The notes under the pieces are model-generated. The model saw only the letters and a program-made list of their open reading frames with translations. It was not told where the DNA came from and did no database searches. Below are positions 1-64,000 of a stretch of 64,000 nucleotides of DNA, piece by piece; the stretch's first letter is position 1; each line of letters opens with the position of its first letter. The stretch lies in contig OZ020263.1 in the NCBI GenBank assembly GCA_963971285.1, positions 5,208,001 through 5,272,000 on the forward strand. Direction: 5' to 3'. This DNA is from Astropecten irregularis. Its lineage: Eukaryota > Echinodermata > Asteroidea > Paxillosida > Astropectinidae. Made by a program: the position numbers and the translations under genes.

Positions 1-435
1 TGCTAGGATCAGAATGTCAGGCCCTCCTAATCTACATGTACAAGCATTATATTTATTTATACACGTGTACTTCAGTTTATTATACCCTAACCCCCTGGGG
101 GCATTTTACTGTGTACCATCCTGAATCCTCCACAATCCTCCAATGGTCACACTTAAAAAACTGCGTTCATCCTGAATCCTCCACAGTCCTCCAGTGATCT
201 CACTTATACTCAAAATGAGAGGTACCTGAATCCTGAATCCTTCAGAATCCTTCAGTGGCCCTACCTCAAAAAATGGGTTTATCCTGAATCCTTGCCACTC
301 CTCCAGTGGTCCTCACTTGAAAATGACATTATATCCTGAATCCTCCGAAATCCTTCAAAACTACCAGAAGGATTTTGGAGGATTGAGGTGGGTTAGGGTT
401 TGAGCAGTTTGCAGCAGTTTATTACCGGTACTTGT
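1..435 (+). mobile_element. Penelope-like remnant, family GATCCTGCTAGGATCGAAACG, interrupted
   Basis: Positions 1-60 hold TGCTAGGATCAGAATGTCAG and GCCCTCCTAA; 401-435 hold GAGCAGTTTGCAGCAGTTTA. In other copies these parts are about 60 bases apart, so roughly 330 bases including the minisatellite at 110-385 were inserted. Confidence 0.65.
110..385 (+). repeat. Degenerate minisatellite (ATCCTGAATCCTCCACAATC units)
   Basis: Four to five diverged units of roughly 55-60 bp share ATCCTGAATCCT(C/T)C followed by AATCCT(C/T)CA(A/G)TGG and a poly-A-like segment. The array sits between two parts of a dispersed repeat (1-60 and 401-435), so it or its carrier was inserted there. Confidence 0.7.
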
Positions 436-1041
436 TCAGAATCAATTTTAATTTGTTCCTTCTGCTTTTGCACGTAGTTGAGTTTTAACAGATTTGGGTT
501 GTTAAAACATGTAAAATGCTACATGCAGCCCGGATGTTTATTTTGGCTTCGTTTTGTTGTGGTCCTCATTTTTATAAATTTGACAAATCCATATGAGGGG
601 GATAATAAAAAAAAGTAGTTCAGAGTTCAATCTTGAGAATCCTGCATTGGCGAAGATTGCACGGTTTGTTAAGTCCAGGTGCGTCTGTGTGTGTTTACTC
701 GTACCAATAGGTAGATGCGCAGTAATAACAGTTTAAGGCTATCTAGACCGGGGGCGTGTTTATGCTGTACTGGCGAGGGCCCACTGAACATACAAGAACA
801 TGTACCTGCTGGATCGAGTTCCAATTAATTGATATTGTAACAGTTAAAACTGGGAAAATGAGGCTGGTTTGCCCTGCGGCTAAACATTGCAAGTTGGTCA
901 AAGGTACAATATGTACCGTAATATAGGCCTACTGTACACGTGTACAAGTACATGTAATTTACAGTGTGTATGTATATCAAAGATAGTATAGCGCCGCTTG
1001 CAGCGCAAGATAGCCTACTCCGCCCAAAAAGTGAAGTATCA

Positions 1042-1226
1042 CCATGCATGCACACGCACACATGCCCCCACTCACCACACGTTTGATAAGATAAGATAAG
1101 ATAAGATTCTTTATTATATCCCATTACAGGGTAATTAAAAAAAAAAAAAAAAAACTGGCATGGCCGGTTGCAATGTTTGTCTGAGGTTCGGTGCTATTTT
1201 TAGCGAAAGTGCGCAGTGCTATTGAG
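1042..1226. mobile_element. TIR element AATAGCGCTCCGCACT, fragment split by a (TAAGA)n/poly-A insertion
   Basis: Parts 1042-1083 and 1161-1226 match the right half of the copy at 53343 (ACCACACGTTTG, then CATGG..GGTTGCAATGTTTG, ending at AGTGCGCAGTGCTATT). Between them lie five TAAGA-like repeats, TTCTTTATT and an A19-type run, which looks like the end of a retroposon. Confidence 0.7.
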
Positions 1227-1923
1227 ACTTGAAACTATTGACTGATAAGACATTCTGGATGGGAGTCGGCAACTTGTTCCATAAGATTTAGGCGCAGTGG
1301 TATGCGAACCTGGTGCTAGCTACGTACAAGTAGTCATATATCCTTGCAGTGCCTGAAATGTGTTCAAGGAAAACTTGCTGTACCATACTTTTTGTTGTGA
1401 AAGAACAGACAACATTTACAATTTTCTGCATACCAAAATGGTGGTAATTTTTTCCTGTACATGTACATACAGCGAAGTCTGGACATTCTCATACATATGC
1501 ATTGAATACAGAGTATGCATGTAGGTATAGCCTAAAGCTAAATTTATACTTTCCACAATCTACATCAAGTTCACTGACTTTGTCTGAACGTTCAAAAATT
1601 CCATTATAAATACGTGTATTCATGTCTGAAAATCCTGAATTCAGTTCCATTCATCAAACCATTCCAGGTCAATTCCTGTTTTGATGTCCTGTGAAAAGGG
1701 GGCTGAACAAATCCTTTGAAATTTTATTGACTTAAAAATTTATAGCAAAGTTTGGGTCCTACAGCAAAGTTTTGATCCTTTGGCTTGAGCAAATTTTGGC
1801 GCTTTAGGGTAGTTCCACAAAATTGGCTCATAGGGGAATGAACCAACTAGGCCTATGTGTGATATGTGCACATCAGGGTAAGTTTGTTGTTGAAAAGAAT
1901 GTCACATGGTTGATATAAGACCC

Positions 1924-2329
1924 TTAAAGGGAGCATATAGGATTTGCAAAGATGTGAGTTTTGGTTGAATTTGGTACTTTCTTAACTAAACAGAAGTGAA
2001 GGTCTTAAACTTCCTTAATACAGACGTTTTTTCATGTACCTTTTTACGCTTTGTTCATCTGGATAGCAGAAATACAGCCGAAATAATCTTGCCCCCCTCC
2101 GAATCCTTCACCATGCTTTTGAAATGCTACTACATGTAAATCATTCTGACAAAAACGATCTTTTTAAAAGACACTAAATCTTGATTTGCTTGAAAAACCC
2201 AGCATCTGATGAACCAAGATTTCCCATGGTGACTGTTTGCACTGTTTACGAACTGTTGAGTCCATTTTCTGTCTCAAACTCAATAAGTTTTTTTTTGAAG
2301 GCCTTGCAAATCTTGTACACTGCCTTTAA
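1924..2329. mobile_element. TIR element TTAAAGGGAGCATATAGGAT (406 bp)
   Basis: The left end is TTAAAGGGAGCATATAGGAT, the right end GCAAATCTTGTACACTGCCT. It shares its right half with a copy in the opposite orientation at 40490-40886 (block CCATGGGAAATCTTGGTTCA and its complement). Confidence 0.78.
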
Positions 2330-5300
2330 GCAGAAATATTGACTGATTTATGTATTGAGCTCCCATGATGATCCTGCTTGAAACATCCCATTCGTATTAT
2401 TTTGACTGAGATGCTTCAAGAATAAGAGTCAAACGAATAGTTTACGTCAGTAGCAGAGACATCTGAATGATCCTTTTAAAATGATTAATGTGGAAATTTA
2501 GAGTGTTTTCGAAGTCTGACTCAAATTTCCATAGATCTCTAAGTTAAATCCTTCCATTTATATATCAAGGCAAATGGCCAACGGGACTCACATTTTCACA
2601 GGTGATATTTTATGCGTGTATATTAGAAGTGTGAGAGGTGTTCTGTAAAGGGGGAGGGGTTTTCACGTGGCATGCAAACGATTTGTGAAGGACGCGAATA
2701 TTGAAAAGAATTGCAAAGTCCATAATTTTGAGAATATTTTTTTTTCAAATGTCTCGCAACAATGGAGTCGTGAACCATTCTTGAGCTTTTACCATGGCTG
2801 AACTATGCCCATTCAACAATTACATAACTATTCCAAGATTCTAAAATCGATGTCAAATTACAAAAGCGACGACTGTGAGCAAATTGGCAATGCTTCCGAA
2901 CTCCCACAATGTTTTTTTATCATTTTGCAGCATTAAATGCAACTGTTGGACTTAGCCATTTTTTCAAAATATTTGCATCCTTCGCAAACCGTATGCAAAC
3001 CCCAAACCCCATGAAAACTTTATCCCATATGGTGTAAATTTGAATTTGTTTTTCACATTTATACCTCACAATCTGACATTTACACTCAATTTAATGTGTT
3101 CTGTACGGATACATGTACAGTGTACATACATGTACATGTTAAATACAGTACATGCACTTTGCATCAATTTCACTTCTTTTTCTCTTTGTACCGCGCTCCT
3201 TTTTAATCATGTTGGCCCGTTAGGTGTGCCTGCAACAAAGATCCAATTTCCCTTTACCTACTGTACACTATGTACAGTTATGATGAAAATATGTACAGCA
3301 TTTCTCAGCAGTTTGCCCCCAACCCAGTCTACCTATTTTCTATCCCATGAATATTAAAACTCCTCTTACTCTTGAAACAGTCGCCATTGTGTTATACCTA
3401 TTTTTCCTTTTTTATTATACTGGTAGAACTTTACATTCCACCCATAGTTTTTTATGTACATGTTTTATATCAATTGGTAAAGGTGACAGCGGTCTGTTCA
3501 TAATTTGTTTTGTCATGGAATAGAAACAAACCTGTGAAATGTTCTGCTCATTTGATCTTTGGGAAAAGTAGATTACAGCAAAAAACGTTGTTACGCAAAA
3601 TTGCGAGGTAATAGCAATTGTGAGGTTTTGATCTCAAAGATCAGAAATGTTGTCAGGCTTTTGTTAAATACTCATTTCTGGATAAAAGCATTATTTCAGG
3701 CAGAACTATTTTATTTTTAACAGTATGTTTGTACCATCACCATCTTTATACCCTGTACGTTATAGGTATAGTGAAGGTTTCTGTTTTGGTGCGTTACCAA
3801 TCCTGTACTGTATCTTTAATCACATCCAGCATCTTTAGAGAAAAAACATGCACTTCATTTTAAAAACCAACAGAGTAAAATTAAAACAAACAAGCTTAAT
3901 AATACTGCAGTTGAAACAAAAATCATCATCATTAAAACAAAAATGACTTATAATGCAGACTTAACTTGACCTACATGTAACTTGAATCAAATTTGAAAAA
4001 AAAGAAGTTGTATACGTACATTTTCACCGAATTAAAGTGTTCGGATAACAAAAATCAGTGAATTTTTATTTTTCTTCAAGTGCTGTAAAATGCAAAACAC
4101 ATCATATACCTTCTTGTCGCTCATCCCTAAGAAGGAAATTGCTCCTGAAAATGCTGAGTGTTATTTTCTTGTCATTTTAGTCAGCCATTGAGGAGTATAC
4201 GCAGTTCGGCTTTGTTGTTTTGACCGGGCAGAAATTTGAGACTGGTTTTTTTGTGCACAACATCTCCTCAGATAACTTACAACAATAAACATCGGACAGT
4301 TGGGAATAGCTAGGAAAGGAAGGGGGTGGGGAGATCTTTAAATGCGTCAAGTTCTAGCGTTACACCACGATGATGGCAAATGTGATTGTGGAATGAATTG
4401 ATAGTCCGCGGACGTTTAATTGCGTCATTTCCTCAGCCGGTGCTGAACACAATTTATGACATATCACGTACATTCCATAATGTGAGCCGTTTTGCAGCGC
4501 AGTATGTTTACAGACACGTTGCGGCACACGTTCCCGCATCCCACATTCACAAGTACGGCACATTTTACACATTACGACATTATGAAAAAAATAAGAAGTC
4601 GGAAAATCTCTTTAACCGGCGAATATTATCCCTTTAGTGAAATCTCCCACCTTTAGCCTTCCCCCCTCCCCCTCTAAAACACTCTCCAGAACGGCATGTG
4701 GTTACATTAGAATAAACCACCCAGGGCGTGTAGACTGACATTTTCCTCGACCACGGCGGAGTAGGGATGCACAGTGGTAGCTCGGAGCAAGCTACTGTAT
4801 ACATATCACACACTTACCGTAGACGTATACAGTACATGTCTATGCCCTAAGATGTTGCTAGCGGTCTGCCAAACGCTCTGTATGTATGCTACATGTTCAC
4901 TTGCTCTCACCAGCACTGCACTGGCAAGGTCGGATTTCCATACTAATAGCGTCACCTCTACTTGCCACAGTTTCATCTCCAATAACCGATACTTGTGGAA
5001 AACGGTCTTTTAAGTGGCGATCGAGGCGTTTTGGAGAGGACAGACCAAGGATGTAGGAGGCACAGCGAGAGGGGTAGGAGGGAGGGAGACCAGTGTGTGA
5101 TGCCTTGAAATGATTGGGTAATTCTAACCGTGGTTCTTCTCCACACAAAATAGGGAACTTGAACAGTACTTGATATTATCAAGGATACTGCAGTGTGCAG
5201 GTTTTGATTACTTTGTAGGACTCCACTGATGTGTTTCAGTGTACTGATGCCTAATAGTGCTCTTGACATCTCAATTGTGAATAGTTTTGGACTCCAAATT

Positions 5301-5956
5301 TGTCTGCATTTAGTACTAATTGATGTGCAATGGTTTTGTTTTAGCCAGTAGGTTTTGTAGGAAAACAGAGCTTCAGCTTCAATGGCAAACTCCATCCTAT
5401 ATTTTCAGTGTATGAAAACGAAGCTGGGGCCAAGTTTTGAGAAAGGCCACAAGATTGCTTCCATTAAATTGAAGGATATTAGGTCATTTTCCTGCCTTGG
5501 TTGCACAAGTTATGGCCGTTTCACGAAACTTATGCAACATTTGTACATTGCGTAAGTTACGCAACATTTTGTGAAATCGGCTGCTGCACTGCACCTTGTG
5601 GCATCAGCAACATATCTTCTGGATGGACGAGTTTTGTACAGCACCGCATCTTATGGGATATCATGGAAATAATATTGGATGGAGAGCATTGTCCATTAAT
5701 TGTGGTCCATTAATTGTGTCTTGGGTGCCTTGCAGCAGGGATGAGATTTCTCAGATTAAAATCTGATTTCAGATTTTTTTGTTTTGGATTTCAGATTTGT
5801 TTTTCCCTCACAGACTGTGTACAAAAGTATAGGAGATTTTCAGATTTCAGACTTATAATGCTCTCTGTCAGTTGTTTTTAGACATTTTTATCATTGGTCA
5901 ATCTCATCCCTGTTGCAGGGATGGTCAATACCATCCTCAGTTTCTTTTTGGATCTC

Positions 5957-6265
5957 TTTCTAGGTCATCCTCAGATGAGCCTTCCATCGTCGTTTCCAGT
6001 CATGCCGGTTTTCTATACTTCCAGCCAGCTCGCTGGTGCTTTGCACTCCTGCGTCCTTCTTGAGAACGTCCAGATATGTTATTGTGGGACGTCCACGTGC
6101 CCGGTGCCCATGCGCTGGTTCCCAAAGCACCAGTTTGCTGGCCGGCAGCTCTTGGTGTCTTTTGCAGCGTCCAGCTAGTCTCATTCTCCTGGCAGCTATT
6201 TTGTTGCTCACCCTGGATACTCCTGTATACAGAGCCTCGTTGGTTATATGTGCGCTCTTACTGAT
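5957..6265 (-). pseudogene. Non-LTR retrotransposon fragment (C-terminal end of the reverse-transcriptase ORF)
   Basis: The minus strand is open over about 100 codons and reads LYTGVSRVSNKIAARRMRLAG, then KLVLWEPAHGHRARGRP, TYLDVLKKDAG and a final ENRHDWK. The block 'LLxWEPxHGxRxRGRPxxTYxDxLxxDxG...RxxW' is the stereotyped C-terminal tail of LINE polyproteins common in marine invertebrates. No reverse-transcriptase catalytic motif is included, so this is a 5'-truncated copy, presumably old. It lies inside degenerate minisatellite sequence that continues on both sides, so the insertion split that array. Confidence 0.82.
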
Positions 6266-6404
6266 CTAGCTTTAACATATTCAGTACCTGGCAGGATGAA
6301 TCGGATGATAGCCCCGTGCCCGGTACCTTATTGGATGGACAACATTGATCCTATTTGCCGGATTTGTAGGGACGGCAAGACTTTGTTGAGTTTCCTACAA
6401 GATA

Positions 6405-7495
6405 GACGGCTTCTTTGTCCAGTATCTGGCTGAAGGACAACATATCCTCTACCATGTTGACCTACCTTTTTGGTTTCATGGACAACTTTGAGCCTACTAC
6501 TGTACCTTGTTTGATGACAACACTCTGTCCAGTTTCGAACGATGTAGACAGCCTCTTTGTCCAGTACCTGGCTGGAAGAACAACATACCCACTACCTTTT
6601 TGGATTCTTGTACAACTTTGAGTCTACTACCTTGTTTGATGACAACACTCTGTCCAGTTTCGTACCAGGTAGACAGCCTCTTTAATCCAGTACCTGGCTG
6701 GAAGAACAACATATCCACTACCTTTGGAATTCTTGGACAATTTTGAGCTTGCTACCTTGTTTGATGGCAACACTCTGTCCAGTTTCGTACCAGGTAGACA
6801 GCCTCCTTGTCCAGTACCTGGCTGGAAGAACAACAAACCCACTACCTTTTGGTTTCTTGTACAACTTTGAGCCTACTACCTTGTTTGATGACAACACTCT
6901 GTCCAGTTTAGTACGAGGTAGACAGCCTCTTTAATCCAGTACCTGGCTGGAAGAACAACATATCCACTACCTTTGGGATTCTTGGACAATTTTGAGCTTG
7001 CTACCTTGTTTGATGGCAACACTCTGTCCAGTTTCGTACCAGGTAGACAGCCTCCTTGTCCAGTACCTGGCTGGAAGAACAACAAACCCACTACCTTTTG
7101 GTTTCTTGTACAACTTTGAGCCTACTACCTTGTTTGATGACAACACTCTGTCCAGTTTCGTATGAGGTAGACAGCCTCCTTGTCCAGTACCTGGCTGCAA
7201 GAACAACATACCCACTACCCTTTGAGATTCTTGGACAATTTTGAGCTTGCTACCTTGTTTGATGGCAACACTCTGTCCAGTTTCGTACCAGGTAGACAGC
7301 CTCCTTGTCCAGTACCTGGCTGGAAGAACAACAAACCCACTACCTTTTGGTTTCTTGTACAACTTTGAGCCTACTACCTTGTTTGATGACAACACTCTGT
7401 CCAGTTTGGTACGAGGTAGACAGCCTCCTTGTCCAGTACCTGGCTGCAAGAACAACATACCCACTACCCTTTGAGATTCTTGGACAACTTATTAA
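6405..7495 (+). repeat. Minisatellite, ~125-bp unit with 249-bp two-unit higher-order period
   Basis: The landmark CTCTGTCCAGTTT occurs at 6523, 6648, 6773, 6897, 7022, 7146, 7271 and 7395, so spacing alternates 124 and 125. Two unit types alternate: one with TTTGATGACAAC and CCTACTACC, the other with TTTGATGGCAAC and GCTTGCTACC. Equivalent units are exactly 249 bp apart (6773, 7022, 7271 and 6897, 7146, 7395), which shows amplification of a dimer. Long ORFs on both strands here are a by-product of the repeat. More degenerate units (GGATGGACAA..TGTCCAGTA) extend to about 5600 on the left and 7860 on the right. Confidence 0.93.
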
Positions 7496-7950
7496 GCCTG
7501 CTAGGTGTACTTTGGTGGATGGCAATTGTATGTCTAGATTTTTTTCGGAATGGACACTCCATGTGTCCAGTAGGGCCTACCTCATGGGATGAACAACTTT
7601 GAGCTTTCTACCTTGTGGGATGACAATGCTATGTCCAGTATCCTATGAGCTGTATAGCCTTATGTCAAGTACCTTTATGGGATGACCTTATGGGATGCGA
7701 GATCAAGGATGGACAATGCTGTACTCAGTGTCTGGGAAGGGGAATATCAGCATTGTGAATTGTACATTGTACATTGTACAATGTACATGTACATGTACAT
7801 GTACTTGGAATCTGGAATTTAAAAGCATTGTGTCCAGTGCTGTGTGGAATGGACAAGTTTTCCACAATCTTAAACACCCTTGCGGAATAGTTGTCCATTA
7901 ATTTTTAATCATCAAATAACCGCAGGGGAAAGTGACTGGATTAATTTTAA

Positions 7951-8092
7951 GTCATTGAAAAGTGCACAAAGAAAACATTATTGGAGCGGGATTCGAACCA
8001 GTGACATCTGTAGTACTGGTGCGGTATTCCGGAGGTTGCTGTTTCAAATCCTGTCAGTCAACTTTTCATTGTTCTTTTTTCAATGAAATTTA
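7951..8092. mobile_element. Chimeric head-to-head pair of truncated SINE copies
   Basis: 7951-8012 is a minus-strand piece (GGAGCGGGATTCGAACCAGT) and 8015-8092 a plus-strand piece (GTATTCCGGAGGTTGCTG, TTTCAAATCCTGTCAG, TTCATTGTTC). They meet with no spacer. Confidence 0.72.
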
Positions 8093-8203
8093 TTTGTTAA
8101 ATATGAAGGATGCAGTCACTTTTATCCTATTGCATGTACAATGATTATGAAAATGAAATTTAATTTTACTGAAAAATATTTTCCTGCTTTTTTTTCTGTG
8201 CAG

Positions 8204-8270
8204 ATGCAAGTTGGAGATATCATCCTAGAAATAAATGGTGAACTTGTGGAGGGAAAAACAACCAAAGAAG
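8204..8270 (+). CDS. PSD: PSD/EFA6 exon: second half of PDZ domain, part 1
   Basis: A polypyrimidine tract ending in CAG at 8201-8203 precedes the exon, and AAG|GTAATA at 8271 follows it. It encodes 22 codons plus one base: MQVGDIILEINGELVEGKTT then KE. This is the classic PDZ stretch (GDxIxEINGxxVEGKT) covering strands beta-D/beta-E and the start of the second helix. The carboxylate-binding GLGF-like loop would be in the preceding exon, which I could not find in 1-8203. The ATG at 8204 directly follows the acceptor and is an internal Met, not a start. The exon ends in phase 1 and fits the exon at 23410, 15.1 kb downstream, so the PDZ domain is split by a very large intron. Confidence 0.88.
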
Positions 8271-8389
8271 GTAATAATCTTCAATTTGTAAATTTCCTAT
8301 AGAATGGCCCTACTAATTGAATCACTGGGTTGCAATGCTGAGGATTAAATTGCTTATTTTTTAACTCGAGACTGCCCAGGAAGCATCTA

Positions 8390-8757
8390 TAGCAATCTCA
8401 TGGCGTGAGAATATTCATTACTAAGTTTGTTATTTCCTTTGAAATACGTTGAATGAGGTTATGTCTGGAACAAGAGGTTCAATGAATCTTTGTCCCCCCA
8501 AAATTTGCTCATTGTGGTACATTTAATACCCCCTTGATTTGCATTTGAAAAGAATTGCATTTTTTGAGCTGACTGCAATCTGTGAGTTCCGAACACAGCC
8601 GTGGTGACACTGATTACGTTTGGCTGGAATTTGGGACATTGTTTGGCGGTATTCAACCATTGTGTGGCCGCATTGTTAGCGCTGAGTTCCCTGCAAACAT
8701 ATAGCCCGGCCAGATGACCTCTATTTGACCGGTGGCTGATAATGATGCCAGAAAAAA
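8390..8757. repeat. Dispersed repeat (GTCTGGAACAAGAGGTTCAA), plus orientation
   Basis: It shares GTCTGGAACAAGAGGTTCAA, TGGAATTTGGGACATTGT and GGCCAGATGACCTCTATTTG with an inverted copy at 59829-60180 and, for the first part, a direct copy at 54018-54145. No TIR or coding capacity is evident. Confidence 0.72.
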
Positions 8758-8761
8758 AAGA

Positions 8762-8839
8762 GTGCTGGTACGGTGTTCTGGAGGTCACTGGTTCGAATCC
8801 TGCTCCAGTAACTTTTTCTTTGTTCACTTTTTAATGACC
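8762..8839 (+). mobile_element. tRNA-derived SINE, 5'-truncated
   Basis: It contains the B box GGTTCGAATCC and the tail GCTCCAGTAACTTTTTCTTT then GTTCACTTTTTAATGACC; the A-box part is missing. Confidence 0.78.
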
Positions 8840-8890
8840 AAAAAAAAAAAAAAAACCCAGGCTGAAGGGGTTAAGGCTTGTCCTGCTTGA

Positions 8891-9176
8891 AGGCCAATTT
8901 CATGAAATTTGTTACCGTAGGCAAACATTCTCTGCTTACAATAGCAGACTTTTTGCTTCCGGTTAGCGTATTTCACGGGAGAGTTTTTCTGTTTCGCTAC
9001 ACTGAGCAAGGACTTTCTGCAGAATGCACATGACAATGTGTTAGCAGAAAAAAATAAGGTAAACCTAAAAATTCTTTGCTAAGTCTTGCTTACAGATTCC
9101 ATGAAATAGATTTCACTCGTAGCAGTACCCGTAAGTACAAAAATAGGCCATAACGGATTCCATGAATTTGGGCCCA
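8891..9176. mobile_element. GGGCCCAATTTCATGGAAT palindromic element (286 bp)
   Basis: The left end is AGGCCAATTTCATGAAATTT, the right is GATTCCATGAATTTGGGCCC, with the inner landmarks CCGTAGGCAAAC and CCGTAAGTACAAAAATAG. Confidence 0.82.
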
Positions 9177-9224
9177 GGTGAGTTCACAATGTGTGAAATG
9201 GACAGGCCTTAATTTCCAAAAAAT

Positions 9225-9567
9225 AAGGCCTTTTCACACTATCTCCTTTTCGATCCCTGTTGAAACCAACCCCTTTTCTGCCCCGGTTCAGCCCGGCAAG
9301 TTTTTGAACCGGATCGAAGAGATGCAACGTTCACACTACGTTTATGGTGAACCGGCTCATACAACACAGATCATGGCGAAAAAATGCAGTTTGGAAGCGG
9401 GTTGAGATTTTCAACCCTGCTCCCTACCTGGGTTGATTTCGATCCGGCTAGGCCGTCCCACCTGGGTTGGCTCGGGGTTTAAAATGTTTAAATGTGAAAA
9501 GGGTTGAAAAAATCTCGGGGTTTGATACGGTTCCAACACCAAGATTTTGGATAGTGTGAAAAGCCCT
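9225..9567. mobile_element. TIR element GGCCTTTTCACACTATC (~343 bp)
   Basis: It starts GGCCTTTTCACACTATCTCC and ends GGATAGTGTGAAAAGCCC, with internal GGTTGAAAAAATCTCGGGG-like and AACCGGATCGAAGAGATG blocks. The second copy at 52861-53187 aligns along its length. The termini resemble those of the nested element at 50787. Confidence 0.87.
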
Positions 9568-9984
9568 GTAGTCTTTACTTTCACAATCTTTGCTGAGTGG
9601 TTGACGTGTTTCCTTGAAGCAGAGTTTATAGTCAGATGGGCACCTTGCATAACCACCTGTTGGACATTGTGTCTCTGTATTATGGGACAGCCTCTTTCAT
9701 CAGCAATGACAAACACTGCACATGTTGTACACTGCCTATACTACATACTGTACATACCAAGTGCTGCAAAATCTATGGGAATTGACCCAATTTCCAGTAC
9801 TATGACGAATGTGGCACCCTTTAAATCCTGGCTTATGTGTCACCACCAAGGATTGCTTCGGAGATTTATACAGTATATGGCACTCTTATCCAGAAAGCTG
9901 ATTAAGGCACCTACATTGACATTATCCCTGGTCATTGGGCTGCATATTTATATTCCTGAAACAATCGCAATTTCCTGGGGAGTA

Positions 9985-10585
9985 CTTATACAGCCTGGCT
10001 GCTGTAAGCCACAAAGGCTAATCAAGCACATCAAGCCATCTCTACCCTCACAGGTACCCATTTACACCTGGGTGAAGAGGAGCAATAGGCACGTTCACAC
10101 ACACCAAAAAAGCGTGACTATTTGTGTGTGGACACAAATAATCGCGATTTGGAACGCGATTCAAATCGCACTAATAGTGCGTCTTTTTGCAAAGAGTCGT
10201 GATTATATGTTGTGAACGGTGCACCAAAAAATACCGGTTTTTTATATCCCATCATGCAAGGCGGGCCTGCAAGTTTAGCACAGGATGCATGCCAACTTCA
10301 CGCTTCATTGCGTACACGCAGTTTTATAGAAATCGTACCGGTGCAATTTGGGTCACGCTTTTTTGCCTGTGTGGACACGACAAAAAGTGTGACTATTTGG
10401 GTCACGATTTGGAGCGCGACCCAAATAGCCGCGCTTTTTGCTTTATTATAAACGTGCCTAATGCGTGACAAAGAATCTTGCCCAAGGATGCAAGCACCAC
10501 TAGCCCATGGCTGGACTCAAACCCACAATCTGTAGATTGACCACCAGACCTTGAGTATGACAGCCAGATCACTAGTTTACCCCAC
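9985..10585. repeat. Dispersed SINE-like repeat split by the element at 10086
   Basis: Left part 9985-10085 contains GGTACCCATTTACACCTGGG and AGAGGAGCAAT. Right part 10461-10585 contains CTTGCCCAAGGATGCAAGCA, CACTAGCCCATGGCTGGACT and CAAACCCACAATCTGTAGAT. A related copy on the other strand lies at 47612-47666 plus 48051-48108 and is likewise split by a TIR element. GGGTTTGAATCC resembles a pol III B box, so a tRNA origin is possible. Confidence 0.7.
10086..10460. mobile_element. TIR element TAGGCACGTTCACA (375 bp) inserted in a dispersed repeat
   Basis: The ends are TAGGCACGTTCACAC and TATAAACGTGCCTA. The inside carries several GCGACCCAAATAG / GTGACTATTTG(G/T)GT inverted pairs. The flanks (GGTACCCATTTACACCTGGG before, TCTTGCCCAAGGATGCAAG after) belong to one dispersed repeat that this element interrupts. 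Confidence 0.85.
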
Positions 10586-11687
10586 AGATGCATACATGTA
10601 TATACATCTACTCTCTGTCACTTTCAAGGTTCTCAACAAGAGAGGTTATAATTTCTACACTGTAATCAGTGGATAGCAGGTGGTGGAGAAGTTTTCAAGG
10701 GCTCTTTGAACTTTGTCAAATCACTGTGCATTGTAGATATCATCTGTCTTATAAGTACTTCTTTTTATCTTTTATGCCCAGCCCAGTGCCGGCGCGCTCA
10801 CGGACGCTTAAATTCTTAAAAGATAAAAAAACCTAGCTCTTCTCTTGCTCAAAGCTTGCGGCAGAGAGAAAAAAGCGTGTTGCAGAATCCAATTTAACCC
10901 CTTTCCGAGCCACGCACACTTCTGTCTGCCCGCGTGGCTGCGCATCCTCGGCACAAAGTGATCCGTGAGGGATCAAGCAAAGTTGATTGAACTTTTAAAG
11001 GCGCTGTGTGGCTTCGGAAGTCCCTACAGTGCATTCATGCTAAAAAACTTTGAGCAGCTACAGTCTTGTCACCAGAACTCCCTCGTGTGAATCGGCTTAA
11101 AATGTATCCCACATGCTTCCTATTCAAAACTTGCACCTATAACTGATATGAATACCACAAAGTGATTGGAAAGTGGTGTAGTTTTCACCTTTCCGAGCTC
11201 GTAGGTACAGGTACATGTATCTCAAAATGTGCCAATTCTCTAGGGGTGAACATTAGAAACATTACAGCTTTGATACCAACTTCATAAACGGTACAGGCCA
11301 AATGAATCCTAGCCACATACGACCTTTAAAGGTACATGATTGGTAAAGGTCACAGGGCAGCACTCACACTTTGTCTGATCCAACAAAATAACACATATTA
11401 TATGTGAACATTTGAGCTCAATCAGACATCTGATTCATGAGAAAATAGTGAACACCCGACTCAATTTTTCTTATTAAACGTAAAGAATGGTTTTGATCTT
11501 ACCCCAAAATCAAAACTATATTTTCGGTCTTTGTTTGACTAAGGTAATTTCTGGATAAATACAGCATTTCAGGTGGAAATATTTTAACGGTATATGTTTC
11601 TACCAGCATCATCTTCATATCCTGAAAGTTATATAAAATCTGTGAACATTTCTGTTTGGGTATGTTACCAATCCTGTACTTAACTTT

Positions 11688-12047
11688 AAAGGTAATATCA
11701 TACTTTGGTTTTTGTCAAAGAAATACATGGGCAAAGATATCAAAGAAGATTCGGTAGCAGTCATCTGTGAAAATTTCATTCCCATACGTTGCTCACTTTT
11801 TAAGAAAACCATGAAAAATGACCACAGTATTTCTTAATTTTTTTCTCTTTTATTTTTGATCTTTTAAAAGATCAAAAGATTTTCGGTCATTGTTTTACTA
11901 ATTTCTGGATAAATACACCATTTCAGGCAGAAAAATGTAGGTTTCTACCAGCATCATCTTCATACCCTGCAAGTTATACGTAAATCTGTGAACATTTCTG
12001 TTTTGGTCTCTTACTAAACAAAGTACAGTGTATGATACTACCTTTAA
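11688..12047. mobile_element. TIR element, family GGTAATATCATACTTTGG (360 bp)
   Basis: Both ends carry the inverted repeat GGTA(G/A)TATCATACTTTGG. The interior has the palindrome GATCTTTTAAAAGATC at its centre. No coding capacity is seen, so it is a miniature non-autonomous DNA transposon. A half copy of the same family (11491-11687) abuts its left end. Confidence 0.88.
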
Positions 12048-12686
12048 CAGTGCGAAAAAGAATTTCACTCGACCCTTTCCAAATTTCCTAGATTTGTTGA
12101 ATGAGTTGTAATGGGAGTCCTGCATTTCACTTTAAACATGTGTCCCACAGAACTGTAATTCAATCAGAAACATGTTACATGTTGCATGCCCTAAGCATGG
12201 ATGGGGTGAAAATAAACAACCCAAACGGAAAAAACAAAACAAACAAATACGCAATTTGCCTTGAGCCCAACTGTTCAAGCTCAAAAAGCACATCATGCTT
12301 TCGGCAAACGAGCGGTTGTGTTTTTTTTTATTCTGGCTGACGTGCTGTGATTGAGTTCGCATTATACTGCACAGGGCATCGCTAGATTTAATCTTGTTAA
12401 AATCTTTCCTATTGCAGATGGACTCTAGAGAATAAGGGGGGGAAGGGGAGGGATGGAGGAGGGTAGGGAGATGTTTGCAGGTGGGGGCGGGGAGGGGGTC
12501 TCGAGTTTCGTCTGGAACAATACCTGGCAAGTTTAGGACATATCCGCCGTGGCCGCTAAATCATTTTGCATGAATCCTATGGGATACATGCACAGCAACC
12601 ATAATGCGAAATTTGTTGCATACAAGTGTTTACATATAAAAAATTATGTAGCACTAGTGCAATGCCCTGTCTAACCATGCTCTCGT

Positions 12687-12940
12687 AGGGCATTTAGGAA
12701 ACGGAGGCTCAGGCTCATGCTCGGGCTCAGGCTCCAGTTCTGTCATCCATATGCTGAAAATATAGGTTGTGTTTTTTCATTGAAGCTGAAACACTGATTT
12801 TCCTTTTCAAACCAGAGAATCTACTTCAGAACCGCAGTCAAAAGCCTTTATTTTATACCCGTTATTTCAGAACGTTTGGATTCAAGAAAAAGGAGCTGGA
12901 GCTTGATATGGAGCCTGAGCCTCCGTTTCGTATTCCCCTT
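12687..12940. mobile_element. GGCTC-TIR element (254 bp)
   Basis: The inverted ends read GGGCATTTAGGAAACGGAGG at the left and CTCCGTTTCGTATTCCCC at the right, followed inwards by (GGCTCA)n-like repeats. The body includes CTGAAAATATAGGTTGTG and CAGAGAATCTACTTCAGAAC. The family has microsatellite-like inner TIRs of variable length. Confidence 0.87.
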
Positions 12941-13418
12941 AAATAATGCAAAAGAGTGAGAAACATCACTTTTTTAGAATTGAGTTGTATGAGTAAGATA
13001 CAGTATGTCGTCTTAAAATGTTGGCAGGTAATATTTGGTATTGTTTTCTGAAGTGCACTTTCATTTTACTCATGCACTCAGGATGTACCACTTAAGGACA
13101 GATCATTCATTAACTGCATGTGTAGTTCAGTGTGGTGATTACCGGTACGTCATCTCATCATTACTTAAACTCTTAACCCAGCGATGGTTCACCTTTGTCC
13201 TTCCTGTGTTGATCAGGTCATGAATTCAGGAAAGAGATTTGGTATGTGGTGCCTCTAGAGGATGGTTGTCTGGTCGGGTGTTATACCGACGTCATACACA
13301 GTATCATGTAATTTTGGCTGACATTCATGAACTGTACAGTATGTGTAGCCTACATGTGGTTTACAACAGAACAAGTGTTCGGTACTTTGACCACCTTTAC
13401 AACATTTGCAAGTACATG

Positions 13419-13765
13419 TATAGATCAGCGCGGACATCCGGGTACTTTCATTCAAACCGTCGAACTAGACAACCGACGAAAACCAACGTGTACTGGCGCA
13501 AGCTACAAACAATTCACGCAAAAAATAGCATACCATCCGTCGTCGAGTCGCGATTGAATTGTTTTCCGAGTATTTTAGCAGAGATCGTGTTCTGTACGAC
13601 TGCCATTGTCGAGTCATAGATTGTCCTCTGACAATAATCCTTCTTTGAAGTACCGTATAGGCCTACTAGCAGCTTATTGTCTTTAAAACCGCACAATTTG
13701 CCACTTTGTTTTCATCGCTCCAAGGTCGGCGAGTTGGAATGACGTCACTCTGCGCTGACCTATAG
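13419..13765. mobile_element. TIR-like element TATAGATCAGCGC (~347 bp)
   Basis: It reads from TATAGATCAGCGCGGACATC to GTCACTCTGCGCTGACCTAT. An inverted copy is at 51594-51930 (blocks TCATCGCTCCAAG and its complement; GTACTTCAAAGAAGGATTAT and its complement). Confidence 0.77.
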
Positions 13766-14052
13766 GTAATAAACTGCTGCAAACTGCTCATCAAGCAATT
13801 TAATGACCTGAAATATATCAAATGCTTGGAGTTACAACGACCTGACGTTTTGATCCTAGCAGGATCTTTCTCCAGTCTGCTCTTGTATCCCTTCTTAGTG
13901 ATCCTCCTCGTCTCCTTGTAAGTTGTTTTCATCCATGTTCTGTTTGGTTTTCTGTTTCTTTAATTGCATGTTCTTGTCCTCTTGTCATTTAGCCTTTGAG
14001 AAAGATCCTGCTAGGATCGAAACGTCATCAGGCCCTCCTAACTCCTAGCGCT
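13764..14052. mobile_element. Two inverted Penelope-like remnants with a hammerhead-like stem
   Basis: 13764-13876 (minus) and 13991-14052 (plus) each carry the hairpin GATCCTGCTAGGATC followed by (G/A)AAACGTCA. The first also has GATGAGCAGTTTGCAGCAGT in complement. They face each other around an unrelated 115-base segment. Confidence 0.68.
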
Positions 14053-14259
14053 TATACAATGAATGAAATTTAACATGCAAAATGCCCCTTTAAATTTTAC
14101 TGATTGAGACGTGATAGGTACAGGCAATCCAGGTTGTAGGGGAAGAACGTTGAGTTTCTATGCCACTGATATTTACATGATATTTACATGATATTTACAT
14201 ATGTACGTACATGTTATGTACATGTTCTATGGGGAAATTGTATTTGAATGGTCAGACCA

Positions 14260-14409
14260 GGGGTCGATTTCACCAAACTCTTCGTAACTTACTATCAACC
14301 GTATGACATTTTGATGCATTGAAGCCCTTCGTGGGATAGGCCCCCTACGATGGGTTATCCTTCGTAACTCGAGATACGATCGATCGCATGGCTTCGTGAA
14401 ATCGACCCC
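14260..14409. mobile_element. GGGGTCGATTTCAC palindromic element (150 bp)
   Basis: A near-palindrome from GGGGTCGATTTCACCAAACT to TTCGTGAAATCGACCCC, with the inner landmark ACGATCGATCG. It is non-coding and would fold into a long hairpin. Confidence 0.88.
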
Positions 14410-14476
14410 TGTACATGTACATAATGTATGCAAACTGTATAGGCCTATCATGACATGTACATTATGCGTACACTTC

Positions 14477-14760
14477 AAATTTATATCCTTGTGGAGACAT
14501 GGCTTTGTTCTCTTGTACTACAATGAATACTTGTACTCTCTGAAGAGAAGAATTGAAATCGCTCCCATTTGAACCAGAATCACTTTCCTGGGTTGAAATT
14601 TCTCGCGAGCATCCCTTTTACTTTCCTTTGTGACAGATACAGTACCTTTGACATTTCTCCTTTTTGAGTTTATTCCATGAGTTTCGTGAAAAACCTTGTG
14701 GAGAGTGGAGACCCTGTGGAGACATATTCAAACTATTGTGCTCGGTCTCCACAAGGCACC
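14477..14760. mobile_element. GGTGCCTTGTGGAGAC element, inverted copy
   Basis: It reads from TATATCCTTGTGGAGACATG at the left to GGTCTCCACAAGGCACC at the right; internal CTTCTCTTCAGAGAGTAC-like blocks match the other copies in reverse. Confidence 0.78.
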
Positions 14761-15829
14761 ATGTAATTGCAGGCCCAGGTTTATGACACTTGCTGCATTT
14801 CTAGTCCGCTTGGGGCCCACATAATTTGCGACTCTGCGTGTGTCCCTTTTGGCATGTTTGATCAAATTTCAGGAACAGGAAGTCATTTCCTTCTAATTTC
14901 TGTCTAACTGCTAATGTACATTGAATTGTGATATACACTGAATTAGGTGACTTTTTACTGTGCCAATGTAGGAATGGACACCATAAATTATTAAACGCCT
15001 ATTATTGAATAGCCTTCCTTTTTAGCGAGCCTATGTAATACCGATTTCTGGCCGTCCACGTGAAATGTTAAATTTCTTTTTTATTCGGATGAAAAGTTGA
15101 AGTTTTTCAGTGCTTCACATTTTTGGGAACGAAATGTAATAACATTCATCTGTACAACCTCAAATTACAGTTTATACTCTTAAAATAAATTATTTTAATC
15201 CGGAAAGACAATAAAAAAATGTTACAGTTACAGTTGTTTTAGTTTTTTACAGTTTGTAAAGTACTACTGTTAATAGCTAGTGCATATATGCAAGTATATG
15301 TGTCTAGTCATTGATATATTGTACACATTTATATGTACACTGTACACTGTATACATACAATGTAGATCACGATCATCACGTCCATTGGTCCCTCCCGCGA
15401 TCCTCACATTTCTCATACAGCTGTGTTGACGATACCGGTATCCCGTACACTGGATTGTCCTTCCTCAGGCAGTCACTGCACTCTGTTGACCAATTACAAG
15501 TCATAGCATGCATTATGACTGGCGGGCAGTACGGGGTACCGAGCGAGCGGCTGGCAGCAAAGCACTGACCACACATCCAGGGCCGATGGCTAGGATTTTG
15601 GTTCAGGACTCGGTCAATTGAAGGGACACAGTCAGTTGACTTTGCTCACAGGCAATTTGTAAATTCTGTCATATCGATTATAGTTCAGGATAAATTGTTT
15701 TGACAGCGCAAGCTCTAAATGATCCATTGGTACATGTTAGTTACACCAGGCATTTGCCAGGTATCAAATTGATATGGCACAGAGTCGAGAGTATAGTACA
15801 TGTACAGTAAAAAACATGTTTATATGGTA

Positions 15830-16090
15830 TACACTGATCTGACAGCGCGACCATGGAGGTAGGAATCACCTGCCATTACTGCAGTGTCTCCGCCCGTCTT
15901 TTGTCTGGCAACAAAATAATTTACATCCACCGCACCTTATACTGCAGGGTGTACGTCCCTTAATCATGGGACGTATACACAGCAATTATAGAGTTGCTTC
16001 AGAGCGTAAATTCTTTTGTTGCCTGACAAAAGGCAGGCAGGGACACTGCAGTTATGGCGGATAGTATATCGTGCCGTCGGATCGGTCTAT
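15830..16090. mobile_element. TIR element ACACTGATCTGACAGCGCGA, compound
   Basis: The outer ends are ACACTGATCTGACAGCGCGA and CGTGCCGTCGGATCGGT. Inside is a second inverted pair, CTTTTGTCTGGCAACAAAA and TTTTGTTGCCTGACAAAAG. The short relative at 39101-39180 has the outer ends only. Confidence 0.76.
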
Positions 16091-16312
16091 GAAGACTTTT
16101 TACATTTTGTTCATCATGTCATGCATGCATGTAGGATACTGCACTGTATGCATATTTTTGAGTTTCTTGAGTACATTTTACTTTTAAAATTTTTCTTCAT
16201 TTTCTTGTTTGAAAAACAGAGATTTTTCATCTTTCCAGATCCATTTTTGGTTGTCATTTCCAAGGAACAGTGCAATTTTTCGCCTTTACATGTACAGTAC
16301 ATAAACATGTAC

Positions 16313-16610
16313 AGGGCCCAGTTTCATGGAATCCGCTACGGCCCATTTTTGTGCTTACGGGCACTGCTACGCATGAAATCTATTTCATGAAATCCGTAAG
16401 CAAGACTCTTGGTTAGCGAAGAATTTCAAGGCTAATCTTGATTTTTTTCTGCTAACGCGCTGCCATATATTCATTCTGCAGAAAGTTCTTGCTTAGCATT
16501 GCTAGAAAGACAACTCTCCTGTGAAATACGCTAACGGTAAGCCAAAAAAGTCTGCTATGGTAAGCGAAGATCTTTTGCTTACGGTAATGGATTCCATGAA
16601 ATTGGGCCCT
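16313..16610. mobile_element. GGGCCCAATTTCATGGAAT palindromic element (298 bp)
   Basis: It starts GGGCCCAGTTTCATGGAATC and ends GGATTCCATGAAATTGGGCC. The orientation is opposite to the copy at 8891. Confidence 0.88.
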
Positions 16611-17248
16611 GAACTCTGTAACTCTGTTAGCGAAACTCTTCCAATTATCTTCAAATTATAACCCAGTTGGGCCGGAAACACATCTCCTTATTGTAAGTGT
16701 CACACAAACATTGTTGATGTATGTGACATTTGATCTTGTTTACATTTGATTACATTCACATGTATACCCTGGACCAAGCCAGGTTTAGAAAATGTATACG
16801 TGTGCCGTGTCGGAAATGTAATTTGCTCTTAATAGGGTTTCCCTAGTAAATGATGTCAAATTTCACAAATCAAACAGCCGATCTTTTCACAGATCCCCAT
16901 TTAAGAAATGAATTTTGTTTCGTTAAACTCACAAACACAGACCCACACACACCCCCTATAGCGTTCCCCCCAGTGCGCAGTCTTGACTCAATTTAAACCC
17001 CAGCCAGCGCAATTTATTGGCATGCTTCTATCTTCCCACTCTGTGCTCGAATTTCACTCATGGTGGGTTTAATTTTCCGGCCATCAAAACACGAAACCGA
17101 ACCTCTGACATGTGCGCGCACGCTCGCACAAATGCGCAACCAGCCCAGTAATTTGCATGTTCCGTCGAAAGCTGTCGTGTGTGTGAGTGCGTGAGATAAG
17201 CTCTGGTATCTGAACCAACCTGACGGATTTTCAAACCTGGTCGATGTC

Positions 17249-17530
17249 ATGTTGCCGTCGCAATCGAAAGGGAATATAGAGGACAGATTTTTCTTCCTTT
17301 ACAAATCGCTGACTGTGGAGCATTTGGACAACGAATTGGAAGAATTTTCACGGAAGAAACTCCTACAAACACAGTATCTTCTCGACTTCAGGCTAGGCTG
17401 TAAGAAACTAACGCTGAGCGAACAAGAGATAATTACGTTCCTTCGCCGTGGGCACGTAAGGTCTGATATTTGTAGGGCCTTCCTGGAATATTACAGCTTT
17501 CAGCAAGAACTAACACAAGCACATGTGCAG
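17249..17530 (+). CDS. Exon-like ORF of unknown gene, 94 codons, ATG start, phase-0 splice donor
   Basis: The frame is open from 17195 (stop TGA at 17192-17194) through ATG at 17249 to CAG|GTACGT at 17531, a strong donor. The peptide starts MLPSQSKG and is predicted by eye to be mostly helical, with a Leu-rich, charged pattern (for example LDNELEEF, LTLSEQEIITFLRRG, ICRAFLEYY). I do not recognise the family; the spacing is loosely like a CARD/death-fold domain, but this is a guess. The upstream 200 bases are richer in CpG than the surroundings (GTGCGCGCACGCTCGC near 17111), as expected of a first exon and promoter. The donor is phase 0, whereas the next EFA6 exon (23410) needs one leading base; joining them gives a stop within five codons. 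It is therefore probably the first exon of a nested gene or an exon spliced to a site I did not see. It could also be a chance ORF. Confidence 0.5.
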
Positions 17531-18037
17531 GTACGTTGAAACAATTTAATTCATTGACTTCAGGATCCAAGACTTTTTGGAGTGAGGGATATTAAGAAAG
17601 TTTGTTCAAGCTAGATGTACAGTTGTAGATTAAAGAACTCCATACATTTTGCAGGAACGTCTTTAGAACTTGTCTTTCATGTACCCTCACTTTTGGGTAT
17701 TTGATTCATTTCCTTGTTTCAGAATAAATATTTTGATTTTCGTTTTTGAAAGCCGTCTGAAATTGTGAAACAAATAACACTCAGTTTGTTTGATTTGTTT
17801 CCACATTACCCAAGTCCTCCAAAATTGTTCAGTGTTTAATAGCCAATAATAATTGTTTCTGCAATCCTCTAAATGCATCCAAAATGTTCATAGCTTTTAC
17901 TTCGGGCAAGGAAATGGCTCATATTGCTTCTCACCATCCAGACGCGCACACCTCAAAATGTAATGTACATTTACTGTATGAATTTTTTTATTTGAAGATG
18001 AATTGCAGCAGTTTACAGTGTTCATGGGTTCATATCT

Positions 18038-18319
18038 GGGCCCAATTTCATTGAATCCGTTACCATTAGCAAAAAATCTTCGCTTACGGTAGCAGAATTT
18101 GTTTGGTTACGGTTAGTGTTTTTCACAGAAGAGTTTCCTTTTGGTAATGGTAAGCAAGGAATGCATACGACAGGCCGTTAGCAGAAAATGATCACAGTTA
18201 CCCTAGAAATTCTTCGCTAACCGAGAGTCTTGCTTACGGATTCCATGAAATAGATTCCACGCATAGCAGTGCCCGTTAGCACAAAAATAGCAGTAACGGA
18301 TTCCATGAAATTGGGCCCT
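18038..18319. mobile_element. GGGCCCAATTTCATGGAAT palindromic element (282 bp)
   Basis: It starts GGGCCCAATTTCATTGAATC and ends GATTCCATGAAATTGGGCCC; it immediately abuts a second element starting at 18320. Confidence 0.88.
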
Positions 18320-18636
18320 GGTGCCTTGTGGAGACCGAGCACAATATAGGTTGAATATGTCTCCATAGGGAAATTCTATGTACATAGGCCTATAGGTCGC
18401 CACAAGATCACCTACAGTAGTTTCATGAAACTGATATTTGGAATTAACTCAAAAAGATGGAATTTCCAAGGTATCTTTATCTGTCGCAAAGAGAAGCTTT
18501 AAGGGATGTTCGCCAGACATACCAACCCGGGAAAGTGATTTTGGTTCATTTTTGGGCAATTTCAATTCTGCTCTTCGGAGAGTGTTCATTAGTGCATGAG
18601 AACAAAGCCGTGTCTCAATAAAGATACAAATTCCAG
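18320..18636. mobile_element. GGTGCCTTGTGGAGAC element
   Basis: It begins directly after the element ending at 18319 and ends near GATACAAATTCCAG. An inverted copy occurs at 14477-14760 (ending CTCCACAAGGCACC). Confidence 0.8.
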
Positions 18637-19732
18637 TTAATGTGTATCAGCTCATGTACTTTGGTCTCTCAAACTTTGTTCAGTAATTGCTGACCAAGAT
18701 TTTGTCTTCAGAACTATTTTCAATTAGTTGAGTTTTGTTTATCATTGGGCTCCGCACTCGAGCTATTTTTAGAATACACCCTTTATATCGACAGCTATAG
18801 TTACCCGGATGTTCGGACAAATATCACCATACGTTTTCGTGTAAGTTAATTGGGGAACGTGCGACTTGTTTGTCCGAACCTCTGAATGTGACGTCACGAG
18901 CGCAGAGCCATATTAGCCTCAATCCAACAGCATCTTCCCTAACCTTGAGTTTGCAAGATTTATTGAAGGGTCAACGCAGAATATTAACGTGATTCCTGTG
19001 TTTGTTTTTATCCCCTCCTTCCAAGAAACGTGACTTTGTCTTCAGCACTTGTTTACCCGGCAGTCCTGCTCAGAAATAACAAACGGCAATTTTTTCATAG
19101 CCTAGAAGAGAAAATATTCCCCAGGCTCCGTAACTGCATTTTTTTTTTTTTTACTATGATGGCTAGCACGGTTGAGGTAATAACGACAACCATCAACTGC
19201 CCCCATCCCACATCCCCGCTCCCTCTGGTCGTGTTTGCACAAGTCAACTGCAAGAAATTGCCCCATAAAAATACATTGCCATCATTCCGGCAGACCGTTC
19301 GATATTGCGTATTGCGCTCCGACCTTCTTATAGCGCCTCGTAAAAAAAAAAAACCAACCCTCCAATGACAGTTTGGCAATAATATGAATCTACTTCTTGC
19401 CGCGGCCGACCTCCGGGGGGGGAAAGAGAGAGAAATTTTGTTTTTTCGGAAAATGTTAGCGTACAAATTGCGCGTGTTCGTTCATGTATGTATGTATGCG
19501 CCATGTGGAACTCAATGAAATGTAACGTTCTTGATGCACATCTGGATCTGTAACATGCATTTGTAGAGTACATGGTTTCTCAGTTGGGAAGCTGTGTACT
19601 GTAAAATGTTTTTGTAATTATCGTCAGGAGATCAGTTCTTTAAACTTCATTGCCTTCTCTGGAAAACTAGGAGTCCAGAAGGGGGAGGGGCACTTCTTCA
19701 ATTGTACTGGCATGCTCCCCCTTCTATGTCCT

Positions 19733-19881
19733 GGGGTCGATTTCACCAAACTCTTCGTAACTTACTATCAATCGTAGGACTTTTGATGCATTGAAGCCCT
19801 ACATGAGATAGGCCCCCTACGATGGGTTATCCTTGGTAACTCGAGTTACGATCGATCGCAGGGCTTCGTGAAATCTACCCC
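19733..19881. mobile_element. GGGGTCGATTTCAC palindromic element (149 bp)
   Basis: The same family as at 14260, with GGGGTCGATTTCACCAAACT at the left, TTACGATCGATCGCAGGGC inside and TGAAATCTACCCC at the right. Confidence 0.88.
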
Positions 19882-19933
19882 TGCAGTGTTTTCGCAACAA
19901 GTTCTGTTATAATTGTTCGTGTGAAATTAAAAT

Positions 19934-20094
19934 TCTTGGAGTAGGAGGGCCTGACAGGATTATCTTTCCCAAAGGCCTTTGAGAATGATCCTGCTAGGAT
20001 CCAAACGTGTCAGGTCCTCCTAAACTCCAAGCATTTTATATATTTCAGGTCATATTGGCTGATGAGCAGTTTGCAGCAGTTTATTACTTGTATT
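19934..20094 (+). mobile_element. Penelope-like remnant, family GATCCTGCTAGGATCGAAACG
   Basis: It contains GAGAATGATCCTGCTAGGAT, CCAAACGTGTCAGGTCCTCC and GGCTGATGAGCAGTTTGCAG, preceded by a partial inverted copy (GGAGTAGGAGGGCCTGAC). Assignment to Penelope-like elements is inferred from the hammerhead-like fold only. Confidence 0.65.
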
Positions 20095-21285
20095 GAAATT
20101 AAAATTAAATACATTTTCGCCCTGACCCCACTTTGAAAAATTGTTCTAGACAGCCATTGCCTCATGAATTATTAAAACTTGATGACCTCTGTAGCCCATG
20201 CCCTCAGTCAGTGACACCACCGACAGTTTCTTGTTTAAATCAAAAGAGGGCGCCATTCAAAACCGTGTGTTCGAAATACTATATAGGGGTAAAATCTTCC
20301 CCACTCAATTTGCTCACACAATTTTTTTTTCCATTTACTTGTGGCACCCTTTAATGTATGTTGTTTTTAAAGAATTGCACATTTGTTCTGAATAATGTGT
20401 TCCTATTTGTTAGGTTTATTGTACATGCATGGTTTTAAAGGCCAATGAATTTTCCTAATAGGACAATAAAGTTTTGAATTCAATTAAATTGAACGTCATA
20501 AATTGCCTGAATAATATCATTTTCCAACACCATGTTGACATTAATTGGCTGCATGATGCCCTTGTAAAAAAAAAAGAGTTTTATTTTGTCGGCAGTTTTT
20601 CATCAGATCTTATTGAACGCGTTTACGAAGAAGCACAGTAGTTGTTGTCACGTTGTTAGCATCTCAGTGTACAGCTAAGACCGAAGCTCAGTTTCCAATT
20701 GTGTGATGTACGAGGTTTTTTATCTTTCATCTTTCTCCTCTCCGATCTGCATCCCTGATGACGCACAGCGAATAAATCCTCTCTGATCGTACCCTGGCAA
20801 CATCATTTCCTTATGGAGACTGCAAAATCCTCCTACGGTGCATGTGGTCTATTAAATAACACGTCGTCAAATACAATGAATAAGTGTTTTAAAACAAGTT
20901 AGTGCCATGCAGTATATCTGCGTACGTCACAGCTCACAGGTCTATTATTGTTTTTAAATCCCTACAGAGTGTTTTTTTTTATGTGTTTTATGCACACAGG
21001 GTGTTTTAACAGCAATTTTGACTGTAAATTCAGTCATCTCATTTTTAAACTAGGGTTTATGACCGTATAACATAGGTTTTCCAAATTCAGTTTGCTCTAG
21101 TGTCCGAGATAAGATGACAACTATACATGTACAATAAGTTGTGGATGAAATAAGATGTCCAAAACATATACCAAGTTGCCCAAATGAGACAAAAGCCTGG
21201 ATCTTGCACAGGCATTAGAACCCTTCTGTCATCTAGAGTTGAACATTTTTATAGTTTAATCGTCAAATAGACGATTTTGAAGAAT

Positions 21286-21359
21286 TGACTGGAGCGGGAT
21301 TCGAACCTCCTGAATACCGTACAGCGCTCTACCAACTGAGCCATCCAGCCCTACGTTGG
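21286..21359 (-). mobile_element. tRNA-derived SINE head
   Basis: The complement shows GGGCTGGATGGCTCAGTTGG then TAGAGCGCTGTACGG and AGGTTCGAATCCCGCTCCAG. Both pol III boxes are intact; it ends at TGGAGCGGGAT without CCA-like tRNA structure. Confidence 0.78.
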
Positions 21360-21609
21360 TGGTGACCCCAATAGTCAATGCAACCTGGAAACGGTACATG
21401 GGGGATCACTCAAAGAGGATACGGCTTTTTAATTAATTTTTAATCATCCCGCTCCAGAAAATTTTTCTTTGTTCACTTTTCAATGACATTTTTACAGTTT
21501 CACAGTAGGTTTTTGATTGGAGTTGAAGCTCCATTCTCTGTGTCTAAATAGACTACAGCTCTTCGACATCATAGCCACAAGTTCCTATTTTAGTGCAGTT
21601 TGTTAATTC

Positions 21610-21716
21610 ATTGAAAGCTAGGTGAACAAAGAAAAAATGTACTGGGATTTGAACCTGAGACCTCCGGGATACCATAATGAATGCGCTCTACCAACTTGTC
21701 ACGGCTATCCAGCCCT
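21610..21716 (-). mobile_element. tRNA-derived SINE
   Basis: The complement shows GGGCTGGATAGCCGTGACAA (A box diverged), then GGTTCAAATCCCAGTACATT and a TTTCTTTGTTCACC tail. Confidence 0.76.
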
Positions 21717-21718
21717 GT

Positions 21719-21962
21719 ATAGAGGTCGTGCAGTCACGTGATCAGGACGCCATTTTGGACGGCAACGCTGTACACATGTATAATGCACGTACGTACAGTG
21801 TATACATGTAACCCACATGCGCTCGCGTAGCTTGCAAATCAATCGGACGCAGAAGTGCGTGCATATGATGCTGTCTGGTACCACGCGTACACGTACGTGC
21901 GTACGCGTGCCGTCCAAAATGGCCGATAAGCTGTCAAGTGACGTCACGTGCACGCTCTCTAT
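21719..21962. mobile_element. TIR element with CACGTG and TGACGTCA in its ends (244 bp)
   Basis: Left end ATAGAGGTCGTGCAGTCACG and CCATTTTGGACGGC; right end GCCGTCCAAAATGG and AGTGACGTCACGTGCACG. It overlaps the end of an inverted SINE at its left. Confidence 0.8.
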
Positions 21963-22230
21963 TGGCATTTGGCAGTTTCCCAAATTGTCAGTCATCTTTG
22001 TTCATTTGCTTATAATTTGCTAATTACTATCTTTGTTCATTTGATACTTGCATGTGTGCAGTTAGTTAGAGATGAATGTATCATACATGAGCTGAAGCTG
22101 ATGCTGAGCTGGGCTTGGCGATGAAAAGTGCCCAGACATTCTTAGGACAAAACCATGTCATTTATGTCGAATAGGGGCCTACATGTTGACATATGTATTT
22201 GTTAATATGAAAAGCATACAGTCATCCCAT

Positions 22231-22594
22231 TAAAGGTAGTATCATACTTTGGTTTTTATCAAAGAAATACAGATTCATGGGCAAAAATATCAAGACAGAT
22301 GTAGTAACAGTCGTCTGTGAAAATTTCAGTCCCATACGGTGCCCACTTTTTGAGAAAACAGTGAAAAACAGCCACAGTATTTCTTAAGTCTTTTCTCTTT
22401 TATTTTTGATCTTTTAAAAGATCAAAAAGATTCTCGGTCGTTGTTTTACTAATTTCTGGATAAATACACCATTTCAGGCGGAAATATTTTAACGGTATGT
22501 TTCTACTAGCATCATCTTCATACCCTGAAAATTACACATAAATCTGTGAACATTTCTGTTTTGGTCTCTTACCAAAGTATGATACTACCTTTAA
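22231..22594. mobile_element. TIR element, family GGTAGTATCATACTTTGG (364 bp)
   Basis: This is a complete copy: TTAAAGGTAGTATCATACTT at the left and its complement ending CTACCTTTAA at the right, with the central GATCTTTTAAAAGATC palindrome. The outer TTAA may be target duplication or part of the TIR. Confidence 0.9.
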
Positions 22595-23409
22595 TACAAG
22601 TATTGTACATATGTATGGGTTCATTGTGTAGAAATGCACCAGACACAAGCACAATTTCGGTATTGCATTGCAGGATCAGGCTCTTACTTATGCACATGTA
22701 CCTGTACCTAAACCACGATCTCACAAGTAGGCCCACCAGCTTATGTACTCCTCTGCAGTACGGCTTATACTGTACGGCAATCGATAAAGCTGCATTAGTT
22801 AACCAAATGCAATATGTAGGGTACTGTAAGGGATCCCTGCTTAGGACTGCTTGCTCCAGAATCAATGCCCTACCACTATTAAAAAGTCATGCTGTGCCTG
22901 CCAGCCAACATGTATAATATGTATACGTGTATACCGTACATGCATTCTGCTATGATGTGGCTCTTTGCGGAATCCTCACATTCTGAGTTCTGAATGCTCA
23001 GCTGGAAGCTGCATCCGTCTAATTGTGGTCCTGGGCTTGTCTCAGCTGTGTACACAGTATTCTATCTCTTAAGGTGAGGTGTTAGGCCCTACGGCTGCTG
23101 CTGGGTCGTACAGGGACTTCAGACCAGGACCTTAAAACAGAGCTATTTGGAAATAAGCTGAGGGTAGGCCTATACGTTCTATCATAAGGATGGAGGATAC
23201 TTGTATTAAGTAGCTCCGATGCTTAAGCAACCGGGCTTACAATCCACAGGGCTTCGGAAACGGATTCAAGTTCTGCTTCGTGTGAAATTAAGTTTGTGCA
23301 GAACCTGAAAAACCTCTCTAATGCTGCAATGCCTCTGAGCGTCATGTTTATTCACTACATTGCACCTGTAACATCACGTTCTTCCCGTTTTCTTTCTCGT
23401 TTGCTCTAG

Positions 23410-23463
23410 TTGTCACCAGTTTGATGCGCTCACCAGACGATCTCATCCTGAAAGTTAAAGAAG
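23410..23463 (+). CDS. PSD: PSD/EFA6 exon: second half of PDZ domain, part 2
   Basis: A pyrimidine-rich tract (CTCGTTTGCTCTAG) ends at 23409 and the donor GAAG|GTAAGT starts at 23464. With the leading G from the previous exon it reads VVTSLMRSPDDLILKVKE, the last helix and strand of a PDZ domain (compare EVVxLIRSxPDxVxLxV). The join KTTKE-VVTSLMRS across a 15.1-kb intron is a near-perfect PDZ consensus, which supports both exons. The exon is 54 nt and symmetric (phase 1-1), so skipping it would keep the frame but destroy the domain. A TIR element begins about 75 nt after the donor. Confidence 0.88.
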
Positions 23464-23537
23464 GTAAGTTGGCACAGTTTATAAGATGCATTTTGGGTGT
23501 GTTGTTCCTCCTCTCCTCCCATATTTTATCATTGGGC

Positions 23538-24346
23538 AGGGGCCAATTTCATAGAGCTGCTTAAGCACCAAAATTTGCTTTTAAAGCACCAAATTCCTTG
23601 GTAAGTAAAAATCAGTATGCAAGCCAAAACTCCTTGTGAATGTTTAAGGGTTACTGCAGTGCTTCTTTCAGTGAGGTTATTTTATTGTCTTCATACAGAG
23701 AATATACTGACAGATAATGAATGGCAAGTCTTATTTTGGTTTCCAACCAGCATTTGGTTTTCCTTTAAATGGCTTTACAAAATTGAAGAGTTTGATGCAT
23801 GCTCATGTGGGGAACCAACAAGAAATATAATGAAAAAACATAAAAGAACTGAAAAGGCAAACTTGACCCACAGAAATGGTTTGGCGAAAAAATTACACCA
23901 CCAGTTGAATGAAAGGAACATATTTGGCAAAATAAAACTCATTGAGGAGGAAAAGGTCTGTCAGAAAATCAATAAAACAAACCCAACGTTTTGTGTACAA
24001 ATCAATTGGGTTACTGCTTTCAGGTACCCAGATGACAGTTTTACTCATGAATATGGAAATTCTAATTAGCATACAAACCAAAAAACCTGTTTTTAACCCT
24101 GAAACAGTGTGAGGAAGTGGGTAAAATCACAGGCCCCATAAAACAGTTGCCTTTTTGGCACATATTCAAGCCATAATATTCCTATTGCAGAGGCCCTTTA
24201 AATGCTCTGCGAACAATAGCCAAATACAAGTCAAAAGCAGTAAACATCACAAGAAAATTTGGTTGGCAATCCTGTTTGATCAAGGAAGACTTTTCATGCT
24301 TATATAAGCAAATTTTGTGCTTAAGCAGCTCTGTGAAATTGGCCCC
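23538..24346. mobile_element. TIR element GGGGCCAATTTCATAGAG (809 bp)
   Basis: The ends are GGGGCCAATTTCATAGAGCT plus GCTTAAGCACCAAA and the complement TTTTGTGCTTAAGCAGCTCT plus GTGAAATTGGCCCC. It carries a 150-codon open frame (23617-24069) without recognisable motifs, which I do not call a gene. It starts 75 bases after a PDZ exon. A one-sided copy is at 54521-54640. Confidence 0.82.
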
Positions 24347-24642
24347 TTGGCCATGGACTCTTAAAGGGAGGCCATGGCCTGGACTGCCCTCTGTTACTGC
24401 CCTCTGTTCCCGGCCTTCGTTTGAGAGGAAGATGGGATCTTCAAGTGTCCCATTAAGCATCTCGATTACCTAAGGTCTGATGGAAGTGACCCTTCAGATG
24501 TGTGGATGGAAAAGAAAACCTCAGACCAGGATCAGGTTTTGTTTTTGCAATCTCAAGCATGCATGCCAAGGGAAAATACACATTTTCACATTTCATCTCC
24601 TAATTCACAAGAACGTCTTTTAAAAATCGTCTTTTTTGATTA

Positions 24643-24761
24643 TCCCTTTGAGAAAGATCCTGCTAGGATCGAAATGCGTCAGGCCCTCCTAACTCTAACG
24701 TTTGATATATTTCAGGTCATTTTGGCTGATGAGCAGTTTGCAGCAGTTTATTACTTGTATT
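24643..24761 (+). mobile_element. Penelope-like remnant, family GATCCTGCTAGGATCGAAACG
   Basis: It reads CCCTTTGAGAAAGATCCTGC, TAGGATCGAAATGCGTCAGG, ending GCAGTTTGCAGCAGTTTATT. It is the most complete single copy in the window. A shorter minus-strand copy is at 41679-41741. Confidence 0.65.
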
Positions 24762-24856
24762 TTTTAAATATAAGTTAAAAGCCTGTTATTGGGTACGGTA
24801 CAGAATATACTAGAAGGGGTAATCTTGGCTGTGGCAACTTGAGTGTTATACCTCCA

Positions 24857-24999
24857 GGGGTCGATTTCACGAGACGAAATGTGAAACGAAAAATCGATCG
24901 TAGCCCGACTTATGAAGGATAAACCTATCGTATCCCACGTAGCGCTGCAATATTGCATTGTAAATCATACGATTGATAGTAGGAGTGTTTACAAAATGG

Positions 25000-25062
<63 letters not shown>

Positions 25063-25287
25063 CTCCATTTCATGAATCCATTCTAACAATAATGGGTACT
25101 AAAATAGAGGCTTTTTGCTGCGGTTCGGAAGTAGATTCTCTGGTTTGAAAAGGAAAACAGAGCTTCAGCTTCAATGAAAAACCACAACCTACATTTTCAG
25201 CATATGGATGACAGAGCTGGAGCCTGAGCCTAAGCCTCCGTTTAGTTAACCCCCTAAAGTTACAATGAGTTTTGTGAAATTGACCCC
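24857..25287. mobile_element. GGGGTCGATTTCAC palindromic element, split by the GGCTC element
   Basis: The outer parts 24857-24981 and 25256-25287 together make the usual ~150-bp element ending GTGAAATTGACCCC. It was therefore in place before the GGCTC element moved in. Confidence 0.86.
24982..25255. mobile_element. GGCTC-TIR element nested in a GGGGTCGATTTCAC element
   Basis: The left end has GTGTTTACAAAATGGAGG followed by about 60 bases of GGCTCA/GGCTCT hexamers (25000-25063); the right end is CCTAAGCCTCCGTTTAGTTA. Outer-element sequence resumes at 25256 (AAGTTACAATGAG) exactly where it broke off (GATTGATAGTA). Confidence 0.87.
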
Positions 25288-25859
25288 AGCGGCCAGCTCT
25301 GTTTGTGACGTCAGTGGATCTAGGATGCAACTGTACAATTACTATCAATGCTGTAAAATAAATGGTCTCAAGCACAATGCACGTTATACTGCACAGCTGT
25401 AGTCCACGCTGTAAATGTATGCACGTACATGTACACTTAATTCAGCTTTAAGACTCCGGGCCAATATAGGAGACCTCACAGTGCGTAATACTGGCAGCAT
25501 CTGCAGGTGTTTATGATGGCCATGTCTTGGCAATGAGCCCAAAGCTCTGTTTGAGAGTGACAGGTGTTTTTTCGGGAGGGGGCCTGGCTCCTTGTATACT
25601 GAGGCATAAATATATTGACAGCATTACGTCTGCTGTGTAAGACTTACATGTACATGTACATGCCCTGGTCCATGAATGATTTGGCAATCATGTGGTCTGT
25701 GGCTTTGAATTTACACAGACAGAGTGTAATTTCAAACTGCATGTGGTCATGTAAGCATGGAGGTACAGTAGGACCTTCATTTGCCAAGTAATAAGACGTG
25801 TACGAGTAGGCCTACATGTACATCTCCTCACAGTATCAATTGTTGTGGTCACATTTTCT

Positions 25860-25969
25860 GGGGCCGATTTCAAAAAGCTCTGTGACGCGTCGCATCTATG
25901 CGGTGAGTCCATAGAGTATGGATGAGTCTTAACTCTGCGACACGTCGTAAGTATGATGAAATTGGCCCC
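25860..25969. mobile_element. Short palindromic element GGGGCCGATTTCA (110 bp)
   Basis: It runs from GGGGCCGATTTCAAAAAGCT to GATGAAATTGGCCCC, with CTGTGACGCGTCGCA inside and its partner CTCTGCGACACGTCG near the right end. Confidence 0.8.
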
Positions 25970-25970
25970 T

Positions 25971-26540
25971 GGTGCCTTGTGGAGACTGAGCACACAGTAG
26001 GTTGCATGGAAATGGGCGTTTACGAAACCGAGGCTCAGGCTTCGTCTCAGGCTCTGGCTCCATTTCGTGAATCCATTCTGAAATAACTGGTATCAAAATA
26101 GAGGCTTTTGGCTGTGGTTCTGAAGTAGATTCTCTGGTTTGAAAAGGAAAATCAGTGTTTCAGCTTCATTGAAAAACCACAACCTATATTTTCAGCACAT
26201 GGATGTCAGAGCTGGAACCTATAAGCCTGAGCCTGAGCCTCCATTTTGTAAATGGCCTACAGGTACCTGTACATGTACATGTCTCCACTGGGAAATTCTA
26301 GAGGTGCATACATGTAGGTCTCCACAAGGTTTTCAAAAAACTGATATTTGGAACTAGCTGAAAAGGAGTAATTTTCAAGGTATACACCATGTACCTATAT
26401 GTCACAACTTTTTGTATCAAAGGATGTTCGATAGAAATTAAAACCTCTGGAGGAAAGTGAGTCTGGTTCAAAGGGGAGCAATTTAAAATTCTGCTCTTCA
26501 AAAGAATAAAGCCATGTCTCCACAAGGATGCAAATTTCAG
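25971..26540. mobile_element. GGTGCCTTGTGGAGAC element, split by a GGCTC element
   Basis: It starts GGTGCCTTGTGGAGACTGAG and ends at CATGTCTCCACAAGGATGC. Without the nested 244 bp it aligns with the copy at 18320-18636 (shared GATATTTGGAA, GTTCGATAG/GTTCGCCAG, TTCTGCTCTTC blocks). Confidence 0.82.
26014..26257. mobile_element. GGCTC-TIR element nested in a GGTGCCTTGTGGAGAC element
   Basis: The ends are GGGCGTTTACGAAACCGAGG and GCCTCCATTTTGTAAATGGC. Its body matches the copies at 24982 and 12687. The surrounding element (25971-26540) continues on both sides. Confidence 0.86.
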
Positions 26541-29430
26541 TATGGGCAACTATATGTACACATAATGTATAGTTTATTCATTATTGTACGTTTCAAACAT
26601 TTATCAATCCCATTATATTTTTACATGTATTTTACTCTGTAAAAAGGTAAAACAAAAACTGCATAATCGTTACATGTCTTTGGCTGCTACATGCAAAATA
26701 CATGTATATCAGCTGCTATATTCATAACATTCTGTTACATGTACATGTATGTGGCCATAGTGTCGATTTCTTTTCATGATTGGGGTATGATTGGTGATTT
26801 GGTGTAAATGACATTCAACCTGGAAATATTCGGGAGGGGGGGGGGGGGGGTGATAATACATGCCATTCCCTCACCTCAAATATTGGGGGGGATATATCCC
26901 TCCCCCCCCCCCCCCCCCCCGGGATCGACCCCCATGTATGTGGCATAATTGTTTTTGGCGGATGTGCAGAGCTACAGACCTGTGTGGTTTGATGCACAGT
27001 ATACATGCATAATGGCTGAGAATTAAACGACCTAATTTGTTTTTCCGTCACGGATTGTGAGCGTGCAGCACATATATATCACACATGCAGCTCAAGTCGA
27101 ATACGCCGACGATATATAACTGCCGAAATTACATGCCATTCTCAAATTACAAAATCCTTATTGTAATAGACAATCAATTCCCTCCATCAACCCCCCCCCC
27201 CCCCTTCTCCAAGAAAAAAAAACGAAGATCTAATAACACGGAAGCCCTCTCTTGAGCATTTCCATCTTAATGTCCTCGCAGAGCTACGCAGGTGAGCGTT
27301 TCCAAATGATTACGCATCTTTCTGCCGCGCACAGCCAGCTAGACAGGGGGGTCAATTGGTATTTAGTCGGTGTAATATGCGCCGCGTTATTCCCTTGATG
27401 TATCCCATCATGCTTCGGTTACAGGCCATGTCCTCGCGTCCTCCGCTTCACCTTACACCCCTCCCCATCCCCATCCACCCCCTTTCCAAAATATAAATTT
27501 ACATGAGTGTCGTCCACGGTTGAGTTCTCATTCGGAACGAGTCATGCGAAAAACATTGTGCGGCATGCTTTGAGTTTGATATCGGTCTTTGAATATATTA
27601 GAGATGATTTCTGGGTTTCTTCTCTTTCTTTTTCTTTTTTTTTCTGGGTGAGGGATTCAATGTTTTGCAGAATCCAGGAATGGGGTTCAAGAAGGACATG
27701 TCATGTGCATTTTTGTTCCTTTACCGTAGAAAAAGTCTTGACCAACTGAAAAAAAAATGGTACTCACGTGATAGTTTTTATAGTTCTGATATTTATGTAA
27801 ATTCATTCCTCCTCCATTCTGCAAGTAATTACTGTACATGTACTTGTAAGCATTACTCTGTTTAATTCCCAATTTACGATAGCACTGAGCTGTAACCAAA
27901 GCTTCAAACAGCTTATCTTAATAGCAAAGTATGCTTATTATGATAAGCATACATGTAAATTTAGCAAGAAGCCGCTTGGTGATTTGCATTGTGTGTACTG
28001 TCATGACTGTAAGCATATCATAGACTTGTGTACGTTGTAAGCCAATGTTGTTGGTGAGTTTAATAAGCACACTTCCTACTCCATTAATGTTGCAGTTTTA
28101 TCACTGCTGTAATTTGAAAATTGATTTGTTAAGCACAATTTGTTGTGTGTAAGCATCTCTACATGTGTGGACAAAATGGACCCCTGGTTAAAACCATACA
28201 CGGAGGAAACAGACTTCCTCTATGTTAAAACCAATGCAAATGTTATGTGGAGCAAACTACAGAATACAAAACATTGTATAAAAACTTGGTTAAATCTGTT
28301 TTTTTTTTATCATGGGAGCAACTTGATCTACATGTATGATGTTGGAATGTTGAATCCAGTAGTGGTCGATTTCACCAAACTCTTTGTAACATACTATCAA
28401 TCATAGGACTTCTGATGCATAGAAGGCTTATTTGAAGCCCTACGTGGGATAGGCCCCCTACGATTGGTTAAATCCTTCGTTACTCGACTTTACGAATAAA
28501 ATCATTCCCAGATGTCATAACTAACTTTTTAGACAGTTTCACTTTATACAAGCCTACATTACTGACATACATGAACAAAACGTTGGAGAAGTCTGTTTCC
28601 ACCTAGAAAGACTTTTCAGTCTGAGCATATATTCTTGTGCTCATTATTAAGCAGCTTTCTGCACATGGCTCCAGGGAAATCCTACGTAATTATGGATAAT
28701 ACAGCTCATGCAACTACGACCATGGCCTGAGGTGTAATGACCTACGTGTCATTGACCGGGCAGATGCTTGTTTATACATGGCTATATCCATTTTGTCCTT
28801 ATTATAAATTGACAGGGCAGCAGACGTTGTTATTGAGATCTGTGGTCATATTGAGATCTGTGGTCATATTGGACGGAGATCAAATAAGGGCTACAATTCC
28901 ATCTCGTAAGGGTGCACCACACTAAATAAACTCCCACTGACCTTAGTGTAAAATCCCTCAACTTCACAGTAAGAAAAACCTCATCCAGGATCGAGTCTCT
29001 CAGTTTTTGGTGCAATGCTGCAAATGGTAGTTTGAACCCTCATCTACCCAATTCTTTTCAATTTGTTGGTTTGTTTGCCAATTAGAGTTTTTGCTAATTG
29101 CTCCAAGAAAAAAAACCCCTCAAAATTCCCCTTTTTTCCATAACCAACTTGCTAACACTTTTCATGAAGCAACCGTCCACGTTCAAAACAATGTAGGACC
29201 GGATTTTAAACCAAAATGTCTCAAGTCCACAACAGGCTGAAGCACTGAACACCCTGGTTGTCATAACCAGTCATATATTACACAATATGTACAGTATGTT
29301 AATTTTATGACCCCCAAAATGCATACAAAACATTTAATTACACAGAATATGATTTAATCTGCTTGGTGCTTTGATTTTTGAGCTATTTAGTGTGGTGCAC
29401 CCCTAAAAACTTGGTGTGATACTGTGTGCA

Positions 29431-29620
29431 ATAGCGCTCCGCACTAATGACGTACGTCACACGAGTTCCCGAATGTCAGACAAACATTGACTCACGTATG
29501 TAGTGTACATGACTGTGCACCATGCATACACAAGCACATACCACATGTTTGCATGGTTGCAATGTAATTTGTCTGACATCCGGTGTGCTATTTTTAGCGC
29601 AAGTGCGGAGTGCTATTTAG
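29431..29620. mobile_element. TIR element AATAGCGCTCCGCACT (190 bp)
   Basis: The ends are ATAGCGCTCCGCACTAATGA and AGCGCAAGTGCGGAGTGCTA. An inner inverted pair is ATGTCAGACAAACATTGAC / TTTGTCTGACATCCGGTG. Further copies lie at 53343-53571 and, split, at 1042-1226. Confidence 0.83.
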
Positions 29621-30010
29621 GATCATATGCATTTCAACTCCATGCTTTTTTGTAAAAAAAAATTGCGCATGAACATTATCTGCAAAATGATTGGTAATAT
29701 TTTACTGTTCATTTATTGAATGTACAGTATGAAAGAATTGTTGAAGTTAAAGAAGGACTTCAAGCTTTGCATGGTGGAAGTAACATAAGAAGGAAGGTTT
29801 GCGCGAGACACCATGGAACTCTTTCCCTGAAATATTGTTCTGAAAAGAACCAGTGAGAAATTGTCTCAACGTTCCCGCCAGTGTACATGTACATGTACTC
29901 TGGCCATCCGCATCAGGAGAGAGTGTCTTCATGGTTGAAGTTTGCTGATGCTATACATGTACGTGGCCCCCAAACAAATTCTGTGCCAAGCTTTTTGGAA
30001 CAGTCCGACT

Positions 30011-30371
30011 TTAAAGGTAGTATCATACTTTGGTAAGACACCAAAACAGAAAATGTTCACAGATGTACGTATAACTTACGGGGTATGAAGATGGTGGTGA
30101 TAGAAACATACCGTTAAAATTTTTCTGCCTGAAATGGTGTATTTGTCCAGAAATTTGTAAAACAACGACTGAAAATCTTTTTGATCTCTCTTAAAAGATC
30201 AAAGATAAAAGAGGAAAGAAATACTGTGGCAGTTTTTCACTGTTTTCTCAAAAAGTGGGCACCGTATGGGACTGAAATTTTCACAGATGACTTTTACTGT
30301 ATCTTCCTTGATATTTATGCCCATGAATCTGAATTTCTTTGGCAATAACCAAAGCATGATACTACCTTTAA
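30011..30371. mobile_element. TIR element, family GGTAGTATCATACTTTGG (361 bp)
   Basis: A complete copy in the opposite internal orientation to that at 22231: TTAAAGGTAGTATCATACTT at the left, CATGATACTACCTTTAA at the right. It shares the internal blocks ACCGTATGGGACTGAAATTT and GTTTTCTCAAAAAGTGGGC. Confidence 0.9.
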
Positions 30372-30801
30372 CGGTTGGGCAATGTATCAGATATACTGTA
30401 CATGTAATGTGTATCAAGTGCCAGAGATGGACATATGTTACATGTACATGTAAGTACTTGTACGTGTACATGAATGTTTCTAGTCATGATACATACACAT
30501 AATGTGCGTGCTCATGCACAAGTGCATTGTACATAATGTACAGTTAACTGTACAATATGTTGCATTGATAGTGTGCATAAATTTGTAAGAGGCGGCCAAT
30601 ATACAGTACCATGTGACATTAGATCTGATTGGACAAAACCGTTCACATGCTGATCACATGTATAAAACATCTATGCAGGACTGTGCAGTGTCATAGCCTA
30701 CATGTACAGTACTTGTATTACATGTACTGTACATACAGCTCTCTCACAATGAAGTCAATGCATTCCCTTGTATACCGTTCCTAGGTTTTAACTAGTCTAT
30801 T

Positions 30802-31025
30802 GGCATTATTACGAGACGGAGGCTTAGGCTCAGGCTCCAGCTCTGACATCCATGTGCTGAAAATATAGGTTGTGGTTTTTCACTGAAGCTGAAGCTCTGT
30901 TTTCCTTTTTAAACCAGAGAATCTACTTCAGAACTGCAGCCAAATTAAGCCTCTATTTTGATACCAGTTATTTCAGAGACAGAATGGATTCACGAAATGG
31001 AGCCAGAGCCTGAGGCTCCTTGCCA
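30802..31025. mobile_element. GGCTC-TIR element
   Basis: The left inner end is ACGGAGGCTTAGGCTCAGG, the right is GCCAGAGCCTGAGGCTCC. The body block CTGAAAATATAGGTTGTGG identifies the family. Confidence 0.85.
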
Positions 31026-31168
31026 CACTATGTACGAACGTCTGATACATGCGTGCATGCACATTTTTTAGATCTGTTTTGAGAATGTTTCTGTCAGGGT
31101 CGTGACGGAGTACTGAGATGGGTCAGTGCTGGGTTGGCTTGCATAATTAATCAGGAAATCTGCACGCA

Positions 31169-31212
31169 TGTGATAGACGCTCGCTTGCTGTACAGCGAGT
31201 GCGTCTATCACA
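31169..31212. repeat. Short hairpin TGTGATAGACGC (44 bp)
   Basis: TGTGATAGACGC-TCGCT pairs with AGCGA-GT-GCGTCTATCACA across an 8-base loop, with a two-base bulge. There is no sign of a terminator or tRNA function. It abuts the element at 31225. Confidence 0.75.
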
Positions 31213-31224
31213 TACATGTAGACT

Positions 31225-31356
31225 AGTGGCCTGTTTGTTAAACACACAGGATCCGATATTTGCGGATCCATGCCGCATGTTGAATACGGTAAAATGGGAT
31301 CCGGATCAGTAGGATCAGTAAGATCAGTCATCTTGTGCGTGAAACAAACAGGCCCT
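31225..31356. mobile_element. TIR element GGCCTGTTTGTTAAACACAC (132 bp)
   Basis: The ends are AGTGGCCTGTTTGTTAAACA and GTGAAACAAACAGGCCCT; the interior is full of GGATC motifs. A one-sided relative starts at 47402 (TTAGGGCCTGTTTGTTTTGC). Confidence 0.78.
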
Positions 31357-32014
31357 CGGTTTTAACCTGCATTTTAGAGAAGCAAATTGACTTTGGTATA
31401 CTGTTCCCATGCGTGTATCTTTTTTGAAGAACTTGACATACTGTATAAAATGCACATTGTATTACCAGAGTATGAACCTTTTTCAATTTGATGTTCATTC
31501 CCCATATTTCCCAAGACGACAGGCTTCTGTTACATGTACATGGATTACATGTACATGTACAAGTTTAAAAATGATTGCACGCGATTCTCCACAGTCTCCA
31601 CAGTCGAGGCCATTAAGCACATTTAGTCACCAGGGAGTTTTTTCTGGGAAGATGAAATTGCAGACATCTGCAGTTTTTCACAAAATTTGTTATAAATTCC
31701 TCCTTGTGTATGATGACGTCTTTAGTGGAGCCTTTGCATGTACTTGGCCAGCTCTAGCTGTTTCAGAGGGCAAAGGTCACCATTAGATTACTTTGTCATT
31801 GACCTTTAATTGCCGGGGTCGCCAAAATCACCTGCTGGTTTGCTGCCTGGAAAATAATTTCCCTTACATGTATTGCTTCACAAATTTTGTGTTTTTATAT
31901 AAATTTGTATCATAGCATAATTTTGAGGCTAGATTTGAGGCTATGCATGGCGGAAGTACATTCAAGTAATAGGTTTGTAGTGACACCATGTGACATGTGA
32001 CACTTTTGTGCCAG

Positions 32015-32296
32015 TTAAAGGTAGTATCATACTTTGGTAATGAGACCAAAACAGAAATGTTCACAATGGTGTATTTATCCAGAATTTAGTCAAACAACGA
32101 CCGAAAATCTTTTTGATCTTTTAAAAGATCAAAAATAAAAGAGAAAAGACTTCAGAAATACTGTGGCTGTTTTTCATTGTTTTCTCAAAAAGTGGGCACC
32201 GTATGGGACTGAAATTTTCACAGATGACTGTTACTTTAGCTGTCTTGATATTTTTGTATTTCTTTAATAAAAACCAAAGTATGATATTACCTTTAA
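32015..32296. mobile_element. TIR element, family GGTAGTATCATACTTTGG (282 bp, internally deleted)
   Basis: Both termini are present, but about 80 bp of the left half is missing compared with the copy at 30011. It lies 600 bp before the large linker exon. Confidence 0.88.
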
Positions 32297-32897
32297 CCGG
32301 CTCTTTTCAGAGCCACCCCATACTCACAAAAAAGATGTCACATGGTGTCACCACTGCAAACCTACAGTATTACTTGGTTTTCAAGTGGTATGTTTTTTTG
32401 TTCGGGAAATACAATCTATGCATTTCTTAAAGTACCCCTCATGTGTCTTACAGCTTACAGATGTTTTTTTTTTCACAAACCTGTACTGTATTGTGAAAGC
32501 CATCTGTTACTGTTACAGGTCAAAGTTGCTGTGGCACTTGGGCCTATCAGTTGGTGTTTTTTCTTGGACCTGTTGAGGGTACATGTTTGTATCTGTGGGT
32601 TTTAGTCTCCAATTTCTTCAGGCTAATTTCACCTGGATGTTAGCTGAAATGGCTTGAAAACAGTAGTAAACTTTAAGAAAACATCTGATGCTTTTGCTTT
32701 TCAGTGTAATGAATGACTTTTGAGACGTTGGCAGCAGCAGTCTGTTCTCTTTTTGCTATCTTTGAGCATGCTCGCGCAATTGTGCATGTGCGTGAACTAT
32801 CAACTTGAAGACCCAGCTCCAAAGTCGCTAGATTTAAATATGTCCGTAAAGATGAAGAACTTGTATTTACAACTTGAACTGTTCTGTTTGTTTGCAG

Positions 32898-34263
32898 ATA
32901 CTGAGACAAAATCACGAGTTCTCAAGTTTCTGGAGCCACTGGAAAATCCTCCAGGATCCAATCCCAAGCTTCGTGTGAAGACCATAGGCCGGGCTAGTCC
33001 AAAACAGCTCAAGCAGCAGAGGATTAAAGACCTGTCTCCTTCCCAGGCTGGTCCCCATCAGCAGTCTCCGCCATTGGCACCCAGTGTTGATAACAGTAGG
33101 CCCGAGAATGGACGGACAAGCTTGAGTTCCGAGTCCCTGCCGTCCCCCACGGAGGGGAGGACCGCCGTGGAGCCCGCGTCTCAGGCAGGCAGTAGTCACA
33201 ACGCACCCCCGGCAGATTTGGATTTGCAGGTCAAACAATGTAAGAGCGGTGGTGTGATCATTGTGGAAACTCCGAATGAAGGGTCTCCCGGTAAGACCCA
33301 GAATGCACATTCCCTGGATCACCGGCTGACGGGAGGCGCTCCTGTCAATGGGATTGAGAGGGATCGATTATTACGCGATCGGGATGTGCCAAGCGCGAGA
33401 CAGGTGTACGCGGCCAACGCCTATTCATTCAGCTCCGATTCCAGTATCTCAGACATTCCATCTGTGCAAGTTATGACGACGGTGGCCCAGATACACCGCG
33501 AGGATTCCTCTTTGATCGGCCGAATGTCAGCTGAGCAGGCGATGGCCGACCTGCCTGACGGACAAGCTCCTAGCATCTCTAGCCCCAATCACAAGGGCTC
33601 CGGACAGGTCCACGACCACAGATACAACGACATCAACAGGAACGTGAGTAAAACGCCAATTGTAACGTTAGTGGAGAGCGAATCATCGCAGAGCGAGTTG
33701 TCCTCCCAGGCCAGCTCGTGTCCTTCGGAAGGACCTTTGACGGACTCACCCATCAGGACTCAGAAGCCCGGCACTCCGGCAAAGCATCCCGCTGGTAGGG
33801 ACGCCGCCGAGTTTGAACGCTCAGCACAAGTGGACACTGCCTTGGACAGAGACAAGGAAACGGACAGTGTGACCTACGATTCCGGGTATGCCAGCACGTC
33901 ATCGGTGGCCAAACAGTGCTCCAACGTTGCCCACTCCCAGTCAACCCAGACAAATTTGGACCCGGATACCAGCCGGCTCCGAGCGAACTCACTAGAGGAG
34001 CAGCCAGATGAGTCATCTCAAGCAGCAGCCCCAGAGCATCTGGAGGCAACAGAGACGTGGAACGGCGGGATGGGATCCAGGACGTCCAGCGACCACAGCG
34101 TGAACTCGGAAGAGTCGGAATGTTTAGACATGGACAGCTTAGGGAATGCCCTCCAGGCAGGCAACAGGAACCTGGACATTCCCTCTGCCCAGCGCCTTGC
34201 CAAGAGGTTATTCTTGTTGGATGGATTCAAGAGGTCGGATGTGTCAAAGCATCTGAGCAAGAG
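32898..34263 (+). CDS. PSD: PSD/EFA6 exon: large Ser-rich linker exon ending in the first helix of Sec7
   Basis: The acceptor TTTGTTTGCAG ends at 32897 and the donor GAG|GTAAGT starts at 34264; the reading frame is open for the whole 1366 nt. The encoded ~455 residues are low in hydrophobics and rich in Ser, Pro, Gln, Asp and Glu, so probably disordered, as is the N-terminal region of EFA6 proteins. The last 30 residues (SAQRLAKRLFLLDGFKRSDV...) match the start of the EFA6 Sec7 domain. A DSGxxS motif (DSGYAS) lies at 33878-33895. The frame is also open upstream to 32720, but that part contains the pyrimidine tract and the phase-matched acceptor, so I start the exon at 32898. GC content and third-position GC are clearly higher than in the flanking introns. 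It ends in phase 2 (AG + A of the next exon = Arg). Confidence 0.9.
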
Positions 34264-35378
34264 GTAAGTTCCTCTCCAAGATGGTAGAGGGTACCTTTGC
34301 CACAATGTTTTGATGGTGGAAGTAAATGGAAGTGATTTTTTTTTGCTTAGAGTTAGACTTAGACAAAAATAACATTGAAATTTAGACAAACTTCGGGAGG
34401 AGTCGTGCGGAGTTCATATTCGGATTTTCGAATATCGATATACAATATATCAGCGCTCAAACATCGATATTATTGATATACATGTAATTTGTAAAATTTC
34501 ACGCGTTCAGTCTGGATTACAAAATAATCTCATTGCACGTAAAGTTAAAATAAGTTCACAATAATCAAAGAATGGCATGACAGTCTGGTATCTTCAAAAT
34601 GAAAATAAAATTATTTGTCTTCTTTATTTCGATCCTGGATAACATTGCAGAAAGTTTTCACAACACCATCAATTCATGTTTAGGAATCGAAATTTAACTC
34701 AAAACACCAAATGGATCAATTCACAGTCTAATCGATTCCTAAAAAAAAGTGGAATCGCGATTCCTATTCCAAATTTGGAATCGATTCTCATCGATTCCAC
34801 CATGGAATATCCCAATCCAAACATGTAGGCCTACATGTTAGTAGTTCAATGCAGTGTGCTTGTATCGGATGGGAGACCACCCTTGTCCCTCATACATGTA
34901 CACGTGTATAACATGCATCGTCATCGTGACATTTACATGCACATGTACATGAACCCGGGCAAAACGTTCATGCTCTCACATCCTTAGGTTTGATTTGAAG
35001 GTCTCCTGCCCAAACACTTCTTGTCCCGATATCGATAAGATCGTGCGGGAAAGTGCAGCTAGGCAACGCACTAATTGTAGACAGGGGGATCTGTGCTCGT
35101 GATGTCCGCGGCTCGGAATTTAAATGGTCACGTCTTGTAGCGGGTTACAGTTCTTCACAGAGTGTACAGTTGCAGATGTGCTTAAGTACTGCCCAGTGAG
35201 CGAGATCAATATGGTTTCAATATCTATTTGATTAAAGACGTTTGAATGACAGTTGTGATGCAAAAATAACTGTATCTCGGACTGTACATGTATGTCCCTT
35301 TGAACAAGGTGTGTATGTTTAGTTTGGTGGTTTTGTTGAGCGTTTCCATAACGATAAAAAAACAACAATCGGGGGTTG

Positions 35379-35742
35379 GGGGTGCTATCATACTTTGGTA
35401 GCATACCGAAACAGAAATCTTCACATATTTACCTAGATATACTTACAGGGTATAAAGATGGTGATGGTACAAACATACCGTTAAAATTGTTCTGCCTGAA
35501 ATGCTGTACCTGAAATGCTGTGTTTGTTTAGAAAAGAGTCAACCCAAAGACCAAAAACAGTTTTGATCTTCGGGAGATCAACAATCCTATGAAAAGATTT
35601 TGAAATGCTCTCTGACGTTTTTCACTGTTTTCTCAAAAAGTGGGCACCGTATGGGACTGGAAATTTCACAGATGACTGTTTTGCTGTATCTTCCTTGATA
35701 TTTTTGCTCATGAATCTTTATTTCTTATGATATTACCTTTAA
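35379..35742. mobile_element. TIR element, family GGTAGTATCATACTTTGG (364 bp, diverged)
   Basis: The left end reads GTGCTATCATACTTTGG and the right end ATGATATTACCTTTAAA. The central palindrome has become GATCTTCGGGAGATC, a subtype also seen at 51346 and 62944. Confidence 0.85.
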
Positions 35743-36099
35743 ATATAGCGTTATATTCCCCAAGGACAAATGGATAGCTCCTCTGGAAAGAACAAGTAAT
35801 GAGTAGCCCCCTAAATCACCAGGAAAGGAAAGAATCCATTTGGAAATATTTTTTTCGCTAGTGCCAGTCTGTCTGTATGACTGGGTTCTAGCTGTGATTG
35901 CTTATAATCAAATTTGTTGATGAGTGCAGGGGTCAGTGGTGAAGGCCGCGCACCCCGATGGCCACGAAATGAAGCGGACACAATGTACTGTATGCCTAGT
36001 TTGATCTTCATACTGTGCGTGTAGGCCTACATGTACATGTACACATGTACATGCTACTCTTAACCGTGATAGGAACTGAAAGATTTCAAATGGTGTAGG

Positions 36100-36220
36100 C
36101 CAACCAAAAAAAAAAAAAAAAAGAGAAAGAAAAAAAAAAGAAAAAAAAAAGAAAAAAAACAATATATAGGGAGGGAGAAAGACTCAAAAAGAGAAGAAAA
36201 AAGAGGGAGGATACAAAATT
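36100..36220 (+). repeat. A/G-rich low-complexity tract
   Basis: Runs of A interrupted by single G residues extend from about 36104 to 36165 and continue as a purine-rich stretch. It gives Phe/Ser-rich open frames on the minus strand that are not genes. Confidence 0.85.
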
Positions 36221-39100
36221 ATCTAGCTTTGATCGCCCCAAAATGCACCCGTCACTATTGAATTTGCGCATTTTATTTCCACGTCCCCCCTTTTGGAAAA
36301 TCCTGGATCCACTCCTGTCGACACTGGACAGTGACATTCCATTGGATGTTGTGCAGCAGCGTCATGTATAAACAACTCAATGTATAGTATTTCTTCTAGA
36401 ACAAAATACAACTTCAAATGTTTGGGGCTGGCAACTATACCCTTATGCGTGTTAACATGCCATGTAAAACTGTTTGCCACAAGATTTCAGGCCTTGAATT
36501 TGGTTCTGAAAGGGGCAAGGTCACTTTTCCATTGCAAGGGGCACTTCCATTGGAAAATCATAATGTCTATGGAAACATTTGAAGGGGCACCAAGGCCAAG
36601 AACAAGGACAACGACAACGAAGACCATGGCCTCCGTGGCCTCCGTTAAATTCAAGCCTTGAGATTACTATGTAAGTGGCTGCTGTCATTTTCTCTGTCAC
36701 TGCTTTGAAACCTTCTGTACATGCTTTAAGCACGGCGATTGTCCAAAAACTTTCCAAAACTCGCAGGAAAATGCTGTGAACATTAAATTCAATTTTTAGC
36801 TTCGCATTGCCACCCACCCTAAATTCAATACCCAAAAACACAAAGTGAGGTGAAATTCTTGTGTTTGGCGAGGAATAATGTGCTAGGTCTTGCTTGCCAA
36901 AGTAAAAACTTTGTGCACATAACACTATGCTGTTTGCCATCGGCCACCATGATCTTTTGTAAACATGTAACTTGCCCTTTTGATAGCCAATCTCCACAGA
37001 TTCTGCATATTTTGTTCTTATGAACTCATGTCCTCCCCTGCCAACCATCAATGTACCAGGCATTTTCATGCTCTCATTTTACGGCCCTTGTGTTTACGAC
37101 GAATATTCGTGCACAAAAGCAATGACAACAAAATCGACGCACTTTTCCGTAAGACTGGTGTAGCACACCCTCTTCAGATAAACAATGGTTAGTCAAAAGT
37201 CTCCCATAGTTGCTACAGTGCAGACACTAGCTGTCGTTGTTTATGCAACTTTCATTGACATTGCTGTTATTGCGGACTGTCAAGGAAAAGGTCGTTGCCA
37301 TCATTGACGTTTTTTCTGTAAGAAGTGCTAATACAGTTACATTGTGGACATTTATAGCTGACAGTTCACATTAAATATTTTACCATGACAGAATTTCAAA
37401 GACACTTCCCTCCTTCCCTGGCCCTCCCTTACCCAAAATGTTCTCCCACTCTCACTCCACCTTCTAATTGGGATAGCAATTAGACCCATTTCCGCCCATT
37501 TCATTTCATTCGGCTCAATATTTATTCAATTGTAGGTTTTCAACTTCACTGCCAGTTGCCATGCATAAATTGATAATGATATATGCAGTTACTGTATGGC
37601 TGGGGCATGGGGCAATGTGCAGATGGGCCATTTTACAGCTCAATGTCCCATTGGGGTGAAATTTACCAAATTGACAGTAATCAAATTCCATATTGATGGC
37701 ATTTTAGTTCAATTCTTGCACCAACGTACAGGTACGTGTACATTGTCCCCGAACTTTTTCAGATATTGTAAAGTACAGGGGAAAGTATATCTTTGTTTTA
37801 CCCTTGGGTGATCGTTGTGATGCTTTTTGACAAACTAAATAGCAAATTGCTCTAAACCTAATGCACTTCGCATACTGTACATTTGGAGTTAAATTTTAAG
37901 AATAGGAACTGAATTTACATATGTAGCTTGCTATGAAAAGCGACATCAACATGTATCATTTTTTGCTATACTTTTGTTGTGTAAATTGCTGTTAAACTGT
38001 CTGAAACAGCAAAAGGGTGTCCAAAAGACTCGCAGACAATTTCTTGCTATTAAAACCTATGAACATGTACATTGTACAACATGAACAGTTTGCAGTTGGT
38101 TCCAATCTGGAATATCCACATGTCAAACATATACATGTATGTACTCATTTTAAAGGTAACATCATATTTAACTTTGGTAGTACATGTCATACAAAACAGA
38201 AATCTTCACAAATTTACTTACAGGGTAATAAATAACTTACAGGGTATAAAGATGGTGATTTTCTTTTGCTTGGAATGCTGCTTTTACCCAGAAAAGAGTA
38301 TAGCTCTAGTCCAACAATTGACCATATCTGTCCAAGCTATCCAGCCCTTTTTGGGACACCGCCAACATGTACTGTACAAATGTTGTGAATGTTTAGTTCA
38401 AAGCTGAGACACAAACACACTTGTAGATATTAAGTTTGTGAGCTGGCATCAGAACGCAAGTGTAAAATACCACCAAGGTCTCCTAATAGTCTGTTCAGTT
38501 ACACATAATCTAAAAAGCAGTTACTCTGTTGACTTACAAGTTTCAACTTGCATCCTACTTCTTTAAATCCCCAGCATTTGTCTTGGGTTTGCAACAGAGC
38601 AAAAACAAAGACAGATATCACGTAGCCGAAGTATCAAATAACATGTGGTAAACCCTACTTCATCTGATTTCATTTGTGGTTTTGTATTATATCACTCTTA
38701 AAATTATGCGGCTTCTTTTTTGTTTTTGGTCGGTTCCTGCAGTCCAGATAATATGTAATTGTCTCATCTCCCTGCCTGTTTCCTGAAAACAGCTGGTCTG
38801 GTGATAACGGCGATGATTTTGTAGGTAAAGACGAAACCTCATGCCAGTTTTCTCATCATCGCCAGGCCAGGCTAGCAGCTGCTTGGCCACAGCATAGATG
38901 ATGAGCAATGATTCATAACCGTATAAAAACTTGCAACGGAACAGAACTTGTGAGCAAGAAGTATTAAACTGAGAGATGCAGATAAAGTAGACCGATAAGA
39001 AAGTAGACCAATAATTTATGCACCTGACCCCCCTGCCACTTTGTAATGTGGATTTATTTCACAAGATGATCATTAGGGATATTTCTACACTCGACCCTAT

Positions 39101-39180
39101 ACACCGATCTGACGGAACGATATATACTGCAGTAATGGCGGATGTTTCCTACCTCCATGGTCGCGCCGTTGGATCGGTGT
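39101..39180. mobile_element. Short relative of the ACACTGATCTGAC element (80 bp)
   Basis: From ACACCGATCTGACGGAACG to GCGCCGTTGGATCGGTGT, with ACTGCAGTAATGGCGGAT inside, matching the ends of the element at 15830. Confidence 0.78.
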
Positions 39181-40489
39181 ATATACAGTAATCCAGACCA
39201 AAGATTTTATAGCGCTAGCCCTGTATATAATCTTTGATCCAGACACAGGTTTTTAAGTGACGCCCTCTTTTGAGTAAAAAATGTACTGCTGGGTTTTTTC
39301 GATCTACAAGCACTTCAACTCCGTCTGAGAACGTGGTGCTTAAATTATTTATTTATTACTTAAAGGAACATGAACTTAGAAGAATATTCAGCATGTACAA
39401 CATCTCCCGGATTTTCCTGGTGGCCTTTTGCTCATGATTAGCTTTCCAGCTTCTTAGATTTCAATAACAGATGATTGGCGGTGTATAAAATAATATACTG
39501 ACACCTCCGCATTTTCTTTTTTAATCAAAAGAGGGCGCCATTCACAAACTTGCCTGAACCCTGTTGGCTGGGGTTCATTCTCCTTCCTTCCTCCAAATTT
39601 TTTTTTTAAAAAACGACCCGAGATACAGACTTTATTGTTGAATTAAATGGTTTACTACTAGTACTACTAGAAATGGAGCTCAATTTAATGCCATTTCCAA
39701 CTGGGGCTGTAACTTAATGTAGGAGCAGTGGGTGCAGGTGCGGTTCTAGAGCCAATATTTTTAGGGGATGGAAGAGCCAATTATTTCAGGGGCTAGACCT
39801 TTCTTCTAAGTCTCTCTTTTGCTATGTCTTATAAAGAAGTAGAAAAGCATGCACCTATAGGCCTACACAGCACTTTTTCATGAGATTTTGCAGCATTTTT
39901 TTTTGGGGGGGCGGCTAGACACAATTTTGGGGGGCTCAAGCCCCCCCCCCCCCAATCTTAATTCACCTGGTACATGTTCATGTACGATACATATGCACCA
40001 TATATTACAGTAACTTACAGGCCTTCTAGAAATGTTCATTTATTATATCATTTTGTATTTAGTACTGCACCTAATTAAGCATTAATTTTTGTGTACAGAT
40101 TTTGACACGTTGGAGGTTTGCAAAATTATCTATGTATTAAACTTTACAAGGAAGAAGAAAAAGATAGTTAAAACAAAGCACGACAAAGTCGGTGTCCGTT
40201 TGAGAGTTTCGTTCGGGAGGGATATTAAAACATGCCACTGGAAGTGATGGGACTCCCTGCAGTTCCCTCAGGCTATACACATAATGCTGTAGAATCAACC
40301 ACTCTCAAGTCACTGTCTCCCTCCACACTTACAGACATCTGTCCTGCCACAAACTGTCTCCTTTCATTGGATACAACTACGTCTAGGATTTTAAGTGCTC
40401 CGTAAAGAAATAAGGAGAAAGACCTTTCTCCCTCTCATCCCTACATGTATCTTCACCATTCACATCTTGCATCCGATTGACTAGAGAAC

Positions 40490-40886
40490 TTAAAGGGAGC
40501 ATATACATGTAGGATTTGCAAGGCCTCCCCCCCAAAAGAAAATATTGAGTTTGAGACAGAAAATGGACTCAACAGTTCGCAAACAGTGCAAACAGTCATC
40601 ATCCATGGGAAATCTTGGTTCATCAAATGCTGGGATTTTCAAGGAAATCAAGATTTTGTGTCTTTTCCAAAGATCGTTCATCCGAACAATTTTTGGAACA
40701 AACATAAAGTAAACTATTCTTCATGTTTTATAAGAAAAATCGAGTCGGGTTTTCACTATTTTCTCGTGACTCAGATGTCCGATTGAGCTCCAATTTTCAC
40801 AGGTTTATTATTTCATGTACATGGTTGATCAGACAAAGTATGAGTGCAGTCCTGTGACCTTTACCTATCATGTATTGTACCTTTAA
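40490..40886. mobile_element. TIR element related to that at 1924
   Basis: It starts TTAAAGGGAGCATATACATG and ends TGTATTGTACCTTTAA. The first 200 bases match the complement of the right half of the element at 1924; the rest is diverged. Confidence 0.72.
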
Positions 40887-41812
40887 ATGAATTCATTATA
40901 TTTCTCAGTGGCATGTCCGAACTTTCCGTGATGCATTCAATTGAAGGTGGGGAAAGAGAAGGACTTTTGTCACTCGCCAATTGCGTTATTTTCTCTAAGT
41001 GCAGACCGTGGGGGTCAATTATATTTATCTACATGTACTGTAGGTTGTACCTAGCAGTCACGATCTATCCACCCCATCCCCCCTCCCCTTATTCCTTCTC
41101 CCTTTTTACGTACATCCTCTTCACTGCACCTCACAACACAGTCGGTACGCAGCGGCGTATCTCGGGAAAACGGTGGCCTGGGGAAAGCGCTAAAATACCA
41201 CTCCTAATTCCAACTTCTGATGCCAATGGAAAATCAGACAATTTAAAAGTGGAATCTTTCTTTGTTTGTTCATTGGATTAGATTTCCAATAACTTCACTG
41301 ACAGTACAGCTACTTTTTCTTTTCTTTTTTCCCCCCTTTGTGTTTTTTGTGCCCCCTAAAAAAGTAGCGTCCGGGGCACGTGCCCCCACCTCAGCCCCCA
41401 AACAAATTTCATACATTTTTCAAACCATCTGCATAATAATTGTGGCCATTTTTATGATGGAATTTGGATCCAAAATCCATTAAATGTTAAACATTAGCTT
41501 GTTTAACATCAGCAATCTGAATACCACGTAATAGGGGTTTGTCAAATTTTTGAGAAAAATTGTTCATTTTCTGTTTCTTGAAAAGGGCAATTCCACGGTC
41601 ACAAAGTTACCTGTTTAGTGACTTTGACCTATTAACTTGATCAATCAGTCTTGAATGACTCCAATTTAAAAACGTTTTGCTTGGAGTTAGGAGGGCCTGA
41701 AACGTTTTGATCCTAGCAGGATCTTTTTCGATGGCTAAAAAGTTCTATTGGAATCAGCAAGCATGTACTACTTCCTTGAAATGCATGCAAATATGCAAAA
41801 AAAAGACGTAAC

Positions 41813-42007
41813 TTAAAGGTACATGTAGTATATACTTTGGTAAGAAACCAAAACAGAAATGTTCACAGATTTACGTATAACTTACAGGGTATAAAGATGG
41901 TGATGGTAGAAACATACCGTTAAAATTGTTCCGCCTGAAATGGTGTATTTATCCAGAAATTAGTAAAACAACGACCGAAAATCTTTTTGATCTTTGAAAA
42001 GATTCCT
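41813..42007. mobile_element. Half copy of TIR family GGTAGTATCATACTTTGG
   Basis: The left half, from TTAAAGGTACATGTAGTATA to the centre GATCTTTGAAAAGAT, is present and then stops. ACATGTA has been inserted within the terminal repeat. Confidence 0.8.
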
Positions 42008-42716
42008 TATTCTGAAGTCCATACTTCAGTTTTGTTCACCCTCAACCTCAAACACTGTGTCTATGAATGTGTAATTGTGTATTCATCCACTTTGTCTTAA
42101 CAATCTTCTGTACCGTGTTGATTTTGATGCAAGATGAGCCTGGCAGATAGATAAATACAGGGGATGCGCAGATAGACAGGCTGTTTGTTGTGGGGACGGG
42201 GGAGGGAGGGGGGGGGACGACCGGTCCAAAGATAGTTTTATGATATACGTGAAGAGAAAGATTCACTGACTGATAAACGCAGTGAGACCGATGTGAAATG
42301 ACGTTGAGTGATAGAGACTTCTATTCTTGCCTCTGTGTAAACAATCCCAACATGGAGCTTCTCTTGAGTACTCTTAGCTTCTGCAACAAGAAAAAGAGCT
42401 CTGGTTTACTGAGATCGTTTGAGGGGGAGGGGCAACCGCAACGAAGGAGGAGGAGGGGAGGGGGAAATAGTGGGAAGGCGCAGGTGTGTATATTTCTCGG
42501 GAACCGATGCGTCACTTGACAAAAACCCATCTAGACAGCTTTGACGAGTTTACGAGAAGAGACGAGTTTTGTTGTTTGTTTTGTTTTGTATTGAAAACGA
42601 ATAATGAGAGTGTCTCAAGTGACTGAAGAGAAGAAATTGAAGAAAGTGGAAGGGATGATCATCAATTGAAATAGTTCGCATGTCATGAATATTTCATAGT
42701 AAATTTGTATTTAACT

Positions 42717-44170
42717 GATAGTTCATGAATATGATTGATAGTTCATGAATATAACCGATAGTTCATGAATATTTCATAGTAAATTTGTATTTAACTGATA
42801 GTTCATGAATATGATTGATAGTTCATGAATATTTAACCGATAGTTCATGAATATGATTGATAGTTCATGAATATAAATGATAGTTCATGAATATTTAACC
42901 GATAGTTCATGAATATGATTGATAGTTCATGAATATAAATGATAGTTCATGAATATTTAACCGATAGTTCATGAATATGATTGATAGTTCATGAATATGA
43001 TTGATAGTTCATGAATATAAATGATAGTTCATGAATATGATTGATAGTTCATGAATATAAATGATAGTTCATGAATATAACCGATAGTTCATGAATATAA
43101 ATGATAGTTCATGAATATAACCGATAGTTCATGAATATGATTGATAGTTCATGAATATAAATGATAGTTCATGAATATAACCGATAGTTCATGAATATTT
43201 AACCGATAGTTCATGAATATTTAACCGATAGTTCATGAATATGATTGATAGTTCATGAATATAAATGATAGTTCATGAATATAACCGATAGTTCATGAAT
43301 ATTTAACCGATAGTTCATGAATATGATTGATAGTTCATGAATATGATTGATAGTTCATGAATATAAATGATAGTTCATGAATATTTAACCGATAGTTCAT
43401 GAATATGATTGATAGTTCATGAATATGAATGATAGTTCATGAATATTTAACCGATAGTTCATGAATATGATTGATAGTTCATGAATATTTAACCGATAGT
43501 TCATGAATATGATTGATAGTTCATGAATATTTAACCGATAGTTCATGAATATAAATGATAGTTCATGAATATGATTGATAGTTCATGAATATAAATGATA
43601 GTTCATGAATATAACCGATAGTTCATGAATATTTAACCGATAGTTCATGAATATTTAACCGATAGTTCATGAATATGATTGATAGTTCATGAATATAAAT
43701 GATAGTTCATGAATATAACCGATAGTTCATGAATATTTAACCGATAGTTCATGAATATGATTGATAGTTCATGAATATTTAACCGATAGTTCATGAATAT
43801 GATTGATAGTTCATGAATATTTAACCGATAGTTCATGAATATGATTGATAGTTCATGAATATAAATGATAGTTCATGAATATAACCGATAGTTCATGAGT
43901 ATAACCGATAATTCATTAATATAACTGATAGTTAATGAACATAACCAATAGTTCATGAATATAAAGTGGTTCATGAATATTTAACCGATAGCTCATGAAC
44001 TTAACTGATAGTTCATAAATATAACAGATTGTTGATGAATATGACCTATCATGAACAAAATATACGGTAATTGATAGTTTGTTAATAAAATCGATAGTCC
44101 ATGGATATAACCAATATGGTTTGCGAATATTTAACTGATAGTTCATGAATATAACCAATACTTCATGTAA
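42717..44170 (+). repeat. Minisatellite array of 20/22-bp GATAGTTCATGAATAT units in four variants
   Basis: About 65-70 units share GATAGTTCATGAATAT followed by GATT, AAAT, AACC (20-bp units) or TTAACC (22-bp unit). The core is near-uniform from 42717 to 43890 and degenerates to the right (43890-44170), as expected at an array edge. A 40-bp compound unit containing TTTCATAGTAAATTTGT occurs at the left edge twice. No spacers, leader or associated genes suggest CRISPR; this is a eukaryotic minisatellite in an intron of the Sec7 region. Confidence 0.95.
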
Positions 44171-44948
44171 ATATTCCTTTTAGGTCCTGAATATTCATAT
44201 CAGTGTGTGTGAAATTATAAATTTCTGTTTCTTCCAAATAAATATACATAAACTCTCCAGTCTACTGCACGCATTAAAAAAATCCAAGCGCTGATAACAT
44301 GTAGATTGAGTTTCCCCGAACCAGCAACCACCCTAATGCGGTCCGGTCCCTGCTCGGCTGATATTACCAAGTACCAGGCCACCAGAGCTTTATTAATTCA
44401 TTTCAGAATTGACGAGTTCACGTCGGGGACATGGTAGAGAGTAGGGGTTGTGGATTTGTTGCCGATTCCCATGGTCTATATCTTGGTTCGGGCAGCATGT
44501 GTATCTGAGCCTGTCACATGGAGGTGCTATTCGCATCCGTCAATTTATGAAATAATCATGGCCTGATTTTTGTCAGCACATGTGTGCGTGCACTTGCATG
44601 TTTGTTGGAGAAACGACATTTTAACTGGTGCATGAGCGTCTGCATAGTCTGTGCGGTGGGCCTAGATACATACTTGTACAATAAGTGCCTACGTGGACAT
44701 GCGTACTTCTAGTACATCAAATGTTAATTGTTCATACATGTACACATGTATATCAACAGATCATTGGAAGAAAAACTGCCCAATGGAACAAAAAATATAT
44801 CAGACTAATTGCTTAAATCATTTCTTTGCTTTTACCAGTTTTGCCAGTTGCATGACCATATTAGTGTATGTGGATCGGTTTGTGGAAACACCATGTAGTA
44901 ATCGTTCGTACTTCCGCACTTCTGTATCGTTCGCACCTCTCGCAATTT

Positions 44949-44996
44949 AGGTCTCAACGTTTGGACTAGTCTGCTCTAGTCCTCATCAGGAGACCA
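44949..44996 (-). ncRNA. Hammerhead-ribozyme-like motif, probably inactive remnant
   Basis: On the minus strand GGTCTC-CTGATGA is followed by a 7-bp stem, GGACTAG-AGCAGA-CTAGTCC, then AAACGTT and GAGACC. This is the order of a minimal type I hammerhead: stem I, CUGANGA core, stem II, GAAAC-like core, short stem III, stem I. The G of the GAAAC core is missing, so self-cleavage is doubtful. Such minimal hammerheads are known at the ends of Penelope-like retroelements. Confidence 0.6.
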
Positions 44997-45344
44997 TATT
45001 AGTGTAGTATTGGACAACTTTCTGATGCATATTCATGTATGCAAATTTGAATTTATGGAAACATTTTGTGGAACATTTGATACAGTTGCAAACCAAACAG
45101 TACTAAATACCACTTGCCTTTTTTGCTTAAAGTGTAACCCAAAGTTTCTGAAGTTTCTGAAACAGTTACACGATGTATCTTGTTCTAAATGATCTCCTTT
45201 TTAAGTGTACAATACATACATGTTCTTCAAACTACTAAGTAGTTGTTAATTTTCAAGTTCTTGACCAATCTTTGTCATAATTATGAGTCATGCTTGCAGT
45301 AATTTCATTGTGGTAATCAAAAATAGACCTAACTGACAAATAAA

Positions 45345-45660
45345 TTGTATCTGTGCTCTAACAACTGAGCTATCCATGCAGCTCAATGTTGGTATTGTCC
45401 CAAATAAGGCTACATTTTTATTAAATTCAATTCAAAATACTTTATTTATCCTTAAAAAGGCAATTACATTGTGATTGGACAGCTCATTACACATTAAACA
45501 TCAAAACACATTATCAACAACGAATTGATAGAAAACATGTAGACTATACTCACTCTGTATGTACTGTAGAGCACCAGTATGGAATTTTTGCGGTCATAGG
45601 TTTGAATACCGCTTTTGTCGGTTTTATTATTCTCCCTCGAATGACATAAATTGATCTAGT
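45345..45660. mobile_element. SINE fragments flanking a LINE-tail-like insertion
   Basis: 45345-45405 is a minus-strand SINE head (CTCTAACAACTGAGCTATCC). 45575-45660 holds a plus-strand B-box-like part (ATAGGTTTGAATACCGC). Between them AATTCAATTCAAAATACTTT-ATTTATCC resembles a retroposon 3' tail in reverse. Confidence 0.55.
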
Positions 45661-47666
45661 CAGTTTCTCTCATGAATTATTGAACGGTTTAATTTTTTAA
45701 TGACTTGTTTGAAAAACCACCTGCCATGTATGCAATTTATGTACACCTTATAAAAATGTGATACAGGCAATGACAGGTGCGTGCTATAATTTGTTTCAGT
45801 TGACATCTAACCATGTTGAGTGGGTGAATTCACATGGAAAATTAATATATTTCCAGGACTTTTAGATGTGCTGGCATAGCTGGCAATGTGACCAATCTAT
45901 AATTTGTTGGCATTTTCAAGAATCTAATGAAAAAAATGTAAAATAATGATTTATGTTACTATGTAAATATTGCCTTAAATTAATATGTGTTTGTACTGTG
46001 TTTATTATGTACATGTATGTACACTTTGTACATAATGTACATGTATGCAGACATGTGTGTATACATACATTTGTGTTCATACTCTTACATTATACTGTAC
46101 ATGTACATGTATATGTGTACAATCATGTGGATGATTGGAATGCCTCATGTTCAGGCAAATGGTGATGGAGCATGAAATACTTACATGTATGTAAGTGCGG
46201 TCAATCATTGTACAGCACTGATGTACGGTATACTTGCATAATATGTATACATATACATGTGGATGTACAGTATGTACACAAACATGAAAAATGACATTAT
46301 GCTTCATGCTATGTTTATCAAAATTTGATGTTTGGCAAGGCACTTTCCAAGAAATTTGTTTGCAAATTTGATAGATTATTCTCTTCCAATTCAAATGTAA
46401 CATATATCTGTCATATAATTGGATGAAAAAAATCAAGTTAAAGACATTAATGCCTGCGTGTGAAGTGTATCATCATATGGACCACAAACTTCGTGTAAAA
46501 ATCACTCTCTTAACATGTAGGCCTATGTGTTGCAGATAATTAAATAGTTTCAAATCAGAATTTAATAGACTGATTTAAAAGTTTTGGTCAAAGTACATGT
46601 ATGCTTCTTTTGTATTAATGCTCATAAAAGGTAAATAAATGAAATAATTGAATGAATGAATCAAAATAAAAAAGACAATTGAATGACAGAAAAAAAGACC
46701 CTTGGGACGAAAATCAATAAATAACCTCAAAATGTAGGTCACCCACTTTGCGGTAAAAGTGACGGCCAAAATGTACACAGAAATGATTGATTTTGAGGTA
46801 AGGCCTTATAGAAACGTGCTGTGTCTACACTTCTGTTACAACGATTTGTCCAGCGTGTTCACAAAACCGTGAAGTGTACGTGTACGTGCCTCACAGCTGT
46901 TTAATTGAATCAAATGACTGGCAGAAAAGCTTTGAACCAGGTTGAGCAAAATAAATCCGTTGCTCTTTCTTCGGCGGGACATTAAAGATGTCTAGTGTTT
47001 CAAAAAACAAACAGAAAGCTTGAGAAATTGGTCTTGAAAACGGGGGAAATTTTGGTGTTATTTATGAACACCAGACCTGTGTCATCAGTTAGGTGTGCGT
47101 TCTGCTTAAGCAAACATACGTGAACATGTTCGCGACATTTGCGTTACGCTTTGATTTTGAAGTGGAACGTTTACGCAACAAATGGCGAACATGTGTTACA
47201 TATTGCGTCCATCTTTCATACAATGTACCGGTAGTTAGCCAACTTCAGCAAACACCTCCTCTACACCGTTAGCTACATGTATATTATGCGAACAATGTGT
47301 TCATGTTTGGCGAACAGCGCATTCTGGTTTGAAAATGGCGGCGCACATTGTGCACCGTGGGCGTAGTTAGCTGGAGTGGAACGCACCCCAGGACTGCTAT
47401 TTAGGGCCTGTTTGTTTTGCCGTGTATCTTGGTCGCCATATTTGATCTTACAAATCCAAGTCGCAGGGAGGATACACTAAAATGTGATCCAGAGCAGCTT
47501 TTGAGCGCATGATAACTGATCGCGTTCCTAAAACTAACAACTGTTTTAGGTTTGGACAAATGACAGAAAGTACCACACCTATGTGTGTAATATTTCATGG
47601 TCTGCTGTGTCGTACTCAAGGCCTTGTGATCAATCTACAGATTGTGGGTTTGAATCCATCCATGGG

Positions 47667-48050
47667 TTAAAGGGATTGCATACGTTTGGTAATTTGAGCC
47701 TACTGTTTGTTTCAAACCAATATAATTGTTTATATATACCATAAAACTAACCTGTGAAAGTTTCAATTCAAAAGGTGGTAGCGTTTTTGAGATTTTGGCG
47801 ACAAACTAGAGCGGTTATTTCACGCCAGAGAACAGTTAGTCAATAGCTGAGAAGTGGTACGGCCATAACGCTTCTCAGATTCATAATTTTTGTAGATAAA
47901 AAGTGACATATTTTTCCATAACCGCGGTACTTCGAATTGTACGTTTCTCAATATGCATTATACTATCCAAAGCAGCTGTACTTCTCACCAAGTAAGTTTT
48001 TATTGCCATAAATTTTCAGAGTCATTACCAAACGTATGCAATGCCTTTAA
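47667..48050. mobile_element. TIR element TTAAAGG(G/C)ATTGCATACG (384 bp) inserted in a SINE-like repeat
   Basis: The ends are TTAAAGGGATTGCATACGTT and its complement AACGTATGCAATGCCTTTAA. It splits a dispersed repeat (GTGGGTTTGAATCCATCCAT before; CACCCCTTGGGCAAGATGC after). Its right end is 165 bases before a Sec7 exon. Confidence 0.87.
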
Positions 48051-48123
48051 TGGTACTTGCACCCCTTGGGCAAGATGCTTTGTGACATTTTGCTCCTCTA
48101 TAGAATTGAAATGTACATAATAG

Positions 48124-48507
<384 letters not shown>

Positions 48508-48755
48508 TAAATATCAGGGTTAGGGTATAGAAAGGGATCAATCAGTATGGGTGATATCTTTGGACCTGTGAGGGCGCTATTTCAACACTTATACTCTAGG
48601 GTACACAAAAGCAACAAGTTGCATGTGAATCTCAAGATAACGTTGTCTTATTTTGTTGAATAAGAAAAGGGGGAGGGAACAATTATCCCGGTGCTTTTTT
48701 TTTCTCATTTTTCTCTCTTTTCACGCGATCTTATTAAAAGCAGCCTTTGCATCCA

Positions 48756-48895
48756 GGGGTTGATTTCACCAAACTCATCGTAACTTACTATCAATCATAC
48801 GACTTATGGTGCATTGCAGCCTTACATAGTATATAAAGGGTTTTCCTTCATAACTCGATTTACGATCGATCGTAGGGCTTTGTCAAATCGACACC
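48756..48895. mobile_element. GGGGTCGATTTCAC palindromic element
   Basis: It runs from GGGGTTGATTTCACCAAACT to TGTCAAATCGACACC, starting 288 bases after a Sec7 exon. It is the first of four copies within 1.6 kb. Confidence 0.85.
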
Positions 48896-49794
48896 AGTTG
48901 GCATTTGGTAAGCTTTTTGAATGAAGGTATCTGGAACAAACAGGTTACCAGGATCAAAAATATTTGCTCCAGTGGTATTGCTGCCTGACAGATAAACGTG
49001 AGTGAGCTTATGTTGAGCGTGAGGGTGGGAATTCTTGTGCAAAAATTGAAGAAGAATACAGTGGGCGAAGATGAGAGAAGGCAGGGAACTAGACCTATAA
49101 GCCCAAGGCATGATGTGAACAAAGTCACATTTGGTTCGGGGCCAGTCTTCAGCGGACAGAATTAATCAGTTAAGCTTCCATGCTGTCTTTTTTGAGAGTC
49201 ACTGCATCCACCGTAAACTCGCTTAATATCTCGGGTTGCCCTCTTGCAGTAGTACATCAGATTGTGTGTGAATTCTTCTTCTTCTTTTTTTACCCTCCAT
49301 CTTCCTCTCCATCCCTTTTCACCTCCTGTTTATTGTCTGCGGATTAAGCTAAATGAACAGAGGCACCGGCGCGTCACTGCCGGTTAATCTCCGCTGATAT
49401 CCTGACTTGTTTCGTTAATGCTCTTGCAGATTGTGACTGTTAAATTGGATTCTTTCGGGTACGGTACGGTACGGTCGGTCGGGCCGGCTGGTGTGTTGCT
49501 GGCCGTCCTCCGTAATGCAATCTTGATTCAGCCAATGCCTCCTTCCTCTAACCCCCCTCTCGCCCTCCCCCAAACACAAGATATCACTCCAGCCAACAGT
49601 AGGCAAATAGTATCGTTTCAAGTTCCGATTTGTCATCGTTAGATGGAGGAATGGGCTGTATCCATCTTATTCGCCTTTCTTGTCTAAAAAGGGAGTCTAT
49701 ATTATTTGTAGGCGACCAGATATACACATAGGTTTGCAGAAGTACTGTTACCTTTATAAGGGATAATTTATGACATACGTGCTTATGATGTCCT

Positions 49795-49938
49795 GGAATC
49801 AATTTCACAACGTCTTACGCTCGATCGTAACTTGAGTTATGAAGGATAACCCATTGTATCCTATGTACATGTAAGCTGCAATGCATCATAGTCCTACGAT
49901 TGATAGTAAGTTACGATGAGTTTGGTGAAATTGACCTC
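49795..49938. mobile_element. GGGGTCGATTTCAC palindromic element, inverted
   Basis: It starts GGAATCAATTTCACAACGTC and ends GTGAAATTGACCTC, in the orientation opposite to the copy at 48756 judged by the position of CTCGATCGTAA. Confidence 0.83.
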
Positions 49939-50028
49939 AGATCTCTTTTTCACATTTTTTTGTGTGAAAATGGTGTTTATCTAGATGATCAAATATACAC
50001 GTAGGTTTGCAGACAATATGTCATTTAC

Positions 50029-50307
50029 TCGATTTCAAGAAGCCCTACGATCGATCGTAACTCAAGTTACAAAGGATAACCCATCGTATCCTATGTAGGG
50101 CTGTAATGCATCATAAGCCCTGTACGATTGATAGTAAGTTACAATGAGTTTGGTGAAATCGACCCCTGGGGTCGATTTCACGAAGCCTTTAGATCGATCG
50201 TAACTCGAGTTACAAAGGATAACCAATCGTATCCTACATAGGGCTGCAATGCATCATAAGTCCTACAATTGATAGCAAGTTACGATAAGTTTGGTGAAAT
50301 CGACCCC
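50029..50307. mobile_element. Two head-to-tail GGGGTCGATTTCAC elements
   Basis: The first ends GAAATCGACCCC at 50166 and the second begins GGGGTCGATTTCACGAAGCC at 50168 and ends at 50307. Both contain GTTACAAAGGATAACC, so the pair may have arisen by tandem duplication or by insertion next to an older copy. Confidence 0.85.
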
Positions 50308-50786
50308 AGATCTCCTTTTCACATTGTGGACAGATACTGGCTCTTGTTGTAATTAATTCACCAACGGTCTGTGGGGGGAATCTCATTGTGGACTCTTTCG
50401 GGTTTCAAATTGTTCACTCGCGGTGCGACCCGTAATCTGTCAAACAACAGCGTGTGATTTGGGCACGTTGCCAGTTTAAAAAAAAAAAGCGATTGGAAAA
50501 TCGGGCGCAGCTGATGTGATTGAGACAGACAGATTCCACGGAATACATTAAGGCTCCTTTTTTTATTATTGGCAAGATAAACAGCGGGCACTTAAACTGT
50601 CTGATTGGCTCAACGCTTAAAGAGAGATGCATTGGCGTATGCATGCTGTTACAATCCCCAGGTATGGATTGTTGATGTCGAGTAGACAGTCTTCATAACC
50701 AATGGATGTAGACGTTGATACACATGGTAACCGGTACTTCGGTTGGAGACCAAAACAGAAATCTTCACAGATTTACCTGTTACTTA

Positions 50787-51250
50787 AGCCCTTTTCACAC
50801 GACGCTAAAAAAAACCTCTCAACCATTGAGATATTTTCGCATGGTTGCAAAATCTTACAAAACGGCCGTTTTTGCGTCCTTCACATGGTACAGTGTAATA
50901 TTTCGCAAGCTTCCCTTGAGACGGAACGCGGGTAATCGATAAACTAAGCATTTGATTAATGTAAATTGCTGCTAGTACCATCACGACGCGGAGGTTGCGC
51001 ACGGTCTGCAAAAGCCATGTAACACATAGAAAACACACGCATGCGCATTGCAAAGCACTTTGCAAGGGTCCCTTGAGAAATTTTGTCGTAGGTCTGGACC
51101 TCGGTCAAAATTTCTCAAGTATTCAGCAGGGACATAGGTCACTCTCAAGCATTGGTGTCCCTTCACACGAGTACACTTTTGTAAGATTTTGCAACCATGA
51201 GAAAATGTCTCAATGGTTGAGATTTTTTTTGGCGTCGTGTGAAAAGGCCT
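50787..51250. mobile_element. TIR element CCTTTTCACACGACGC (464 bp) nested in an older element, TTA target duplication
   Basis: The ends are AGCCCTTTTCACACGACGC and its near-complement GCGTCGTGTGAAAAGGCCT. TTA flanks both sides (50784-50786 and 51251-51253). The sequence before and after it is continuous in the GGTAGTATCATACTTTGG family (GATTTACCTGTTACTTA then CAGGGTATGAAGATG), so this is a clean insertion. A 3-bp TTA duplication is typical of PIF/Harbinger transposons. No transposase is present. Confidence 0.88.
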
Positions 51251-51345
51251 TTACAGGGTATGAAGATGTAAAGATGTAATAAGACTAAATGTAATATACT
51301 TTTACATTTTTAATGAACCTGATGGATTAGAGTATGACGGCAGCA

Positions 51346-51547
51346 TTAAAGGTAGTATCAATCTTGTAAGCTGTAACATACCAAAACAGACATCTTCACA
51401 TAAATAACTTATAGGACATAAAGATGATAATGGTAGAAACATATTGTTAAACTGTTTCTGCCTGAAATGCTGTATTTATCCAGAAAAGAGTCAAACCAAA
51501 GCAAAGACCAAAAACAGATTTGATCTCAGGGAGATCAATTCTGTTAA
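51346..51547. mobile_element. Half copy of TIR family GGTAGTATCATACTTTGG
   Basis: It begins TTAAAGGTAGTATCAATCTT and follows the family to the central GATCTCAGGGAGATC palindrome; the other half is absent. Similar half copies end near the same centre at 3631-3820, 11491-11687 and 41813-42007, and a shorter piece is at 38149-38300. Confidence 0.8.
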
Positions 51548-51593
51548 GATGATTTCAGGAGTGCAAATGTACCCAGATGACTGGGATAATAAA

Positions 51594-51930
51594 GTATAGA
51601 TCAGCACGGAGTGACGTCATTCCAACTCGCCGATCTTGGAGCGATGAAAACAAAGCAGCAAGTTGTTTTTAAGACAAAAAGCTGCGAGAATTGTTAATCT
51701 TTGTATACGGTACTTCAAAGAAGGATTATTATGTCTGAGGACAATGTAGGACTCAACAATGACAGTTGTACAGAACACGATTTCTGCTTCTTGACAAAAA
51801 TATTCGGAAAACAATTCTCAACGACGGATGGTTTGTGCGTAATCTGTCCGTAGCCTTACGCCATCTACATGTTGGTTTTCATCGGTTGTCAAGTTCATGA
51901 GAATGAAAGTACCCGGATGTCCGTCTGTTG
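51594..51930. mobile_element. TIR-like element TATAGATCAGCGC, inverted copy
   Basis: It starts AGTATAGATCAGCACGGAGT and proceeds through CCAACTCGCCGATCTTGGAG to GTACCCGGATGTCCG. It has the same content as 13419-13765 on the other strand. Confidence 0.75.
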
Positions 51931-52860
51931 CCGTAAAAGTGCTGTGTTATTATTATCTTGGTATCAAGTGCATTGATTTAGAGAGAACTAGGGCAGGTAA
52001 ATATGGTGCCTGGAAATATGTACAGTGTACACTGTCAGTACAGAACAGAAACACAGACTTCGACTCAGCCACACTTTGAAGCCAAACCTCTTTAAAAAGC
52101 CAAACCCTGTGCATGTTTCATGACTCAGACACATTTGTTTGTATATGTCTTCATCTGTGTTCTTCAAACTTTTTTTTTGGAGGGGGTCTGATTTGGTTAT
52201 GTCATTATATGGAAGTGTATGACCTTCAATAATGCAGCCCTCCTAACCTTGAAGTGGTGACTAGGCAATAAAGAAAAAAAAAATCAATTTTGGTTTCCTT
52301 TCACCCAGCTCGTATTCAAGCTGTCACTCTTGAATATTAAGACAACCCACCAGGTCTAATTTGATTTTCACCCCCTCCCCCTCCCCCCTCCCCTTTCGAC
52401 ACTTGGGAATATGTTTTTTATGGGTAGGGGATTGTGTACCTAAAGTGAGCTAAATACGTTAGGAAGTTTTCAGGGAGTATCTTCTGAGGGTGGTAGGGTG
52501 TGTAGTCTTGTAGCTGGCCGTTTATTGATTCCAGTGGTCTTCAATTTTCATGTTTGAGCCATTTTTGTTCCCAGTCTGAGATTTATGGTTCCCTGCGTTC
52601 TTTTTCACGGTGTTTGATTGGGACAAGGCCATTTCAAGGATGTCTGAATTGTACAAAGTGAAAGTTTGTCGACGCCATTTCATCTGACTGAAGACTGATG
52701 GTCTCTTCTGATGCAAATGTGACAGGAAGGTGTACCCAGTGTATATGACGTAAATCAGAACAAGACTAGAAAGGCATCCACCTGTTATAAGCCTCCACCT
52801 GTATCATTCTTCAGCTCTACATGTACTTCCCTAATTTTATATTTGCATGAGAGACTCACT

Positions 52861-53187
52861 TAAGACCTTTTCACACTATCTCCTTTTCGATCCGTGTTGT
52901 TTACCCGGATCCGCCCCGGTTCAGCCCGGTAGTTTTTGAACCGGATCGAAGAGATGCAAAAATCACACTATGTTTATGTTGAACCGGCTCATACAACACA
53001 GATCACGGGGAAGAAATGCAGTTTGGAACCGGGTTGAGATTTTCAACCCTGGGTTGATTTTGATCCGGCTTGGCCGTCCTACGGTGGCTCGGGGTTGAAA
53101 ATGTTCAAGTATGAAAAGGGTTGATAAAATCTCAGGTTTCGATCCGGTTCCAACTCCGAGATTTTGGGTAGTGTGAAAAGCCATTTA
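52861..53187. mobile_element. TIR element GGCCTTTTCACACTATC, second copy
   Basis: It starts AAGACCTTTTCACACTATC and ends GGGTAGTGTGAAAAGCCAT, flanked by TTA on each side. Internal blocks AACCGGATCGAAGAGATGC and GAACCGGCTCATACAACAC match the copy at 9225. Confidence 0.87.
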
Positions 53188-53342
53188 GGGACAGTAACTT
53201 ACATGTATTACATGCACATGTACATTGGGACACCACCGCCAGCTATGTTATATAAGACATAAAGGCCAATGTAGACAATCCTGGCTCTTTCATTTTGAAG
53301 GTCTTGGGTTCATCTCCTGGTAATTTCATAAAGGACTACCAT

Positions 53343-53571
53343 TTTAGCACTTCGCACTAATGACCTCACACAAGTGATTTGGCCAGTGCGCAAATGTACA
53401 AAATCCCCGGATGTCAGACAAACATTGACTCACACACGTAGTGCACACCATGCATGCACGCGCACACACCCACACCCACCACACGTTTGCATGGTTGTTA
53501 TGTTTGTCTGAGATCCGGTGTGACATCAGCATTCAGCCTGCTATTTTTAGCGCAAGTGCGGAGCGCTATTC
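53343..53571. mobile_element. TIR element AATAGCGCTCCGCACT, second copy (229 bp)
   Basis: It starts TTTTAGCACTTCGCACTAAT and ends CAAGTGCGGAGCGCTATT, with the GGATGTCAGACAAACATTGA block inside. Confidence 0.82.
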
Positions 53572-53777
53572 AAATGAATGGTTGACAAGATGATGGGGAA
53601 TCTGGGGACCTCCTGGATGCGTATTAAGGGAATGACATTAGCAAATGAATGGTGACATGGGGATGCAACGTGATTTGGACGTATGACCTGTGTGATAGAT
53701 TTTGTTGGAAATGGATTAGAACTTGGATGCAATGTCAGGTGTAAAAACTTTACCCCATTCTGCCCGGGAAGCTGCTA

Positions 53778-54016
53778 TAAGGCCTTTTCCCACTTGACCA
53801 ATCTCGGGGCGACGGAGGGGTGAAAATAAGCCACGATGCCCACTTGAAATGTTCACTCCTCGGTCACTCCCGAGCCACCCCTGAGCCACCCCCGAGATTG
53901 CCCTTTCTCCGGGATGAATTCAACCCTGGTCCTGAGCAGGGTTGACATTTTCACCCCGGGGCGGCTCCAGGGTGAATTCACCCCAGGGATGAGCACTCTA
54001 GTGGGGAAAGGCCATG
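53778..54016. mobile_element. GC-rich TIR element (AAGGCCTTTTCCCACTTG...TGGGGAAAGGCC)
   Basis: The termini AAGGCCTTTTCCCAC and GTGGGGAAAGGCCAT form an inverted repeat with ends like the two preceding families. The inside is GC-rich, with repeated CCCGAGCCACCCC and inverted GGGTGAA/TTCACCC blocks. It ends about 200 bp before a Sec7 exon. Confidence 0.78.
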
Positions 54017-54017
54017 T

Positions 54018-54145
54018 AGCAGTTCGCCTCGTGGCATGAGAACATTCGCGGTTGCTTTTGTTATTTCCGTTGAATTATATTGAATGGGGTTAATGTCTGG
54101 AACAAGAGGTTCAATGAACCTTTGTTGCCCAAATAATTCACTCAT
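54018..54145. repeat. Dispersed repeat (GTCTGGAACAAGAGGTTCAA), partial copy
   Basis: It matches 8390-8520 (GTGGCATGAGAACATTCG, GTTATTTCCGTTGAATTA, AACAAGAGGTTCAATGAACC). It ends 75 bases before the Sec7 exon at 54221. Confidence 0.72.
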
Positions 54146-54220
54146 TGAGGTACATTTACACCTTGTTAATGTTTCATTCTTATTCATTTATTTTCTATCC
54201 CCTTGAAAATGAAACTTCAG

Positions 54221-54436
54221 AACATTGGGAAGAAGATGACGCTGAACTCCTTCGTGACCAACCTGGAGGGTCTGAACGAGGGAGAGGACTTCTCACGGGA
54301 GAACCTGAAGACCTTCTACCAGTCGATCAAGTCCAAGCCCCTGGAATGGGCCTGCGATGAGGAGGAGAAGCTGCTGAAGCGTGGAAGCAAGACGGGCAAC
54401 GGGACCATGACTATGAGCGGCAATCCCTTCCTGGAG
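54221..54436 (+). CDS. PSD: PSD/EFA6 exon: C-terminal part of Sec7 and Sec7-PH linker
   Basis: The acceptor AACTTCAG ends at 54220 and the donor GAG|GTAAGG starts at 54437, giving 72 complete codons. It reads NIGKKMTLNSFVTNLEGLN..., then ENLKTFYQSIKSKPLEWACD, the last Sec7 helices of EFA6 proteins, followed by a basic, Gly-rich linker and NPFLE. The preceding exon ends DLHGQ, so the junction gives the conserved LNTDLHGxNIGKKM stretch. The NPFLE end joins VQNDPNAP in the PH exon, matching the family pattern NPFL-[DE]-V-x-x-DPNA. Both ends are phase 0, so the exon could be skipped in frame, but that would remove the end of Sec7. Confidence 0.94.
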
Positions 54437-55739
54437 GTAAGGTTTGGCGGATGTCCACTGGATTCCTCCTGGGCTCCGGTCGGTGATTTGGTTCCCGGGG
54501 GGACTGAAGTTTTCAGTCCTGGGGCCAATTTTGTAGAGCTGCTTATGCACCAAAACTTGCTTGAGCACCAAAAACCTTGGCAAATTAAATCAGTGTGCCA
54601 GCCATAACTCCTTGTGAATGTTATGCTCAGCAAACAATAGGCGGTTGAACTTTTTCAGGCCTTGTGTGTATGCAGTCCCTGGCAAAGTACACAGCTGAGG
54701 GTCCTTGATCTTGACCTCCCTGAATCTACTAGATTGACGTTTCTTCATTTGATGGGTCTCAATGGATTCTGATTGATATGAGTATCGAGGCACACATGAC
54801 CCATTGTTCTGCAGGATCAGCATTTGCTCACAGGGCCCTTGAACGATCTTTTTCCAGGCCGCGAAACAGACGTGGTCCAAAGTGTCGGAAATAACAGTCT
54901 GATGGGTTAGGACTATACAGTGATGAACGGCTACGAATAAAACACGTTTACACAGCGGAGCATGCGCTGGAAAAAGTGGTGATATACTCTAGGACTTGGG
55001 CTATGTGCCATGCAGTGTGTGTGTGGGGGTGGAATGTTATGGTCCTTTGTTATTTTCAGCGGTTATGCTTGCGCATGCGCAAGCGCATTTGGAAATGCAT
55101 TTGTAGGTACCGAAGGGGAGTATTTTTCTAATAGAATAGAAAATCCCCTTAGATTTGGGGAGAATCTAACTGATGCACCCTTGGAATGTTATGGGTGCCA
55201 TGTTCAATGAAATAGGCCTAGTCAGCCACTGACAATTTATCTGGACACACTGACATTACAATTCAGCTTTGAAAATGTATGCCGTAATTGACCTCTGGAA
55301 TTATAGCACCCAGGGACCCTTTCAGCACAAGGATCCGTCAGCCATATTGAAGTCGTCCTAAACCTTACTGACAGTGCAGCAGAGGCCTACTTAATTTTGA
55401 TTATGTCCTGCATCTCATACGTCATTAGTGCTGACCTTTCACTGTCATTCTCAATTCCTCCTTTCTCTGAATCCAGTCACGACCTAATCTCCCTGGCCGC
55501 GCGTCTCCAGCCTTCTCCAAAAACCCACACAATCACTCCTTGTCCCAGTCCAAGTCCATACCTCTAACCCCTTAAGCTTTAACCTCCCCCCTCCCTAGCC
55601 CACTTCCTTCCTGTTGGGCTAGCCTAGCTGCACACGTACACACATCACGCCCGTCCTCATCAGAAATGTAAAATAACCTCCCCCTCCCCCCCACTGCACA
55701 CCCCACCACCCTCCAAGACGAGCCAAACTACAAAACTTC

Positions 55740-56278
55740 CAAATGCCAGCTCACGTTCTAATCACACAGCTTTGGAAGGCTTGTGTAGCCTGCGGCGGTT
55801 GGATTATAGTAGTCCTTTCTGTACAGCAGTGATTTGTCATAGCTTGGTTTGGCAGACAAGTTGAAGGGTGTGATTTTCTTTTTATAGTCGCAAAATCCGG
55901 CTGTAAACTTTCGGAGAAGTCTCTCGCGGAGGTGATGTTCGTCCGTCGAAATGATCGCCGATAAAGGTGATAAACGTCGTGGGATATTTGCTGTTATTCT
56001 TGTTGAAGTCTGGAATTTGTTACGGGAGTAGGACTGAGGCTCCTGAACTACAGATCGTTGCTTGTAAAAGGGTAGACCGTCTTCTGAACTTCCTGACGGG
56101 AAACATCAGAAGTGGAGACAGGCTGTCGCTTCTCCATGTTCTGCGACGTCATCTCTCTTGGAAAGCTTAAATCTTCTGTGTCAACCCTGCCAAGTCTGCA
56201 ACGCACAACATACTTTGGCTCGTCAAAAAACACCCTTTGTTTTCTCTGGTTTGAAGTGGATGTTTAAATCTAGAGGTC
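55740..56278 (+). promoter_or_regulatory. Putative internal promoter and 5' leader of the short PSD/EFA6 isoform
   Basis: The 540 bases before the candidate first exon are free of the palindromic repeats that fill most introns here, and they contain scattered CpGs (for example TCGCGGAGG at 55924). No TATA box at a convincing position was found. If transcribed as a leader, it carries at least two upstream ORFs: 55935-55964 (9 codons plus stop) and 55951-56031 (26 codons plus stop). They overlap in different frames and would dampen translation of the main ATG. The transcription start is unknown; the call rests mainly on the downstream exon. Confidence 0.3.
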
Positions 56279-56377
56279 ATGGCCGATCAGTACCTGACTG
56301 ACATGGAGACTACATATAAGTCCCAGGTCATGCCCGATTTGGTGAGAGTGTACAAGGTGGAGAACCGCACCCTTGTG
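56279..56377 (+). CDS. PSD: Candidate alternative first coding exon of PSD/EFA6 (short PH-only isoform)
   Basis: An ATG with a good context (G at -3, G at +4) opens 33 codons, MADQYLTDMETTYKSQV to VENRTLV, ending at the strong donor GTG|GTAAGT (56378). An in-frame stop lies upstream at 56252-56254. The donor is phase 0, exactly what the PH exon at 62322 accepts, giving ...ENRTLV-VQNDPNAPVY. It cannot be an internal exon of the long transcript: a possible acceptor TCTAG ends at 56273, but reading on from exon 54221-54436 in phase 0 meets TGA after seven codons. The simplest reading is an internal promoter making a protein that lacks PDZ and Sec7 and keeps PH and the C-terminus. From memory, a comparable short form (EFA6As) is reported for mammalian EFA6A. 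Transcription is not shown by the sequence. Confidence 0.62.
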
Positions 56378-56473
56378 GTAAGTTGTGTCTGGATGAAACA
56401 GGGCAAAGGGGTTTGCTGCTTTCTGTTCAGACGTTGATACCGATAGTATCAAAATAGAGTTATGGGAAATCTT

Positions 56474-56823
56474 GGGCCTTTCTCAAAGCTCGGCTTCAGC
56501 TCAGGCTCCGGCTCAGGTTCTGGCTCAGGCTCCGGCTCCGGCTCCTAAAGCTCCAGCTCAGGCTCTGGCTCTGTCTTTGGCTCGGCTAAGGCTCTGGCTC
56601 TGTCTCTGGCTTTGGCTCCGGCTCAGGCTCTATTTCATGAATCCATTCTAAAATTACGGATATCAAAATCGAAACTTTTGGCTGTGGTTCGGAAGTAGAT
56701 TCTCCGATTTGAAAAAGAAAACTTCTGCTTCAATGAAAAACCACATGAACCTATATTTGCAGCATATGGATTACAGAGACGAAGCTGGAGCCTGAGCCGT
56801 AGCCGAGCTTTAAGAAAGGCCCC
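56474..56823. mobile_element. GGCTC-TIR element with long hexamer tract, next to the alternative first exon
   Basis: The ends are GGGCCTTTCTCAAAGCTCGG and CGAGCTTTAAGAAAGGCCCC. A tract of about 140 bases of GGCTC(A/T/C) hexamers follows the left end. It starts 97 bases after the donor of the candidate first exon. Confidence 0.86.
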
Positions 56824-57600
56824 TAGGCTGCATAAGGCATGTACATGTGTAGAATAAGACATTTTTTTCAAGATAATGTAGTGAAGCTCTGTTAAATTGC
56901 TGTGTTCAGAGTTGAACTTGATGCAATTAGACTTGATGCATTCTGATGCTTTGAAAGACAGACCATTGTAAATCAGGCCAAATGGAGATGTTAACAACTT
57001 AATATCAAATCTATAGCGAGTTTGTGGCTGAGACGAACCATAATTTCCTCGCTTTTCTTCTTTTTTCTTTCATCTCCAAAGATCAAATTGTCTATGCTAG
57101 CCAAACTACTAAATTGAGACAATTTAAAACGTTTCTTCTACAATTCTTTGGTTCTAAAGTAAAAAAAAAAGGTTATCAGATTGACCCTGATCTTTTCAAA
57201 TCTGCCTGAAGGTCATACTTTATGCTATGGATTTGTAGCTTGGCCTGAGAGTGAGAATGTACCATATGGACAACACAGGTTTGATTGTGAAGATTAAGAA
57301 TGTAAGAAAAAGAAAAGGAGGAAAGAGTCCTTATGCTACAGGCCTGACAGGCCAACATGTGGAGAAATGTCTGTATCCAAATATATCTCTAGAAACGTAT
57401 GCATTGACATCTGGGTCATTCCACAAGGTTAGGGCATGATTTGTGCAGGTATCGGTCTTCAGTCGGTAAAGTTGCAAAGTTGCAACTCCATTATCATTTA
57501 CTATGACTCATAATTACCACTGATATATTCTTTTTGTTTACCGGGTATTTGAATTTGTCAATTGATTTCATTCTAATCATCAAGTTTAAACCAACATTTT

Positions 57601-57710
57601 GGGCTGGGTAGCTCAGTTGGTAAGAGTGGCGGTATTGTATTCCGGAGGTTGCTGGTTCGAATCCCACTCCAGTACTTATTTCTTTGTTCACTTTTCAATG
57701 TCATTTTATT
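57601..57710 (+). mobile_element. tRNA-derived SINE
   Basis: The head resembles a tRNA: A box TAGCTCAGTTGG at 57609-57620 and B box GGTTCGAATCC near 57654-57664. The acceptor arms pair poorly and no anticodon arm is intact, so it is not a working tRNA. The tail ACTCCAGTACTTATTTCTTT followed by GTTCACTTTTCAATG is shared with the other copies. Confidence 0.82.
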
Positions 57711-58562
57711 CTAATATGAAGATCAGCTGCAAATGTCAATCAATCAATAGATAAAGGCATTTGCCTGTGGTCTCCTCAAATTATACACTGATGGAATCAC
57801 TGGTGCCGCTCCCACCACAGCCCACCTTTCCAGTGCAAACTGCTCTCAGTTCGCTGGTATCACTCCCTGACAATACTCTGATGCAAATGTGCATATTCTT
57901 TATTAATCAAAGGATAATGCCCACATGTGCATGTTTATAGACGTAACACTGGCGCCGTCACAAATCGTGCTCTAACGAGGTGGAATGACCCACCTACAGA
58001 AACTTTTTACATCTACAGAAATGTTCGTCCACAGAAAATCTTGAAAAATGTAAATCTCGAAACATTTCTGCATCTAGTGTCAAATTAGCATCAGGCCTTC
58101 TATAAGCAGTGTGTACTTGAGAGTTTTTTTTTTCACTTTATGGGGGAGCTCAGTACATAGACCTGTACGCGGGTAAACATTTATATATTAGGGCATGTCG
58201 TCTGGCTGATCGGGTTTCATTTGAACGTAGGGGGGGCGGGGTAGGCGGAGGGCATGTGGAACGGTATTTTGGTAAGGGTTTTGTTGTACATGTAAGTGGT
58301 TCAACTCCTCCTGACATTTTGTGACATTTTCAAGCAGGGAGCCTTTCTTGCTTGTCCAAACATTTAGAACAGTTGCCTGTATTGATCCGGCTGGTCGGCT
58401 GTGTCTGATGAAATTGGTTTCCCCCACCCCCTCCCCCCGACAGCATTAAATGGGCTATAGGATTTAGTGTCAGAATCTTTTCATGTGACATTTGTTTATG
58501 TTTATTTTTATGTTTAAAACCAGTGGTTTGTATTTCATGTTCAGTTTTGTTTTGTGGGATTT

Positions 58563-58807
58563 TCAGTTGTTGTTGTTGTTTTTGTTGTTTTTGTTGTTCT
58601 TCTTGTTCTTGTTGTCGTTCTTGTTGTTGTTGTCATTGTCGTTTTTGTTGTCATTCTTGTTGTTGTTCTTGTTGACGTTCTTGTTGTTGTTGTCGTCGTT
58701 CTTGTGGTCGTTATTGTTGTATTTGTTGTTCTTGTTTTGGTTTTTTTGTCGTCGTTGGTGTAATTGTTGTTTTTGTTGTTCTTGTTGTCGTAGTTGTTCT
58801 TGTTTTT
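58563..58807 (+). repeat. Interrupted (GTT/CTT)n microsatellite
   Basis: The + strand is almost entirely GTTGTT, GTTCTT and GTCGTT triplets for about 245 bases. Open frames encoding poly-Val/Leu or poly-Thr/Asn here are artefacts of the triplet repeat. Confidence 0.93.
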
Positions 58808-59208
58808 CAGTAAGAAAAGTGAAAAAAAAATATCAAAAATCACTGATAAACCCAATTCACATGTATCTGTTGGGGAGGAAATTTAGGCTCCAAACTGGCT
58901 CCAAAACATTCACGTCTGCTTTTGTAGTCCATACTACTGTGAAGTACTTCCTGTACATGTACATGTACAATATGTATGCATACAGTTAGATAGTGATGTC
59001 TTTTTAATATAAAGTGTCATGTAAATATGTTAATTATGTTCAATCCACCCTTAAAAGACGAATTTCTAAAAATGTTATCATATTCTTATGTAGCAGAAAA
59101 TCATAGACTTTACAATTATATATCACAACCCCTTGAATAATCTTACAACGTTTATAAATAAATGACAACCATTCAATCAAAGTTGGATCATGCATGGCAA
59201 ACTGCAAA

Positions 59209-59379
59209 TAGAGGTTATTCACCGACGTCATAAAATCACGTGATTGGCCGTCAAGCTTTTCTATGTTGTCCAATGGTTACCCGTAGGACACTGTACGTTG
59301 CGTGTGCACTGAAGCGTATTGTTTCCCGTGTGCAATCATTGTGCTTGACGGCCAATGACGTCACGGAAATAACCTCTAT
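59209..59379. mobile_element. TIR element with TGACGTCA-like ends (171 bp)
   Basis: Left end ATAGAGGTTATTCACCGACG and GATTGGCCGTCAAGC; right end GCTTGACGGCCAATGACG and CGGAAATAACCTCTAT. The two halves form a long hairpin. Confidence 0.83.
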
Positions 59380-59828
59380 AGAGACCTTGATACATGTGAT
59401 AAGACCAAGGTCACTGACCCGCCATCCGGACACACACACCGGGTAGAGACCCGATCCATTCTCTGCTCTGGCAAACGCCTACTTCCTCTTTTGATAGTCA
59501 GTCTAGCCACTAGCCAGGTACATGGACACAACCAATCAGCAATCCCCTTCCCATTTGGGACAGAGAACAAAAATTGATTAAGAAAAGATCAGGATTCACT
59601 CTTGGGGACTGTCTGCATTTAAGGATGCAGTGTAATAGGATAGGACTTAATCCATGAAGCCGTTGGATAGGTAGCTAGCTGCAGTTTCAGGACGTTTGAA
59701 AACAAAAGCCAATTACCATTAATCATACACGTCACATGAGAAGTTGTTGGTCCCTTGGCACACACTTTTACTTCACACTCTTGTCACTGGCCTTTGAACC
59801 CCTTAAGCCTGGGCTTAAATTTGCTTTG

Positions 59829-60180
59829 TTTTTACTGATCTCATTATCAGCCACATGTCAAATAGAGGTCATCTGGCCGGGCCATGGGTGCAGGTTGCTC
59901 GTGAACAATGTGGGCACACAGTGGTTTAATACCGGCAGACAATATCCCAAATTCCATGCGGTCATAATCAGTGGCATGCAGCTGTTTTCAGAACTCACAG
60001 ATTGTGGTCTGCTCTAAAATGCTGAGTATTCAAATGCAAATCAAGTTGGTAAATATACCACATTTGCCATATTTTTTTATGACAATAAAGGTTCATTGAA
60101 CCTCTTGTTCCAGACAGTACCCCCCCCTCCTCTCCCATTCAATGAATTACAATGGAAATAACAAAGCAATCATGAATATT
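59829..60180. repeat. Dispersed repeat (GTCTGGAACAAGAGGTTCAA), inverted copy
   Basis: It carries CAAATAGAGGTCATCTGGCC, CAATATCCCAAATTCCATGC and TTGAACCTCTTGTTCCAGAC, the complement of the blocks at 8390-8757 in the same order. Confidence 0.72.
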
Positions 60181-61027
60181 CTCCGTCATGCATGTAGTGC
60201 AAACTGTATGGCATTGGATCCTGTGAATATTCTATGTTGTACCGTAGAACACATGCAAGAATAACATCCTGCGTCATTCCTTCCCCCCACCATCAAAGTA
60301 AATGTTGACATTTGTAAAAAGGCAGCGGTGGCGGTTCGGCCATCCACCTCGCCACACGTCTCCGCAGCCCTGGGATTCATGATCAGAGGTTTGAGGCCCG
60401 GGCCTGTTTGTGATAGGTCCCGCGGGCTTTACACGGTACATGCCGTTAATGACGCTAGCTATGACGATCACAAAATGTGAAATGTTGGGGGAGTGATGTT
60501 GGCGATTGAGACTCAACATGCCGTGACGGCCGGCAGTTATGAGACTCTAGAGTCATCTTGTCACTTGCAGTACCTGGACTCTGCAGTAGATGAGGTTAAT
60601 GTCCGAATCGTAGCGTAGCCAAATCTAGCATTGGTGTTGTTGGGGATAGGACTTTTTCTGGCATCCACAATCTCCTGAAATGTCAGAAAGGATTGTATAT
60701 GTTCTTTGGATGCACTGACGTTAAACTTTAAACTGCTATGATTCATTGTTAATTTCTGATAGAATTTGTGTACTAATACACATACTGACATACATGTACA
60801 TGTTCATACATGTAAATGCTCTGTACATGTGCTTGCTAAGGCCGTGTCCGAAACGGGCTTCCAAAGCTACGGCTAGGTCTATTGCCTTGGTTTCGCCTTG
60901 TATTTCTAATGGAGTAAAGACCTACTGTAGACCTAGCTCTAGACAACAGATTCAGATGCAGCCTTAGATTCAGTGTTACAGTTTTGTTTATATAATTTGT
61001 GTACTTTCACATACTGACATACTTGTA

Positions 61028-61145
61028 CAATGGGAGACTTTTGAGAACCGGTCTTCAAGTCAACAGCGCATTGTTTTACGCCTGCGCTGTTGTGCGTGCG
61101 CGTGCGCTGTGGACTTGAAGACCGGTTCTCAAAAGTCTCCCATTG
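61028..61145. mobile_element. Near-perfect hairpin element CAATGGGAGACTTTTGAGAA (118 bp)
   Basis: About 40 bases of near-perfect inverted repeat (CAATGGGAGACTTTTGAGAA, then CCGGTCTTCAAGTC-ACAGCGCA) flank a loop of about 35 bases rich in TGCGCGTGCG. The high arm identity implies recent insertion or selection for the hairpin. Confidence 0.85.
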
Positions 61146-62321
61146 TGATGTTCAATGTTCATGTTCATACACACAATGTACATGTACATGTTCATAATAT
61201 ATAACATGTGCAACGTACATGTTTACACATGTACAGATTCATTGAACAAGTAAGTAGCATATCTATAAATAAAGGATGATTTTGACTTTTTATAGTCTGA
61301 CGCATTTTGCATTTGATGAGTCACGGCGGAATCCTACGTGTACATGTACATGTACGTACAACGAACTGTCTCCCTCTTTCTTCGGGAGGCTATTTTGTGG
61401 GCTCATGCACCCTCCCCACCTTCCTTCCTGTACCCCCTCTCTCCCCCTCACCCCTCCCCCCTCCGCCCAGAAATCTCTTGAGTAGACAGTGCTGATTTCT
61501 ATCTATAAATAGACATTGCCATGTCTCTACCTCTAGGTTCTTTACCTGATGTACTCCCGTTATTCCTCTGCGTCTCAGTGGACAATCTTTAACATGAAAG
61601 GACATTGATCTTGGAACGCTGCCAAGAATTTGGATTTTTTTTTTTTGTGTGTCTGAACGAGGTGGAGCTATAGTGGCCGAGCTGTTAAAGAGGTCGTGTG
61701 GAAGTCCTGCCTTGACGTTCCAAAATTACCTTCTGCTTGATGGGAGATGAAAGAGTTGGTTCACTGGCCCGGGATGTACGTACAAGAACGTCTTTTGAGG
61801 AGTCTGGCTGGATCACATGCAAGTGATGGAGACTTGATACGTTTCCGATGTGAGGGACTGAGGCTCCCATTATCGTCAGTGGGACAGATCAGCCCCCTCC
61901 CCGTCCCCTCAGAAAATTAAAATGACAGCTAGAACACTTCTGACATTTTGCAGAGGCAGCGAGGCAGTGACCAGGGGCGCCAAGGCTTGTTTCTCCAAAT
62001 TGTCTGTGATGAAATACCTCATATGCCTACGTCATCTCGAAACAGTGCAATATTAAGATCAAGGCAATGGCGAGCTTCAATCTCCCGACTCTTACAGGAT
62101 TCTCATTGAGGGTTGGAACACTGCATATGTAACATCCTATGTCAATAGCTCTAGACTGAGGCCTAGCCCCATCTCAATTATCCCCCTCCTCAAAAATGAA
62201 TAACGCGCCGTAGGGTTTCTCAGAAAATGAGCGAAAATTTGACGGATGACATGAGAAGGCGCTGCACTTCATGACGCCATTGACTGATGTTATTTCTTTT
62301 TTCTCTTTGCTTGGTCTGCAG

Positions 62322-62403
62322 GTTCAGAATGACCCTAATGCTCCAGTGTACATCAAGGGCTACATCATGAGGAAAGTCACCAGAGATGATGAGGGCAAGA
62401 AAA
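62322..62403 (+). CDS. PSD: PSD/EFA6 exon: start of PH domain
   Basis: The acceptor TTGGTCTGCAG ends at 62321 and the donor AAAA|GTATGT starts at 62404. It encodes VQNDPNAPVYIKGYIMRKVT then RDDEGKK plus one base. EFA6 PH domains begin in just this way, with a first beta strand (YKSGFLxRK in vertebrates, YIKGYIMRK here) followed by an acidic-basic loop. The exon accepts phase 0 and so can be joined to the Sec7 exon ending at 54436 or to the alternative first exon ending at 56377. It ends in phase 1. Confidence 0.94.
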
Positions 62404-62943
62404 GTATGTCGCCTGTCAAATCCAGAAAAATTTGAGCCAATTTGTCACTCGCCACTCAACTTGCACTAGTTTACAGTTGAACTCCACTATAACAAACACG
62501 CCGGGGTGCACAGAAATTGTGGTCTTTCGTTACAGTGAACAATGTATAGCATGCCTATACATTGTACACAAAATTGGAAACCAAGGATGATGTTCGGTTC
62601 AGCCAAATGTTTGGTATAGCAGTGTTTGTTATTGTGACGTTCCACTGTACTGTAAATGGCCATCTTTTTTTGCATACATTGTGTATATTTAAAATAATTT
62701 GCAGTGTACAGTGCTACAGAAGTGTGCTGTGAAGAAGAGACTAAGATAGCGATGAAGCCCATATTGATTTGGGTGAGGAAAACACTCAAAGTGCACTAAC
62801 CATGGCTAAGATTAAGCAGGGCTGATGGTACTTCAAGCTGTGAAAATTAAATCTTCAATAGGACAATTGTTCGTCTCAATGAAATAATTAGCTTTTGGAA
62901 GTACAAGAACTCAAAGAAAACCTCAGTGCAGTACGCAAGGTGC

Positions 62944-63229
62944 TTAAAAGGTATTATCATATTTTGGCAGCATACAGAAACAGAAATCTAAACAGATTTA
63001 CCTTTAACTTACAGGGTATAAAGATGGTGATGCATGGTAGAAAAGAGTAAAACCAATTGACCAAAAGTAATTTTGATCTCGGGAATACCGTGGGTATTTT
63101 CCACTATTTTCTCAAAATGTCGGTACCGTATGGGAATTTCACAGATGACTGGTACTGTATCTTTCTTGGTATTTTTGCCCATGAATCTGCATTTCTTTGA
63201 CAAAAACCAAAATATGATATTACCTTTAA
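62944..63229. mobile_element. TIR element, family GGTAGTATCATACTTTGG, directly upstream of a PH exon
   Basis: The left end is GGTATTATCATATTTTGG and the right end AATATGATATTACCTTTAA. It has internal deletions and ends 45 bases before the acceptor AG of exon 63275-63345, so it probably supplies or displaces the branch-point region. Confidence 0.88.
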
Positions 63230-63274
63230 CCAGAAAAAAAAATCTGAAAAGCTTGCTTTATGTTTCCCTTGCAG

Positions 63275-63345
63275 ATCCAAAGGGAAAGAGAGGTTGGAAA
63301 ATGTTCTATGCAACAGTGAAAGGACTCATATTGTATTTGCACAAG
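63275..63345 (+). CDS. PSD: PSD/EFA6 exon: PH domain strands 2-3
   Basis: The acceptor TTTCCCTTGCAG ends at 63274 and the donor AAG|GTAATT starts at 63346. With the leading A it reads NPKGKRGWKMFYATVKGLIL then YLHK. The motif GKRGWKxFYAxLKGxxLYL is diagnostic of the EFA6/PSD PH domain and includes the basic loop that binds phosphoinositide headgroups. It ends in phase 0; the following PH exon is expected to the right of the window. A complete copy of the ~290-360-bp TIR family ends only 45 bases before this exon, so the branch-point region abuts or lies within the element. Confidence 0.94.
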
Positions 63346-63544
63346 GTAATTGGGAGAAAGATTTGCTTTTATCACATACAATCAAAGCATGATTGATTGT
63401 AGGATTATCTCTAGTGGACTTTGTCCTTGTTTCAAGAATGTGCATTTGGAGCACTGTACTTTGTCGGACTTTGGGCAGAAGATGAAACATTAATTCTCAC
63501 CAATGATCCCTTGGCCTTTTATAATGTCCCCCTGGAATACAAGT

Positions 63545-64000
63545 ATGCTCCTGGGGTTACAGAATATTCCTTGGGGTTACAGAGGCTTAACGTACAGAAT
63601 GTTCCTTGGTTTTCCAGAATGGGCCTGATTAATATAGAATGTTACTTGGGGTTACATAATGGGCCTGATTAATATAGAATGTTACGTTGGGTTACGGAAT
63701 GTACCTGAGGGTACAGAATGTTCCATGGGGCTACAGAATGTGCCTGGGGATATAGAATGTTTCTTGGGGTTACAGAATGTTCCTTGGGCTACAGAATGGG
63801 CCTGAAGGGAGATAGAATGTTCCTTGGGGTTACAGAATGTTCCTTGGGCAACAGAATGGGCCTGAGGGAGATAGAATGTTCCTTGGGGTTACAGAATGTT
63901 CCTTGGGCTACAGAATGGGCCTGAGGGAGATAGAATGTTCCTTGGGGTTACAGAATGTTCCTTGGGGTTACAGAATGTTCCTTGGGCTACATAATGGGCC
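63545..64000 (+). repeat. Minisatellite of ~20-bp units (TTCCTTGGGGTTACAGAATG), continuing past the window
   Basis: Units related to TTCCTTGGGGTTACAGAATG start near 63545 and are most regular from 63710. A composite period of 59-60 bp is visible from GGGCCTGA at 63798, 63858 and 63917. The array begins about 200 bp after the PH exon donor at 63346 and lies in the following intron. Because the window ends inside it, its length is unknown. Confidence 0.9.

What the first reader, a model, noticed from the sequence alone, without database searches (positions are those of the whole stretch)
56279..62403. Internal promoter for a PH-only EFA6 isoform (first exon MADQYLTDMETTYKSQV...)
A 33-codon ATG exon with good start context, upstream in-frame stop and strong phase-0 donor fits the PH exon at 62322 perfectly and cannot be an internal exon of the long form. 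It would make a protein that binds membrane but lacks the Arf6 exchange domain, a possible natural competitor. If the same arrangement exists in distant animals (a short EFA6A form is reported in mammals, from memory), it would be an ancient device.
Basis: partly seen in the sequence, partly recalled or inferred. Interest (0 to 1): 0.75.

Follow-up and report, generated by a model that had tools for sequence, protein, structure and literature searches.

The report
Possible Sec7-less starfish EFA6 isoform
Inside one intron of a sea star gene for the membrane and actin regulator EFA6 lies a small stretch that looks like the start of a shorter protein without the enzyme part; vertebrates have such short forms too but start them elsewhere, and there is no RNA proof yet for this one.

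Summary
Window 56279-56377(+) is an open 33-codon ATG exon with G at -3 and +4, an in-frame stop 27 nt upstream, donor GTG|GTAAGT (phase 0) and an in-frame fit to the PH exon at 62322. The gene is the EFA6/PSD gene of a sea star (closest hit Patiria miniata). The exon exceeds chance: of 400 simulated introns, 29 matched ORF plus donor, 1 also start context, 0 also codon score; only 2 of 476 non-coding ORFs reach its codon score. 'Cannot be internal' is too strong: a weak in-frame acceptor (56276) and a good out-of-frame one (56257) precede it. The promoter is inferred only, and minus-strand ORFs overlap it. No sea star Sec7-less EFA6 protein appeared in the two protein searches that covered its expected length. 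Fish have such forms (8 of 13 Sec7-less hits start MIGVNSLHSAGR), but joined about 41 residues upstream of the sea star junction, with no convincing sequence likeness. Sec7-less EFA6 isoforms are thus a known kind (EFA6As, EFA6D1/2s); an inherited ancient exon is not supported. One predicted sea urchin model starts at the same junction. RNA evidence is missing.

The parts
56279..56377 (+). candidate alternative first coding exon, 33 codons, MADQYLTDMETTYKSQVMPDLVRVYKVENRTLV, ends in phase 0
56252..56254 (+). in-frame stop (TGA) upstream of the ATG
56378..56383 (+). splice donor GTAAGT
   Evidence: above 99.77% of 3989 GTs
56255..56256 (+). good acceptor-like AG (97.3rd percentile); an exon starting at 56257 could be a second 5' UTR exon of the short form or a truncating exon of the long form
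56274..56275 (+). weak acceptor-like AG in frame; would allow a 34-codon in-frame cassette exon 56276-56377
   Evidence: 43.3rd percentile
55750..56250 (.). inferred promoter or 5' UTR region: CpG observed/expected about 0.92 (window median 0.60); four upstream ATGs between 55743 and 56136, and a fifth at 56260 whose short ORF overlaps the exon
   Evidence: 145 of 1270 windows have a higher CpG ratio than 55780-56279, so not exceptional
62322..62403 (+). first PH exon, VQNDPNAPVYIKGYIMRKVTRDDEGKK, shared by both forms
63275..63345 (+). second PH exon, ...PKGKRGWKMFYATVKGLILYLHK
   Evidence: (PH_9, 25.3 bits, below the 28-bit cut-off on this piece)
54221..54436 (+). last Sec7 exon of the long form, ends NPFLE in phase 0; rejoins V of the PH exon as in Patiria, Asterias and Acanthaster
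48216..48468 (+). middle Sec7 exon
32898..34263 (+). N-terminal exon ending in the start of Sec7

Best explanation
56279-56377 is an alternative first coding exon of a sea star EFA6/PSD gene. Transcription starting inside the 7.9 kb intron between the last Sec7 exon and the PH exon, perhaps with a further 5' UTR exon spliced at 56257, would give a protein of about 369 residues: 33 new residues, then PH, coiled coil and C-terminus, without Sec7. By analogy with mouse EFA6As it would bind the plasma membrane through PH and remodel actin without activating Arf6, perhaps also competing with the long form for membrane sites. Shown: the sequence features and that they exceed chance. Inferred: transcription, splicing, the protein and its action.
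For: Joint ORF, donor, start context and codon score not met in 400 simulated introns. Codon bias is specific to this frame (other + frames -0.38 and -0.21; antisense frames -0.32, -0.04, -0.41) and reached by 2 of 476 non-coding ORFs, both at 25068-25073 on the minus strand, where a run rich in E and P repeats was seen. In-frame splice to a conserved PH exon. The region is a single match in the 476 Mb genome, so not an obvious repeat. The downstream PH and C-terminal exons match Patiria without stops in the stretches read. Sec7-less EFA6 isoforms exist in mouse and fish (P0129 comes from source 'lgn' with a longest contig of 2080 bases).
Against: No sea star Sec7-less EFA6 of 211-672 aa (2 hits of 2 candidates, both with Sec7) or about 148-469 aa (19 hits of 278 candidates, none from a sea star), though Patiria, Acanthaster and Asterias EFA6 are in that database. 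No hit showed a convincing match to the 33-residue peptide; among the 143 other proteins held, P0082 shares one 5-mer and P0004 two overlapping 5-mers. Five upstream ATGs, one overlapping. A good acceptor at 56257. Minus-strand ORFs overlap the supposed promoter. No RNA data.
Confidence: 0.55

Rival explanations
1. Chance: an intronic ORF that happens to have a good start, donor and codon content, with no stable transcript.
For: 29 of 400 simulated introns give the ORF plus donor; the exon was picked after the fact from a large scan; no annotated sea star isoform was found; codon model small.
Against: Start context and codon score together not reached in 400 simulations; 2 of 476 non-coding ORFs reach the codon score.
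Confidence: 0.27
2. An exon of the long form: either an in-frame 34-codon cassette (56276-56377) between Sec7 and PH, or an exon from 56257 that shifts the frame and ends the long protein after Sec7 (truncation or decay of the mRNA).
For: Acceptor at 56257 at the 97.3rd percentile of AGs; in-frame AG at 56274-56275; both would use the same phase-0 donor.
Against: The in-frame acceptor is weak (43.3rd percentile). P0006, P0007 and P0008 read NPFLEVQNDPN without an insert; only these three sea star cluster representatives were seen.
Confidence: 0.13
3. The region belongs to a nested minus-strand gene (ORF pieces 56051-56152 and 55761-56105), and the plus-strand exon is a by-product or the other half of a two-way promoter.
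For: The minus-strand ORF starting at 56152 has the third highest codon score among 476 control ORFs; a second, longer open piece of 115 codons follows in another frame.
Against: No Pfam match to the longer piece and no solved-structure match to either; the longer piece scores -0.10 per codon; antisense frames over the exon score below zero. The genome search for relatives of this ORF did not complete.
Confidence: 0.05

Closest known systems
EFA6As, the short isoform of mouse EFA6A/PSD (Sironi et al. 2009, not read; described in passages of PMC6915736 and PMC6522047)
   Same: EFA6 gene product with PH and coiled-coil C-terminus and no Sec7
   Different: If fish forms starting MIGVNSLHSAGR are its counterpart (my inference), they join at ALYNSIKNEKL, about 41 residues upstream of the sea star junction, through an unrelated first exon.
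EFA6D1/2s, short isoforms of mouse EFA6D/PSD3 (named in a passage of PMC6522047)
   Same: Sec7-less, PH and coiled coil kept
   Different: Their N-termini and junctions were not seen; no comparison was possible.
Strongylocentrotus purpuratus XP_011680176 (P0126, 209 aa, predicted)
   Same: Echinoderm EFA6 model without Sec7 that starts MN|IDDDPNAPVY, aligned at the same junction as the sea star PH exon
   Different: Only two residues before the junction; its end departs from the long urchin form P0030, so it may be an artefact of prediction.

Membership tests
EFA6/PSD family | Sec7 domain | tested here: met
   PF01369 on two exons, E 4.1e-23 and 3.8e-08
EFA6/PSD family | EFA6-type PH domain after Sec7 | tested here: met
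   PH_9 partial, 25.3 bits, below its 28-bit cut-off on this single-exon piece; 49 of 51 residues as in Patiria P0006, counted on the alignment
EFA6/PSD family | coiled-coil C-terminal region | tested here: met
   matching exons downstream of the window by similarity to P0006 and P0008; the coiled coil itself was not predicted
Sec7-less EFA6 isoform (EFA6As type) | PH and C-terminus kept, Sec7 absent from the product | tested here: inconclusive
   true of the predicted product; no transcript seen
Sec7-less EFA6 isoform (EFA6As type) | made from a separate first exon and promoter | tested here: inconclusive
   exon features support it; promoter not shown
Sec7-less EFA6 isoform (EFA6As type) | same exon junction as the vertebrate (fish) short form | tested here: not met
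   fish junction lies about 41 residues upstream
Sec7-less EFA6 isoform (EFA6As type) | first-exon peptide related to the vertebrate one | tested here: not met
   best of three comparisons: score 26 with the fish peptide, reached by 12 of 500 shuffles; not significant after three comparisons
Sec7-less EFA6 isoform (EFA6As type) | Arf6-independent actin remodelling | not testable with these tools
   experimental property, known from passages of PMC6915736

The most novel reading that the evidence does not exclude
Echinoderms have their own Sec7-less EFA6 isoform, started from a first exon placed directly before the PH exon (33 residues in the sea star, two in the urchin model), which arose independently of the vertebrate short forms: convergent evolution of the same Arf6-independent device by different promoters.
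Probability: 0.2. Interest if true: 0.5.

Novelty: new member of a known kind. Interest (0 to 1): 0.32.

Why it matters
If transcribed, it would extend the Sec7-less EFA6 isoforms from vertebrates to echinoderms and show that they arise from different first exons. That would suggest repeated selection for separating the membrane and actin part of EFA6 from its Arf6-activating part. It is easily tested with existing kinds of sea star RNA-seq.

Tried and rejected
Homology of the exon to vertebrate short-form first exons: rejected as not significant. Repeat origin: the 851 bases around it match nothing else substantial in the window, and a 251-base piece matches once in the genome (that tool warns that common words are skipped). 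Match of the exon to Pfam: none. Minus-strand ORFs over the supposed promoter: no match in Pfam (longer piece) or solved structures (both pieces). Literature: EFA6A with isoform and alternative promoter, no paper; EFA6As, one paper; EFA6 with amphioxus, none (at that time I wrongly guessed amphioxus, before one search showed a sea star); sea star with alternative first exon, none; these cover only the held open-licence library. The Drosophila paper PMC6884004 and the EFA6R paper PMC4246094 were seen as passages only and showed no Sec7-less isoform there. A first codon model included about 24 non-coding codons at the N-terminal exon; corrected with the same outcome.
Full report
What the window is. 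The gene is EFA6/PSD: two exons match Pfam Sec7 and one matches PH_9 below its cut-off, and the best protein match of the joined Sec7-PH exons is Patiria miniata (P0006, 92% in the matched part, 432 bits), followed by Asterias amurensis (87%) and Acanthaster planci (88%) (best 120 of 2603 listed). The N-terminal exon is 72%, 68% and 74% identical to these three, so it is a sea star but none of these. Exons: 32898-34263, 48216-48468, 54221-54436, 62322-62403, 63275-63345. Exons for the rest of PH and the C-terminus lie in the next 11 kb of the same contig. Earlier 5' exons of the long form were not mapped.

The observation. The ATG exon at 56279-56377 is as described. Both the long-form exon (NPFLE|) and the candidate exon (RTLV|) end in phase 0 and join the same PH exon. 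With the Patiria C-terminus (336 residues from the junction) the short protein would have about 369 residues.

Is it more than chance? Ordered simulations of 7885-nt introns (fifth-order, trained on the window's non-coding sequence) give an ORF of at least 33 codons ending in a donor at least this strong in 29 of 400; adding the start context leaves 1; adding the codon score instead leaves 0. In the real intron it is the best of 4 candidates found under looser limits. The codon score (about +0.41 to +0.43 bits per codon) is reached by 2 of 364, 2 of 367 and 2 of 476 non-coding ORFs; the two exceptions are nested starts at 25068-25073 on the minus strand, where one search shows a run rich in E and P. 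Real 33-codon pieces of the gene reach it in 12 of 21 cases, scored with a model trained on them. The real exons are uneven: left-out scores were 0.52 and 0.59 for the two Sec7 exons but 0.10, 0.09 and -0.55 for the N-terminal and the two PH exons. The third best control ORF is the minus-strand ORF at 56152, only 127 nt from the candidate ATG, which counts against reading the codon signal as unique to the plus strand.

Internal exon or first exon? Acceptor scoring shows a good AG at 56255-56256 (97.3rd percentile of 3432 AGs) and a weak in-frame AG at 56274-56275 (43.3rd). Four real acceptors were scored: three above the 99th percentile and one (54221) at 54.5; the fifth, before 48216, was tested at a wrong coordinate and so has no score. 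An exon starting at 56257 read from the long form would stop after 14 codons (my reading, frame + 1: WMFKSRGHGRSVPD* or the like; not run as a splice), so it would truncate the protein after Sec7; alternatively 56257 could receive an upstream non-coding exon of the short transcript. The first-exon reading remains the more likely because the open frame with coding character begins at a well-placed ATG, but the sequence alone does not exclude the others.

Promoter. CpG ratio over 55780-56279 is 0.92 against a window median of 0.60; 145 of 1270 windows are higher. TATA-like strings at 55805 and 55881 were not tested against chance. Five ATGs lie upstream (55743, 55935, 55951, 56136, 56260), the last opening a short ORF that overlaps the exon. 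The promoter is therefore inferred.

Relatives. One search used the candidate exon plus PH with candidate lengths 211-672: 2 hits, both with Sec7 (a spider and an unnamed one). Search 2: in the listed 120 hits the matched part is the Sec7-PH part in nearly all (86% = 208 of 241 residues); one hit (P0033, Timema) covers 97%, probably a chance extension, and the exon-to-P0033 alignment was not among the eight best. Search 3, lengths about 148-469: 19 hits of 278 candidates, 13 without a listed Sec7 domain, none from a sea star. Eight of the 13 are fish proteins, or in one case (P0129) an unnamed contig protein, that start MIGVNSLHSAGR; a ninth (P0144) has the later part of that block inside. The other four are an urchin, a sea cucumber, a carp relative and a gecko protein with other starts. 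So Sec7-less forms are real or predicted in several vertebrates, but in fish the new exon is joined at ALYNSIKNEKL, which in the sea star lies inside the exon 54221-54436, 41 residues before its end. The peptides are not convincingly alike (26 points, 12 of 500 shuffles, best of three comparisons). The urchin model P0126 starts MN and then follows the urchin long form P0030 from IDDDPNAPVY, which aligns to the sea star junction; since N cannot be read from an AG acceptor, the MN comes from elsewhere than the adjoining intron end (inference), but its C-terminus also departs from P0030, so it may be a faulty model.

How it most likely works. Most likely (0.55) a Sec7-less isoform: membrane binding by PH, actin remodelling by the C-terminus, no Arf6 activation. 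This rests on mouse data in passages of PMC6915736 and PMC6522047. The competitor idea is possible but not what those passages stress.

What is known and new. Sec7-less EFA6 isoforms are known in mouse. This would be a new member of that kind, in echinoderms, with its own first exon. An inherited first exon shared with vertebrates is not supported; convergence or turnover of first exons is the bolder reading left open. Missing: RNA data and sea star comparative DNA. The absence of a sea star short protein in the database is moderate evidence against, because that database holds EFA6 of three sea stars but is clustered at 90% identity and its word filter needs a few shared 5-residue words.

Noticed in passing
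window 56152-56051 (-) and 56105-55761 (-): Two adjoining minus-strand open pieces in different frames (34 and 115 codons; MTSQNMEKRQPVS... and ...KPSYDKSLLYRKDYYNPTAAGYTSLPKLCD) over the supposed promoter; the first has the third highest codon score of 476 control ORFs. Possibly a small nested gene or its remnant; no Pfam match for the longer piece and no solved-structure match for either.
   Followed up: partly
   Followed up: partly
window 57602-57675 (+) and 21286-21350 (-): tRNA-like stretches at or just above the Rfam cut-off, not called as tRNA genes by ARAGORN; probably tRNA-derived repeats (inference).
   Followed up: no
window 42712-44042: Large A+T-rich tandem array, unit of about 20 or 62 bases, TAACTGATAGTTCATGAATA.
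   Followed up: no
window 63545-64000: Minisatellite-like array (units of 20-119 bases, ACAGAATGTTCCTTGGGG) in the intron after the second PH exon.
   Followed up: no
window 17195-17536 (+): 114-codon open piece with a weak, below-cut-off Pfam likeness to Afi1 (16.3 bits, E 0.014); codon score -0.25. Probably a separate gene fragment or chance.
   Followed up: no
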